Below, one piece after another: positions 1 to 64,000 of a DNA stretch of 64,000 nt; the stretch's first letter is position 1, and the number at the start of each line of letters is the position of its first letter. Source of the DNA: Lineus longissimus (lineage: Eukaryota > Nemertea > Pilidiophora > Heteronemertea > Lineidae); assembly GCF_910592395.1 (NCBI RefSeq), contig NC_088310.1:4845501-4909500 (forward strand). Reading direction: 5' to 3'. The translations under genes were made by a program, and so were the position numbers. The notes beneath the pieces were generated by a model, which saw nothing but the letters and a program-made list of their open reading frames with translations, was not told the origin of the DNA and made no database searches.

Positions 1-2580
1 TTAAGCTATTGTCTTTGAGGGTTAGAAGTGGCATCGGGGAGATGTTAATTATGTAAACGATATATTAATGGGCTGCATCTGTCAAAGAGGAACATTACCT
101 CATTAAAGTGAGCTTTTTCAAATGGGTTTAGGTCATTACACCATCATTACTGACATAAGCTTGGGCAACTTTCAGAGTCCATTGATTTTTCGCATTGTGT
201 TTGATACCACACACTGTGTGACCCATCGATTTGAACCGTTATTGAACACTTGTGTATGCAATAGACATTTGCCAATGCTTTAACGTTTGTCTGAATATCA
301 CAAGTGGTGGACGATGATTTACACAGCCAGAGAATGTCCAACCGGTCGTGAGAAAAAAAGAAATAAAACAAAACTATGCAGATTGTATAAGCAGAAACGT
401 TTATGCCTATAACGGACATATGGTTTATTCTTGCTCACATTACACGTGGCGTCCTTCAAAACCTTTCAAAAATCGATTCATAATGCCGTATTTATCAATG
501 AAATGTAACATGATTCAACAACGAATCGTCTATATCTTATCTGTTTGCGTTTGTGTCCTTCAAATTTTTATTTTGACCGACAAACGTCAAGTACGACAGT
601 TGGAGCAGTGGCGCAATGCCAATGATATGAAAACTGATGTGACCCACAGAAATGCTTGTGATAACCATACAATGTACTATGCGTGCACACTTGTCCGTTT
701 TGATGGGACTTGTTTGCTCGGTATTTCAATAGATTTTTCAATAGAGACCAGCCTATTTGACGGCTGAATGACCATGCTGTGTGCACAAGTTATGTGTAGA
801 TGATAACACATCACATTAGGATATCAAGTAAAACGCTTTCTTGACACAGGCCGAATGGTTCATGTCATTCACGTCAGTTGGTCGAATCAGGTCAAGATAT
901 GGACGTAATTTTATATGAGGTTCCTTGGGTGAAAGTGGGGGCATACTGTGTACACTGGGCTGTGGGCGCCACACGCGCTTCGGGACACGACCTGGCTGAT
1001 GAGTAACCCACTCGCGATACCTACCCAAGATAGCATATGACGCCCAGTGTTTAGTAGATCCACTTACCAATGTTGATAAGCTGTTATGCCATTAACTGAT
1101 GAAGTCCAGGATGGTCAAAATATGCTTTGCCCATCACTCTGGGTAAAGGGGTTGAGGGGGGGGGGGGGCGGCAAATAAGGTCTGATACAATGACATCCCT
1201 CCCCGATGTCATCTAAAAACTGCAACACGCACTCCCAATATGGATTCGGTCTACACTTGAAAAATACCTGCATACTTGCGTAGTTACGCTCTTGTCATGA
1301 ATGCGTTTCACTCGTCTGACGATCAGTTCGAGCCGTCTCTTTGAAAATTGATGGGCCTATACTTGTACATCTGGCAGGCTTCAAATTCCACTCGGGGTTA
1401 TTATAAACCTTGGCTTCGAATGAGTTATCTTTTCCGGGCCTTTACGATTATTTGGTCCCCGATGGGGTAGGCCTATTCTTTCACTCAATTTAAGAATAAA
1501 ATCCATCACTTGTCGGGATGTCAAAAGCACACGCAGCCTGATATAGTGAGCAATCATTGAGTAATCATTGAGTAATTGCTTGATGTTATGAAAATTATAA
1601 GTTGAAATAATTATCGTGTCCTGCTCGACGAATATCTGATGTTACAAGATTCAGCCGCTTTACAAATCGCTCAACTGGAATCAAACATCTGAATATCTTT
1701 GCAGGATCAAAAGGAACTCGAAGCTACATTCTTACCAGAACACGGCCATATAATACTCTTCCAAGCCTTTTTCCTAAAACAGAATCTTATAAGAATTTCA
1801 TCCTGGGTCTGCTTTCAGCCGGAAAATCGTCTTAGCGAACGAGACAGGTCCAGCGGCCTCAAAAACTGCTCCTATGCACTTTTTTTGGTGGTCACTTGAA
1901 TAAGATGAGCCAGCCTGGCCATCTTCCACCATTGTGACCTAACGAGGCGTGAGCACCCCGTCATTCTATTTCTTTTTCAAAATACATTAGATGAAAATTT
2001 ACAATTGAATAACGTCGCTGTCCTGATCAGACAACGACACAACCTGTGGTGGGTTTTTTTAACCTTTTTTCCTGAAAGAATGGGACTTGGCAAGTGCCCG
2101 CACGCACATCTGATTACATATTCAAAGCGTATAGCATTGGCTGTTGAATCAAATTATGAGAGTATTGAATGTGCACGTTCAAAATATTTTGTTACTTTTC
2201 TGTTGATTGAAATTGGAATTCTCTGAAAAAAATAACTCTTTAAAATAAGATAAGAGCGACCCAATTTAATTCCTTAGAAACAAGGGACACAAAATCCAGT
2301 ACGGCGTTGCGCAATTTTCGTGGATCATGTTGACTGAAATTCATTTTAAGTCAACTTATCCACGCCAGTCATATGGCATTTAAAGTTGAAGATGTGAGGG
2401 TCGGATTAAAACCCGCCAATTTTGCAAATCCGTGTACCCATCCTCCTTTTATTCCTTTCTTTATCTCCATATTTTTTTTGTATACCGGAACTTTAGTTTT
2501 GAACCCTTGCCTTCGGTGAAAGATGTATCCCTCTGTCTTGTCTAGGGTCGCAACCAGTTTTCCAGGGGCCAAGGCGAAAA
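1..2580. other. Intergenic or intronic DNA without a supportable gene
   Basis: I see open frames up to about 140 codons, but they overlap in several frames and on both strands. They lack splice-site support and recognisable motifs. The only structured element is the G-rich run near position 1150, listed separately. Confidence 0.5.
1141..1168 (+). other. G-rich run with quadruplex potential
   Basis: The strand reads GGG, TAAA, GGGG, TTGA and then a run of 13 G. This satisfies the usual rule of four G-tracts of at least three with loops of 1-7 bases. It is not attached to any recognised promoter or gene. The long homopolymer is also a place where sequencing or assembly may have miscounted. Confidence 0.6.
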
Positions 2581-2646
2581 AAGTAAGGTCAATGAGTTGT
2601 CACCTTTGGTCATTCCGTTATATAAAGAGCAGTTTGTAATGCTGAG

Positions 2647-3030
2647 TTGGCATGGCTCGAGGCAATGAAGGGTTTAATAGTTGAAGTAAGGTTAAGTCAC
2701 GAAAGCTTCAGTCATGATGGATATGCAATCCTACTTGTCCCGGGGGCCAGGAAAGATCAAATATTATATTTGGATGCAGAGAGTCCGGAGACCTTGAACC
2801 TAACACCAACAGCATTGCCAACTGTTTCAATCATGAACATGCAGCTTCATCATGCCCAATCAACAGTTGGAAAAGAAGTCTCAAAAACTTGGGCAATTTG
2901 TCATGTCTCAAAGTGCAGCGAGGCTGATTGAGCGTGAATGGCCTGCCATTGCCAACAACACGAGTTTTTCAAGCACAGAATACGAAGTACCCGATTATGC
3001 ATTGAGTGAAGTTCTCTATACCGTTACATG
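2647..3030 (+). pseudogene. Possible decayed coding stretch in two frames
   Basis: One frame (about 2647-2931, opening at a TTG rather than an ATG) and a second overlapping frame have protein-like composition. The second frame is entered near the ATG at about 2850 and ends at the TGA near 3028-3030; it contains LIEREWPAIANN and VPDYALSEVL. Together they could be one diverged open frame broken by a frameshift, for example a transposon remnant. I do not recognise the family, see no splice sites, and cannot exclude chance. Confidence 0.2.
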
Positions 3031-4259
3031 ACGTATGCTCCAGTTATTTGCCATGATTTCATTATCGTTGTCTGGTGACAAAACACACCACCTGCACCCA
3101 GAACCCAATGTTGAAGATACAAGAGATACACCATGCGTGGTTCGTTCTGCAGTTGCTGAAATTGTTAAAGTTCGTAGCATCCATGCCATCACAGACCATT
3201 TTCATTTTTTCATAGGACCACTGAAATTAAATCATCGCCTAGGGCGGAACGGACATCAACCTCTAATCCCTCGAAGGTCGCGACCCCTTCTCCTTAAGCT
3301 CTGGTCGTTTTTTTGTGATCGCAAAGCGTATGCCATGGTATGAATGTTCCTAAAATGTTGGCAAGAGAGTACCTTTCAAGCCTGATTGATATCGTTTAAG
3401 GAGGAAAATTACAAAAACAGTTGGGAAATATTTTGTCCCTTCCGTCACATGAAAGTTGCGATTATACCTGTAATGGGAACTGGGAAACAATTCTACTCGC
3501 TGCCACCTTTGATCTGATGAAAGAATCCGATTTAAATGAACCAACGGCGACCTTTGCCACACGTTTTTACGATACTTGAGGGGCATATGTGTCTGTATGT
3601 ATTTCCCACGTATCATTTCTACGGATGCGAGCCTCCCAGCTGCCATTCAATCGATCACAACCCTATATGGTTGCGTTACATACAACTCATACCGTGAAAT
3701 TGAACGATTATTGAGCGGCGTGTTACCCTGGCAGATAGGCTGAAGATTCGGGGGTTCCCGCATATGCATCTCACTGTTTGATTATTACAAATTTAAACAG
3801 CAAATATTTGTTCGCTCTCGCTGGCCATGTCATTTGAATATCGTAGATTCAACCCCTGGCGAAGTCTGACTCAGAAATTCGATAGAACCTCGCGTTCGTT
3901 TACTTGTTTACACCGAAATGGCGTCAGCGATAAATGACTGTATACCTTCTCAATTGCAGTCATAAAAGAGTTTGCCTTACCTAACCTTGAATAGATTTTG
4001 AGTGTGCCTAAATGAGATTTGAATGGATACACGCGAAAGAGGCCATGCTGGTTGAAGTTATACATGTAAATTCTGTACAAGTCGACCACACTATCCTTTA
4101 GCAAAGGCCGGACCACCCAAAATTAAGGCTACCCAAGGAGGCGACAATCCGTATGTCCTGGTCTGGGTTGCTTTAGGTCAATGATTTGAGGTCATCCGCA
4201 TTTTGATGATGCCAACAGGATATGTCCGAACATAATAATCAGAGTCGACCAAGGGGCTA

Positions 4260-4800
4260 ATTACGTCAAGTTAAAGTCCCCTTTAGGCAGAGGAGGAGGT
4301 CGACAAATTATGGGTGAAGCTCGGGTCACTCTCAGAGGTCAGGCCGGATTAGCAATTAACTAGGGTACTGCTTTACTATCATTTAGACGACGTCAGTTAC
4401 GCCTGCAAAATAGGTAACTCTCATGTCACTGTTCGGAGGTTAATCCTCCTAGTATCAATTTATTAAGGCTACTATACCAATATTATGGAGGGCGAAATAT
4501 AGGTGACACGTTAAGTGTCCTACACTTATTAATCAACTACTGGCTGCCTTGACGTGATCAGCAATGGCTCAATGTAGGTGACTCTCACTCAGGACACCAT
4601 CAGAGGCCAGTCTAACAGTACCTGACGTAATTGGTGGGGCCCTTTGTTGGCAAAAATTGGTAACTCCCTGGCCACTATTTAGAGGCCACTTGGTAACTTT
4701 AGCCGTGACACGGATGGTCATTTTGGCTTATCTTCGTTCTCAGTTAGATAGCATTACAAATTTGGGTGAATTTCAGGTCAATATGCTCTGATGAAAAAAG
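4260..4800. repeat. Diverged tandem repeat, unit about 75-100 bp
   Basis: A recurring core reads like GGTAACTCTCATGTCACTGTT or GGTGACTCTCACTCAGGACA, followed by a GAGG-containing block such as AGAGGCCA. It is seen near 4323, 4411, 4502, 4577, 4659 and 4758. Spacing is irregular (75-99 bp) and copies are strongly diverged, which suggests an old minisatellite. No gene overlaps it. Confidence 0.45.
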
Positions 4801-5059
4801 ATCCTGGTCGGGGCCAATCAGTGGAGATCTTGAGGGGAGCATGGACATGGAAGGCTACGAAATGTACAATCACTCTACTGGTATGTTCACTATCTGTCAG
4901 TCAGTAACTCAATATTGACGTAAACAGGTTCGAGATCTCACTACGCCTGCGCAACAACCATCTTGGATACATCGCCAGTTAGGTGAACAAGCCGTGGGTG
5001 GCGGTTTAAGCATGTTAACTAAGTTTATTAGGCATTAGCCTTTCATACGAACGGAATCA

Positions 5060-7800
5060 ACTCATTTTGTTCCTGCTGATCAGGCACAATTCAACGAATA
5101 TCACCCTTCACTGATTCGAAAACTAAAATGTTTGTGATTGCCCACGCATACTTTGCTGGATGGCTTCTTTTTATAGTACTGAATCTCGCAGGAAAGAAGA
5201 CTGCCTGGTCCCCTTAAGGGAAGCTGTCGGGGAACAAAAGAATTTACAGCGGATTCAATGTTTAAGTCAATTCGTGCTTGGTTTCTCTTGTTCCGAATGC
5301 GCCTAGATTTTACACGAGCCACGAGAGGTCAGTTGAGGTCAGCGGCCATCTCGGTCAGCTCGGGTCAAACGGCATACGTCACTATCATTACGTCACTAGC
5401 AATACCCACAGGAACAGGTAAGCAATGTAAAGAGACACCTCAGGTCAAGCATTCTCGTGAGCAAGGTGCCTTCGCTTCCACAACATCCGGAAAATACGCG
5501 GAGAAAAAATTAGGCCTAATTGAATTAGATGATGTTTGGTCTGTCCGGAAATCCTTGTGCTCTGTTACGAAGAAAGTGACGCCACCAAACAAACACGAGA
5601 GAAAAATCAATACTGTTTTTCCGTTGGTGAAGGCAGTATGCGTTTCAGGCATATATTTTGTGTAAACTTGTGAAATATCTATATCATTATTATGATTATG
5701 TATACAGAAGTGTTCGAAAAAAAGACCTGGGACGCGATTCACTGTTCACCAGACTACTGGAGGATTGGTCTTTCGCAATTAGCCTGGTTTCTTGCTAGTA
5801 AAAATCATTGAAAACAAAAAAGGGCTAAACCCGAATTCTCAATTCGTTTTCATAAACATTCTGTCTCATCTTTGAAAATCCTGTAGGTGTTCACCATACT
5901 CCGTCAATTCCTAGAACAATCAAGCCGTGCATTATTTTGACACCAAGTGTATATGTTTCAGAATCGACGCCTCCTTTAATGATATTCTCTATTGGCAACT
6001 GTGTAAACTGTAGACGCATCGTTGTATGATAAAGACAGCCATATCAAAAGGGACATGTTTTACCCTGAGGCACAGCGGAACCAACAAAGTGAAAATGTTA
6101 CTTCGTGACTTTTACGGCTGTTCTCTAAAGGCCTTGCATTATGTCTTATTGTGTTGCTATGGCAATAAAGCTCTGGTCATATTGTTCGGACGTCAATACG
6201 TTCGGACATCTATATCGGTAATTTTTAAACCTTTTACGCCACTGACACCAAGACAAACGATTGTCAGATCGGCCAAGCCATTTTCGCCGCCGATATGAGT
6301 TGAAACAGAACATCGATGCGGCTTTAGGTATTTTTGCTATATCTTTGTCTCATCAAATGTTATTAGACCAGAGATAAAAAACTGAATAACACGTAATTGA
6401 AATTTCCACTGGAGTAGTGACAGTGGTCAGCGGCCAGTGAGAAAGAGAATCGTGTGCGATTAGGAGTGGAGGGCAATCAAACTAATTTGAGTCGGGTGAC
6501 GGGAATCGGATGCACAAGTTTTTCATTGATTGAGTCCGTGTTTAAAACTTTAAAATTTTTTTTAGTCATACAGTCCGTTTAACCATAAACGTAAACCCAG
6601 CTTGAAATGACCCGTGCATGTCAGAAAACTGAAAAGAAGTGAGTCGTCTTATCGTTCTCCTCTTCTACCTGTCAACTGACTAAACAATCATAGGGAATTT
6701 TATCGACATGGTTGTTCAACTGTTGCAGTCTTTGAAGTAGCCGTGTTTCAATTTGATATTTGGCTGTCGAAATACCCCAGCTTTAGGCGACTCTGAGGTG
6801 TACATTTTGACATTATGTCACGTGCAACAATGTAGACAATCCCTTTGCCGTGTGTATTTTCCAATTAATTCCGGACATTGAACTGCAGCAGAATTCCCAT
6901 TGCTCGGAAGGCCATCACCGTGGCATTTCCGCCTCGTAGGCCTGTCAAAGCTTTAGAATGAGTATGTGTACCTCGGATAAGATTCTGTAATGCTTGCAGC
7001 CATTCTTGTTATAATGAAGATTGAGACTGAGAAATATCTGTAATATGAACGCGGGGTTTGCCAATTTATGGGAACCAGGCCCCAAGGAAAGCGAATCATC
7101 CTTTACGAACCATACCGCAACACCTCAAACGAGTTCCTCCGCCAGCCTAGTCTTCATCAAATTTGTTTTATTTTCACATGAAAGACATAAAATAATATGA
7201 TTTCTAACTTCGGTTTGCCACCAAATGACACGGCGCCGAAGACAAAGCAATTAATTTGTCATTTAATTTCCGAATTATTTCAATGTATGTATTTCCATCT
7301 TGTAAGTGGCACAATAAGACTGCAACCGTAGGCTATATGGGGATGGTTGAGTGGATATATCAATGGACGTGCGTCTTATCACTATAATACGCGTCACACA
7401 ATATAAGAAATGGATATTAAGTAATATATCGGCACGGCAGTCTTTGTTCAGTACATGTAGTATGTTCTTGTACTGTATGGTGTACTGAAATGGACACTCT
7501 TAACAACGAAATGCGCCTATGTTGTGTCTTAGGTCTTTCTACTAAACGAGCAATCAATAGGATGTTCTTCCCTGTATGTACATGTTCATTGCTTTACATG
7601 GTGACCAAGAACATGAGTCAACGAATCGTACAAGTGTTTTTCCCTGTTTTCCATGTTTCGATATGAAAAACATAATTTGATAATCTTTGCGTTTATTTGA
7701 ATATACTTCAAGATACGGTACTCATGTCTTTAAAAAAGAGATTAGCAACACTGGCACGGATGTCTCCAAACAACTTCCAAGTACAAAACTCGTATTCTGA
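5060..7800. other. Stretch without a supportable gene
   Basis: Open frames exist (the longest about 135 codons near 5258-5665) but show no recognisable domain, and competing frames occur on the other strand. A donor-like GGAACAG|GTAAGC lies at about 5412, but I found no convincing matching exon. Confidence 0.4.
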
Positions 7801-7819
7801 CGACAATGAATTATCATGT

Positions 7820-9100
7820 GAGCGCCAATGTTCGGAGGAGGACAAACGGGTGTTACATAACCCTTGAGTCAGTTTGGTGAGATCTAGGACGTGTATTCTT
7901 ACCTTGACTCACTCTATTATTGCATCGACCTTGATCTACTTGGTGTCTCAATATACTCGACCTTAATACGATGATAGATTACATAAGTAGTATTTGAATT
8001 TCCGATGAAATAGGCTGCACTTTGTTACCACTTGTCTTAAAATTTGGGTCACTAAAACATTCACCATTAACATGTTTAGAAGGTTAATCCGTTCACTGAA
8101 TTCGAATTTACTAAAAGAGATCTACAGTGAGATTGACTCACTTTAACTGACCTTAATTTACAGATACCAAATATTCGACCCACGATAATAGATTACATAA
8201 TCAGATTTTGAAATTTGGGTCTTTGATACTGTTACCAATAGCTCAGTACATGTTCTGAGGAGGACAAGCGTGTCTTGCATAACTCTCATGTCTAGGTCGT
8301 GTATCCTTAGGTTGACTCACTTTACAAATGTACATGTAAATGTCCTTGGTCATCATGGTCGACCTTAATACGAAAACTGTTACTCAATTAATATTTGCAT
8401 CTTGATGAAAGATAAGATCAGGTCAGTGCACTAGTTTCTACTTGTGCCGAGGCGGACTCGGAGGAGGACAAGCTATAGTCTTACACAACCGTTTTATCAG
8501 CTGTTAGAAAACTGAGTCAGCATAGGGATACATTGGCTATATATCACCACATCGACCTTGCTCCATGACGTATTTGAATATTTTCGAGAAGACCAAAATG
8601 TCTTCCTGTTAAAAGTCGTCAATATTAATTGAAAAGAAGATGCCCATTGTTTCTTGCGGGCTATCTTGTAGCCAGGGATTGGTTGAAGGCGAAACGAGAC
8701 AAAAAGCTCACCCATCATGAAGGTTCTATTGTCGAGTCGCGTTATACCCAAGTATCGATGGACGTCGTCTCTGAATTTCTTTAGACCCTCCAATTTTTAA
8801 AAGTGCATTTTTTCGCTGACGAATCACTCAAGTTGTCAACAGGGTCTTATACAGAGTAAGATATTGATATAAACAAATCTATATTAAGTTATTGCTATTT
8901 ATCGCTCTTGCAATATCGCCGTACTTAAATCAGTGTCACTGTTTTAAGTAGGCCTTCATGAATATAGGACAGAGGAATTGAGATTACGTAACTTGTCTGT
9001 CATTTGAAGAGGCATACATCTTGTATCCTAAACTTGACTTACTTCTGAGTTGTTTTCCGACCTTGCTCCTAATATGATGGACCTATATGATAAACTTAAG
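7820..9100. repeat. Diverged satellite-like repeat, unit about 205-211 bp
   Basis: The block CGGAGGAGGACAA recurs at about 7833, 8255 (CTGAGGAGGACAAG) and 8459. The spacing is twice about 211 bp and then 204 bp. A second landmark, GACCTTAATACGA or a variant, recurs near 7962, 8150, 8362, 8555 and 9057, followed each time by related AT-rich text (ATAGATTACATAA, TATTTGAA). Single related pieces also occur near 9795 and 10668. The copies are old and diverged. Confidence 0.5.
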
Positions 9101-12100
9101 CTGTTATGCAATTTGCATTTGGCCTGGTGTAGGGACAATGAACTTTAGTAAAGTAGCCACTTGACGACTCATTGAGACAATAGACATAAATAATACCCGT
9201 AGGCTACTCTGCCTGTCCCGACTACCACATGCAGTTGAACTGGGTCGAATGTAATCAGGAAGGTCGTTATTAATTATATCAAAGAGCGAGGTATTTGTCC
9301 TCAATAGTACTGTTTACTAATTGTACTCTATCGTAATTAGGTTAATTTTCATATTTTACATAATATGTTGAAGAATGTCAATGGAAACGGCGTTTCTGAA
9401 TCATTTGGGGCACTTTACTCTAGTCATCCACTTCGGTCATTGGCGTACCTCACGTCCGTTATACTTTTCGGTTTAGAAATAATGGCAAGATATTTTGACT
9501 GACAACATTCTGATGGACGAATACATTGCACATAAACACATGTGTAGTCAGCAGATGAGGTGTTTCATGGCACAAGAAGTACTTCATGCCCGTATTGTCA
9601 TCAGTGATATTTTCAAACTGGTCGCCTTGGTAATTTCTTGTAGACTATTTCTCATGAAGGTACAAGACTCAGACTCAGCGATGAGCCACCGCAACAGCCT
9701 CCAGCCTCCACATTGACTGTTGCTTTCCTATTACCCTCTAGGCTACAAATCAACCTCGTACATTTCATCCTTAGTGAAATCAACAAACTAGCTGACCTAA
9801 TACGAAGTTAGATAAACGTGCTGTGGCGTAATCATGGTGGACAACTCGATTGGTCGCCATGGTAACGCATTTGGCGAACAGTCGCGACAGTTTGATAGAT
9901 TCATTACTCCATTAAACGCTAGATTAGTACATCTATAGACATGCGACAAGGCTTTTAAATGCCCGCATAAATATTGCATATCGAGTCTTTGTTGTTCGGT
10001 TTTAGCCAAAGCCCCTGCGTGATGTAATAATCTTGCGTCAAATGACGTTGGTTGATTGATATTTTCCCTAATGGTTGATCTGTCATGCCACCAGATATCA
10101 GGTCATGCAACCGGAAGAAGCGATTGTATCGCCACTGGTGGCAGGGTTGGGCGTAATGGCGCATAAGCTTGATCTGTAGACGTTCCAAAACCAGCCATGT
10201 TGCGAGATTTCACACATAATTTCGTCATCTTATTCGTGACCAATGGTGACTTCGACCGGTGACTTCCATTCAAACCACAACTTCAGTGACACTTGAACGA
10301 AATAAAGGCAAAAAGATGAAATTTGAGCTGCGTGATTCTGACTGTTCGGCGGTGGAACAGGTCCTCATGGTAATAGTTATAATTTCCTGTCACTTGTCTC
10401 CTCACCGTCAGCAGTCACCTCCACTGACCCAGACAAGATTTCCTTCACAAATTCCCCCATAGCCGGAAGGCACGCAATAATTTCGACATTTAGTCTTTTC
10501 TCTCAGTTGGCAATTCCCTGCCCAGCACAAACGAATGACCTAATAGTTTTGGTGTGAACTCTCACAGAGGAACATTTCTACACGGCATTGAAATTGCACA
10601 GAGAGCAGTGTTTGTGAAGTACTAGAGTTACCACTATGATGTTTTGATAATCAAGCCTGGCCTTGACCTAATATAAGTTATCGCAAACAGTCCTAGATTT
10701 TCATGATGCATAATGATGTAGTGGTTGCACAATAGAACGACGCAATTGTGACGCCTTGCCAACAATGACATCCAATGGCGGCCATTGTCAACTTTCGTTG
10801 TGCACCGGTGCACCGAATTATTAATTTCGAAGAAGAGTCGTCTATTTTTGTTAAGTGTGGATTTAGGCCTGTGTTTGTGCTTTTCATAAGTTCTGTTGAC
10901 AATGGTTCGATCACTATTAAATATCGTAGATGTGCCCTGACAGGACTTGTCCTACATAACAGGCTCTTCGGTTATATAGTTGAGAGAGATTGCGTCCTTT
11001 TCGTTGAATCATAATCTTTTCTTTATTACGCCCAATAAAAGTTTGAATGGTCTTACGATACATAAGTGGCAGGGAAGTTTTAAAAGGTGGTGCAGTACGA
11101 CAGGGATGATCATGTTCAGATTTATATCAACGGTCGACTTCATATTGCGCCTTGTCTTAACTGTAAAGAAAGATTTTAATACCTTAATAGAAGTTACATC
11201 AAACCCGTAGGGGGCCATCATTATGATATGATATTGATATTTAAATGTGTATTACCAGATAACCATTTTGGTCACGTTTAAGACACTAACAACATGATCA
11301 GACGTCACACCATTGGATGCTGAATGCATTTTTTTATGATTACTCTATCTGGGTTTTTTTCTGCAGCGTGATACACCCACTTAATGCCTGCACAAAGAAC
11401 TCTTTTAAAAATAACCATCCAAACATGAATTTTTCAACGAAGCCTTTTGTTGATACCATGACATAAAAACTTCAGCATAAGGCATGGACTTGCACTGTAA
11501 TAAAAGCAAATAATTTTTTCAGGGTTACACAAAACGTGCAGCTTACTAAGAATCGGGGTTTGATCCCCAGACGGTCAACGGGTGGTCCCCCGGCGTTGAC
11601 GGTAAATTCGACTTTTTTCAACCCAAAATTCTTTCACTAACAACTTCCGTTTCACATCCTGTCTGGGTGAGGACTGATATACCTCGTCCCAGGGGCTGTC
11701 TTTCAAGAGTCAGCAGTTGTTTTGCCATGCTGACCGTAATCTTGGAACCAGGATATCGTGTTTTCATATGTAAAAAAATCTGACACGAAAAAATTACCAA
11801 GCCTCGTCGTCTGGGGCAATTTATGTACATAAGACATCATTACGGCATGTTGAATAATCATTAGGGTCTAGGTTAGGATATTTGTCACGAAAAAACGTGG
11901 ATGTGGGACAGCTTATCTTGTGTAATCACTAGCAGTTTGTAAATTGAGCAGCAGTTTCCACCCCGGTAATAAAAATAAGTCAGGTAAATCGGACTGAGTC
12001 ATGTTAATATTAAAGGGAGGCTGCCATCTGCGAAATCGAAATTCACTTTCTCAAAGTCACTCCTTTCGCCAAGTCTATCATTACCCTAATTAACTTGGGT

Positions 12101-15100
12101 CATAGTCGAATATCGCATCATCCTCATATACGAAATTTATGTACAACATCTCCTCGAATGTTAACCTGTGCATGGAAAGTTCCAAGTCCTTTTCTTAGAG
12201 GAATCCACTTTCTCGAAGTTCTCTTATATCAGTTACACCAGGTAGCAAAGGCAAGTGTAATTATCAGTTATCAAGTGCATTTTTCTCATATAATAGTTGG
12301 CCTACATCGATGATCTACGTTTGCAGCATGCCAATGTTTAATTGGTCTTTACGACAACAAAATCAACCCACTTTGGCAGCAAGAAGATTATTATATTCAT
12401 AAAGTCGCGTCGCTCGTTTACCAAGAACTCGCTCAAATTTTGCAGTTACTCCCAAAAAAGGACACACCTTTTGGACGTTCTGAAGACAAGAGGCACCACC
12501 ACTGCCCTTCCGGTCATGTGACCTGATTTCATAATCAAGCTCCAGACTGGTGTGCCAGCCGCCATGCGTTAACAGGTGCAATCATTCATATCCTGCAACA
12601 TCCAATACCTTTACATATTACATGGTACGCTGGGTTAAAGGTGACATTAGACACGCTATAGGATACCCGGTACTATTAGTAACTGTAGCTAACATCGGAA
12701 CATAATATTCCCAATTAAATGACCTCATCCGATTCCATTAAAAAACATGTTCGGCGTCTCAAATTGAGGATTGTGGTGCAAGATGATGGTTACATGCACG
12801 TAAGCTTAAAACTTGTTGGGTTACTTGAATTGATCGCAGTCTCGAAGCTGCCAATAAAACCCGGTGGGTCCGCATGACTCAACAAGAGAGGTCAATGCAA
12901 AGTGGTTCCTTTTTATTCACATCCCCGGGCCACACACGCAAGTCCCCTGTGTGAATGGTCTTCCAATGTGTACCTAGGTCAAGAAATAGTGGGGAAAGTT
13001 GTGGGGTGGTTTGGTGATGGTTGGAGTTTTTGGCTAAAATCGGATTGTAGACTCGTATTTCAGTGAAAAACCAGGACTTTTAAGGAACTTATAAAGTCTG
13101 TACCACTTAAAATTTGTAATGACAATCTTATACAAAGATATTGAAGAGAAGCTGGTTACTACCAACAGCATTGCTGCTTGTTATGTAGTATTCGTATGAC
13201 TTTAAAATATCTTAAAAGGCTATTAAAAACAGAAAAGGAATATAAATCTTGCAGAAGCCAATCAACTTATTAACAACATCAGCAATATTTTTTCAGGTGA
13301 ACGATTGGAGCCGCTTGTATTTAAACGTACATCTCTTGAGAGTATGTTTTGCTGTAATGAGCAGCGCCATTGCAGTACATTGCACTTGCACCAAGGGTAA
13401 AACTTGAAAGAATAGAAGTGACGTCATCAGCATTCAGCTGCCGCCTTCGTTCAATGCATGAAATTTGCGGATGACGTCATGGCTATCTGGAGAGACAAGT
13501 GAAAGCGTGATCTCGTGTTTGAAACTGATAGACAATCGTATATGAGAGTTCGAGAGAGATAACGATGTCTCCTGTTTGTCTTTTCATTTGTGTGTTTGAC
13601 TATTTTATTTTATTTGTACCAGAAATGTATAATCACTTGTTTCTGCTGGTACCTCATTGCGTCCTGAGAGGAGTCTGTTTAGGACACTTTCTGATATTTC
13701 AGGGGTGATCGGTCTTGGTGATAAACTATGCAACGATGACGAAACACCTGACCGGAAGTCCCTCCTGGTGTCCTTCTATACTGGTTCCTTGACCATTTTT
13801 TCAAATCTGAATGTGTGCTTTAAAGAATTGAAAGTCAGTTTATACTGGTGACATGGTTCTGAGTATAGTTATAACGTTGAAATATGGAGTCCATAAACCT
13901 GACACAGCCGATTAGTCTACCAGTACATTTACCACTGTAGAGTCCCTTGGTGTCATTACACGGGATTCTAGCTGGCAGCACTGTTCTTGATATGATGATA
14001 AGAAGTTGTGCCAGCATGAATCCCACGTACCGATCTGAGGACAGATTAAACCAAGATAGAGTCTCACTGGTAAAGAAGGACTACCCAATAATTACTTCTA
14101 ATATTTTGTGTATGGTCTATGCAATGTTTAACTGAGAAGCGTGTTTGTTCTGTTGAGCGTTGCTTAAAGTGTATATAAACGTCTCTAAATTTAAAAAAGA
14201 TCCATAAGGAAGTGATTAATGTACTGAGCTGTTGCCAAATTTTAAGATGAGGGTTATAATTTATGGTATAAGATGTCTAAGGCTCCTAAGTACGATATAT
14301 ATCTGAAATTTATAAAAAAAACCCATCAAATATGACGGACACATGCCCAAACCCATCATTTTGAATTGTTGCTATTTCAAGTTTCCATTTTCTTCATATC
14401 AAAGCCTACTCGCACAAAAAATATTCCAAAAGAAAGTATGGCGGATGGGTGATTGAAGTTGATCCAAAATTATGAGCTTCAGAGATCTCCTATGAACTGA
14501 TTTAAGTGTTCATTGCGTACTTATGTGCGTCTTCGGCGTCTTCAAGGACGAAGACCATTGCCGACCATCTAAAGCAGGGTGTGTGTCTGACAGCTCATTT
14601 AAGGCGTTATAAAGCTGGTTTTAGCCCAATTAAATACAGCTACAGAGCGTCGCAAGAAGAATGCCAGTTGTAATTTTGATGTATTATTTGCCAATTTAAA
14701 GATATCGTCAGGTTAACCATCATATTATTCACTTGGCAAGCTTTTCAAACGAGCCAAAATACTTGGTATTGTCAGCGTAAACATATCTAACCTGATCAAA
14801 AGAGACCTTGCAATCTTTTTAGAACATTCATTTCTTGTTTATCTCCAAATGAATACTGGTTAAACGTGTTACCCAACGTCTCTCTCGAACTCTTTGCCAA
14901 TTGTGTCTCTTTGGTGGCGATGTTTTCATGTCAAGTGTGAAGAATTTTTCACATTGTCTCAACAACATTATACTATAAATATATGTACATGTATAGTCAA
15001 CTTAATAATATTACTGTAAAAACTGTAGGAATACTACCTCGTTATTTTTACGCCACACCGAATATTATAGTCAGTCATACTGTGGTGGAGTATATTACAT

Positions 15101-16380
15101 GACGACATTGCGAATCCTAGCGTCTAAAAGGCTGTGTTCCCCGGGTTCCGCGCGCCGCGATTCACTTCCAACTGGTTTCACAAGGTTACGTAGAGGTCAA
15201 TATTATCGATATCGCCTGCCTAATCCATAGACCATGCACCCCGCGGTTGCAACTACCAAGGCCTGATAGGTTTTGATATTTTATTTACTCTTATTCACTT
15301 CAGGAGGTTTTGTAATGTTTCAGGGTGAATCGTTCAATGTTTAGCTCTTTTGCAGCAATCTCGAAAACTGACGCGAAAGCCGTCACATGAAATCGTAATG
15401 GCTTCTGGGTCCTGCGCTGTTGGATTCAATATCTCCACACGAAAATCATTTCGAAACCAGTTTTATACAAATGTGCATGGTCTATGGTGCATTGTACTGT
15501 CAAAAGGCTGTTTCCATTTATTAGTGTAATCGCTGATGAGTTTTTTGTTTGGTTCCAAATGTGTTCCTTTCGTTCTTTCCCACTTTCTGTTTCCCTTCCT
15601 CCGGAAAGACGTTGGAACCTGTGATGATCGTGATAAGCCTAAGTTTTCTTAGACACTGCTGAGTGCTTAAAACTCGTCCGCAAGATGCCTTTATAAGCAT
15701 TTTCCATTTCAAATTGTCCGTTGCTTAACTATTGCGGAGGCATCTTCGTTCTAAACTGCTGAGTGCTTATAGGCTGAATGCAATTGATGTACATAATACT
15801 GTGTGTATCTTTCCCGTACGTTTTGCTATTACTTCCCTTTTATAGCTCGTTCCACGCTTATTTAAACTGAAGACATCGTGTATACACTATAACAATACAT
15901 TATGTCTTGGTCTAACTAAGGTGAAACCCCCTTTCTGTTCCTAGTACTGCACTTCGCTTTATAAATTTTTGACTATGCAATATTATATTATTGAAGGCAA
16001 CATATCATTTTTGTTTTATCATTATTAGTTCTCCATTTTTCAAGTGCTTCATGTCGTCTTATTCGCACTTCACTTCATAGCTATTAGATAGTAATAGAAA
16101 TAAAAAGCAACATTTTTCCTACCACGTATAGCCAAATACGTTTACCACACCGTATGCTTTGCACAGATGTACATACACCATAAGTGTACTTTGGTGTCAT
16201 TTGGTGAGCAATATCAAGTGTTCTGTAGACATAGCACACGCACTGCTTTATATTTAAAGTTTAGGACACACCGTCCGCAGGAGTTTTGATTTCCTGGAAA
16301 CAAACTACCTCTGGCGGATTTATTAAGTGTCGCCAAAATCTGTCACAATCTTACTTATAAGGAGGCTCGAAGCCAACCTA
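9100..16380. other. Long stretch without a supportable gene
   Basis: Only short frames (up to about 80 codons) on both strands are present, with no phase-compatible splice pairs and no recognised motifs. I see no RNA gene. A GGGGTTTGATCCCC hairpin near 11557 resembles a tRNA T-arm, but no tRNA body surrounds it. Confidence 0.45.
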
Positions 16381-16390
16381 AACGTAAGCA

Positions 16391-16513
16391 TAAGGTATTG
16401 CGGTACAATTATAGCGCTAAAATATATCTTCTGTGTGCGTTTACGTTTACTGTCAGTTGTTTTTAGACTGTAGGGGCAATTGCACGGAGCTATAATTGTA
16501 CCAGATTACCTTA
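16391..16513. mobile_element. MITE-like inverted-repeat element, 123 bp
   Basis: Positions 391-415 and 489-513 of this kilobase form a 25-bp inverted repeat: TAAGGTA at each outer end, 4 mismatching columns, then a perfect 14-bp GGTACAATTATAGC. A nested partial repeat (AAACGTAAGC against GTTTACGTTT) lies just outside and inside the arms. The TA at each edge would fit a 2-bp TA target duplication, as in Tc1/mariner-type MITEs; this is inferred. It has no coding capacity. Confidence 0.6.
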
Positions 16514-19500
16514 AGTAGTGTTTTTTATGTGTACTTCGATATTCCTGCGCATTCTGATTCATTTTACTTTTGATGATGCGGTGAAGCGGCAGAGGAGAAC
16601 CCATTGGTGGGTGTGGATTATGCACTATACCAAAGGCTTTCATGATTCCCCCAAGCTGTCACTCTCCGTCCGAGAAAACACCTACCTCATCCACGCACTG
16701 ACCGGAGGCTTCCATACATCTATGTCGTGTTTCGTGTCACTCGTTTTAGTTCCCGACATTTACTCCTCGTCGCTGTTGTCAAATTGTAGCGTTGTTGGCA
16801 GAGTTGTACTTCAAAAAAAACCCCAACTGGTCTGCTGCTTGTACGTCTTACCTTGTTCCCTTTCGGCGCATTGTTCTTTGTTTTGTGATTTGTTAGGTAT
16901 TGCTTGAAAATATTATTATCTACTGACAGAAAAACTCCAAAGAGGTTCTTTGATTCTGGTTTTGTAAGAATGAATCATGTCACGAACAAATTAATGATGA
17001 ACGAAGGGACACATTTTAAGTTACATGTGAAAAAAACCAACACGATTATTCCTCTAACACAGCCAATGGATTATTACCTGAAAAGGACATTCACAACAAC
17101 TGTTCAACTTCAAAGGCAAGTTTACTGAAAAGGATATCTCAAGCGATATTTCAAGCATACCTGTTCTCTTCTGACTGTACTCAGTAAGTCAGTTACTAGT
17201 AGTTCTTCCGGTCTAGATTTATTTCTTGTATTTTAGAAGCGCCGGTTTCTCCCCGCCTTGGGAACACAGCCAAGCCATTGCGTGACGCTAAGGGACAGCA
17301 ATGTTAGCTCTTCTGACTATAGCTAATAGCATTTTTAGCGGTTGCCATTCTAGGTCTTGCGTGCAAATCAATGATAAATTTATGATTTTTTTGGTTCAAT
17401 TTAGTGAACGATTTACGGGGTACGATTTTCATACACATCTGATTGAGTAGTGTTTGAGATATAGACGTTTTGAAATGTATAAAAAGTTTTAACTTCGTAA
17501 TGATTGTATAAAAAGTTTTGACTTTGTAACGATATTACCTCCTCGTCAGTCAGTGTAGTCAGCAGTTGTTGTGAAAGGGTCATTTGAACTAAATGTATAC
17601 TCCGACGCTATTCGCGGATTACGCTCACGTGGTTTCAAGTGTTGGAGTCTCATTGGCCAATTTAAATTCGTCACAACAACGGATTGGGCTCAACATTGTT
17701 GTTGGACTTACATCTTCGCACAGATCTGTGATTATCTTCGTACGAGTGAAAAAATCCGACAGCACTGACAAACTGGTTGGCGACAGGATCTCCTTTATAC
17801 ACGTAGCGTTGATCTCTACGAATATTACGTAAAATAACCTTACTGGGTAACATAGAGCAGTCATTTTGATAGAACGTCATTTAAAAATATACTTCAAGAG
17901 GTGATAACGTTGTGCTATATTAGTTCCAGATCAGCTCAGTAGGTGTTTAAAGATGCCATGTGCCCTATTGAGCGGTGGAGGAACTAATCTAAAGCAATGG
18001 CTTCTGATGTTTGCTACCTAGCAACCTACAGCACCCTTTAGATGTCGAATATGTAACACACGCAGTTGAGGTATCATCATGTCTTGTATTTCGTTGACAT
18101 GTGCATAGGGTAAAAGGTTCATTGTTTAAATTAAGTTACGTGTCCCGTGCCATACGTGTATGTGCTGGTTTTTGTCATGAAGCATGAAATCGTAATTTAG
18201 CGAAGCAATTTAGCATTTGAAATGACCTGGTGCATTACATTGTATAAGCAGCAGCGTTTGTGACGCCACAAATAAATTTTACATGGCGTCACAAATGCAA
18301 CTGAGTACATGTACATTGTGCATAAATACACTGTGCATATCACTCGTTGAGTGAATTTCTTGAAGTACGGTTTTTGAAATCATGCACACCAAAAGGAGGC
18401 GCTATGGATTATACCTATGATGACCTTAATATTTCGTGATAAATCTTGCCCCCATGCGCATTTCTGCCGCTTTTATTGTGCAAACATATTATATTAGTGC
18501 ACATGGGGACGAGGTGAAATACTTTTCTATACAATAACGTCTGAGACTGGTGATTTGATGATTTTTACAATTACTTACAGTAAGGTGTTGCTGAACGATG
18601 ATCTGGCTTTTACGCTGCCGCCATTTTGGATTTCATGTCTCTAATTTTTGCGTCTAACAATTCAAAGAAATGCTCGCTTAGAAAAATGAGAGGTGGAAAC
18701 AACAAGATATGTACTCGCGTTGAACGAAACAATTCAGTTTGTTTAATACAATGGAGTCATTTATCGTTTACCTGGGACCTTCAGTTGTTTTAAAATTCAA
18801 AATACCACGGTGAAACCAACAAATTATTGATAACTATGCCACAAAACGTGTCACAGTAAAACAGAAAAGTCAATTTCAAGTTCAGTTGAAGCAGGGACAC
18901 GAATAGTCCATATAGGTGAGGTGCTACATTATTGACAAATGTTATGTATTTCAATTTTGGAAATGACATAAAAGCTGCATAATTGATATGAAGTCCGAGA
19001 TCGCGGTGGTGTCAAGCAGATTGTCAATTCTGAAGGTGTTACACTATGACCATGCAAAATTCAGGGTGTTCATAAAACGTCTTTTCATCTCATTTTTTCC
19101 TGTATTCCTAGTAGTGTTTTTCTCATAACTTATAAAAGAATTCACGAGGCCTCAGTCGCCTGCAGTAGAATTTAAATGTTTGTGTTTTAGTCACCGTACG
19201 CAGTCTCATTTTATGGTAAGAAAGATATCGTTTGTTAATGTGAACTCAGGACCAACTACGTCAACGCCAGTGACCTCATAATGCAACGTATGCGATGAAA
19301 TAAGTATAGCTATGAAGATCATAGATCTAGTTGGAAAGTCATTGAGTGTCCCTGCGGACTAGATGGACCTGGTTTTGTAATGTTCTGTAAAAATCGTGTA
19401 AAAAATGTAAAATCATCTTTTGAAAAATCTTTTTTGTGTATCACCTTGAACCTGATCACGTGGTTACCAGGGTATGATGTGATACTGCGAACTCGTCCTC

Positions 19501-22500
19501 TGACAACCACTCGGCATTCCACGGAAAACTCGCTCTGTAGTTTTGATAGGGTTGCTGGGAAGTGCCTAGTGGGTGTCATGGCAACATCAGCTGTCAGTAC
19601 CTGCAACAATTTTGTACAATATCATGAAAAAGGAGACTGTGATAAACCACTACGCTCCCCATCCTCCATGTTGGAGCATTTTCCGCTATTAAGTTGTCGT
19701 TTGGTCCATTTTGTATTTTGCGACTGGTCTGTCTTCCTGGTCAGTTGCTTGTCTTATTGAAAATCGTTCGTATTTTGAGAAAAAGGCAGAGGGTTCCAAT
19801 CACCTTAAACCACCAAAGCATGTTTCAGTTGAGAAAATGAGAACATTTGGTTATAAAATTGATGTTGCCTATAAATAATGTTTTTGGTCATTGATGATTA
19901 TATCACTTTAACATGTAGGCCGAGTTCGGTTTTATTTACCAGTGGCCCTTGCGTGCTGCTGGTAAGACCTTTTCTCCACTCGCAGCAGCAGCAGTCGGCG
20001 GAGTCACAGATCATCAGACGTGCATTTTGTCAATAAGTGACTGACCGCTGCTGCACCCTGAGGCTAGTTTTAATAGATATGATTATACTAGCATTCCGGG
20101 GATGTAAACAAAAAACCAAACCAAACAAACAAACCAACAGAATCTGGACTAGCAAAAATGATTCCATGGCGTCTCGCTAGATTGTTAGTATGATTGGCCC
20201 TCTAGCGGACAAGATGGGTAACCAATCTAGCTTTGATGGAAACCTCTGCTGATAGTGGTTATGTGCTTGGTGTATAATAGTTAAAGTTAAGAGTTGGTGT
20301 TGTAGATTTTGATGACGGAGAGAGAGTATTATACGCCCGGTAATTACACTTTTAGATTACTTTGTCAGATATTTTAGGAGTATTCGGCACAATAGCAGTA
20401 TTCTGTCAAATGATTTTGAATAAACTGTGGCTTTATGAGCGTTGCAGCTGGGCGAGTACTGACAATGCATGACACAATATATACCTCAGACTTATGTTCT
20501 CATGAAAACGTCTACATACCGAAGTCTCAAATTAAAAGTAAGGTTATGAAAGTTTAAAATGATATTGTCTACATATATTGCACGTAGAGACTTGCTGTAT
20601 AAATCTGCTTAACAATATTATAATAAAACAAAGCAACATATCCCATGGTCCCTTGTTCAAGATGGCGCTGCCAGCCAATGTCAAGTTAAACAAGAAATCA
20701 TGGGTTTAGATTTTTTTTAAAGGCTGCGCAAAACTGTTGGGTTCATCCATCCAGACTGCATGGCGTGACGTAACTAAAACAGGCCGCGTATATTGTAAAT
20801 AGTTAGGAGTCGGCTTTGTTTTGATACGTCACCGAGTGACCGTGTTATTTTATTTAAAGAAGATACCGTGTGGAATTATCAAGGTTATGGCCATCGGTTA
20901 GAATTGAACAGCTGTTTATACTTACCTCATATGTCATATAAAGTAGGAATTTGGTTTCGGTCACCAATGTTTTATCTCGCATTTTATGATGAGAACTGAA
21001 AAGCTGTATTCCGCGGCCATTTTTATTGTTGGAATTTCCGGAAAAATTCTGCTTGGCAATGATTTTTCATCCTTTTAAAACCAAGATAATACGTGCAAAA
21101 GACATTAAAAGTGACTGATTTTCCTTTGAAATGACGTACACTTGTCTGCTTTGCATGTCTAAAATGCAAATTAAAGCAGTTGGTTTCGCCTCGTTCGTGA
21201 CTTGGGTAGATAGATCTGCTTCTAGTCGGCGCTAATAGACAATTTGTAAGCAGACGAGTCGTGGATGTTACGTCCGCGCATGTGTATGCAAGTGTGGTCT
21301 TGATGAAGTCACTTTGGACGTTAATGATACGTCTTCAACCCTTGGCTTCATCGAAAGGGGAGTCTGCTCGATAGCCTGTGTCACTAGGGTATCATATGGA
21401 AGACCATTACGTTGAGTGTTGGGAACAAGTGTCTGTCAACCAGAGTTTTGAAGTGTCAGCAGAGAATTTCATTAGAGAAATGTCTTCAAAACGGTACCAA
21501 AAACTTTCTTGCTGAAGCAAAACAGAAGGTGTTTTGTTAGTAATTCTACACGATGAAAAATCAATGCCAGAGTTTTTTCTGGACTTTGCATACAGTAGTG
21601 AAATACCTCTCTTATATTATAACTTATATTGAAAAGCATTTTTACTAATGTAAGTTGCCATTAATAATCATGATGCAGGCACGTGGCATGTTTATAATAA
21701 AGCGTTGACGTTGTAACGAAGCGTGTCACGTGTCTGCATCGTGTTCTACAGTGCCACGATTTTTTGACATTTTGACCAATGTATTTCGGCAGTATGTGCT
21801 AGGAGAAACACACAGTGTACTCGATAAAAATGTAATAGACTTGTAATAGATTCACACTATACCATTGAGGGTGCTAGTCCAAGGAGGTAGTCAATGCTAT
21901 TTTTCCAATTCGAGAACGGGTAAAAGCACAAAGAGACTCATGGAAAATGAATTAGGGCAGCCAAGATCAATGCTTAACACTTAACCAAGGGAAGGCTCGA
22001 TAAAAACAGACCGTGGCTGTGTTACCGATCCGTAATCTTCTACTTGTAGGATATTCTTATGTAAGAGTCGGTCGCACATGCGCAGTTACAAAAAGTGCGA
22101 GTGTGCCAGTCCGAAATTTCCACGTGGCGCATGCGCTATAAAAATTAACGTAACAAAAGCCCACGGTCGCGTAACAGTAGCCGCAGCGTATGAAATGTGT
22201 TACGAGCTCTTTTCATAAAAAAAAGGCTAGGCCACCTTCTTGAATTGGCATCCTCAAAATATGTAGACAGCAGTGAACAGCGTCTGCAGAAAACGTAGCG
22301 TTTTAGACTTTTCGATTTGAGCTTAAAGCTTGCGTAGGTTAGCTTCGTTGGTGCGCCGCCCTATGCTGCCATATATCATTATGATCATCGTATAATATTT
22401 GCCATTCACTATATTTTAAATACTGTTGGTAAAACTGTATATTTCCTACATGATTTTATTAAAGGAGTTTCCTGTTCATTTAAATCTTCTTTTGTTCATT

Positions 22501-23240
22501 CATAATTGTCACGGAGCGTCGCAGGAAATCGACAATTAAATGGGGAATGTATATAATCGCTCCTTTGGCCTAACACCGTGAACGTCCAGAGATAGGAACC
22601 TTAAGGGTGGGTTTTGTGGCTGTTGTGACGAAATACGTCTGTGGGCTTTCTTATCCTGGCTACTTGGGACAGACCCCAATATAAGAAAAAATGGAGCTTT
22701 GTGAAAAGTTAAGCCTTAACAAAGAAACGAGACTGAAAGCTTTCAAGAACCCTAAACAAACTACATGTGTAGGAGCTGGAGCCCAGTCACACAATACGTT
22801 ATCAAGACAACCCTCTAATGGGATGAACTACTGCTTCTAACCGCTTTGTAGTACAGAAAGAGTTCTTACAGATTTTGAAAACATATACTAATGGCACGTT
22901 GTTTCGAATGATGGGAAACGCCATCCATTTATTTCATGTTCAGACACGAATGGGTTGAGCGGATTTAAATTCAGAGAACGTTGGATCATCCGATGTACAG
23001 CGAATAATAAAATCGAAACATTGACTCTGGCTTCGGTACATATACGGCCAACATGTCTACATAGACTGGCTTAAATTGGTTGCTTCTGAAAGTCGATATT
23101 TGAAAATTAATTGTACTAATATTATAGCTAAACGTGACCTTGTTCGATGGTGAATAAAACGGAGGAGAGTGGTTAGAGCAGTTGAAGGGGGCTGTCTTCA
23201 GGAAGGACCTATTAGGGATGACATACCGTGGGGTAATACG
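16514..23240. other. Long stretch without a supportable gene
   Basis: Frames of 60-130 codons are scattered on both strands, often overlapping (for example near 16518-16907, 17593-17880 and 19319-19760). They lack family motifs and consistent splice sites. The hairpin near 18254 is listed separately. A 30-bp direct duplication with core GTATAAAAAGTTTT occurs near 17477 and 17507. Confidence 0.4.
18254..18298. repeat. Hairpin-forming inverted repeat with TGACGCCA core
   Basis: The arms GCGTTTGTGACGCCA (18254-18268) and TGGCGTCACAAATGC (18284-18298) match at 14 of 15 positions around a 15-nt AT-rich loop. It could be the residue of a small MITE or a paired regulatory site. The TGACG element is CRE/ATF-like, but no gene is next to it. 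Confidence 0.5.
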
Positions 23241-23513
23241 GCAACCTAGGGGAAAGGAGTCGCAGTGATGATTTGAAGGGGAAATGAAGGACGCGACAAC
23301 TTGAAGTGTTGAACTTGGGAGTAATTGAAAGGGAAGTGTCGTATTAGTCTTATGAATAGGTGCGTAATATGTAGATCCCTTTGGGTCTTCAATTTATAGT
23401 AAACAATCTTGAATAGTGTCACTGTCAAGTTAAGTGAAGGAGAATCGAAGGAAAAGTAGGTCATTATTTAAATATTCCTTCTAAAAAGATGACAATTTAC
23501 CGCTTTCCTCAGC

Positions 23514-23783
23514 TCAATCAATCGACTTGAAGTTTCGGTAAAATACTCCCCGGTTCAATTCTGACGACGGCGCCGGCGAAGAAGCAGGGTTGATGTCTCC
23601 TAATTTGATGAAGGTACCAGAAGTTTTTGGAAAGGTGAGTTCGGTATGACTGAATGTGAGTTGATCTACGATTTCTTGGACAAAGGATTCCGGCGAGTCT
23701 ACTGTGGCCTGCATGGTGTAAGCAATTTGATGAAGCAGTGTGATGATGAAGAGAAGCCGAATGAATATAACGCACAATAACAT
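23514..23783 (-). CDS. Candidate small secreted protein or peptide precursor, 89 aa
   Basis: The frame opens with ATG. Its first roughly 20 residues are strongly hydrophobic (LLCVIFIRLLFIITLL), like a signal peptide, with a plausible cleavage zone near AYTMQA. The remaining about 65 residues are polar and cysteine-free. They include the acidic stretch DSPESFVQEIVDQL and a C-terminal tail, NRGVFYRNFKSID, preceded by a lone arginine. A TATA box lies 120 bases upstream on the same strand. Size, layout and TATA box fit a neuropeptide-like or other small secreted precursor, but the peptide is not recognised and no dibasic site is clear. A competing open frame overlaps on the same strand, and no AATAAA follows closely. 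It could be a chance frame. Confidence 0.35.
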   Translation of the reverse strand: MLLCVIFIRLLFIITLLHQIAYTMQATVDSPESFVQEIVDQLTFSHTELTFPKTSGTFIKLGDINPASSPAPSSELNRGVFYRNFKSID

Positions 23784-23905
23784 TGAAAAGTTTTGTTAGT
23801 CAAATGTGGAAGACACTAATGTAAGAAAAAGGCATGAAATGATTTAGATTAGGAGGATTAGACACCAGCTCAAATAAGGATCAGAATACGTTTCTCCCTT
23901 AGGCC

Positions 23906-23914
23906 TATATATAA
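23906..23914 (-). promoter_or_regulatory. TATA box upstream of the small secreted-protein frame
   Basis: Read on the minus strand this is TTATATATA. A start site about 30 bases downstream would leave a 5' leader of roughly 90 bases before the ATG at 23783, which is a normal spacing. Assignment to that frame is an inference. Confidence 0.4.
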
Positions 23915-24622
23915 CAGGATTATTCAACCAAACAAAGACAATTAGTTTTCCTGCATATACTCAATTGTTCATTATCATTCTACCTGGTAACGCCTATGCT
24001 GTACACAAAGTTGGCTTTGATATCCGACTCGATTTATTTGTCTTAAATCCCTCACAAGAAGCGAAAACTCACGTACGTATTCATGATATCATACGACTTG
24101 AAACAGCCCTTAGCCGTTGAAATCAACAACTCCCCGGATCGATTTCAGAGCGTGGCCAGACAAAGATAGAATTGAATATTGGTTGCATCGTGACTGAACG
24201 TAATCCAGAGCATTACGTTACACTGAACACCAGTCTTCGCGATATTTGGATGTGTGTTGTCACGACCTTCGGGGAATTCAAGCCGGAATGAAAGTGTAGA
24301 ATGGCGGAGAAGCTTTATTTGTTAAAGATATCTTGGTGTAAGCACGGGCAACTTTCTGTAGATGATCAGTCGAGTTCAAGACCGTCTTGATTGGTGACTT
24401 GACTGAGCAGTAAGAATTGAGTCTACGCTGGCATTATTTCATACTTAACTATCGAACTCCTTTGGCGAATATTGGGATGCGATGCCACTGGCTGTTAAAT
24501 CGCCTATCATGCTTGAAAAGTGGCACGGTTATAGTTTTACGACCGTACAGTAAGGTTTTTGACTTGGAGCCACCACAGCTGAGTGTTTAGTTGTGACTGC
24601 TTGTAACTGCCCTCGTTCACAG

Positions 24623-24778
24623 CACCGTGGTTGAAATTCTAACTGGCATTGTCTCCACCACACCACCTGTAACATCCGATCAACGAGCGGCAGTGACCAA
24701 AAAAGGAAGCAAGCAAGAAGATGACAAAAACGACACGACGATTATCGAAGGAATAAAATATCAAGGAGGTCAACATTT
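24623..24778 (+). CDS. Candidate internal exon of an unrecognised gene
   Basis: A pyrimidine-containing acceptor (CCTCGTTCACAG) is followed by an open frame of protein-like composition. It includes the stretches EILTGIVSTTPPVTSDQ and KKGSKQEDDKNDTTIIEG. The possible donor (GGAG|GTCAAC) is weak. If used, its phase would fit the terminal exon at 26641. No domain is recognised, so a chance frame is possible. Confidence 0.28.
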
Positions 24779-25461
24779 TACATCGATTTACTTACTGGGG
24801 ACTTTATAGATGTATGCAAATGTTGATAAGACGTTTCGCAGATGTCGGATCCAAAAAGACCTTGTAAATGCTGACCCTGTGCTGCAAATTTATGCAGACT
24901 GCAACAGCGGAATGAATATGAACTGTGGTTCCTTTAGATTAAATATTGATACTAAGACAAGTAATCCATAAACACTCCACCCAATACCACGAATAGCTTG
25001 TTCTTTTGGCGCATTATTCGGTGGCAGATATGTTAGCTACTGTTTGGGCAATCCAACCCCTACCTTGCCTCATATTCGTTACGGCTGCAGGTGCAAGGAA
25101 AAGAACCTTGTCTGTGTTTTGATATTGTTCGGTTGGATCAGATGAACAGCTCGTTTCGTGGGAATGGCACCAGTATCTAATCATCGCACTGAATCTAAAG
25201 GTCAATCCACACTTCGTGCTACCAGACCTGCCCGACCAGGGCGGCCAGGTCTTGCACTGGGCATCGTGATTGCTGTCCAAGGGGCCGTAAAGGTAATGGA
25301 TTTGACGGGAGTCTTGTCCACGGAACCGGAGACGATGAGGAAACACAAAGAGCAACTTCCGTTATGTTACATGTACGCTCATTTGTTGATATGTCGCAAT
25401 GGTCATTTCAGCTGATGCACCTGGAAGGAAAGTCTGAGAACACACTGATGCATTTTTTTTG

Positions 25462-25629
25462 ATCCGGGTTCGTATTTCCCATCACCTCAATATCAAGGGA
25501 GATCGAGCAAACGAGATGGCAAAAGGGCTCGGCCAAAGAACCAAACTCAGGCTGGAGCATTTGCTTCCTCCCCGCGACATTCAAACGTTCAAGACTGTTG
25601 CTTCAATGACTTGGTTAGCCTGTTTTTAA
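25462..25629 (+). pseudogene. Retroelement RNase H fragment (relic)
   Basis: A 55-codon frame contains LNIKGDRANEMAKGLGQRT followed by KLRLEHLLPP. This resembles the C-terminal end of RNase H type I domains in non-LTR retrotransposons, where a G-(N/D)-x-x-A-(D/N)-x-x-A-K motif is typical. The upstream part is lost: an 8-T run at about 25453-25460 separates it from any continuing frame, and no reverse transcriptase is visible nearby. The call is a short dead fragment. Confidence 0.5.
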
Positions 25630-25803
25630 GTCGTTACTTATGAAATCTTTGCAAAACACTGCTTTTCCCTGGGAGGCGACTTGAGTTTCTCCAGCAGACT
25701 TGTTGCCTATTTGAACTTGAGGCATTTCAAAAATTTACCGTACGGATTCGCAATGCAGGTATCAACGCCGGTAAAACTATAACAGCAGAAGCTGACGTTG
25801 GGA

Positions 25804-26130
25804 TCAGCTTTTGTTACGATTTGGATATTTCAGATATTCGTTGATAATTGCCTGGTTCGTGTAGTTAGTTATCCGAGAGGTTATTTTCCAATCCTTGCGA
25901 AGAGTATGACTAAGTATTTGCACTTCCTCCCGATTCCTCTGACAACTACGTGTATATAGTACCGAAGATGAGTTACGTGTGTCGCGTAAATTAAGCAGTC
26001 CAGTGCTTGATGACACAACAGACCTTCGTAGCGCATCGTTCGAAGTACTGTAGGGGTGGTGAAACCTGCTTAATAAAGAACGATACTGAGCCACAAAATA
26101 CAGCGAGAACGATACAGCCACAAAATTCAT
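25804..26130 (-). CDS. Ambiguous open region: 108-codon minus frame or plus-strand exon
   Basis: On the minus strand an ATG follows directly after an acceptor-like TTTTTACCACAG and opens a 108-codon frame with a hydrophobic start (MNFVAVSFSLYFVAQY) and basic pairs such as LRR. On the plus strand about 26002-26132 is also open, from AATTAAGCAG to GTAAAAAG|GTGAGA, and encodes a peptide including KYCRGGETCLIKND. Only one strand, if either, is likely to be real. I cannot decide from sequence alone. Confidence 0.22.
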   Translation of the reverse strand: MNFVAVSFSLYFVAQYRSLLSRFHHPYSTSNDALRRSVVSSSTGLLNLRDTRNSSSVLYTRSCQRNREEVQILSHTLRKDWKITSRITNYTNQAIINEYLKYPNRNKS

Positions 26131-26640
26131 CTGTGGTAAAAAGGTGAGAGTTTGGATTACACGTTTGTTAAAACGATTCTCATAATTATCATCATCAAGC
26201 TAGCGGCACTAGCGAAGCAACTCTAAGTTATCTTTGTTGCTTGTAAGGTGTTTTTTCTGTTGTTTTGCAATTAGCTGAGAACTATCATCTAACTAGATTA
26301 CTTACAACGTAAGCTTCGTGATATTTACCGATCGTCAAATATTTCACTGTACTGTACCTGCTAACCTTGCGAAAGGAATGCTATTACTTCGGATCGGAAA
26401 GGCATAGGCTTGGGATCCATTTGGCCAAGCACATTTAAAGTAAGTTGAGGGTAATTCAGAGATTATGGAAGGAACAGTAAAAACACCAGCCATGGTCCAA
26501 GGCTTGTTCGTTTTACTATAATTGCTTGATGTTACCTTCTACATTGTTACCAAGAATCCTATATGTTATTATACTTATATACTTCAGATTACACTGTGCA
26601 CGATAATATCAATATTTTCTTCTATCTACACTTTGCGAAG

Positions 26641-26795
26641 TCGAACAACCACCTGGAACAACATCGGTACCTGGCCAAAGCGGGGAATTCGGTCGAGAAA
26701 TCAGCGTAATTCCATCAGGAAACGGCAACCGAGGTCACCCACCTGAGGAGAAAGAATTGATTTGGTCACTCTTCAGAAGACTTAAGAAAACTTAA
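26641..26795 (+). CDS. Candidate terminal exon of an unrecognised gene
   Basis: An acceptor with a pyrimidine-rich run (TTTTCTTCTATC...GCGAAG) precedes 50 codons of protein-like text rich in Gly, Pro and Ser. It ends in PPEEKELIWSLFRRLKKT and a TAA. An AATAAA lies 86 bases after the stop, giving a compact 3' UTR. The basic Leu/Arg C-terminus suggests a cytoplasmic tail, but this is only inference. The exon needs an upstream exon ending in phase 1. The candidate exon at 24623 would fit, while the plus-strand option near 26002-26132 would not. Confidence 0.4.
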
Positions 26796-26881
26796 GAAAA
26801 CATATCTCCTATCTGACTCGGGTGTATTTAAATCTGTTATCCTGTATATAATGTTACAGTGCGAAAAACTTATAAACAGAT

Positions 26882-26887
26882 AATAAA
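26882..26887 (+). terminator. Polyadenylation signal AATAAA
   Basis: It lies 86 bases downstream of the stop codon of the candidate terminal exon ending at 26795, and supports that exon being transcribed on the plus strand. Confidence 0.4.
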
Positions 26888-26899
26888 ATTTGTTTCTAC

Positions 26900-29800
26900 G
26901 ATTTATGGGTATTCTCAATTCAATACAAGGCGAGAGAATTAGACTTTACTGAGTTTCTCACCATGTTCAAAAGCATAGCCCATTAGACGAACTTTCAAAC
27001 AATAATTTCAAACGTCCCTTTTTTACGTCGTGAAAAGGAAAGTAACTTGAGTCAGTACGTGTCAAATTAGAGAAATGGACAAACCTATTTCAATGGTTTT
27101 TGTCATATGTTCTAAACAATACCTTTCCCACCATGTTTATCTTAATGAATCATTAGTTACTTTAAGGTCTCCGAAAAAAAGAAATATATTGTCACAAGAT
27201 ATAAGTGAAAGTTACCAAAGCTTTTCTGAGTAATGTACACGACGAGGGAAAGTATAAGAAAAAGGTTCTTCACCAGTACCACTCAAAGGAACCGCGTATA
27301 GATCTCAATATAACAAATAATAGGCCTTTATTTCGGGCCAATGTTGCAATTTCTTTTGACGTATGCGAATATTAGAGGTGGGTGACCGGCTCTTCAAGGA
27401 AGCACTGTATTCCCGGCGTGAGAAAAAGTGAAGAAAGATCGCCCCAGGCGCTGAATGTCTTCAGCGTCATTTTCAGTTCCATTTGTGAAAGAGCATTACA
27501 AAAGAGAGGGCGGTTTGGGTCTCGAAAATGGTTATATCTTTGGAATAAAATGCTGCTTCAAGTTTCTAAGGGCAATAATGATATGGTTTTCTGGTTCACC
27601 GAAGATATTTTTTTCTACGAAGATATTGGCGACTTCAACCCGAGCACACTCAGGCTATAAAATCCAGCCTGCCTTTGCAGCCGTGAGAAAGATATCAATC
27701 GTGATAAAATGTTACTACTAACCCTTGAACTGCTGAAAATTTGGTCTTTCATCAGTACAACAAGTTGAAGTATTGTCGCTGGATGCGAACAATATACCAC
27801 GTGCGAATACCTTCAATCGTGATCGGTGGTCATTCGTCGAAAGGAAAGTAAAAGTCATCGGATACTCATGGATACGACATTTCTTCGGTTTCCAAGCTAA
27901 GACATTGTTGAGAACCCTCCACGCCCCCTAAATGGACCACAATTTCAAAACCACATCGTGGAAAGTAGGACGGCTCGACCTTAACTAACCTTGAACATAC
28001 GTTGCGATATCGCTGTACTAATGCCGAAAACATTCCGGCATTATGCCACAACAACACAAGATTACGATTCGGATTGATGACGATTGCATGACTCGAGGGC
28101 ATCGGAATCTGGTCCGGACTGATGCGGCCGCCCCAGTGGAGTCCCCGGCCCCATGGATGTAACAATGTGTTTGAGGAAGGCTACACGATGGGGTGGGCAG
28201 TCGAGACAATGAAAGTGCATCAACAGACCTTGAAACTCGACGCAGTTGTTACGCGATTGTACTGATCAAGGCCGTAGGTTATTCAGGGAATACAAGCAAA
28301 GAAATGCAACAAGGTTTTCCAGATGGATGCCACAGGGGGCCGTTCTCGACAAGAATTGAAAAAAGGGTCAGTGGCAATTGTCGAAAAGACATTAGGGAAT
28401 TGCCAATAAGAATTACTTTGTGACAATGGAGGTTTTATGACAAGTGTTCGTGGAGTCCGGGAGGTGTGTCCCCGCAGATACGCTCAAGAGATGTGGGGCA
28501 GGTACATTGTTAACTACGTCAAATAAAAGTTACAGCGGACGCAGTGATTTTACCTTCGCATGAGAACGCCCAGTCCCGAGTTCTATATACTTAAAATAAA
28601 CGAAGAGTTTCGTTAGTCCCTTTCGCTATTAACTAACCGAAAAAAAGAATTATGGCCACATTTTGCCCACAGTCTCGATAGCAAAATGAATATGTAAATG
28701 GAAAATTATGTAAACTTTGATTGCCCTTGGCAATTGCAACGTAATTAATAGAAATGGGGCTTGGCCGCCGGCTGACGCCCAGTTTCACAAACATAAGGCA
28801 ACTGAACGCACTTGGTATTTTTCAAGTGTGCGAAGCTTTTGGCAAAAGGTCGACGTTTTTGAAAATCTGAAAATGTTTTGGCGATGCTTCACATGCAATG
28901 ATAGAAAGACACTACTGATTCAAAGGAAAGGCTGTGGGCGAGGTTCGCCTTTCGTCCATCGGTATCTCTGGATGACTCAACTTGCTGACCCTTTAATGGC
29001 TTCATCCAGTAAATTTCACCGGAGCGGTTACAGGGATCTCTGCACAGTCTCAAAGACAATGATAAATTATTAAATAAATACTAGCAATCGATAACTAGTT
29101 TTCTGAACCAGTGAATAACATATGTCTGGATTGTCTTGCTCCGATGCCCCCAAGTTTCGTTAGCGCACTCGGTTAAGAGAGTTGCATTTAAGGACTCATC
29201 GTAAGTAAGCAACCACGTCTTTTTCGGCGCAAACCTCTGGTAAAAGTAAAGGTTTTGTTACGCAGATCAAGACAGTTGACTCGGCCCACTTAGCAATTCT
29301 TCCGCCTCAGCGCGACATTTTAAAACTCGTAGTTGAAACCTAACAAGCAGTCAGAGGAGGCGGAAAGCTTGCAGCATATGGAATTCCATTTTGTTAGTCA
29401 AGTAGATCTTCATATGCTTGGATAACTTGTTATTACGAATTTAACCAAGAGCCATGAGTTATAACTGGATTTTTGTTAGCTATCTCCTTATGGTTTGCCG
29501 TCTTTATCCCGGCAAGAACAATCTCACCGCTGGGCTAGGATTTCGATATTTTATGCTCAGACCCTTTGCAGTGTACAGTTATTTGATTGTAATCATTACA
29601 AAGTGTCTAGAATTCTATTCAGTCGACAAAAAAAATAAATGGGGAAACCTACAATACGTGTATGCTGGTTTATTTCAACATTCGAAACCAGCCTGTCGAA
29701 GTGAAACATATCATTTTAAGGTCTCAGGCTCGTTCGTGTAACTTTTTTAAAATACGTGCGTTTCTGCCAGTGAAAATCTATGTCCACAAGATGCAGCTTA

Positions 29801-30600
29801 TGTACTTATGTGTGCTAACATGAAGTTATCAACCACTGCTGCCCTCTGTTGGCATAAATCTTCACCAGCAATTTTAAGAGGGCCACAGGTGAACAGCGAA
29901 CTCGAACGAAACAAGCCTTCAAGATCCCTACGCTACTCAATGAAGCAGCAATGGGTATCATTGACGTGTTACAGAAAACAGGGTTGAGACTGAGAAACAT
30001 TGACAAAATCGAAAATGTCAAGAAGACAAGAGGCTCTTCCATATACACTCGAGGCGTTTCTTGTATCATTTACCATTCCTTACAAAATACAATAGGTAAC
30101 ATCATAAAGCGACATCAGGCAAACTCAGGGACAACAATAGTTGGTATGTATACGGAAATAAGCAAGACTTTCGCGAATAACAGACATACATGGTATCAAT
30201 GGTTAGTCAATTCGCTCAATCGTTACAACTCAGGTTGTATTGTGGTCCTCACTCCGATGACTGCGGGCTGCATCTTACCGTAAGAACTATGGCATATCTT
30301 AACGATAAAACTTAGCTGGTGTTGCCGACATATTCTTTGATTTGTATGTAAATGTTTTGTTTAATAACTTGTCGAAGATAAAGAAAGTTGTAACGAGACA
30401 AAATGTTGTTCTTAAGACAAAGTGTCTTAGTTTGTTTTTCTCTTTACATGTACACGGCTCATAATCAGCTTCATAAAGAGAGAAGAAGGTCGATGATTTA
30501 TAAAGGACAAAACTATGAGGAAATATGCCTTTCCTTTAAATACCAAGCGATACATCTAGAAGTAGCAAACAGAAGACGAATTGTCAAGTGTGAACAGCCT
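26900..30600. other. Stretch without a supportable gene
   Basis: Several frames of 75-120 codons overlap on both strands (for example 27382-27721, 28717-29073, 29815-30283). No family motif, coherent splice pattern or repeat structure was recognised. Confidence 0.4.
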
Positions 30601-30601
30601 A

Positions 30602-30729
30602 AGGGAGGTTGAGAACAGCGACGTATCAAGGATTTCTATACGTATATATACGGATAAAACTCTGTAGAAAGACGACGACTTTTCTATCCGTATAAGGATC
30701 CAAGATAAGTCCTTGATCTCAACCTCCCT
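30602..30729. mobile_element. MITE-like inverted-repeat element, about 128 bp
   Basis: The ends are AGGGAGGTTGAGA and its reverse complement TCTCAACCTCCCT. The similarity continues inward as an imperfect inverted repeat of about 43 bp, with columns such as GAC.TATC..GGAT...TATACG.ATA on both arms. It has no coding capacity. The target-site duplication is not clear, since AT-rich flanks make a 2-bp call unsafe. Confidence 0.65.
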
Positions 30730-30739
30730 ATTAATATCA

Positions 30740-33700
30740 ACACCTACATATTACAATATCTTCAAAACTGGTGCACCGGCTCAGTCCAATACAGTTTTTA
30801 GCAAAGAGTCAGAAATTTTGTTTTCCACTTGATCAGCATGATGACGATGAAGTTAGATTATCGAGAATGAGTTTAATAACAAGCTATGCGGAACAATAAG
30901 AAACTAAGCGAAAATGAGAAATTATAATACATACACGTGTAAATGTACGTCCAAGTGGGTTGTTTTTCATATTTGTCATGATTAATTTGTTAGCGATGAG
31001 AGCTAATCTCTTGTTCAAGTCTTGTGCTGTCATAAAAGTTAATCGTTTTAGGGAAGGAAGGGCCGGAGTCAATTGATCCAATTCAAAAACCAGCCGAAAC
31101 CCCTGAAGCATCTCGACGGCACCCTTGGCGTATTCTTCTGCTGTACCCTAAGGGGAAAAACGGAGGGTTTGGTATCTCGGGTTTGGCTGCTATAAAAACC
31201 TGCTTTCTATCGATTTGATTTGCATCTCTACCGAAGGACAGACGGCATCATCGTAGGCGGAATGAAACGTGGATATCTTTTCGATTCGTTTATAGAAATT
31301 AGGCTCAATTGTTGGAAGTAATTGCCAGAGCGCGTGATTGTGACTCGCTCCGAGGCAAAAACAACCGAAATATCATACCCTAGGGCAGTCAATAACCAGG
31401 CGTTTTAACGGTCCCTGATTTTTTACAAACGTGGTATCGCTCATTGTATGTTACTCTATCCCTGTGATTCGTCAAGGCTGTGGCGTTTGGGAGCAACAAT
31501 TTTAACTGGAAATTAATTTTGCTATTTTTACCAATATTGTTTCTCTATTTACTGGGTCTGTTTAACAAAATGTTAGGTTTAAAGTTTTTCTTGGCTGCTT
31601 TTACCCCTTATTCAGAGGTCTAGAACCAGTTTCTTTCACAGTTGTGGAAAGGCCACTGCGGCAATTCATGCCTATTCTCAGATGACAGTGCCCAAACCTC
31701 AACGATAATCTAAAGCGTGTATGAAAAAAGACTACTTGGGAGTCACCCTAGGGAAATAAGCATTAAGAAGTAACAGTTACGAATGGCCGATATTTACGTT
31801 TATCCTTTATTCCTTGGAAGTTCACCGGGGAATTTCTCTGTTAGGATAAAAAAATCACCTCGGCGAACGTTTTTAGTTGTACCCCACTCACTGTTACCTT
31901 AGATAGGAGATAACGAAGGCTGAGGGAAACACCGAGAAAGTGGAACACTCATCAGAACCAGTGCATTAAGAATTTCACCATTGCCATCTCGTGGGACACA
32001 TACACACTGGTGCGCAGTTCTTGAAGCCTGCTGGATGCTGCCTGTTCGTATTTCGTCACTCGTTCGTACTCGCAAACCCATCAGTTGAATTAATCTTTTC
32101 CGGCAACAATACTGCTCTCATTATTGTGATGAATTGTATGAGGCATTTTTGACTTAGATATTACGTTGAAAATATTAATTCCTCTGCCAAAGTCGATGAC
32201 AAACCCATTGTTAGTTGTCGATTTGATAAATTTTGTCACCGGCAAGTTGGAGCACAGGAAGCAATACCGCTATAGCCTAAAAAGAGGGCGAAATTGAAAC
32301 AAAATCAGAAGCAAAATGTAGATTTTTTTGGGCTACTTGTACAATTGTACGAGCAGTTCATAAACTCTTCGGCATAATGAGCATCATAGTGGACATACAC
32401 GTCCTGTGGCCAAGTCCTGTGCTCAATTGGTCCAGCCGGCATCTGGACTTCAACATCAGGAATACAATTACAGCCGAGTCCGTGCAAAACAGTAAGCCGA
32501 AGTAATCAGCCCATGCAGTATCAATCGCTCTCATATACACACAAAATTAATTCCTTGAGCGGAAGTGATGAACTGAATCAAAGCTATTCGGCCTTCCACC
32601 CCATTGTATTCGGATCGATCTAACACAATCTGCCATCTGGTACCACCATCGATATAGGCCTATGATGCCAACACAAGGCCTGTACATCTACCATACCCCT
32701 TTGCATTTGCCACTCCGCTCCGAGGCTGTGCACACGCGTTGGGAACTCCAAGTGGCCGAAGTGTGCACCAGTTGTGGCGGGAGTTGCCGTATCCCTTTCG
32801 GTAGTATAGGATTACAATGGCGTCCTCTGGCAGTACCCAGAGGTTTATAGAAGTGGAGGAGGAGCCAAACTGTTGTCTTAAATACATTACAATCATTGTT
32901 CGGACATGGGGTATTTTAACTGCGGGAGGTAGGTGAAATTTTCTATTTTCTCATTATTCGTCCCCTGCCAAGTCGGCATCCACCATTTATAAAAATACGA
33001 AGTACATGCATAATGTGATTGCTAGCAAGTATTACTCCAGATACGAGTGTGTATACATGTAAACGAAACTTTTCTTCCATGCTGCTCCATAAGTTGATAA
33101 AAAATCAGGCCTACCATAACCTGTATGTCATTAAAAATGCTCTCTAGTCATGTTATTCGGCCGGGTTAACTTAAAATTTGGGGTACCCGCATGAGTCATT
33201 AACCCTGGTGATTCGTCCTGTCCGAACAAAATGGCCTTAACAATGATATTCGTATGATGCCCCATTCGAAATGTCATTCGTCGTCCGAATTACTCCTCAT
33301 TGGGGGAAGGACGAGGCCAATCCACCAGGTCCGCGGAGTGTCGTCAACACTGCTAGTATGGATGAATCCGCATCCACTTAATACCCTAATGTAAAGATTT
33401 AGCAACATTCTTATTCAAGATAAACCTTAATCTCAGCAGATGAAGGTATGGAGCTTTCAATGGAAGCTTTCGTCTACCATTCCACCTGCAAGCCTTATAA
33501 CATAAACGATGGGTTTTCAGCACTTCGACATTCCACGTAAATCAAAGTCGATGTATAGTGGACCTGAGCATGAGCTTTCTACATTTAACAAATCTTATAC
33601 GGGGGTTTGAAATTGCTTGTGAACATCTGGTCCTTGTGTCAGTACTTGATTTGATGATCTATCATTACATTATGCAGCTGATCAAAGGGAATTTAAGTCA

Positions 33701-36700
33701 ATTTTCCAATGCAAACCTACAACAGAGCGCTGTGACCATCGTTGCCTTCCGGTTGCATCCAGAATAATATCCGATGGCCGGTTCTAATTGAACCCACGTC
33801 TGCTTTTAGAGTATTTCGTTTCGATCGCTCATCTTCGGTCAAAACCATTTTTAGTATTTCCACATAGATTTGTTGCTTATTGAATGAGCTGATGTTCAGG
33901 ACGTTCCTCACACTGTGGACCTCGACATGCATTACTCACTGTTATTCATGTGTGTAATTAGACTATGATATGTACCAGTATACACCATCCCTACCATGTT
34001 CGGGTTTAGTCTGGATAATTATGACAGCAGGCTTGCACTTATTGTGTAAATTAAAAACGCTAAGATAATGGCAAGAGAGATGGATAAATGAATAATTTGT
34101 TGTCAACTGCACATATGTGCTTGGAAGCCATTCACTCATTCTCGAAATTTATTACTTCACTAATGGACATTGTATACTCCTTTCGATTTAAAAATCAAGG
34201 ATGGAGATTCGATATGCAATGAATAGCAAACACCGGACTACATTTTCGAACTGGAACAGCCGGCGCGACTATTGATAAATGAATATTTCATCGATCAACG
34301 TCGACGTTTTTGACAAGAAGAATCGATGGTCGCCCATAACGCATTGTTAATAAAGAATAATGGACACATTTGCTGTTGGTGTATTCATATAAGTGCCTCA
34401 GTGATGTCATTGTTGAAAAGTCAAATGCGGTGCCCCTCCCCAAAAATATTTAAATTGATGAAGTTCTCAAGTTCTATTGGACGAATTCCAAATTCAAGCT
34501 TGGAGGCGAACCTGGCGCTAGATGTTTTCACTGATGTTCCGCTAACAGCAGTCGTATTTTTGGTTCTCACCTCGGGGCCAAAAGTATGTGTGCTGGCTTT
34601 CAAGTCATGTCTTTTGGCACAAGCGTAAACTAACTTAAAACCGTGAATATTTCGAGACTGAGGAATGCAAATGGTGAATTCGACATTCCCTGCAATCGAC
34701 CATATAAACGGAGGGAATCTGAGGTCTAAGTGTTCAGTAAACATGCGAGTCTTGGTTAAACCATAGAATAGTGTAACATGGTATGATTGGCTTGGTTCGA
34801 TGGGACCATATGAGAGTTCTGCAATACACTTTTGTAAATGAATAGCTCATAACTCAGTCTCTTTCGGTGGTTTTTGTTGGTATCGGTAACCTAAGAGTTG
34901 CCACAAATGAATTACATGACCTGCCTGCACTATATTAAGCCAAGCACAGTGCCAGACAAGTAAGCGTTCTGTTTGAACGCCCTTTGTATTCTCGATGTAT
35001 GCGCGATGTGTATACGGCACGTAGTTCTTCTACACTACAATAGAGAATGAACCATTCTCACCATATAATACATTACATCACCTGATTACAGTGCACGAAA
35101 AACACCCGGCAGTGCTAACCGAAAGCGATTTACCATACTCGGGTACACTGCATGTACTTTGCCCGACCATTAGATCAGTACATATCATCACTGCAGCACT
35201 TCTATAGATGCCCGTGAAACCATACTAAGATTATTCGCACATTTCATGTACCGTACCATAATATCACATTAGTTTTCAGATGGAACCTCATTGGTACCGG
35301 GCAGCATACACCAAGAATATTCCGACACGTAATGTAGACTAGCCAGCAGCCAGCTTGGCACACGATCACAACAGAATAACTTCAATCCTGAAGCACTCAT
35401 TGTCACACATATCATGCCCAATATATCATTAAGATTCGCCTGTTCAATGTGAGATTCACCAAACAAAATACCACACCAAAATTCCGATAGCCATGTTTCG
35501 CACACCAAGCAGACCTGCAAACTACAGGCCCACCACTCATACACAGGTGCGAACACACAATACATGCGTTCGCCTTGTTCTCCAGCCAAGAACTAACATT
35601 GAATACGTGCATTATGTTACATTACGTCATCATCAAGGGTGAGCGCGTCCAGTCATGTAGTCTGCTCATATGATTAATAACATACCATATCTCGCGAACT
35701 AATGGACCAAATTCAATGCGGTTTTCAACATATTGTCAGAAATTTTGTTTTCTATTCATTACTTATAGCAGTATTGTGATTTAAAAGGTTTTTCGTTATT
35801 TTAATCGGCAATAAGAAAGCCTTACAAAAAACTTTTTTATTTTCATTTTTTGATATTTTTTCGTTTAAATGAACACAAAATTATAAGACATTTGGCAAGT
35901 AGTTCATTAAAAACGAGCAGGCAGAGCTGCATATGTAGTTATTTAAAGACAGCTCACTTTCAACATAACAATAGGTGCGTTCTAGTGTGGATAATGGCAA
36001 ACAATCAAGTACTTCCCAGTGCATTAAAGTGCATTGAATTTGTTATATCTCCAGAACAGCTGTTCGATTTTGATGAAATATGTATCAAATATCTTCGAAT
36101 TTTGTATTCTGTCATTATAGCGAGAAATTTTTCAAAACAATCGAAATAAATTTTGATTTTGTGAGAGTGTTCTAAATGGCTGATTACTGAATAAAAATCG
36201 TATGCGATCACATTGATGTCATAACGAATGATTCAGAAAGATAAAGAAAATATTTGACAAATCCCCATTGGATTCATTTACGTGGTGCATTAGTGTGTGA
36301 GATATCGTATGAAGCAGTTGATATACAGTTAATTTTGTGATAGATCCTTATGGTTTACCTCAGACGAAGTAGGTGAAGTAGATGTTGATATTGATATAGA
36401 CTGTACGTTCCCTCAACGACCTTATACTGTTCTCACTTCGTGATGAACATGGTTAATGCGTGATGCTGTACATTGTACCACATACTGTTAAATGCATTGA
36501 TAACCAAAGAAAAACCAATTACCCCAGAGCTACAATTTGGTCCTTGCCCAAATAACAGTCATGTACTATTACTATTACAGCGATTGCCACTGCGATGGTA
36601 TTTGATGACTAGAGGTTTCTATTACATGAAAACAGCTTCAAGTGCCACACGCAATTTGTAATAATCCTCATATGGGCCATAAGGAGCGGATGATGGCATT

Positions 36701-38590
36701 TGCTTGTAAGAATGAAACTCTCTCTTAATAGTCGTTACCTGTGAGTTAAAGATGTTAAACATGACAGAACTAATTAATTAGTATACATTTTTTTACTTCA
36801 GTAAATAGTCATGTGTAACATTGAAAAAAATCATTCGTGAAGAGACTTCCTAACACTTCTATACAGTGATTACCCGGTACAGTATATGATATATCATACA
36901 CCCACCCATAAGTCTATTGATCGATCAAAGTCTGTGCAATGAACTGCATATGGTCTTGTTGACATGGATTGATCACTAATCTGAATATCTAATTCTCAAG
37001 TTGGCCTGCTGCTTGCTTGAAGGAGTAGTGAGAGTTGAAGATGCATAAACAGATAAGCTGCATTTTGTGGTCATGTATTTCATGAGTCGATATGCGAAGC
37101 TGATTCTGAGGTAGTGGTCAGTTATTGATAGCACGATCTCTCCACTACTGACAAAAATGTTCGTAATAGAATCTATGTCCATCATCACCAGTCATTCATG
37201 AATAATTGACACTTGATACTGTAAAATAAATTTAAATGAAATGCTCCAAGACAAATTTCTCTAATGCAGTGTCTGATAGATTCGCCAGCAGATACCGTGT
37301 AAAATCTCAGTGAAATTCGATGACAATACTATCCAGTGGTATCAAAGTACATTCATTCGGATAATTTTTTAAAGGACCAGATGCATGATATATGCGATAT
37401 ACATACATTATAGTTCCTCTTCTGTTCAGTAGATATCTCTCTTGGTACATTACGTCACATTTCCTCGTGGGAAATGAATAAATATATTGTATATCGATTG
37501 AAGACATGGTATTGATTTGACAGCAAATTATACCTGGGACTACTGCAGATCAAGCCACCGCGGATCACTGATGATGAGCGGAGACAACTGTGTACATTCT
37601 CGAATTTTATCAAAGCATTGATCTCTAGAAAGAAAGAATGTGTACCAGCAACAGCTGAATTGAATCAAAACAATTACTGTCAAAGCTGTTCATAGAGTTA
37701 CACATTGATGAGTTGGGCTTGCATTAAAATAACGTGGTAGCAGCTGGGCCTGAGCACACGGTCTATCTTTTTTATTTACAGGCCGAGTATAAGCGCGTTT
37801 AATTAAAACCACGGCATGCAGGTCGTCAACAAAAAAGAAAGTGCAATCTATAAATACTTTATCATAATGGACCCACGCCTTTAAGTAATGAATTGAATGG
37901 TGAGATTTGCCAATTTTGATGCTAGAGCAAAAAGGTGGCCAAGTTGCTTTTTTCATTTCTAAAGATGGGCAAAATCATCGAGGTTAATCGAAAATGCACT
38001 GAACTTTCTAGCTAGCTCGTTTTTGGCCATGACAACCTTTATTGTAATCACACTTTACCCATGCCGACTTTCCGGCGGTGAACATCACCCCTAAAGTCTC
38101 CTCCTTTCGCCGTTAAGGATGGTGATTCGCAAAATGCCAGCAGATCGGCATGCACTATATCTTAACGAAAGAAGTTGCCCACTGTGACTCAAATGCCACG
38201 TTACCATCTTCGTACTTGGACACCCTTAACTAAAATGCCACCATATACAAAGTTGTAATGCGAGATCAGATGCAAGTAAAACTACAGCTTCGATGCACAT
38301 AGATCTACACGCTACACGTTTGTTACTTCATGTATGAGGTCCTGAATCTAACTGTACTCTGTTGAGTAATTTTGTTGCTTATTTATGATACCGATATCCC
38401 TAACAAGCGATAAAGCACCAGTGATGACACTGCCTAATGTATTTTCAATAAGATCCTAAATTCTGCTTATATATCCTCACCAAAACCATGATCCGATACC
38501 GTCTATAACGAGGAAATATCTTCATTGGACTACTATGTCTTCCACATCGTTTGTTGTTGTAAAAAATCAGGTATAAAATCATTCTCGTTT
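30740..38590. other. Mostly empty stretch upstream of the TMEM72-like exons
   Basis: The first coding exon of the TMEM72-like gene should lie here or further left. It should end in phase 1 and encode the start and first membrane helix. I looked for an ATG-led hydrophobic exon ending at a GT donor and found none that was convincing. One candidate minus-strand exon (34571-34689) is listed separately. Confidence 0.4.
34571..34689 (-). CDS. Candidate internal exon, unrecognised protein
   Basis: On the minus strand an acceptor (GGTCGATTGCAG) and a good donor (CCGAG|GTGAGA) bracket 39 full codons in an open frame. The frame includes FTICIPQSRNIHGFKLVYAC. It would enter in phase 1 and leave in phase 0. 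No neighbouring exon was found and the opposite strand is open over part of it, so support is limited to splice signals and composition. Confidence 0.25.
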
Positions 38591-38599
38591 TGCTTCCAG

Positions 38600-38666
38600 C
38601 GTTACTTGGCCTGTCGATCAGAAGTCTACAAGCAGACCACACCAAATATATCGGGTGGTATATCCT
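38600..38666 (+). CDS. TMEM72-like exon 2a (alternative)
   Basis: This 67-nt exon has acceptor TTTTGCTTCCAG and donor CCT|GTAAGT. It has two leading bases, 21 codons and two trailing bases. It encodes LLGLSIRSLQADH and then KYIGWYI, parallel to exon 2b. Only 69 nt separate it from exon 2b. Confidence 0.7.
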
Positions 38667-41600
38667 GTAAGTATCAAATTCTTTTCTTTCTTCCCTCTGA
38701 TCCAAAATAACAACCCTCTTCTTCCCATATTGCAGCTCTCTGGGGAACTTGTATCAAGCTATTACAACTTCATGCCGGATTAAAATTCCTAGGATGGTAT
38801 TTGCTGTAAGTTGGAGATTTCACACACATCGCTTTTGATGTTGTTTCTTCGTTTTATATCATGATTGAAGACTGATGTTCAATGATTATAATCACATTCC
38901 TCGTGTTAAAAATAGAGGTATAGACATCATCTAATGTTTTTGAACGATCGTGCAGTGAATTTGATGTATCCTACATGAAGCTGCTATTATACATCGAACC
39001 GACCCAAAACGGGTTCCTACAAAATGAAATGTTGGGATCTTGATGCAACGAGTTTTTGTTAAGTATTTTACATAGCATTATTGGCTCGAAGCCGATATCA
39101 TTTGTAAAATCACACAAATACACATAACTTCCGAGAATCGGTCTTCCTACACGTTAGTTAAATAGCGCATCAGTCTTTAATCCTTTTTACGTGTCGTATA
39201 CCAGTTAAGTTCCAAGCGTTCAGACATCTTGAAATTAACGCTGATCCGAAGCTTAGTATACACGACAATTTTGTTCGACATGTTCGAGGTTTTTGCCTCC
39301 TAGATCTTTAACCTCGCGGAAACTGACGTTTTGCATTATTTTCTAGTTATCCGTTCTTGAATTGAATTCTTGAATTTTGTCTCACATTTGTCCTCATATT
39401 ATTGTTGTACCTTACTTTGTTGACGAGTTTGTTCTTGAGTGTACCATTTTGTTTTCCAAAGCTAATCACTGTACATGTAAGCTAACATGATTGCTTCAAA
39501 TACGATTCATTGTTATCTTTGCCACATTATGTCATCATTCCCTAGAGTTAAGCTCAAGAGGGTTGTGACATTATCCATCCCTTTGATGTTACGATTAAAG
39601 GTAATGCTGTGTGTCATCCTGGATTTCGTACATTGTCCTTTTGACTCGCAGTGAACTCTTTGTGATGTTCTTGTAACAATCTAACCCTTGTGCATTGATA
39701 AAGAATGCACTTGCACTGCATATAGGCAATGGTAGACTGACGTACAGAAGATGATTTGTGTAGTAAAACTCGCAAGGTAAGATCACTGCACCGGGTGTTT
39801 TTAAGAGTTGACCAAAAATCAAAAGTACCAAGTACAGAAACTATACCTGTTTTTCTCAATATACTTGTAGAGTAGACGCAGATTAGCTTAACTTGGAAAT
39901 TACCTTGCCCAGTCTTTGATCGTACTTTCCAATTCTAAATAAGTCTTTTTAGGGCAAAGTCTCGGCCAGAATGCCAGGCATAATCCCTGTGTCATGCGTG
40001 TTTCCCATCACAAATATTCTCAGTTTTCTAGTAATGTGTTGTTGAGTCGCAGATTGCATCGGAAACACGCCATTACCACGCAATATCCAGATTACTCTCT
40101 CATTATTTTAATATTAGAATTCCAAGCTGTGAGGAAACGCTTTTTGTTATGGAGCATTACAACATTAAGACAGCCTTCGTGCTGTCACAGAAATGAACCT
40201 CAGCCCCGCTGCAATTTACGTTTTTCGGGAGATATCCATGTTGTGGACGGCAAAATCGATAGTCATAATCTGTCGTGATAAAACTGACCTCTCGCCTAAG
40301 CGGCAGTAAGAGTATGTTGACTATTATAATTATGTGGTAGACTGATATGTTGTGGGGAAATGTGAAATAAGCCTAAAAAGGTCATTTGACGTGTTCATGG
40401 TGTTGGTGTATTTGGAGGCGTAAAGATGGTGTTTCATGTCAAGTCCTTTAGTCGTCTGTCGGCAGCGTCGTCGTTGGCCTGTACTGCCCTACGATAAGTT
40501 ATATGCTGGCGTACCCTTGGTTCTTGCGACAAGGCCAAACCACCTGTGCTTCATCTTCTTGGCAAAGTTTAAGAGAATGTCATGTCATGAGAAAATCATC
40601 AAGTTTGGCTAAAATGGGTGTTCTGAGTTTAACGAACAGCTCGGGAAGCATTACACCAGTACTTTCGTCAGTGTCAAACAACTGAGTCTTTTCCAGTCTG
40701 CAAACAGAAAGATTTACTGATAACGCAATTAGCCTGAACAGACTACAGTGAAATTCCTAATGGTGATGAACTTCCGTTGCAATCAGCGTCCCCAGACAAG
40801 GGGACTTTACCATTACCAAGTTCACTCGAGCCATTCTGACGCTGTGTAATGGACAAGATCAATAGCACTTTCTTGATCACGTTGTTACGGTGCTGAAGAA
40901 AGAGGAGAGTGCTGCGGTAGATTCAGGCGAGATTCGCTCTTAGTCAAGATATGCCAAATGAAAGTGTATTTAGTTTACAACAGTATGAACTGAAAATCCA
41001 CAATGATCGCCTTCCCTGATGATAACTACCACCCCTAATTACCTGTCATGAATCGAATCGATACGGACAGCTGTTTAATGGTCCTGTGCTGTTGTTGAAC
41101 ATCGGCCCATCACATTCTGACTCAATCTCAAAGCACGAAGGAGACGATGTCTTGTTTACTCAACAACATCATGTTAATAGCAGCAGTAATAGCTATTTGC
41201 CTTTGGTGTCAATGATGACTTGCGCAGGTGCCTTCCTAGATAGACAAGATTCGACAGGAGACTGAAAATGGCGATATATGTGGCATCAGGTTAGGTACCA
41301 GCCCTTAAGAGCAACTTGAAAGGAACTTGGATTTCATGTCACGTGTGGTGATGAACATAACCAAGATTCCCCAAAGCACGTCCCTGCGTATAAAACCCCA
41401 TTATTAATCGAAAAACCAACACATGTCTAATTCAGCTATTGTTTATAAAGCTCTAGTGTCTTATCACAAATGAACATTCGGCCTACCAGTGCAGAGAGAA
41501 TTCCGCCACAAATATTTTGTATTCTAACTGCGTTCCTTTGGACTGTTCATAAGATCGAAAAGAACATATGGCATTTCCCAGACGGGCCATTAGTTTAGTA

Positions 41601-44600
41601 ATGGCCCAGTAGAGGAATTCGGTCAGGGCGAACAGTGAATGGCAGACAAATTCGTGTTATTAATCTTACCCTTGCGGGCCCACCGCGTGGTTGGTGATCA
41701 GTAAACAATTGTCTTCGTCGTTTCTGTGACGCAGAGAGTGGGGTATAGGTCCTAGCCTAAGAAAAACATTTTCCCAGTCAAGGTTTTCTCCATGGTTTTG
41801 TCATCCTGAAACCACACCCTGCTAAATCGCTTTTGGAGCCGCCCTGGATTGTGCCTCCAATAATTCAAGATGGCCGCCAAAGATCCAAAATGACTGCCTC
41901 TTGCCTCTTTCAACTGCCATTGATATTGATCTCATATCAAACGTATGAAGAATTCCCAATTTGTTCCATATGACATATGGTCAGTAAGCAACACTCTTGT
42001 ATTTGTCAAAAAAACATGTTGGTCTCCTAAAGTTGCATCTGTTGGCGCTCATTAGCAGCCAGTACATGAGGGCGCTGCTCTGATGGGCCGAACTCGATAG
42101 CGACGCTAGAAGCGATCAATGATGCGATATAGTGGTCCTAAATCGCTACACTTACCAGTCACTCGATCTATACCACAACAGTCTATGTAAGCAAGTCCGA
42201 TATCACTGTGCCGTTACAAAAGTCGGAAACACAATGATGTTCACCGAGATGGCAGTAAAGGGAGTCCGTAATTTATGATATTTGTCTCCATTCCACAGCG
42301 TTAATGTTCAGCATGCATGGGCCGCGGGTCTGTGATGCAGAGAGTTACGATGTTTGAAACACTAACACACAAATGTCATCTGCTAATACCTTCTGGATCA
42401 ATTGCCGTGATGCAGCTCTTCTCCAATGACCGTTGAATTTCGCAATGTTCTTTTTTTATTACTGGGGTAAAACGCCAAGATGACGAGTCTGTTCTGTTCC
42501 AAATGACTCAGTCCCGTGATACAGTCTATCACGCCATCTTTGCCTTGACCAGGCGTTGGTCAGCGACAAGGTCATCGGTTCATGGGACGCGCATCGATGA
42601 AGTGTAGGGTAGGGAATGCCAACCCTTCTCAGTATTGTATACATGCTTCCCGAAATTGGTGGCTTGCATTGGAACTAACTTTTTCCCTCTTGTCCGTCAT
42701 TAAAGGCATTCAAGTGTGTTGGTCAACCATGACTATCTCCTTTGTCCCTCCACCATAAGGCCTAGTTTCCCCTTATGACATTACTATTTCGGAGACTCAG
42801 TGCCCCATTTCTGGAAAGGTGTATTACTTCAATGGGATCACATATGACTGTATACACAAAAATGAAAAGTTCCATATCGAGTTGCTGCAAACTATGTACA
42901 ACATCCCTATTACCAACACATCATGTACATTACTCCACCTTTTCCACACATTCTTAAATTGTTTTTCTCTCTTGTTGCAGGGGCGTTGCTATCGTCGTTA
43001 CATTCTTTGAGCTGACCTGGCTGATCAACAAGTGTGCCTGCTGCGAGTAAGTGTGAACGTGCAACTGGACATAAATAAATAAAAATAATTTTCAACTTTA
43101 AAAGCAAAGCGTCATATTCAGGTTTCGTAAATATCTTCCACAACAGCGTTCGTCATATTTGGACAGTCTGTCAGGTACTAACCAATCAGAGGACAGCTAT
43201 TATGCCTGTTCGACGCAGACAGCGCGGTCATGATGGAGTACGGGAGTTTTGATTGGTCAATTCCTGTCACCTGATATAAGGTTTTCGGAAATAATACCTT
43301 CTTATATGTATATTCCTTACAGGTGTTGTTGCAAGTAAGTTTGTTCAGAGAATTTCATGAAAGGAAATGTCTGATTTGTTGCACATTCTGCCAGCATGTA
43401 TGGGCGAGGAAAATGATCGAATTGTTGCATACTCCATTCGGGCTCTCTCGGTGACCAAGCAAAAGCTCCATCTAGAAACACGATTATTGACTATTTGAAC
43501 GCTATCAGCATCATGCTGTTCTCCCATCGCTGTCTAGCTAACTACTGGTGCCGAGAGGGGCAGGCTATCAAACCAGTCAGATGACATAGTTCGATTCTCC
43601 AGTAACAATGACTTTGTCAATTGAAGTTGTCAAAAAAAAAGGAAAATATTGCCAGGAAAGTTTTTATGGGAATGCCTAGAAAAAAAATTCATTCATATTA
43701 TGTATGGGATAGGGAGGTTTTTTTGCATTACATATCAAGTGATCCTTTCCTTTTTACGTTATGCCTTTGATTTTCAGGACAACGGAGTAACAATTTGCTT
43801 GAAACCTCTTATATCTTGATTCATATCATTAACGATTTGTTAAGGAATTTATTTTATCAAAATGCACTTTATTTCGTATTGGTGAATACTTTCGAGTTTG
43901 CACGAAAAGGTTATCGTTGATTGAATCGATTATATGAATTAAATAAGCATTTTGCCTCCCTGTTTAAATTAAAAATTTGTGCTACTGCATTTCATTGAAA
44001 TTAGTTAATTATAGGCGAAAATGCCGAAATAAAGACTTTAAAAAAATTATAACGCAATGTAATTATTATTCACTGTAACTGGAATTAAATCATCAGACAA
44101 CGTAATATTATTCACTGCAATTGGGATTAAATATTGAAACAACAATATTATTCACTATATCCGCCATTTTAGTATGTTCAAGGCGTCAGTTGTTAAAAGA
44201 GACAGAATAATTTTCCTCATTTTAGGGAAATTTTGAAAGCTTGGTTTTCCTGTGATGATCATAGTACTTTACTCCTGACGATTCCGACTCTTATTTCCAG
44301 TGGAGGATGTGGCATCTGCTGCTGCTGGACAGGTGTCCTATGGATCGACGATTGGAGGAAGACCATACTGTATATTGGTTTATGCATAGCATGTTTCATA
44401 ATCAATTGGGTCAACCCCCTAGGAATCATAGCCGGTCAGTAGACGTGGACGATTTTCCGTCTAAACGGATGATTGTCCATCAAGACGGTTGATTTTTTGT
44501 CCACACGGATGATTTTCAATAAAGGTTTAAGGTTGAGGGTTTACATTTTCTTCTCTCTTTTGCAGTGACCGAAGTTGCTGTTGTTTAATTTGGAGAGGAA

Positions 44601-45643
44601 TTGTTTGGATTGACAACTGGCGAAAGACTCTTCTTTATGTTGCCTTGTGTATACCATGTTTTCTTAAGGGCATGAAAGTGTTAATGGGAGTTGTGTGTGG
44701 TTAGTAACTTATTTGCTGGGTTTCATTACAAAACACTCAATCGACAAAATTACTTTTTGGTCAGTCAAAATGACAAAATTACTTTTCGAATGAAATGACG
44801 TCATGAGACTGTCATTGTTAATCGGGAGCTTTTGCATCTGTGTATCTTGAACATGGGGTTAGGTCAATACAATGATGTTTTGTAGTGAAACACATAAACC
44901 TTTTTCACATTCATTTGCATGTTTTTTTCTGATTTGATAAAATCTGGCAAACTATCAACAGTAATCAGCCAATACCACATCGGTTACTGCACAAATTGCA
45001 AAATAAACTTTTAACACCAATGTTACAGCAAGACGAACGTACTCTCACAATTTACCGACAACATCACCTGATTATCAATCACCAACAAAATACTTAAAAC
45101 TGTACGTTGAGGTGACATCACTGTGTGATTGTTTTGGCGTCATTATGCTCGTCTTAAGGTTGCTTTGGGAATGGATTGGTTCGGTTGACGTATTTCTGAG
45201 CGTTGATTATGTGGAGAACGCGTTGTTGGTCGAATTCCAAACGAGTCTGACATTTGATATTGCTAACCGAAAAAAGATGGACCACGGCCGTATATGTATG
45301 GTTTTAATGACACTGGTGAGCTAGATTTGTTTTTTCCATTTCAATGGCTTCTTTCAGCGATTTCATTTTCCAATCGTGTTACTAAATTATCTTCCTTTTC
45401 CCAACAGGTTTGATATTGATAGTCTTAGCACTGCTGTATCTCGTAAAATCCTTCAAAAACGTCCATTGCGGCAAGAAAAAGCGGAACATTAACTATATGG
45501 AGGTGACCAGCCCAACTGTAAGCCTGGTCCAGCACGAGGTGTCACAACCTGCAGAGCAAGACATCTCACACCCCTCATCGCCAACAAAAGATCAAGACAG
45601 CGATACGTCATACCAGGGAGGGCAATCACCAACGTCGCCTTGA
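38600..45643 (+). CDS. TMEM72-like tetraspan membrane protein gene (5' end not found)
   Basis: Seven coding exons with matching phases were found: 2a or 2b, 3, a 12-nt microexon, 4a or 4b, and 5. They encode about 172 residues, to which an unseen first exon must be added. Hydrophobic segments run through FLGWYLLGVAIVVTFFELTW (exons 2b-3), LYVALCIPCFLKG or LYIGLCIACFIIN (exon 4), and LILIVLALLYLVKSF (exon 5). With one helix in the missing exon 1 this makes four. The order QxxxKxLxxYLL, then Glu in helix two, WxxxxLxYxxLxxxCF, and a final helix followed by a Lys/Arg cluster matches what I recall of vertebrate TMEM72, whose function is unknown. A cysteine-rich segment between helices two and three, and a Ser/Pro/Gln-rich tail, are distinctive. 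The exon calls are strong because all phases agree. The TMEM72 name is inferred. Confidence 0.65.
38736..38805 (+). CDS. TMEM72-like exon 2b (alternative)
   Basis: This 70-nt exon has acceptor TCCCATATTGCAG and donor GCT|GTAAGT. It has the same entry and exit phases as exon 2a. It encodes LWGTCIKLLQLHAGLKFLGW followed by YL. It differs from 2a by one codon in length and by most residues outside the L.G..I..LQ and K..GWY columns. Confidence 0.75.
38806..42980 (+). other. Intron 2 of the TMEM72-like gene
   Basis: This 4.2-kb intron has only short frames without domain signatures. I found no further copy of exon 2 in it. Confidence 0.5.
42981..43046 (+). CDS. TMEM72-like exon 3
   Basis: This 66-nt exon has acceptor TTTCTCTCTTGTTGCAG and donor TGCGA|GTAAGT. 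It completes a Leu codon from exon 2 (either form) and encodes GVAIVVTFFELTWLINKCAC followed by C and a split codon. It holds the second membrane helix, with a buried Glu, and the start of the cysteine-rich loop. Confidence 0.8.
43323..43334 (+). CDS. TMEM72-like 12-nt microexon
   Basis: GTGTTGTTGCAA lies between a good acceptor (TATATTCCTTACAG) and a consensus donor (GTAAGT). It enters and leaves in phase 2, so it can be included or skipped without changing frame. Inclusion adds E-C-C-C to an already cysteine-rich cytoplasmic or luminal loop. Its 3' end resembles the 3' end of exon 3 (GCCTGCTGCGA|GTAAGT), hinting at a partial local duplication. Confidence 0.55.
44301..44434 (+). CDS. TMEM72-like exon 4a (alternative)
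   Basis: This 134-nt exon has acceptor CTTATTTCCAG and donor GCCG|GTCAGT, entering in phase 2 and leaving in phase 1. It encodes GGCGICCCWTGVLWIDDW, then RKTILYIGLCIACFI and NWVNPLGIIA. It has the same length as exon 4b. The donor GTCAGT is weaker than consensus. Confidence 0.8.
44447..44526 (+). repeat. 20-nt tandem repeat between the alternative exons 4a and 4b
   Basis: Four consecutive 20-nt units begin with GGACGATT, GGATGATT, GGTTGATT and GGATGATT, at 44447, 44467, 44487 and 44507. The intron is only 131 nt long, so the repeat fills most of it. It may affect splicing or may be neutral; the position is suggestive only. Confidence 0.75.
44566..44699 (+). CDS. TMEM72-like exon 4b (alternative)
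   Basis: This 134-nt exon has acceptor TTCTCTCTTTTGCAG and donor TGTG|GTTAGT, with the same phases as 4a. It encodes DRSCCCLIWRGIVWIDNW, then RKTLLYVALCIPCFLKG and MKVLMGVVC. The WID(D/N)WRKT(I/L)LY core is shared with 4a, while the C-terminal half of the helix and the following loop differ. Confidence 0.8.
45408..45643 (+). CDS. TMEM72-like terminal exon 5
   Basis: The acceptor is TTCCTTTTCCCAACAG. The exon completes a Gly codon from 4a or 4b, then gives the last helix (LILIVLALLYLVKSF), a basic cluster (CGKKKRN) and a hydrophilic Ser/Pro/Gln/Asp-rich tail ending at TGA. An AATAAA lies about 85 bases after the stop. The tail has the look of a cytoplasmic, possibly phosphorylated region. Confidence 0.8.
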
Positions 45644-45726
45644 GCGTCCTCTTTATTCAGTGCCTGGCACCAGATATCCAAAATGGCCGTCTTGGTGCCT
45701 GATGTGACGGTCGAGAAATAATTTAA

Positions 45727-45732
45727 AATAAA
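45727..45732 (+). terminator. Polyadenylation signal of the TMEM72-like gene
   Basis: AATAAA, with a second overlapping copy just after it, sits 84 bases downstream of the stop codon at 45643. It is a normal position for a short 3' UTR. Confidence 0.7.
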
Positions 45733-45759
45733 AATAAAAAATGTTCTAATATACATTTA

Positions 45760-48700
45760 CCTCCTGAACTCGATTACATGTATGATTTTTTTTACATTCA
45801 GTACTTGAAAACAGCTTGCCTTTTGCTGAACTCCGAAGTTCCGAACCAGTACAACGATTCGGTGTTTTCAAGTTCCCTGCAGCGTACTCAAAGTAGTTAG
45901 TCATATTTTAGAGCGCAATTTTGAAACTATGCAAAAACTCGTTAAAAAGAGCGATAGATCATTAATACGTCGGTTCAAGGTAGTTTTATATGTAATAAGA
46001 AATACGGGTCAGGGTTTTGCAAATCTGCATTTAGTACTGGTACCGGTAAGTAAGAAAGAAATATAACTTAATTTAATTTTATAGACAATCATGACTGAAC
46101 TTATAATGATTGTCAATATGTAGTCAGAATATTTATTTGGTGCCTTATTTTGCGGCTATAACTGCAAGATGTTTTCATGTTATGAACAATACATCAATAG
46201 GAAAAGAAATTGCTGTGAAAAAAAGAAATTTTACAGTGAATTCGAAACGAAGAAGATTCCGAAAAATCCGCGGAAACGTTTACCATGCGGATCGACAGCT
46301 TACAATTCGATGGTAAATAAAATGATTTCAACTACTGTACTGATATCTATGACATTTTCAAATGAAAGTTCCTAAATGTTATTCATGCACGAGGTGCGGA
46401 TGCCACGTAACCCAGGTCACGAATACTAATAAGTTTCGTATTCGTACACATAATCTTGATAATCAAGACTCTTGGGCGATATTGTTCTACAAGAGTTGCC
46501 GAAGCTGGATAATATATCAGCTAGGAATCTTGATAACTTCTATTGTGATTTTTGACCGGGGTCGCGAGTATTTTGCACTACGGTGTAATAATCTACAAAA
46601 AATACATTCATTGTTGTTCAATAATTTGTTACGTTTGCAATAATTATGATATTTAACTAAGTCTTTCAGTACGCTAAAATAAGTGTACTTAATTTATGAT
46701 GCAACTACTGTACTTACTTGTATCTTTGAGACACACTGTGTCAATTGTGTGTTGCCTGAATGGAATCAAGTGCCAAAAGTTAAATTATAACAAAAGTGAT
46801 AGTTTAAGAGATTCGAAATTACAGTATTGTATTTAAAGTCTTTGAGTAATATATTTATTAGATACACTAGTTCCCCCGATCTAAGACCAATTTGTCATGT
46901 TATTATCACAATACAGACGCAAAGACCAAGCCGTCATATCTATCGTATGGTGTCTATAACATCTTGAATGGCATCGAGTGAACATGTGCATAATGTATCC
47001 CTTTCCCATTCCTTAAACATTCAAAAACGGTCTAGATCGGTGAAGCGAGTGTATTCAGAGAAATTCTATGTAATACATCATGTAGGTACTGGTCATTTCT
47101 TCGCATTACAAATCGTATCGCATTCTCAACTATTTATTTTTTAGAGACTAGTTGTCTGCTTTAGGGCATCCTTTAAACCCAGTTTGTTTGCTGAAATACT
47201 TAGTATATACAATGTGTTTAGATTAAGTTTAATTGAAGCCCTAATATCGAAAAATCCACATCTCGGATAAAAATGACGTGGAATGAATTGATTCATGTAT
47301 AATGCTCATGAGGGAGCTTTCGCAAAGCCCTCGAACTGCCAACCCAAACGCCTATCCCATTGTTCGAGATCCTCTTTACGATGTCGAACAATGGACAGGT
47401 GTTCACGTTGGTGTTTAGGGGGATTTGCGAAAACCCACAAAATAGTATACAATGCGCGTGCATTTCTAGTACTGAACGTATGTTGTGTAAACGTAGGGCA
47501 TTTAATTTTGGATTAGGCTGGGCATATGTGCAATAACCTTGAGGATAACGTTCATATAAGAGGTCGATCTGGCCCTTTACCATCAGGATGGGCTGCCGTA
47601 CAGTTGCACTACTGCAGAAGCTCCCTGCCGGTGTGGCGGCATTTTAATTATGCAATCCTGTGATTTGTGTTAATACTCCCTGGAGGACTTTGAAACAGCG
47701 GAGGCGCGGGTCAGAATTTACAGATTTTGTGTTTGTTCACGAATGTTCGGCGCAAGTGAGTCTTTATGCTCGCGTGAAGCCGAATACAAAATCTTGAGAT
47801 TTTATTCCATCTTGTGCCGACCGGAGCGCTGTTTATTTCAAGTGCATGTTCTCGCTATAAAGTATTGCGGTCGAGGAAAATTTAGAACGAATAGCAGCAA
47901 AAATATAAAAGCGAGCCTTGTATACTTTAAAGCAAAAAAACGAGAAAATGGCACTGACTTTGGTTGATCACATAGTACTTTAAATGCAGCCATATAATAA
48001 AATGTTATTACACATGCACAATGTACCTCATCTGAAACTTTAAAGTACATGTACCTTAAGAAAACAGACAAAGCTTGACCTGGAACGAGCCATTTCAAAC
48101 AAAGTTAACTCTTCCCAATCATTTTGTTCCTTTTTCCTTGCAGTGCCATTTTTCGTGAATTGGACTTAAGGCCACTTTGATACTCGTACTTCAAAGCTTC
48201 GATTTTCCTTCAAGACGTTAATTTTATAATTTTGTTGATAGTGATAATTTTATGTATATATTGTACATAGTGTTGATCGGGTTATGGGTAATAAATAAGA
48301 TGGTAATGGATTCCTGTATTTATTTAGTTCTTGTCACTAAGTATATAGTGAGTAAACCACAAAAAGGAGTTTACTACTAAAAATGAAATTGTGGAAAAAT
48401 AATAGGAATAACAATTTTGATAGAATATGGATGAAATGCAGAGCCAGGTTGTTCAAAGTACATAAGTCACAAAAGTCACGTTATCCTTAACGGTTACATA
48501 ATGCGCGATAAGTATCCATATTTCGATTCCGTTAAAAAGCCGCTAACGTAGTTTTGAACAACCCAGCCCAGGAGAGAGAATTTGCTTTCAGCATTGCATT
48601 CATTTTACGTCAATTTTGGGGAATTGAAAATCCTTTATTTGGAAATTGAATACAAGCATAATCCCGATCATCTAGGAGATGGTTTGTAATTTGTCCAAAA

Positions 48701-50280
48701 TAACTTGGATTGTGTAGGGCATTTTTTGAGCAATCCGATATAACTGGTAAAATGACAGTAATAATTGCGCTTTCAGGTAGAGACGAGCCGGGTGGAAATA
48801 AATGGATGCGAATTGATATATCAAAATCGATATTCCTCCATTATTGAAAAGCAATCGAAGAGCTTTTTGAAACCTGTTGAAAAGATATAAAGATCAATAA
48901 AAGATAAATCAATTTACCAAATGCGCAGCATTATTTAGCTCAATCATACAGAAGCTACGCACATGGACAATAGAACATGACCTTCGTGAGAACAAAAGCG
49001 AACATATCGTTTGTTAAAACGTATAAATGCAATACTGGATTTACAGCGTGTCCGACTTTTCCGCAATTTTGCATAGACTTCACAGCACAAGCAATTCTTG
49101 CATTCTGTGGGTGTAATGCGGCGTTAAATAACAACGCACTGCCACATACGTTGTCCCAATCGCATGCAGGGTCAGTATCAACCTTCCTTAACAGGCCAAC
49201 TCGAAAAAGATGACCTAGTTCCGTAAACGCAGCAATACTACCACTTGTGATCTATTTTGTATCATATTCTCAACTGGAAACATGACGGTGCTAAAGTGAT
49301 GGCGTTCGTTCTGGTCATAGCTGTCCTTACATACCTCACCCGACTTTGTAAATGTGGAGGTGTCCTTCATCCGTACTTTATCCCGTGCATAGCGATCCTC
49401 ATTCGAATTGGACAGCCTTGACACATGTATTTATCATTTGGAAGAATCTTGGGCAAGTACGTTGCCTCCGGATCGGCGATTGGAATGGAGGCGGGAATGT
49501 GATTGTTATATTTACTTTTTTGACCTAATTTTTCACTACTAAGCCAGTCTACATCTTGCCCGTAATGAAAATCAGAGATCAACATGTATATCACGTATGT
49601 TAGAACACGATAACCGCTTTCAAAGCGATTTGCTAGAGACATGACGCGCTCTTAAAAAAATGACAATACCATGCATTTCATAATGTACTTTGATCAGTTA
49701 GATGTAATTAGACAACATTGAGTTATAATTGAAACACTGAAAATACGATAGAGACACAAGCTGGTGCTTACCGATATCAGCTGTACACTATGCATGCCTC
49801 TCCGTAATTTCTGCATGTATTCGAGTCTGTTTTCTCACTAAAGTCACTTCCTCACAATATTTGGTGTATATGTAATGACATCTAGTGTACGTGCATTGTA
49901 ACAAAGATTCAAGTAGAACTCTATTGGTCCAAGCAAAGCTGCACTTTGTGGACACGAGCCGGATTGATCCACCCTTCCTAACCAATCATTACTTAACTCG
50001 AAAAAGAAATTTCGTTGATCTATTTCTAACAATGGCTATGCGTGGGTTACGGTAGTGCTTTAAGATGATGCAGCGTTGATACGTAATAAAGTCTTTATCC
50101 AATCGTTTTATTCATAAGCCGGTACTTCACTGATGTCATTACCATTCCCCCCTCGTGTCTCATAACTTTAATCATCTGGCACACTACGTGGTACGATTGA
50201 TCAGTCCCTGGTTTTAACTTCTGCGATGAAGTTCTCTGTTCAAAGGTTTTAACTTCCACGATCGAAGAAAATGCCATAAA
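45760..50280. other. Intergenic stretch with one MITE
   Basis: No gene is supported. At 48144 a good acceptor (TTTTTCCTTGCAG) is followed by seven codons, a TAA, and AATAAA near 48290. This could be the 3' end of an unfound plus-strand transcript. On the minus strand at 50095-50277 a 60-codon ATG frame ends near an AATAAA, but nothing in it is recognised. Confidence 0.35.
48443..48569. mobile_element. MITE-like inverted-repeat element, about 127 bp
   Basis: The arms GGTTGTTCAAA (from about 48447) and TTTGAACAACC (to about 48563) are inverted, with outer GCC/GGC extensions. The inside again shows inverted similarity (ACGTTATCCTTAACGG against CCGTTAAAAAGCCGCTAACGT-like text). It has no coding capacity. 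The layout is that of a short non-autonomous DNA transposon. Confidence 0.6.
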
Positions 50281-50305
50281 GCAAGGTAAAGTTCAATTCA
50301 AAGCG

Positions 50306-50693
50306 ATGGCTTTTCGGAGACAGCCGCTATTTTTTGCACGTTTTATGATTCTGCGACTGTTTCGTTTGCAAGTTTTTTGTATAAATACATGTGTTAATTT
50401 TGACGTCTCGGCGCTAGAGGGCGTGACAAGTTTCAACATGACGTGTGGTAGAGGCCGGTCTCATCTTGATTGCACGGCAACTTGTACTACCAAAAACCTC
50501 CGAGAGGTGAGCTGCACCAAGATCCTGGAGGCCAGTAAAGAGAGGACGGTGAGTAGAGATGGGAAACAGGTTGGACTGTATCCGAGATTAGCGGTTTTTT
50601 TTGTCAACACCATAGACCGTAATACATGTAGTCAAGTGTCAACAATACATACTGATGGAGAAATAAAGCGCGATGCCATCATAACGATGCAAG
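50306..50693 (+). CDS. Exon 1 of the unrecognised 448-aa protein
   Basis: It holds 129 codons plus one base, ending at CAAG|GTAAGG. It carries the hydrophobic leader and most of the N-terminal cysteines. Confidence 0.55.
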
Positions 50694-51917
50694 GTAAGGT
50701 CCGTGGTAGTATGTAGGCAGGTTTCGCAACCCTACGAACAACGAAGATACGTCGTGTCATCAAGTCCTCTGCAGATTCGTTTTCGCGACACTGGTAGTGC
50801 ACCTTTTATATTTAGTCATTCGAGGAATCGGTGCCAGTGACAAAATACATTTACATGCTCCGTATTTCGTCGTTCGTAGCTCTTTGTAGAGGTTATGAAA
50901 TTTGCTTAATATAGCAGCTTTATTGTTCAAATTCTTTTTTTTCAGGTAACCATTACAGGTTATTCCAATTTTAAAACATATCACCGCCCAGAATATAAAA
51001 CAGACCGCCTACAGGCTCAAGCCCAACTTACCTACAACAAAAATCGTCGAATGTTCATCGGTTTTCATGGTTCACGAATTGCGCAGATCTTTGTTATGGG
51101 ATCTGGGCAAAGGCTTGATATAATTGCTGATTTTATGAGTCACGTCCCAAAACCATACTTGGAAAGGATGATGGGTTTCTATGGGAATGGTATTATCGTC
51201 TATGCAGCACCAGCATGGCGACAAACCAAACAGCCCCATCAAATTCTGATAGGGTTTCGCTATTTTTGCGGGAAGTATGTTATCAGGACAAAACCCCATC
51301 CGGAGTTGTATGCTAAAGATGGGTCATCTCCCCGTTGTGAGTTTAGCGTTAACCAAGAAAAGCTTGTGTCATATTGCAAAGCCCGCAACTCGAGTGTCCG
51401 TGTCACTATTTCTAGCATAGTAATTTCTAAAAAACAGTTCATACCTACACTAATCAAGTCCGAAATTGTACAAAACCATACAAAAAAACCACATATCTTA
51501 TGGATTTCTGACACAGATTTCATTGTGTGGTTCGGAAATATATTGGAAATATTAGTTTTCAGAAAAATTAACGAATACGCATATTTTAGGCTAATGATGT
51601 CATTCCCGGAACAATTCAAATTCACCGATGTTCTTTTCGATGACCCGACAGGTTCCATCCTACTTGTGACGGCGAACCAACGAATGGCTTGGGTCGAGTC
51701 GGAGTATGTTAGTTCCGACACCACAAAGATGGAAAACATCATTCGGGTTCGTGGACACGTTTTCAATACACAATTACTTTCCGGTTGTGCGATTGGCAGT
51801 TGTTTTCTTGACGGAGAAGGAAATCTTCTCCATGTGATATTTTACTTCCCAAAGATGGCAAAGGAGGTACTCAGAGTGGATGTGTACAAACCCCAACATT
51901 CATACCGCCGGCGGTAA
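50306..51917 (+). CDS. Two-exon gene, unrecognised 448-aa protein
   Basis: Exon 1 (50306-50693) and exon 2 (50959-51917) join in phase 1 to give 448 codons plus TAA. The N-terminal part starts with a basic-hydrophobic stretch (LFFARFMILRLFRLQVF) that could be a signal anchor or leader. It is followed by a cysteine-containing segment, CGRGRSHLDCTATC and NLREVSC, with spacing loosely like PAN/apple domains. The C-terminal 300 residues have alternating hydrophobic strands, e.g. RIAQIFVMGSGQRLDIIA, TGSILLVTANQRMAWVE and GSCFLDGEGNLLHVIFYF. This could fit a beta-rich or propeller-like fold. No catalytic motif is seen. The frame is also open upstream of the chosen ATG, so a further 5' exon is possible. 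The gene is convergent with the methyltransferase gene. Confidence 0.6.
50959..51917 (+). CDS. Exon 2 of the unrecognised 448-aa protein
   Basis: The acceptor is the second AG (CCATTACAG) after a T-rich tract. The more obvious AG sixteen bases upstream (TTTTTCAG) would put the frame out of register with exon 1. The 300-codon open frame ends with a basic tail (PQHSYRRR) and TAA. Confidence 0.6.
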
Positions 51918-52397
51918 TCTTACGCATCGGAATTGAATCGTCGACGACACGAGGCAGATTTTGCAAGCCTTATGCTTCATCGTTTCTAGAGGTTGCGTAA
52001 TCTGCATAATGACCGTGACATGAACATTTTAAGGCTACAATTCGATAGGCCTCTGAATAGTACAAAAAAATGATGGGAAATGCTCATGTGTTCAGCCAAT
52101 CTTCCGCTCGTAAGCCGGTGTCGAATTTCGAAATGTCCGCGGATAGTATGTCCTGTGTACAACGGATTCTATATGCCAGTGCGCTTTTTATCTCTGAATT
52201 GTTGAGGTTCATCATGGTCTCTCTTGAACCATATACCACAATCCACCGGTCAGACTACAATCGGATCGGACATTTTCCATGCGTGGGACATTTTTGACTG
52301 CTACACCCGTTTTGAATAGAGAAGATATGCACTCCAATTCTTAGAAAAGGGTTGTTCATCCAACTCGATCATGCATCCCGTAGAGGTTTTTAGGTGA

Positions 52398-52403
52398 AAT
52401 AAA
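52398..52403 (+). terminator. Possible polyadenylation signal for the 448-aa gene
   Basis: This is the AATAAA copy I noted about 480 bases beyond the stop codon at 51917. The assignment is tentative. Confidence 0.3.
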
Positions 52404-52869
52404 AAAACCTAAAGGTCAAACCTTTGTCACACGTGGGTAACCTGTCCTGGAAATGTTGGTTGCGGCATGATCCCGGTCTCGCGACAGTCCAGTTATGACA
52501 ATACGACTGTCTCAAGGTTAGGATGCTTGGAGAACTTGGCCTGCAGTAAAGTCATCATTTTGGGAGTGGTCGTTGTCAGAGTGAATCTTTAATAGGATCA
52601 AAACAGTGGGACGGAAAGTAATTGAGATCCATTTTAGGTAGGTTTTATGAAATAATACACGTATATATAACCTTCATAAGGATGGACATTTTCCTAGCCG
52701 ATTGGAACAGACAACCTTAAATAACAACGAAGACGATAAATTTACTTTTCTTTTCAGTGATGTAATATCAAGTGCCCACTGGCTACAGTGAAAACGGAGC
52801 AACATTGGGAGCACAACATTTATCTTTTTCTTTCAGAATTACATTTAAAATGCAATTATTATTGTTTCT

Positions 52870-53045
52870 TTACATAACTTTATACACGCACACATAAGCA
52901 ACCCTTTCTTTCCAGTACCTATGCTGGGTCTTTTCAACACAATCTATGATTTTTTCTTCTTGTAATTTCTCGATGAGAGGACCAAGAGCCTTATAGAAAG
53001 GATGGTTGTACCATTGTACGCCGATCATATTTATAAAGAAGCCGC
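52870..53045 (-). CDS. METTL27-like: METTL27-like terminal exon 5
   Basis: The acceptor is GTGTTTTTTCAG. Two bases complete the second Gly of KPGG, then FFINMIGVQWYNHPFYKALG, a charged helix (PLIEKLQEEKIIDCVEK) and YWKERVAYVCVYKVM to TAA. A possible ATTAAA signal lies about 280 bases further down the minus strand (near 52588). Confidence 0.85.
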
Positions 53046-56000
53046 CTGAAAAAACACAGAAGAATATATATTTGTTTTGTCAGTGCGTGTATTCATGGGC
53101 TCAGAGCTGGTCAGATATGCATGTCTGGTATACATGTTCGACTATACCAGCATCTATCTCCGAGCGTGCTCACAATAACAGGAGAATCGGATTTGAGAGG
53201 TCCTCCTCAGTGCCACTTCACTCTGAATTGAAAGATTATGCAACTGTGGGTAACACAACGCAGCATACCTCTTGATTATCATTATCGAAATCATAATTTC
53301 AATTCTTGCTACACAACATGGTTGGTTAAAAGATGCGGGCCCTTTAAGAGCCTCAACCAATGATTCCTATGGTAGACGGTAATAAAGGCACTGGAAAAAA
53401 GGCACTGGAAAAAAAGGTACGGAAAAAGGCACTAGGTAAAAAAGGCACTAGGTAAAAAGGCACTGGAAAAAAAAGGCACTAGGTAAAAAAGGCACTAGGA
53501 AAAAAAGGCTCTAGGAAAAAAGGCACTAGGTAAAAAAGGCACTAGGAAAAGGGCACTGGGTAAAAAATGCACTAGGTAAAAAAGGTACTGGAAAAAAGGC
53601 ACCAGGAAATCACTATACTAGGTAAAAAAGGCACTGGAAAAAAAGGCACCAGGAAATCTCTAGGTGAAAAATTCATTTGGGGTGCCCCCCCCGTGCATTT
53701 CTATATGTGTAATGTGCTAAGTATAATGTGCTTCCAAGTCTTTCTCACTGATAAACTATTGTATCTTGTAGAAATAGGTTATTGGTGAGGGAACCCTGAA
53801 TCTAATTTGATTAAACTACTGGACCAAATCGGATGATCTTTGTATCATTTTTTATAAGGATTCCCTGCCTATCCAAGCTAGACGCAATGGTCCCGGAACC
53901 GCCGACAGGCGGCACCACCTCACGACGAAGGCTTTTGCGGACCGCTTCAAATGGTTTCATAAGTCATATTCCTGGTTGTGGATTTCGACCTCCAGTTATC
54001 TATGATAGAACCAGCTCCAATCGGTTTAGCCGCATGGAATAGTTAGCAAAATAATTTTCAAGGTAGTTTACGGTGAAAAGGAGCGCGGACGAAATTTGAC
54101 TTAGAAGAAAAAAAGGATTTTATCGGTGAATATCAAAACTGATGACGCGTCCGAAATTGTGAACTGATAATTTTTAGCAAGATCCGATGACGACGCAGAC
54201 ATTGCACAATTTTGTGACGTTGCACCACACACGATTTTATGACGTTGTACACCTCGTGTATGCACGTGTATGCTCATGTCATCGTGCGGTAAAATATGAC
54301 AGCCACGGCTGCCGGTACTTTCGGTGTTTGCGCCTTGTAACTGGTAAGTTTGTGGAAAGAGCCATGTTTCAAGTGACATAAGCCATTAGGAATGCGTGTG
54401 TATTCTTTGGGCGGCTTGTAGTAATTAATGACACCGAGCTTGAAGTCAAGTAAGTAGTACTAGTGTGGGCCTAGGCCCGACCGGCATCCACTCTGCTCAT
54501 TTCATGATTTGGTCAACGATTTGAAGCAGCCGTATCATACCCAAAAACATTCACAAGTGCAATGTTTCATGCCAGAAAGTTCCACAACATGACATGCACC
54601 AAACTTCTTGCAATTATGACGTCAGTGCATACAGCACATTCCAGTGCCCAAATGCAGCAGGGACAAAATCACATCAATGCATCCTTCTTCTCGTCAACCA
54701 CAACTGTCCGATATTCCACGACATTTCTATCTGAATGTGAGTACAAACAGAACCAATCAACTTGTATCCGCTTCATCCATTTAACATCTGCAGCACAATG
54801 TGAGAGGACGCATTGCCTTCATAAGCAATGCATCCTCTCACCTCTCACCTCCAAACCTCAAACTGTCCAAATAAAACTTTCCCTTTTTACAAACTCTACA
54901 ACAAAACTGAATGTCAGTATAAACAGCTCCTAATCAACTCATATAACCTTAAATCACTTTACATGTGCAGTATCGTGTGAGAGCTTCCACATCATAAAAG
55001 CCCTATATGATCACCACAGGAGAAAAACCATCCACCATTGCCACCCCAAACCCACAAATACAACCCTACAAGTCGAGAACACCCTCCATATGGCCAAACT
55101 CACTGCTCCTTACTAAATAAGCTCAAATAACCAAACCCAGCTTGTTCCGAAAACTCTGGTTTTTTCTGGTCGGAGGGTACTGAAAATAGGCTGTTCCGTT
55201 TTTTTGGACCACCAAGTATTCTGTTGATGTTGAAAAATTACACATAGAAATTTTTATTTTTATTTTTATCTATGTAGTAGAGATTTCTCAGAGATTTCCC
55301 ATACATTTTTTCTGGTGCCATTTTTCCATTGCCTTTTTTTCTGGTGCCTTATTTCCAGTGCCTTTTTTACCTAGTGCCTTTTTTCCTAGTGCCTTTTTTA
55401 CCTAGTGCCTTTTTTCCGTTCCTTTTTTTCCAGTGCCTTTATTACCTACATTCGATTCCTATATGTACAAATTACCTGGTTTGACAAGCTTGACAAGATC
55501 CAGGAAACCGTTTGTCGGGATCATATCAGGAGCGAATCCACCGCAACAGCATACCAGGTCATAGGTTCCTGTGAGGAAAACACTGAGCAGGTGACGCATG
55601 TGGCCAGAGACCTCTATTAAAACCTGTGTACATTACGTGTACATTGTTGTGCATAAGTTTTGGTAAAGAAAGTACACATTGGACCAATCAATCTGCACAA
55701 AATTTTATATGTGTCAAGAAGAACCCTTTGCCAATAGCATAATAAAGTTTAAAAACATTCCAATACCGATTGCCTGAGAAAAAGAGATTTCCGTACACCA
55801 TATCCATCAAAACGTCACTGGCGCATTGATATGGCCCTGTCAAAGTACAAGTTCTAAACTGACCAGTGAGACCACATTTTCTTAAATATATTATCAAAAA
55901 GCATATTTCTGTGATGGCCTGACTCTGTAGATTAAGAATCAACCACAGATTGAGAATTAATTCCACTTTGGTCCATCCCAGCCATGTATTTACCACAACT

Positions 56001-58634
56001 TGACATTTTGATAAGCTCTACTTCCGGTCGTGGATGAATACATGACTCTGCCCATGTTAAAACAGTTTTACATTCTTGCGTAGGAGTGGGAGAGCTTTTG
56101 GGAAACACTGTTTATTCAGTGTGTTCGGAATTAATTAGGCGAAATCAGCTTTTCCAGGTTACACCTCATGCAGTGTCACCTTTTGCTTGCGCTACCGGTC
56201 ATTTTCTAACCCATTTCTCGTCAGCTTTTCCAGGTTACACCTCATGCAGTGTCAGCTTTTGTTTGCACTAGCGGTCATTTTTTAACCCATTTCTCGTCCT
56301 TTTCCAGGTTACACCTCATGCAGTGTCACCTTTTTTTTGCGCTACCGGTCATTTTCTTACCCATTTCTCGTCAGCTTTTCCAGGTTACACCTCATGCAGT
56401 GTCAGCTTTTGTTTGCGCTACTGGTCATTTTTAACCCATTCTCGTCAGCTTTTCCAGGTTACACCTCATGCAGTGTCAGCTTTTGTTTGCACTTCCGGTC
56501 ATTTTTTAATCCATTTCTTGTTAGTCAAAACAAGCAAATTGCGACTAGTGACATTGAACATTGAAATGTGTCTCCAACGTCTTACATCAAATAAAAAATG
56601 TAAATAAAAATTGCCAGGCTCCCTCCCCACCCAGCCTTCAAGAAAATATTCGGACGCGGATCAATTTAAAAAATTTTTACCTGGCCTAAACTTCACTTAC
56701 CATTTGCCCTCGACGCGAAAGTTTCATCCCCCACAAACACACAGTAGGTTTGTTTGTAAAGATTTTTCTTTTCAGCAAGATCTAACATTGCTCGATTTGC
56801 GTCTAAGCCATCAATATTGGAGTAACCTTTCTCTATCAGCTGCAACAAGACGAATAGTTCATATTAATAGAACTTACATCAAAACGGATATTGTAGAAAA
56901 AGCATACACGTATATATGATCATATTCTTTAGAACATAAAAAATCGCGGTCTCAATATCAATCCAGTGGATACAGGCCGTCCGCTTGAACTACTGATGTA
57001 ACTGTTGCATCGTCAAATTCTTAGTAGGTCTTGTTCCGCTTCTTAGCACTCTTTAAAGAGTGCTTCATCATGACACGTTGACAACAAATGGTGGAGTGGT
57101 TGCAGGGCGTCGCCAGTGAAATAGTAGTCAACATACCTTCTTATGGCAAGCCAAAGCGGAATATATTCAAGACTTTAGAATAACCATTCAAGAAGTTAAA
57201 TATAAGTTCAAGAAGGAAATATATGTTCAAGACTAAAATATGTTCAACCTTGAATCAAATGTTTTCAACCTTAAATAAAATATGTTCAACCTTGAACAAA
57301 ATATGTTCAACCTTGAATAAAATATGTCCAACCTTGAACAAAATATATTCAACCTTGAACAAAATATATTCAAGACTCACGTGACCATATTCAAGACTCA
57401 CGTGACCATATTCAAGACGCACGTGACCACAAAATTGATGACGTAGAGCGTAGAATCTGTGGTACTTCTGATGCGTTCTGTTTCACGACGTGATTGATTG
57501 CCTGTATAGCCTTAACACTCAAACATGTCAAAAGACAACGAGAATCCGATACAGTGGTATGAAAGGTGAGAGGCATTGCGCATTTTGAACCTATAATTTG
57601 CCTGATATGTCTGTGAAACATGTATCGACTCTGACATTCACTCGGCATCCATGTCATGATGTGTAGGATTACAGTACATGTCAGGTGTAGGCGGCTAGGT
57701 ACGTGTACAACCATGTGTCAAAACCTTCGTGCGAACAATTCGAGCTCCGAAACGCAACACAAGTACCATGGGTTCGGGAAAGTCTGGACGCGGGTTCGGG
57801 AAAGTCCGTAAAGCATCAAAACATGAGCAACTACGTCATCAATTTTGTGGTCACGTGCGTCTTGAATATGGTCACGTGAGTCTTGAATATATTTTGTTCA
57901 AGGTTGAATATATTTTGTTCAAGGTTGGACATATTTTATTCAAGGTTGAACATATTTTATTCAAGGTTGAACATATTTTATTCAAGGTTGAAAACATTTG
58001 ATTCAAGGTTGAACATATTTTAGTCTTGAACATATATTTCCTTCTTGAACTTATATTTAACTTCTTGAATGGTAATTCTAAAGTCTTGAATAAATTCCGC
58101 TTTGGCTTGCCATACCTTCTCGGCCGCGGCTCCTGTGCCACATGCCGCGTCCAGGATTCTCGCGCTATGGTTGTCTTCGAGGCATCTCACCACTGCTTCG
58201 GCTGCCAACGTGGGCCCGACATAGTTGATGGCGTTGCCTTCATGGTGTGTCTTGGAGCAGAAAATGACAATAAAATTCCTTGTTATGCAATTAAATTTGG
58301 CAATTGCAAATGGTACATAATCACGGAGAACATAGCATGAATTGATGACACGTAGTCAATTTCACGCGTAGAACTTATCAGATGACACTTTTTTACCAGA
58401 TGATATTTTGAATATTTGTTTTTTTCGGAGTTCTACAATTGCAACAAGGGTTGAAAGAGTGAAAAACAGCGAGAGGAGACAAAATTTAGTACAAATAATG
58501 ATTGTTACCTTCTCATACAGATCGGCTTTTTCTGTATGAAATGTATTCCACAAATTAGGTGTAGGTGCAACCATTGCCATATTGTAAGCCTTTACATAGG
58601 CCTCTGCTGCTGTCACTGCTTCTTCAGTTGACAT
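52870..58634 (-). CDS. METTL27-like: METTL27-like SAM-dependent methyltransferase, complete five-exon gene
   Basis: Five exons with agreeing phases give 222 residues. Motif I, the glycine-rich SAM-binding loop, is ILDAACGTG at about residues 74-82. The acidic ribose-binding position follows in YSNIDGLDANRAMLDLA (about 93-109). A TYDLVCCCGGF strand (about 135-145) and VKLVKPGGFF (about 159-168) complete the class I Rossmann layout. The element YVGPTLAAEAV before motif I and the overall length (human METTL27 is about 245 residues) fit the METTL27/WBSCR27 family. Substrate and role are not established here. The start ATG has A at -3 (AGGATGT). Introns 2 and 4 hold foldback transposons and intron 3 a minisatellite. 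The product is probably cytosolic, as no leader or membrane segment is seen. Confidence 0.85.
53362..53370. repeat. Target-site duplication, left copy, of foldback II
   Basis: GATTCCTAT is repeated exactly at 55454-55462 on the other side of the element. Confidence 0.6.
53371..55453. mobile_element. Foldback transposon II, about 2.1 kb, 9-bp target duplication
   Basis: The flanks carry an identical 9-bp direct repeat GATTCCTAT (53362-53370 and 55454-55462). The arms start with an inverted GGTAATAAAGGCACTGG and consist of many short units of the type AAAAAAGGCACTAGGT: about 295 bp at the left, about 155 bp of the inverse at the right. The interior has a 123-codon frame without a recognisable transposase, so the element appears non-autonomous. 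Long repetitive inverted arms with 9-bp duplications recall foldback or Mutator-like elements; this classification is inferred. Confidence 0.7.
55454..55462. repeat. Target-site duplication, right copy, of foldback II
   Basis: GATTCCTAT matches 53362-53370. It lies just inside intron 4, 13 bases from the exon 4 donor on the minus strand. Confidence 0.6.
55476..55568 (-). CDS. METTL27-like: METTL27-like exon 4
   Basis: It has two bases, 30 codons and one base, from the acceptor TTTTCCTCACAG to the donor AACCAG|GTAATT. It encodes TYDLVCCCGGFAPDMIPTNG and FLDLVKLVKP. The donor GTAATT is below consensus and lies 14 bases from the end of the second foldback element. Confidence 0.85.
56146..56521. 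repeat. Minisatellite, five units of about 73-75 bp
   Basis: Units begin near 56146, 56221, 56297, 56371 and 56445. Each carries CTTTTCCAGGTTACACCTC, then TGCAGTGTCA, a GTTTGCGCTACCGGTCATTT-type block, and CCCATTTCTCGTCAG. The copies are close to identical, so the expansion is recent. The array lies in intron 3 of the METTL27-like gene. The open frames running through it are a by-product of the unit. Confidence 0.85.
56701..56839 (-). CDS. METTL27-like: METTL27-like exon 3
   Basis: It has 46 codons plus one base, from the acceptor TTCGTCTTGTTGCAG to the donor AAATG|GTAAGT. It encodes LIEKGYSNIDGLD and the following helix (NRAMLDLAEKKNLY), then CVFVGDETF. Confidence 0.85.
57045..57064. repeat. 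Perfect 20-bp palindrome
   Basis: AGCACTCTTTAAAGAGTGCT equals its own reverse complement. It sits inside original intron 2 sequence of the METTL27-like gene, outside the foldback element. Its role is unknown. Confidence 0.6.
57141..58113. mobile_element. Foldback transposon I with arms of about 290-300 bp
   Basis: The left arm (about 57141-57444) and right arm (about 57830-58113) are nearly perfect inverted copies. They start TATGGCAAGCCAAAGCGGAA and contain tandem units such as AATATGTTCAACCTTGAAC, then copies of ATTCAAGACTCACGTGACC. A 385-bp spacer without a recognisable gene lies between. The direct repeat ATACCTTCT flanks both ends (6-10 bp, depending on where the element edge is drawn). 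It lies in intron 2 of the METTL27-like gene, at the exon 2 splice donor. Transcribed RNA would form a long hairpin. Confidence 0.8.
58116..58250 (-). CDS. METTL27-like: METTL27-like exon 2 with SAM-binding motif I
   Basis: It has 45 codons in phase 0, from the acceptor TTTTCTGCTCCAAG to the donor GAGAAG|GTATGG. It encodes GPTLAAEAV and ILDAACGTG. The donor lies at the very edge of a foldback element: the bases after GTA belong to or abut the element end. An upstream-of-insertion copy of the same donor sits on the far side of the element. Confidence 0.85.
58509..58634 (-). CDS. METTL27-like: METTL27-like exon 1
   Basis: It has 42 codons, from ATG to the donor GAGAAG|GTAACA, phase 0. It encodes the N-terminal helix region (MSTEEAVTAAEAYVKAYNMA onward, ending KADLYEK). 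On the opposite strand the first seven bases overlap a candidate plus-strand open region. Confidence 0.8.
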
Positions 58635-58902
58635 CCTCCAGGTTGTCGAGGCAGGTGGAAATTCCAGCCCACGTAAATTTTACGTTTTGGAAATTTCAGA
58701 AGTACTGCTGCAAGACGAGGTCAGAATAGAAAGTTTGGACAAAGACGAACTGAAACCCAAACAAAACAACAGTGCGCACACTCGAAACACCAAGATAAAC
58801 TCCAGACTGGCCGATCTAAGACCCGCGGCCTGTTCAATGCATATCATACTGGAGGCAGTCATGCCTCACATTAATGAACCGGTTTTAGATCAGTTAGTCT
58901 AG
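58628..58902 (+). CDS. Candidate open region antisense and upstream of METTL27-like
   Basis: From the acceptor-like CACTGCTTCTTCAG an open frame of 91 codons runs to TAG. It has convincing composition, e.g. KFYVLEISEVLLQDEVRIES, then LDKDELKPKQNNSAH and HIILEAVMPHINEPVLDQLV. It overlaps the first seven bases of METTL27-like exon 1 on the other strand. No ATG opens it near its start, no AATAAA follows, and the family is not recognised. It may be a terminal exon, a remnant, or chance. Confidence 0.3.
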
Positions 58903-58909
58903 ACTGTTG

Positions 58910-61550
58910 ACTTCTGTCGAAACTTTGTATCATGAATCCAAACGTGATACTTTGTCCAGGTGAAAACGTACAAAACGATCGTTGTCTGACCCGTATATTT
59001 TGTGTGATGGGAGTGCATCAGCGCACACAAAACCTGAACACAATTAGACCATACTCGAAAGTCGGCCAGTTTGAATATGAAACTATTTCGCTAGTGGACT
59101 AACTGCTGCCTATGCATCGTCTGTCAAAATAGGCTAATCGGGTATTATGTGAATAACTCCATAAACTCCATAAACTCCTTGATAAACATGAAGATAAATT
59201 TATACATGTGTCAGCACCCGTGTATTCATGGTGGACATCATCATTTAGTCCCAACAAATTTCAAATTACATTAATCGTACACGTTCACATTAGTCACTCT
59301 AAACCGCTCTATTAAGAGGGAGTTCGATACATTAAAATAGCATATATAATTATTTACATTGCATAGTGACAAAATTAGATTCGGTTCTAACAATAACTAG
59401 GTTATACTAAAGACCACAAAAATTGTTACACTGATATTTTATATTAAAGTTCACATATACGCAATCGCTTCGCTGATGAACGTAAAAGGAGGTTCCTGAA
59501 AGAAAAGCGGGCCTACTCATACCGTAAGATATGAGATGGCTATTACAGTGTGACACATGCATTCTCTAAATATGTATAATTGATATAAAGTTAAAATCAT
59601 GTCTACTTTTTTATTAACGATGCGCTTTTTTGCACTTTTGGTACAAGTAATGTTTACAGCAGACAAGTATTTACTGCATGGGGGAAAATCGGTGCATACG
59701 CGCCTCTGTTGGAAGTAGTAATACTAACTACGGTTTTGGTGCCTGTGCTTTGCCTTTAAAGGAGTAACAAACCATCGTATCTCAGTGACGAACCCAAGAC
59801 TCGGAGAAAAAGACGTGTAAAAATACCGCGGAAGATTCCAAGCAAGAATCTATAGCCGACATGACATGAATTTACCTAAAGATTTGGCACACATTAATTT
59901 CAATAGGGAGTCGTTCATCCCACACCGAGATTAAAGGCTAATTTACTCCTAAGAAATTCTCAGCTTTGACACAAAATTAACTCGCGTGTCAATTTTCAAC
60001 TAGATTGCTGAATCCATAAGCTATCTCATGAGGTAGACTTAAACAAACTCATGGCCATGACCTTTCTGTGGTGAGGAGTATGGCAAATCAGAAATATAAG
60101 CAGAATATTTATAGAACATTTATTAGTAATTTCAAGAACGGATTAATATAGGAATGCGTTTCTAGTTCAAATTAGTCCTTCGTAATCACATGTAAGTACC
60201 TATTTCTGGCAAAAGGTGACATATTTATTACCTAAATGTATGAGTACACGCCGATAATATGGAAATTAACGTGCCAAATGTAATAGATCCTGCGCCTAGC
60301 TGCACGCAATCCTGGTGAAGTCCCTCATCGTTGAACATTCGCAAGTATTTAAAGTTTATTTTACCACGAGAGACGTTTTGCGCGAATTTGATACTTTAAA
60401 ATCTGTCGCTTCGCCGGACCGCTCAGCCAACTTTGGCCCAATAAGTGTAGTAATATGCTGACATACAATATCCAGTAGCGCCAATTGATTGTTTTAAGCT
60501 GACAGTCAACGATCTAGTTAATAAGCCCAATGTTGTGAGACTTTTGGCACATCTAGCTGTGTTGCGTTAACACCGTCATGTGCAAGTCAGAGTGATGCCT
60601 CCCGCCCAGAAACACGATTTCAGACTTTTGCATGTTCAACGCAACACTCTGCGTCTCTTTTATCCAGAATCCTGAAAGTGCTATCAGTCATCTATTGATC
60701 CACCTAAATTTGAAAACAAAGATTTAGCACAACGCGAAGAATTGCCAACATCTTTTTTTCAGATCTTAAAAACCACATCCTGTTGAAATGACGGGTGTCC
60801 ACACGACACCGAAAAATCCCTTGATTCTGGATCGATCCGGGCACTCCTATGATACGCCGCTTTTCATAATAAACAATGCATCCACACATGCCAACTAAAA
60901 CCTCTTTCGTACATTACATGTAGTTTGCTTGTCACAAAACTATCCACATCGCATCCAGATCGAGCTCGGGAGCAATTTGTTGCATGGATGGGAAACACGT
61001 CCAGATTTGAGTGATTTAATCAACGATTCAATCTGATTAACATTTTTTTGCGCCGTTTTTTCATTTGATGAGGACTAGTTAATGTGGTGCCCGTTGATAT
61101 GATGTGGCCCTTTTTTCGTGTCATGTTTTGTAAAACTGCACTTATTCCTCAAGGGATGTGGAACGAGCAACCAGATTGTTTTTATCAATTTTAATCCAAA
61201 GGTGGCGTGGTGAGTAAGTATACTACTAATCCTCAACTCAAAGGCAATTTTACATGAACGCATGATTGTATTCGCCTACAAATTTCCGTTATCAGCCAAA
61301 AGGTCCCGGAGAAAGGCACGTACAACTTGCTTGAGAAATGAGAGCTGCCGAATATACGTTGAGGTCTGATTCGAGTGCAGCAGTTTACCGTTGCGGTATG
61401 CGGCTTTCACAGGCTTTGTAATATACCATTGCTGAGCCAATAGCTTTCATCAATATCAATCCAACGTCTGTGAAAGGTGCACGGGCCAGTCCCTCTTTTT
61501 CCCACCGCCAGCGGAAACTAAGCTTTATAAACGCAAAAAGCAAGCTACCA
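58910..61550. other. Intergenic stretch without a supportable gene
   Basis: Only short frames (about 60 codons) are present, with no splice pairs, repeats or RNA genes that I can support. Confidence 0.5.
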
Positions 61551-61560
61551 TAATACATGT

Positions 61561-61580
61561 ATCACGTGATATCACGTGAT
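61561..61580. promoter_or_regulatory. Two adjacent TCACGTGA E-boxes in a 20-bp palindrome
   Basis: ATCACGTGATATCACGTGAT holds two TCACGTGA sites exactly 10 bp, one helical turn, apart. This octamer is the preferred site of MiT/TFE-type and USF-type bHLH-zip factors. It lies about 75 bases beyond the stop of the globin exon. Regulatory function is an inference. Confidence 0.4.
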
Positions 61581-61652
61581 TATAACAAAACCCGAACCTG
61601 GAAGGTCATGTTATTAATTGCATAATTAGGACATATATCTGCAAGAACGTCT

Positions 61653-61790
61653 TCACGTAGCGGACAGCAAGCCTTTTTTCATGTAATAGATTATCAGCTG
61701 GAAAGCATCTCTCCACGCTTTTTCAACGTCCGTGGTCCAGACATCCGCGATCGCTGGTTTCAAGGCAAAGATGAATGCTTCACCCATGTA
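61653..61790 (-). CDS. Globin, last exon (helices G-H)
   Basis: The exon opens in phase 0 after the acceptor TTTTTTCTTTCCAG and has 45 codons plus TGA. It reads YMGEAFIFALKPAIADVWTT, then DVEKAWRDAFQLIIYYMKKG. The order of an aromatic-Met-Gly-x-Ala-Phe start, a VWT turn, AW in helix H and a closing YYMKKG is typical of the third exon of invertebrate globins, which begins at the conserved G7 phase-0 intron. The haem-binding His residues are encoded in the preceding exon, which was not found up to the right edge, so the gene is partial here. A relic exon is possible but the reading frame is intact. Confidence 0.75.
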   Translation of the reverse strand, partial: YMGEAFIFALKPAIADVWTTDVEKAWRDAFQLIIYYMKKGLLSAT

Positions 61791-62350
61791 CTGGAAAGAA
61801 AAAATGAGAAGACTGTTGTAAAATCTATCCATCATTACTAACCATCCTACCAGTAACAATATTCTATAACTGAAAAAAACTCACAATTACGATAGCAATC
61901 ATGTTGGTCAGGTGCAGCGCGGGTGTCACAACATGCTACGGGGCATTTAAACTAGACCATTCAGGCAGCTAGCAAACGGATGTGTACACAAGTAGGACTG
62001 ATACCACAACAGCGGGAAGACTTGGCAGTCTCAACGATGGCTTATATTGTCGTATTTTGTCATGGCAATGTCAGCATCATTGGACGTGCTAATTCTCACC
62101 CCTATCGCCAGCAGCTATTGGGGAAAACAGTTGGCATAACACCTCCTTAAGGATGTAAGGCAACATGGGATAAATTAACTAACTACCCCGGTAGGCCATT
62201 TAGTAGTAATCTGGGAAAGCAGCACATTACGCGACTTCGTTGATTGCCAATTTGTATCTCTTGTGGGCGATTCAAAACTATCTTCAGTACCACCATTAAC
62301 TATATTTGAGCATGTTATGCTATAGGCCTTGTCCGGGGATAGTGAGATTC

Positions 62351-62545
62351 TTGATGGGATTACCCCAACATCGAGTAAACATTAACTAAATATAGATCTT
62401 GATGGAATTACCCTAACATTCATTAATCATTAACTTATAAAGATCTTGATAAGCTTTCCCAGGTTGTACATCTGTTGAACATTAACTGATAAAGTTGTTG
62501 ATGGGATTACCCCAACATTCGTTGAACATTAACTTATAGAGGTCC
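62351..62545. repeat. Minisatellite, about four units of about 48-50 bp
   Basis: Units start with CTTGATGGGATTACCCCAAC or a variant at about 62352, 62398, 62446 and 62497, and continue with ATTCGTTGAACATTAACT and TATAAAGAT-type text. Partial, more diverged pieces (GGGGATTACCCCCAACATTA) follow near 62570. Copies differ by several substitutions each. Confidence 0.65.
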
Positions 62546-62659
62546 CCTAACATTAATAACACGTCTTTAGGGGATTACCCCCAACATTAATTACAAATTA
62601 TAATGTGTTTAAACACTTATTAGGCCTGGTTCTGTAGTACAACAAAAAAATACAGCTTC

Positions 62660-62683
62660 GAAGAAGAAGAAGAAGAAGAAGAA
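62660..62683 (+). repeat. (GAA)8 microsatellite
   Basis: Eight uninterrupted GAA triplets are present. They are followed by GGTAAGC, which imitates a splice donor. Confidence 0.9.
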
Positions 62684-64000
62684 GGTAAGCATACCAATAC
62701 CTCCAATTCGGTATCAGTTCCGTGAACAGACTCCTACCGATCGGGGCAGTGAGGTTATTGATGGGGCTATCTCAACGTTAATTAAGAAAGAGGATAAGGT
62801 GTGGCATGAGATGTGATCCAGTTCTGAGAGAGACGAAACTGATTGCTGTTTGATATCCCCTGTCCTTGTCAAAGGATTCGTATTCAACTGGTTTCCACAA
62901 TGTCCTCAAGGGAGGGCGAGGACACAAGAAGTCATGATAGCGTCACCACCTCTTAATCTTGTCTTCAAATGGATGCCGGAAATTAATATCAACGATAAGC
63001 AAGGGAGAACGTGATCTAAAAGTGTATAACACCGTAGAACGCTGATAGTTTGTCCTGATATTTGTATAGCGTCCTGACACGAGAGCATATAGATATAAAG
63101 TTATCTGAAATGCTTTTGGGCTGACTGGATATAACTGAATACAAAATCAGCCAATGACAGCTAATTAAGAGGACATTCAGGTAAAGCTTGGAAATACCTA
63201 AGGCTATCCTGGTTTGAAGTAAACATGTCAAATGTTACTCAGTTCATCAATAAAAGTGATAACTGACAAAACTCCGCAAAGTTTGTCATGGTTTTATCAT
63301 GTCATGACTTCAGAACTTTAACTCGTCAGTTGACTTTACGTTAGCTTTGATAAGTTTTGACATCGTAAATTTTTCTATAAGTTTTTATCAGGCAGGCTTA
63401 CTGGGGTGAGATGGGGATTTGCGGTGTCGGGGCCTTTTGTGTCGAGATGGAGTTACGGCCTACAACGGGCGGTTTAGAGAAGATATTTTAAGGTAATGTT
63501 TTTACACTCGTTTAGGTAGGAGGTAAACACGTCAGTAATCCTTGTTCATCAAACAATCGCTTGATTTGCTCTGACGTAGCTTTCCCTCAAAATCAGTCCA
63601 CAGATAGGCAAAAAAGATTGTGTTATCATAAGGATTAAAATCAAATTCATCAAGTTCAACTTTGATACAGTTAAAACACGACTGATATACCATGCCTCAG
63701 AATAGGCATTCTGATCAGCTTCGAATTTGGTTGGTGGCAACGTGGGAGTTTTAGAGATAGAAAATTTATAACCTGGACAGCTAATGTGTCAGAACTTTCA
63801 AGGGGCGAATCTTCTCAGTGCCGGGATTACTTTGAATATTAAATAACGACTTGAACACCTTTGATTCCATCTTTGCCAATGGGCAGACTGTCCAGAATAT
63901 CATATACAAATTTCATATTCAGAACCACACGCGTAAATTAACGCGACGCGGTTAAACATTGTCAAATTAACTGCTTAATGGCCTAAAATCTTAATCATAG

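What the first reader, a model, noticed from the sequence alone, without database searches (positions are those of the whole stretch)
44301..44699. Second pair of mutually exclusive exons, equal in length and frame-locked
Exons 4a and 4b are both 134 nt, enter in phase 2 and leave in phase 1, and share the WID(D/N)WRKT(I/L)LY core. Joining 4a to 4b reads G-TG ACC GAA ... GTT TAA and stops after a few codons. Skipping both also gives a stop in exon 5 before the tail. Only a single choice gives the full protein. Combined with the exon 2 pair, four membrane-protein isoforms are possible. I know of no description of this in the TMEM72 family.
Basis: partly seen in the sequence, partly recalled or inferred. 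Interest (0 to 1): 0.88.

Follow-up and report, generated by a model that had tools for sequence, protein, structure and literature searches.

The report
Swappable twin exons in worm TMEM72
A ribbon-worm gene for a small membrane protein carries two alternative versions of one exon side by side, and only one at a time gives a full protein; the second version looks preserved by selection, but its use has not been shown.

Summary
Exons 1-2a-3-4b-5 of this window translate to exactly P0001, RefSeq LOC135485476 isoform X2 of the ribbon worm Lineus longissimus. The gene is a TMEM72 family member (PF16054, 73.7-82.7 bits, cut-off 29). Exons 4a (44301-44434) and 4b (44566-44699) are both 134 nt, share phases and are homologous (18/44 aa). 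A mechanical scan finds 4a at relative score 0.469, against at most 0.051 in 20 shuffles, and no third copy in the gene. Of 40 exon combinations tested, 8 are full-length; each holds exactly one exon 2 and one exon 4. 4a is no neutral relic: omega 0.18 (p 0.002), and 4a equals 4b at all 7 columns that are at least 90% conserved in 17 homologues. Mutually exclusive splicing is the best reading, enforced at least by frame: double inclusion stops 111 nt before the last junction. Against it, three searches found no 4a protein, and the two-member 90% cluster of X2 leaves no room for a plain 4a swap (87%). 4b looks default, 4a regulated, rare or just lost. New member of a known kind; searches found no description for TMEM72.

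The parts
32817..32928 (+). exon 1, coding part from ATG (leaves phase 1)
   Evidence: translation and identity with RefSeq isoform X2
38600..38666 (+). exon 2a (67 nt), used in RefSeq isoform X2
38667..38735 (+). 69-nt intron between 2a and 2b; the one consensus branch point A is 34 nt from the donor
38736..38805 (+). exon 2b (70 nt), homologous alternative to 2a; nearer than 2a to 11 of 17 homologues, 5 ties, 1 model lacks the segment; use not shown
42981..43046 (+). exon 3 (66 nt), single copy
43323..43334 (+). candidate 12-nt in-frame microexon (would turn CC-D into CC-ECCCN); skipped in isoform X2
44301..44434 (+). exon 4a (134 nt), diverged alternative; use not shown
44435..44565 (+). 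131-nt intron between 4a and 4b, unusually structured (z -2.99)
44445..44480 (+). 15-bp predicted RNA hairpin starting 10 nt inside the intron, directly behind the 4a donor; overlaps a 20-nt tandem repeat
44566..44699 (+). exon 4b (134 nt), canonical copy, used in RefSeq isoform X2
45408..45643 (+). exon 5, coding part to TGA

Best explanation
The Lineus longissimus TMEM72 gene underwent two tandem exon duplications and makes alternative proteins by choosing one copy of exon 2 and one copy of exon 4. Shown: the 4a/4b pair is a true old duplication, frame-locked, with its protein sequence under selection; 4b is used in an annotated isoform. Inferred: 4a is used in some tissue or stage. Inferred mechanism for exclusivity: 4b has the much stronger acceptor and is the default; 4a has a weaker acceptor, and its donor lies against a stable predicted intronic hairpin, so it needs an activating condition. 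If both are taken, the frame breaks and the mRNA is a likely substrate for nonsense-mediated decay (stop 111 nt upstream of the last junction). Choosing 4a swaps the cysteine-rich linker, the third membrane helix and the turn to the fourth, and takes the segment from +4 to 0 net charge. The exon 2 pair swaps the turn between helices 1 and 2; in a four-helix membrane protein both turns should lie on the same face.
For: Same length, phase, splice-site type and homology. Codon positions 1/2/3 match at 22/31/16 of 44; permutation p 0.0008. Codon-model omega 0.18, LRT p 0.0017, total distance 3.9; where the amino acid is the same, the codon is identical in 9 of 18, or 6 of 15 without W and M. All 7 columns at least 90% conserved in 17 homologues are identical in 4a and 4b, p 0.0008; at looser cut-offs 9 of 11 (80%), 9 of 12 (70%) and 14 of 23 (50%), p 0.002 to 0.007. 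A Capitella protein alone finds both copies in the window, E 9e-14 and 4e-6. 8 of 40 exon combinations are full-length, each with one exon 2 and one exon 4. Acceptor score 14.1 for 4b against 5.0 for 4a; donors 5.0 and 6.3 (weight tables recalled from memory). Intron fold -36.8 kcal/mol against -27.2 +- 3.2, 2 of 200 shuffles as good; the ten outer pairs of the hairpin have probability 0.77-0.98 with flanks added. 4b isoform. Four helices predicted for it; charges.
Against: No 4a-containing protein was found in three searches of 5.8 billion proteins (one search scored only the 7992 candidates sharing most words), and the two-member cluster of isoform X2 leaves no room for a plain 4a swap. The donor-to-branch-point distance of 109 nt is too long for simple steric exclusion. 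No clear docking/selector pairing: upstream intron with 4a-4b intron -34.4 kcal/mol, mean of 12 shuffles -28.9, best -34.1; the other two intron pairs lie within shuffles. By eye no two of the 17 homologue proteins look like exon 4 swaps of one another; their genes could not be read. No RNA data could be reached. The omega test is on the pair and does not by itself say that 4a is still under selection today.
Confidence: 0.72

Rival explanations
1. 4a is a formerly used alternative that has recently fallen silent; the gene now makes only 4b proteins.
For: Only 4b is seen in the annotated isoform, and neither member of its cluster should be a plain 4a swap. 4a has lost residues kept by 4b: P112 (6 of 6 spiralian or spiralian-like homologues) and basic K116 (K or R in 12 of 17). 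Its acceptor is weaker.
Against: No stop codon, no net length change, intact splice sites and all 7 most conserved family columns after strong silent divergence. Long neutral drift is excluded; a recent loss is not.
Confidence: 0.15
2. 4a acts as a regulatory 'poison' exon: it is sometimes included together with 4b, and the frame break sends the mRNA to decay, tuning gene output.
For: Joint inclusion gives a stop 111 nt before the last junction, and no steric bar to the 4a-4b splice was found (donor to branch point 109 nt).
Against: A poison exon need not keep an open, family-like reading frame in exactly the phase that makes it a substitute for 4b; 4a does.
Confidence: 0.07
3. 4a is used as an alternative last exon by polyadenylation in the 4a-4b intron, giving a protein with three membrane helices.
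For: Reading on from 4a meets a stop after two codons (GQ*), and AATAAA lies at 44518.
Against: AATAAA occurs 54 times on each strand of the window, so one in the intron is weak evidence; the donor of 4a is intact and in the phase of exon 5.
Confidence: 0.03
4. Assembly artefact or collapsed tandem genes rather than alternative exons of one gene.
For: Capitella has two TMEM72 genes with consecutive numbers (CAPTEDRAFT_225987 and _225988), so gene duplication does occur in the family.
Against: Only exons 2 and 4 are doubled; tblastn of the whole protein shows exons 1, 3 and 5 once in the window, and the exon scan shows exon 3 once. 53% nucleotide identity is far from haplotype copies; the published assembly used PacBio long reads and removed haplotypic duplication (passages of PMC8593623).
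Confidence: 0.01

Closest known systems
Tandemly duplicated mutually exclusive exon pairs of animals (prediction criteria in PMC3228551, human survey PMC5740500)
   Same: About equal length, same phase, same splice-site type, sequence homology, adjacent copies; lengths not divisible by three so that joint inclusion breaks the frame, as in 377 (60%) of the human clusters; joined reads were nevertheless seen in 83 of those (passages of PMC5740500).
   Different: No splice-junction reads here, so the expression criteria of PMC5740500 are untested; no case in TMEM72 turned up in the searches made.
Genes with several mutually exclusive clusters (Dscam, CUX1)
   Same: Two separate clusters in one gene, multiplying isoforms.
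   Different: Two copies per cluster in a protein of about 204 residues; no clear docking/selector pairing of the Dscam kind (passages of PMC6071210).
Vertebrate TMEM72
   Same: The Pfam family named after it, PF16054, is matched well above its cut-off (73.7-82.7 bits against 29).
   Different: No alternative exon 4 found in print; no named vertebrate protein was among the 18 hits, so no direct comparison was made.

Membership tests
TMEM72 family (PF16054) | Match to the Pfam profile over most of its length above the gathering score | tested here: met
   six of the eight possible isoforms tested, three with 4a and three with 4b: 73.7-82.7 bits, profile 6-132 of 135, cut-off 29
TMEM72 family (PF16054) | Four membrane helices (recalled as typical of the family) | tested here: met
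   AlphaFold2 model of the 4b isoform: helices 19-48, 50-80, 87-117, 121-158; mean pLDDT 72.4, pTM 0.56. The 4a isoform was not modelled
mutually exclusive exon pair | About equal length | tested here: met
   134 and 134 nt
mutually exclusive exon pair | Same reading-frame phase and splice-site type | tested here: met
   both AG/GT, phase 2 in, phase 1 out
mutually exclusive exon pair | Sequence homology above chance (relative score at least 15%) | tested here: met
   46.9%; shuffle maximum 5.1% in 20
mutually exclusive exon pair | Each exon joined to both neighbours in mRNA | tested here: inconclusive
   4b: RefSeq isoform X2. 4a: no protein found; RNA reads not available
mutually exclusive exon pair | No joined mRNAs, or joined mRNAs with a broken frame | tested here: inconclusive
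   a joined mRNA would be out of frame with an early stop; its presence in RNA is not testable here
steric exclusion (donor to branch point under 50 nt) | Short donor to branch point distance between 4a and 4b | tested here: not met
   109 nt, by a consensus branch point only; for 2a-2b it is 34 nt and met
docking-site/selector control | One intronic site complementary to competing sites beyond chance | tested here: inconclusive
   three intron pairs scanned; one (-34.4) just beyond its best of 12 shuffles (-34.1), two within

The most novel reading that the evidence does not exclude
The exon 4 pair is as old as the split between ribbon worms and annelids or older: 4b shares more residues with Capitella TMEM72 (25/44) than with 4a (18/44), while 4a is no further than 4b from the 11 ecdysozoan or ecdysozoan-like homologues taken together (163 against 146 shared residues). 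TMEM72 would then be an ancient two-switch membrane protein of Spiralia, in which paired exon choices remodel both turns on one membrane face, controlled at exon 4 by an RNA hairpin that masks the 4a donor, with 4a lost or overlooked in annelids and molluscs. The tree does not exclude this but does not favour it.
Probability: 0.12. Interest if true: 0.6.

Novelty: new member of a known kind. Interest (0 to 1): 0.45.

Why it matters
TMEM72 is a little-understood membrane protein. Passages that I read call it kidney-enriched and place it at the cell membrane (PMC13147424), or cite mitochondria and an unknown function (PMC7019016). An animal with two interchangeable versions of two of its segments gives a natural experiment on which parts of the protein can vary and which cannot. 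It may also show isoforms that annotation misses: 4a is open, framed and long selected, yet none of three protein searches found a protein that contains it.

Tried and rejected
Tried: search of the window's own genome, which did not complete because the machine was busy or unreachable; so copies of exon 4 elsewhere in the genome were not sought. Rfam (gathering threshold) and tRNA scans of the window: nothing. PDB fold search with the 4b model: 0 of 135 matches with E at or below 0.001, not informative. Competing RNA pairing between the three introns: upstream intron with the 4a-4b intron -34.4 kcal/mol against mean -28.9 and best -34.1 in 12 shuffles, marginal; the pair 4a-4b intron with the downstream intron (12 shuffles) and the pair upstream with downstream intron (5 shuffles) within shuffles. 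Tree of the exon 4 segment: the free tree groups 4a with 4b (80.7/81), but the AU test also keeps 4b with annelids and mollusc to the exclusion of 4a (p 0.39), so the age of the duplication stays open. Two counting methods for dN/dS failed; a codon model was fitted instead.

Rejected: chance similarity, assembly duplicate, whole-gene tandem copy, simple steric exclusion at exon 4.

The 50-55 nt rule for decay is recalled. The species name rests on an exact match to one RefSeq protein. The inference from cluster membership assumes that the stated 90% clustering holds for this cluster and that its second member is a distinct sequence. Calling P0005 and P0017 spiralian-like and P0010, P0012, P0013 and P0015 arachnid-like is my reading of the alignment; their sources give no names.
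Full report
What is there. The window carries one TMEM72 gene on the plus strand. Translating exons 1 (from 32817), 2a, 3, 4b and 5 (to 45643) gives a 204-residue protein identical to P0001, named by its source 'uncharacterized protein LOC135485476 isoform X2 [Lineus longissimus]'. I take the window to be from that ribbon worm; the longest contig given for P0001 is 29,083,594 bases and the published assembly's longest scaffold is 29 Mb. Pfam TMEM72 (PF16054) is matched by six tested isoforms at 73.7 to 82.7 bits against a cut-off of 29; those with 4b score 82.3 to 82.7, those with 4a 73.7 to 74.3.

The pair. 4a (44301-44434) and 4b (44566-44699) are each 134 nt, in the same phase, 71/134 nt and 18/44 residues identical. 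A scan modelled on published criteria for mutually exclusive exons (PMC3228551, outline with abstract and passages seen) tested 157 candidate exons in the gene for 4b and kept two: itself and 4a at 0.469. The best of 20 shuffled regions was 0.051; the reverse strand (1011 candidates) and 49,500 bases of the rest of the plus strand (744) gave none. The same scan recovers 2a from 2b at 0.325 (one chance hit of 0.175 among 1406 reverse-strand candidates, none among 1125 on the plus strand, shuffle maximum 0.119) and finds no copy of exon 3. At nucleotide level the 4a/4b likeness spans 109 nt at 65% and starts 13 nt upstream of the exon.

The logic of the frame. Of 40 exon combinations, 8 are full-length: one exon 2, one exon 4, with or without the 12-nt candidate (an earlier run, dropped the last base of the stop codon and is superseded). 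4a+4b stops 111 nt before the last junction, a likely decay substrate. Skipping exon 4 stops 85 nt inside exon 5, so such an mRNA would be expected to escape decay if exon 5 is the last exon, and gives about 109 residues. Reading past the donor meets a stop at once in 4b and after one further codon in 4a.

Selection. Codon positions 1, 2, 3 agree at 22, 31, 16 of 44 (permutation p 0.0008). A codon model gives total distance 3.9 and omega 0.18 (p 0.0017 against 1). For 2a/2b the distance hits its bound (49.9), so only the test (p 0.003) is usable there. Where 4a and 4b code the same amino acid the codon is the same in 9 of 18, or 6 of 15 without W and M. Of 44 columns, 7 are at least 90% conserved in the 17 homologues; 4a and 4b are identical at 7 of 7, and each carries the family's commonest residue at 6 of 7. 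At cut-offs of 80, 70 and 50% they agree at 9 of 11, 9 of 12 and 14 of 23 (p 0.002 to 0.007). As both copies have the same age and silent change is extensive, a 4a that had long been neutral should have lost these.

Which copy is canonical. By residues shared in exon 4, 4b is nearer than 4a to 7 of 17 homologues, 4a to 7, with 3 ties. All six spiralian or spiralian-like rows favour 4b; 10 of the 11 others are even or favour 4a. 4a has lost P112 (6 of 6 spiralian rows) and the basic K116 (12 of 17). For exon 2, 2b is nearer to 11 of 17, 5 ties, and one model (Paralvinella) lacks the segment. The tree of exon 4 segments groups 4a with 4b at 80.7/81, but the AU test does not exclude 4b with other spiralians without 4a (p 0.11 with annelids, 0.39 with annelids and mollusc). 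So the duplication is probably on the ribbon-worm line, possibly older.

Evidence on use. 4b is used in X2, with 2a. Three protein searches returned one Lineus cluster. It has two member sequences; a 4a-for-4b swap is 178/204 identical (87%), below the stated 90%, so neither member should be such a swap. A 2b-4b protein would be 192/205 (94%) and could be the second member; that is a guess.

How it may work. The intron between 2a and 2b is 69 nt with a consensus branch point 34 nt from the donor, within the below-50 range counted as potential steric interference in PMC5740500 (passages); that pair may exclude itself. Between 4a and 4b the distance is 109 nt, so steric exclusion is not expected. 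The 4b acceptor is far stronger (14.1 against 5.0), which predicts 4b as default. The intron folds unusually well (z -2.99; 2 of 200 shuffles as good): a 15-bp hairpin at 44445-44480 stands directly behind the 4a donor, itself in a small 3-bp stem, and persists in three folds with flanks added. I infer that it hinders the 4a donor and perhaps shortens the path to the branch point; neither is tested. Frame breakage then removes double inclusions. In the human survey 377 clusters (60%) have such lengths, and joined reads were seen in 83 of those.

What changes in the protein. The model of the 4b isoform (18-row alignment, mean pLDDT 72.4) has four helices, 19-48, 50-80, 87-117, 121-158. Exon 2 covers the first turn; exon 4 covers the cysteine-rich linker, helix 3 and the second turn. 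With four membrane helices both turns should lie on one face (inference). 4b has six basic and two acidic residues, 4a two and two; cysteines are six in each.

Novelty. Mutually exclusive pairs are a known kind. For TMEM72 I found none: (116, 3 and 0 papers; 30 and 2 listings seen), and PMC7019016, whose only TMEM72 place is on expression. Searches for such exons with Lophotrochozoa (3 papers) and Nemertea (6 papers) were seen as listings only and name no such gene in title or the start of the abstract. Most subscription papers are not in that library.

Noticed in passing
43323-43334: A 12-nt candidate microexon with a near-perfect donor (CAA/GTAAGT), in frame between exons 3 and 4, adding a further Cys-Cys-Cys. 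It is the only one of its strength on the plus strand of the window, none on the minus strand (mean 0.1, in-frame 0.07, in 30 random sequences). RefSeq X2 skips it; its acceptor is weak.
   Followed up: partly
44435-44565: The short 4a-4b intron holds a 20-nt tandem repeat (44447-44494) and folds into a strong hairpin behind the 4a donor.
   Followed up: partly
57142-58114: Fold-back element: two arms of 267 nt, 98% complementary, 439 nt apart, the arms partly built of 21-nt tandem repeats. Looks like a mobile element with repeat-filled inverted ends.
   Followed up: no
53378-53656 and 55306-55448: Two arrays of a 15-16-nt unit in opposite orientation, about 1.65 kb apart; may be the ends of another element.
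   Followed up: no
56145-56518: Five copies of a 74-nt unit in the same repeat-rich stretch.
   Followed up: no
50910-51917: Stop-to-stop open frame of 335 codons on the plus strand with no Pfam match (E up to 10) or NCBIfam match (E up to 1).
   Followed up: partly
P0002 and P0009 (Capitella teleta): Two TMEM72 genes with consecutive numbers, each on a contig of 237,611 bases, 55% identical over 86%: apparent whole-gene duplication in an annelid where the ribbon worm duplicated exons.
   Followed up: partly
P0014 (Paralvinella palmiformis): The gene model lacks the exon 2 segment, perhaps an annotation failure.
   Followed up: no
TMEM72 isoforms and P0002: Weak, sub-threshold likeness to COPI_assoc (PF08507, E 0.02, isoform 2a-4a) and Cg6151-P (PF10233, E 0.033, Capitella), which may hint at a wider family of four-helix trafficking proteins.
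   Followed up: no
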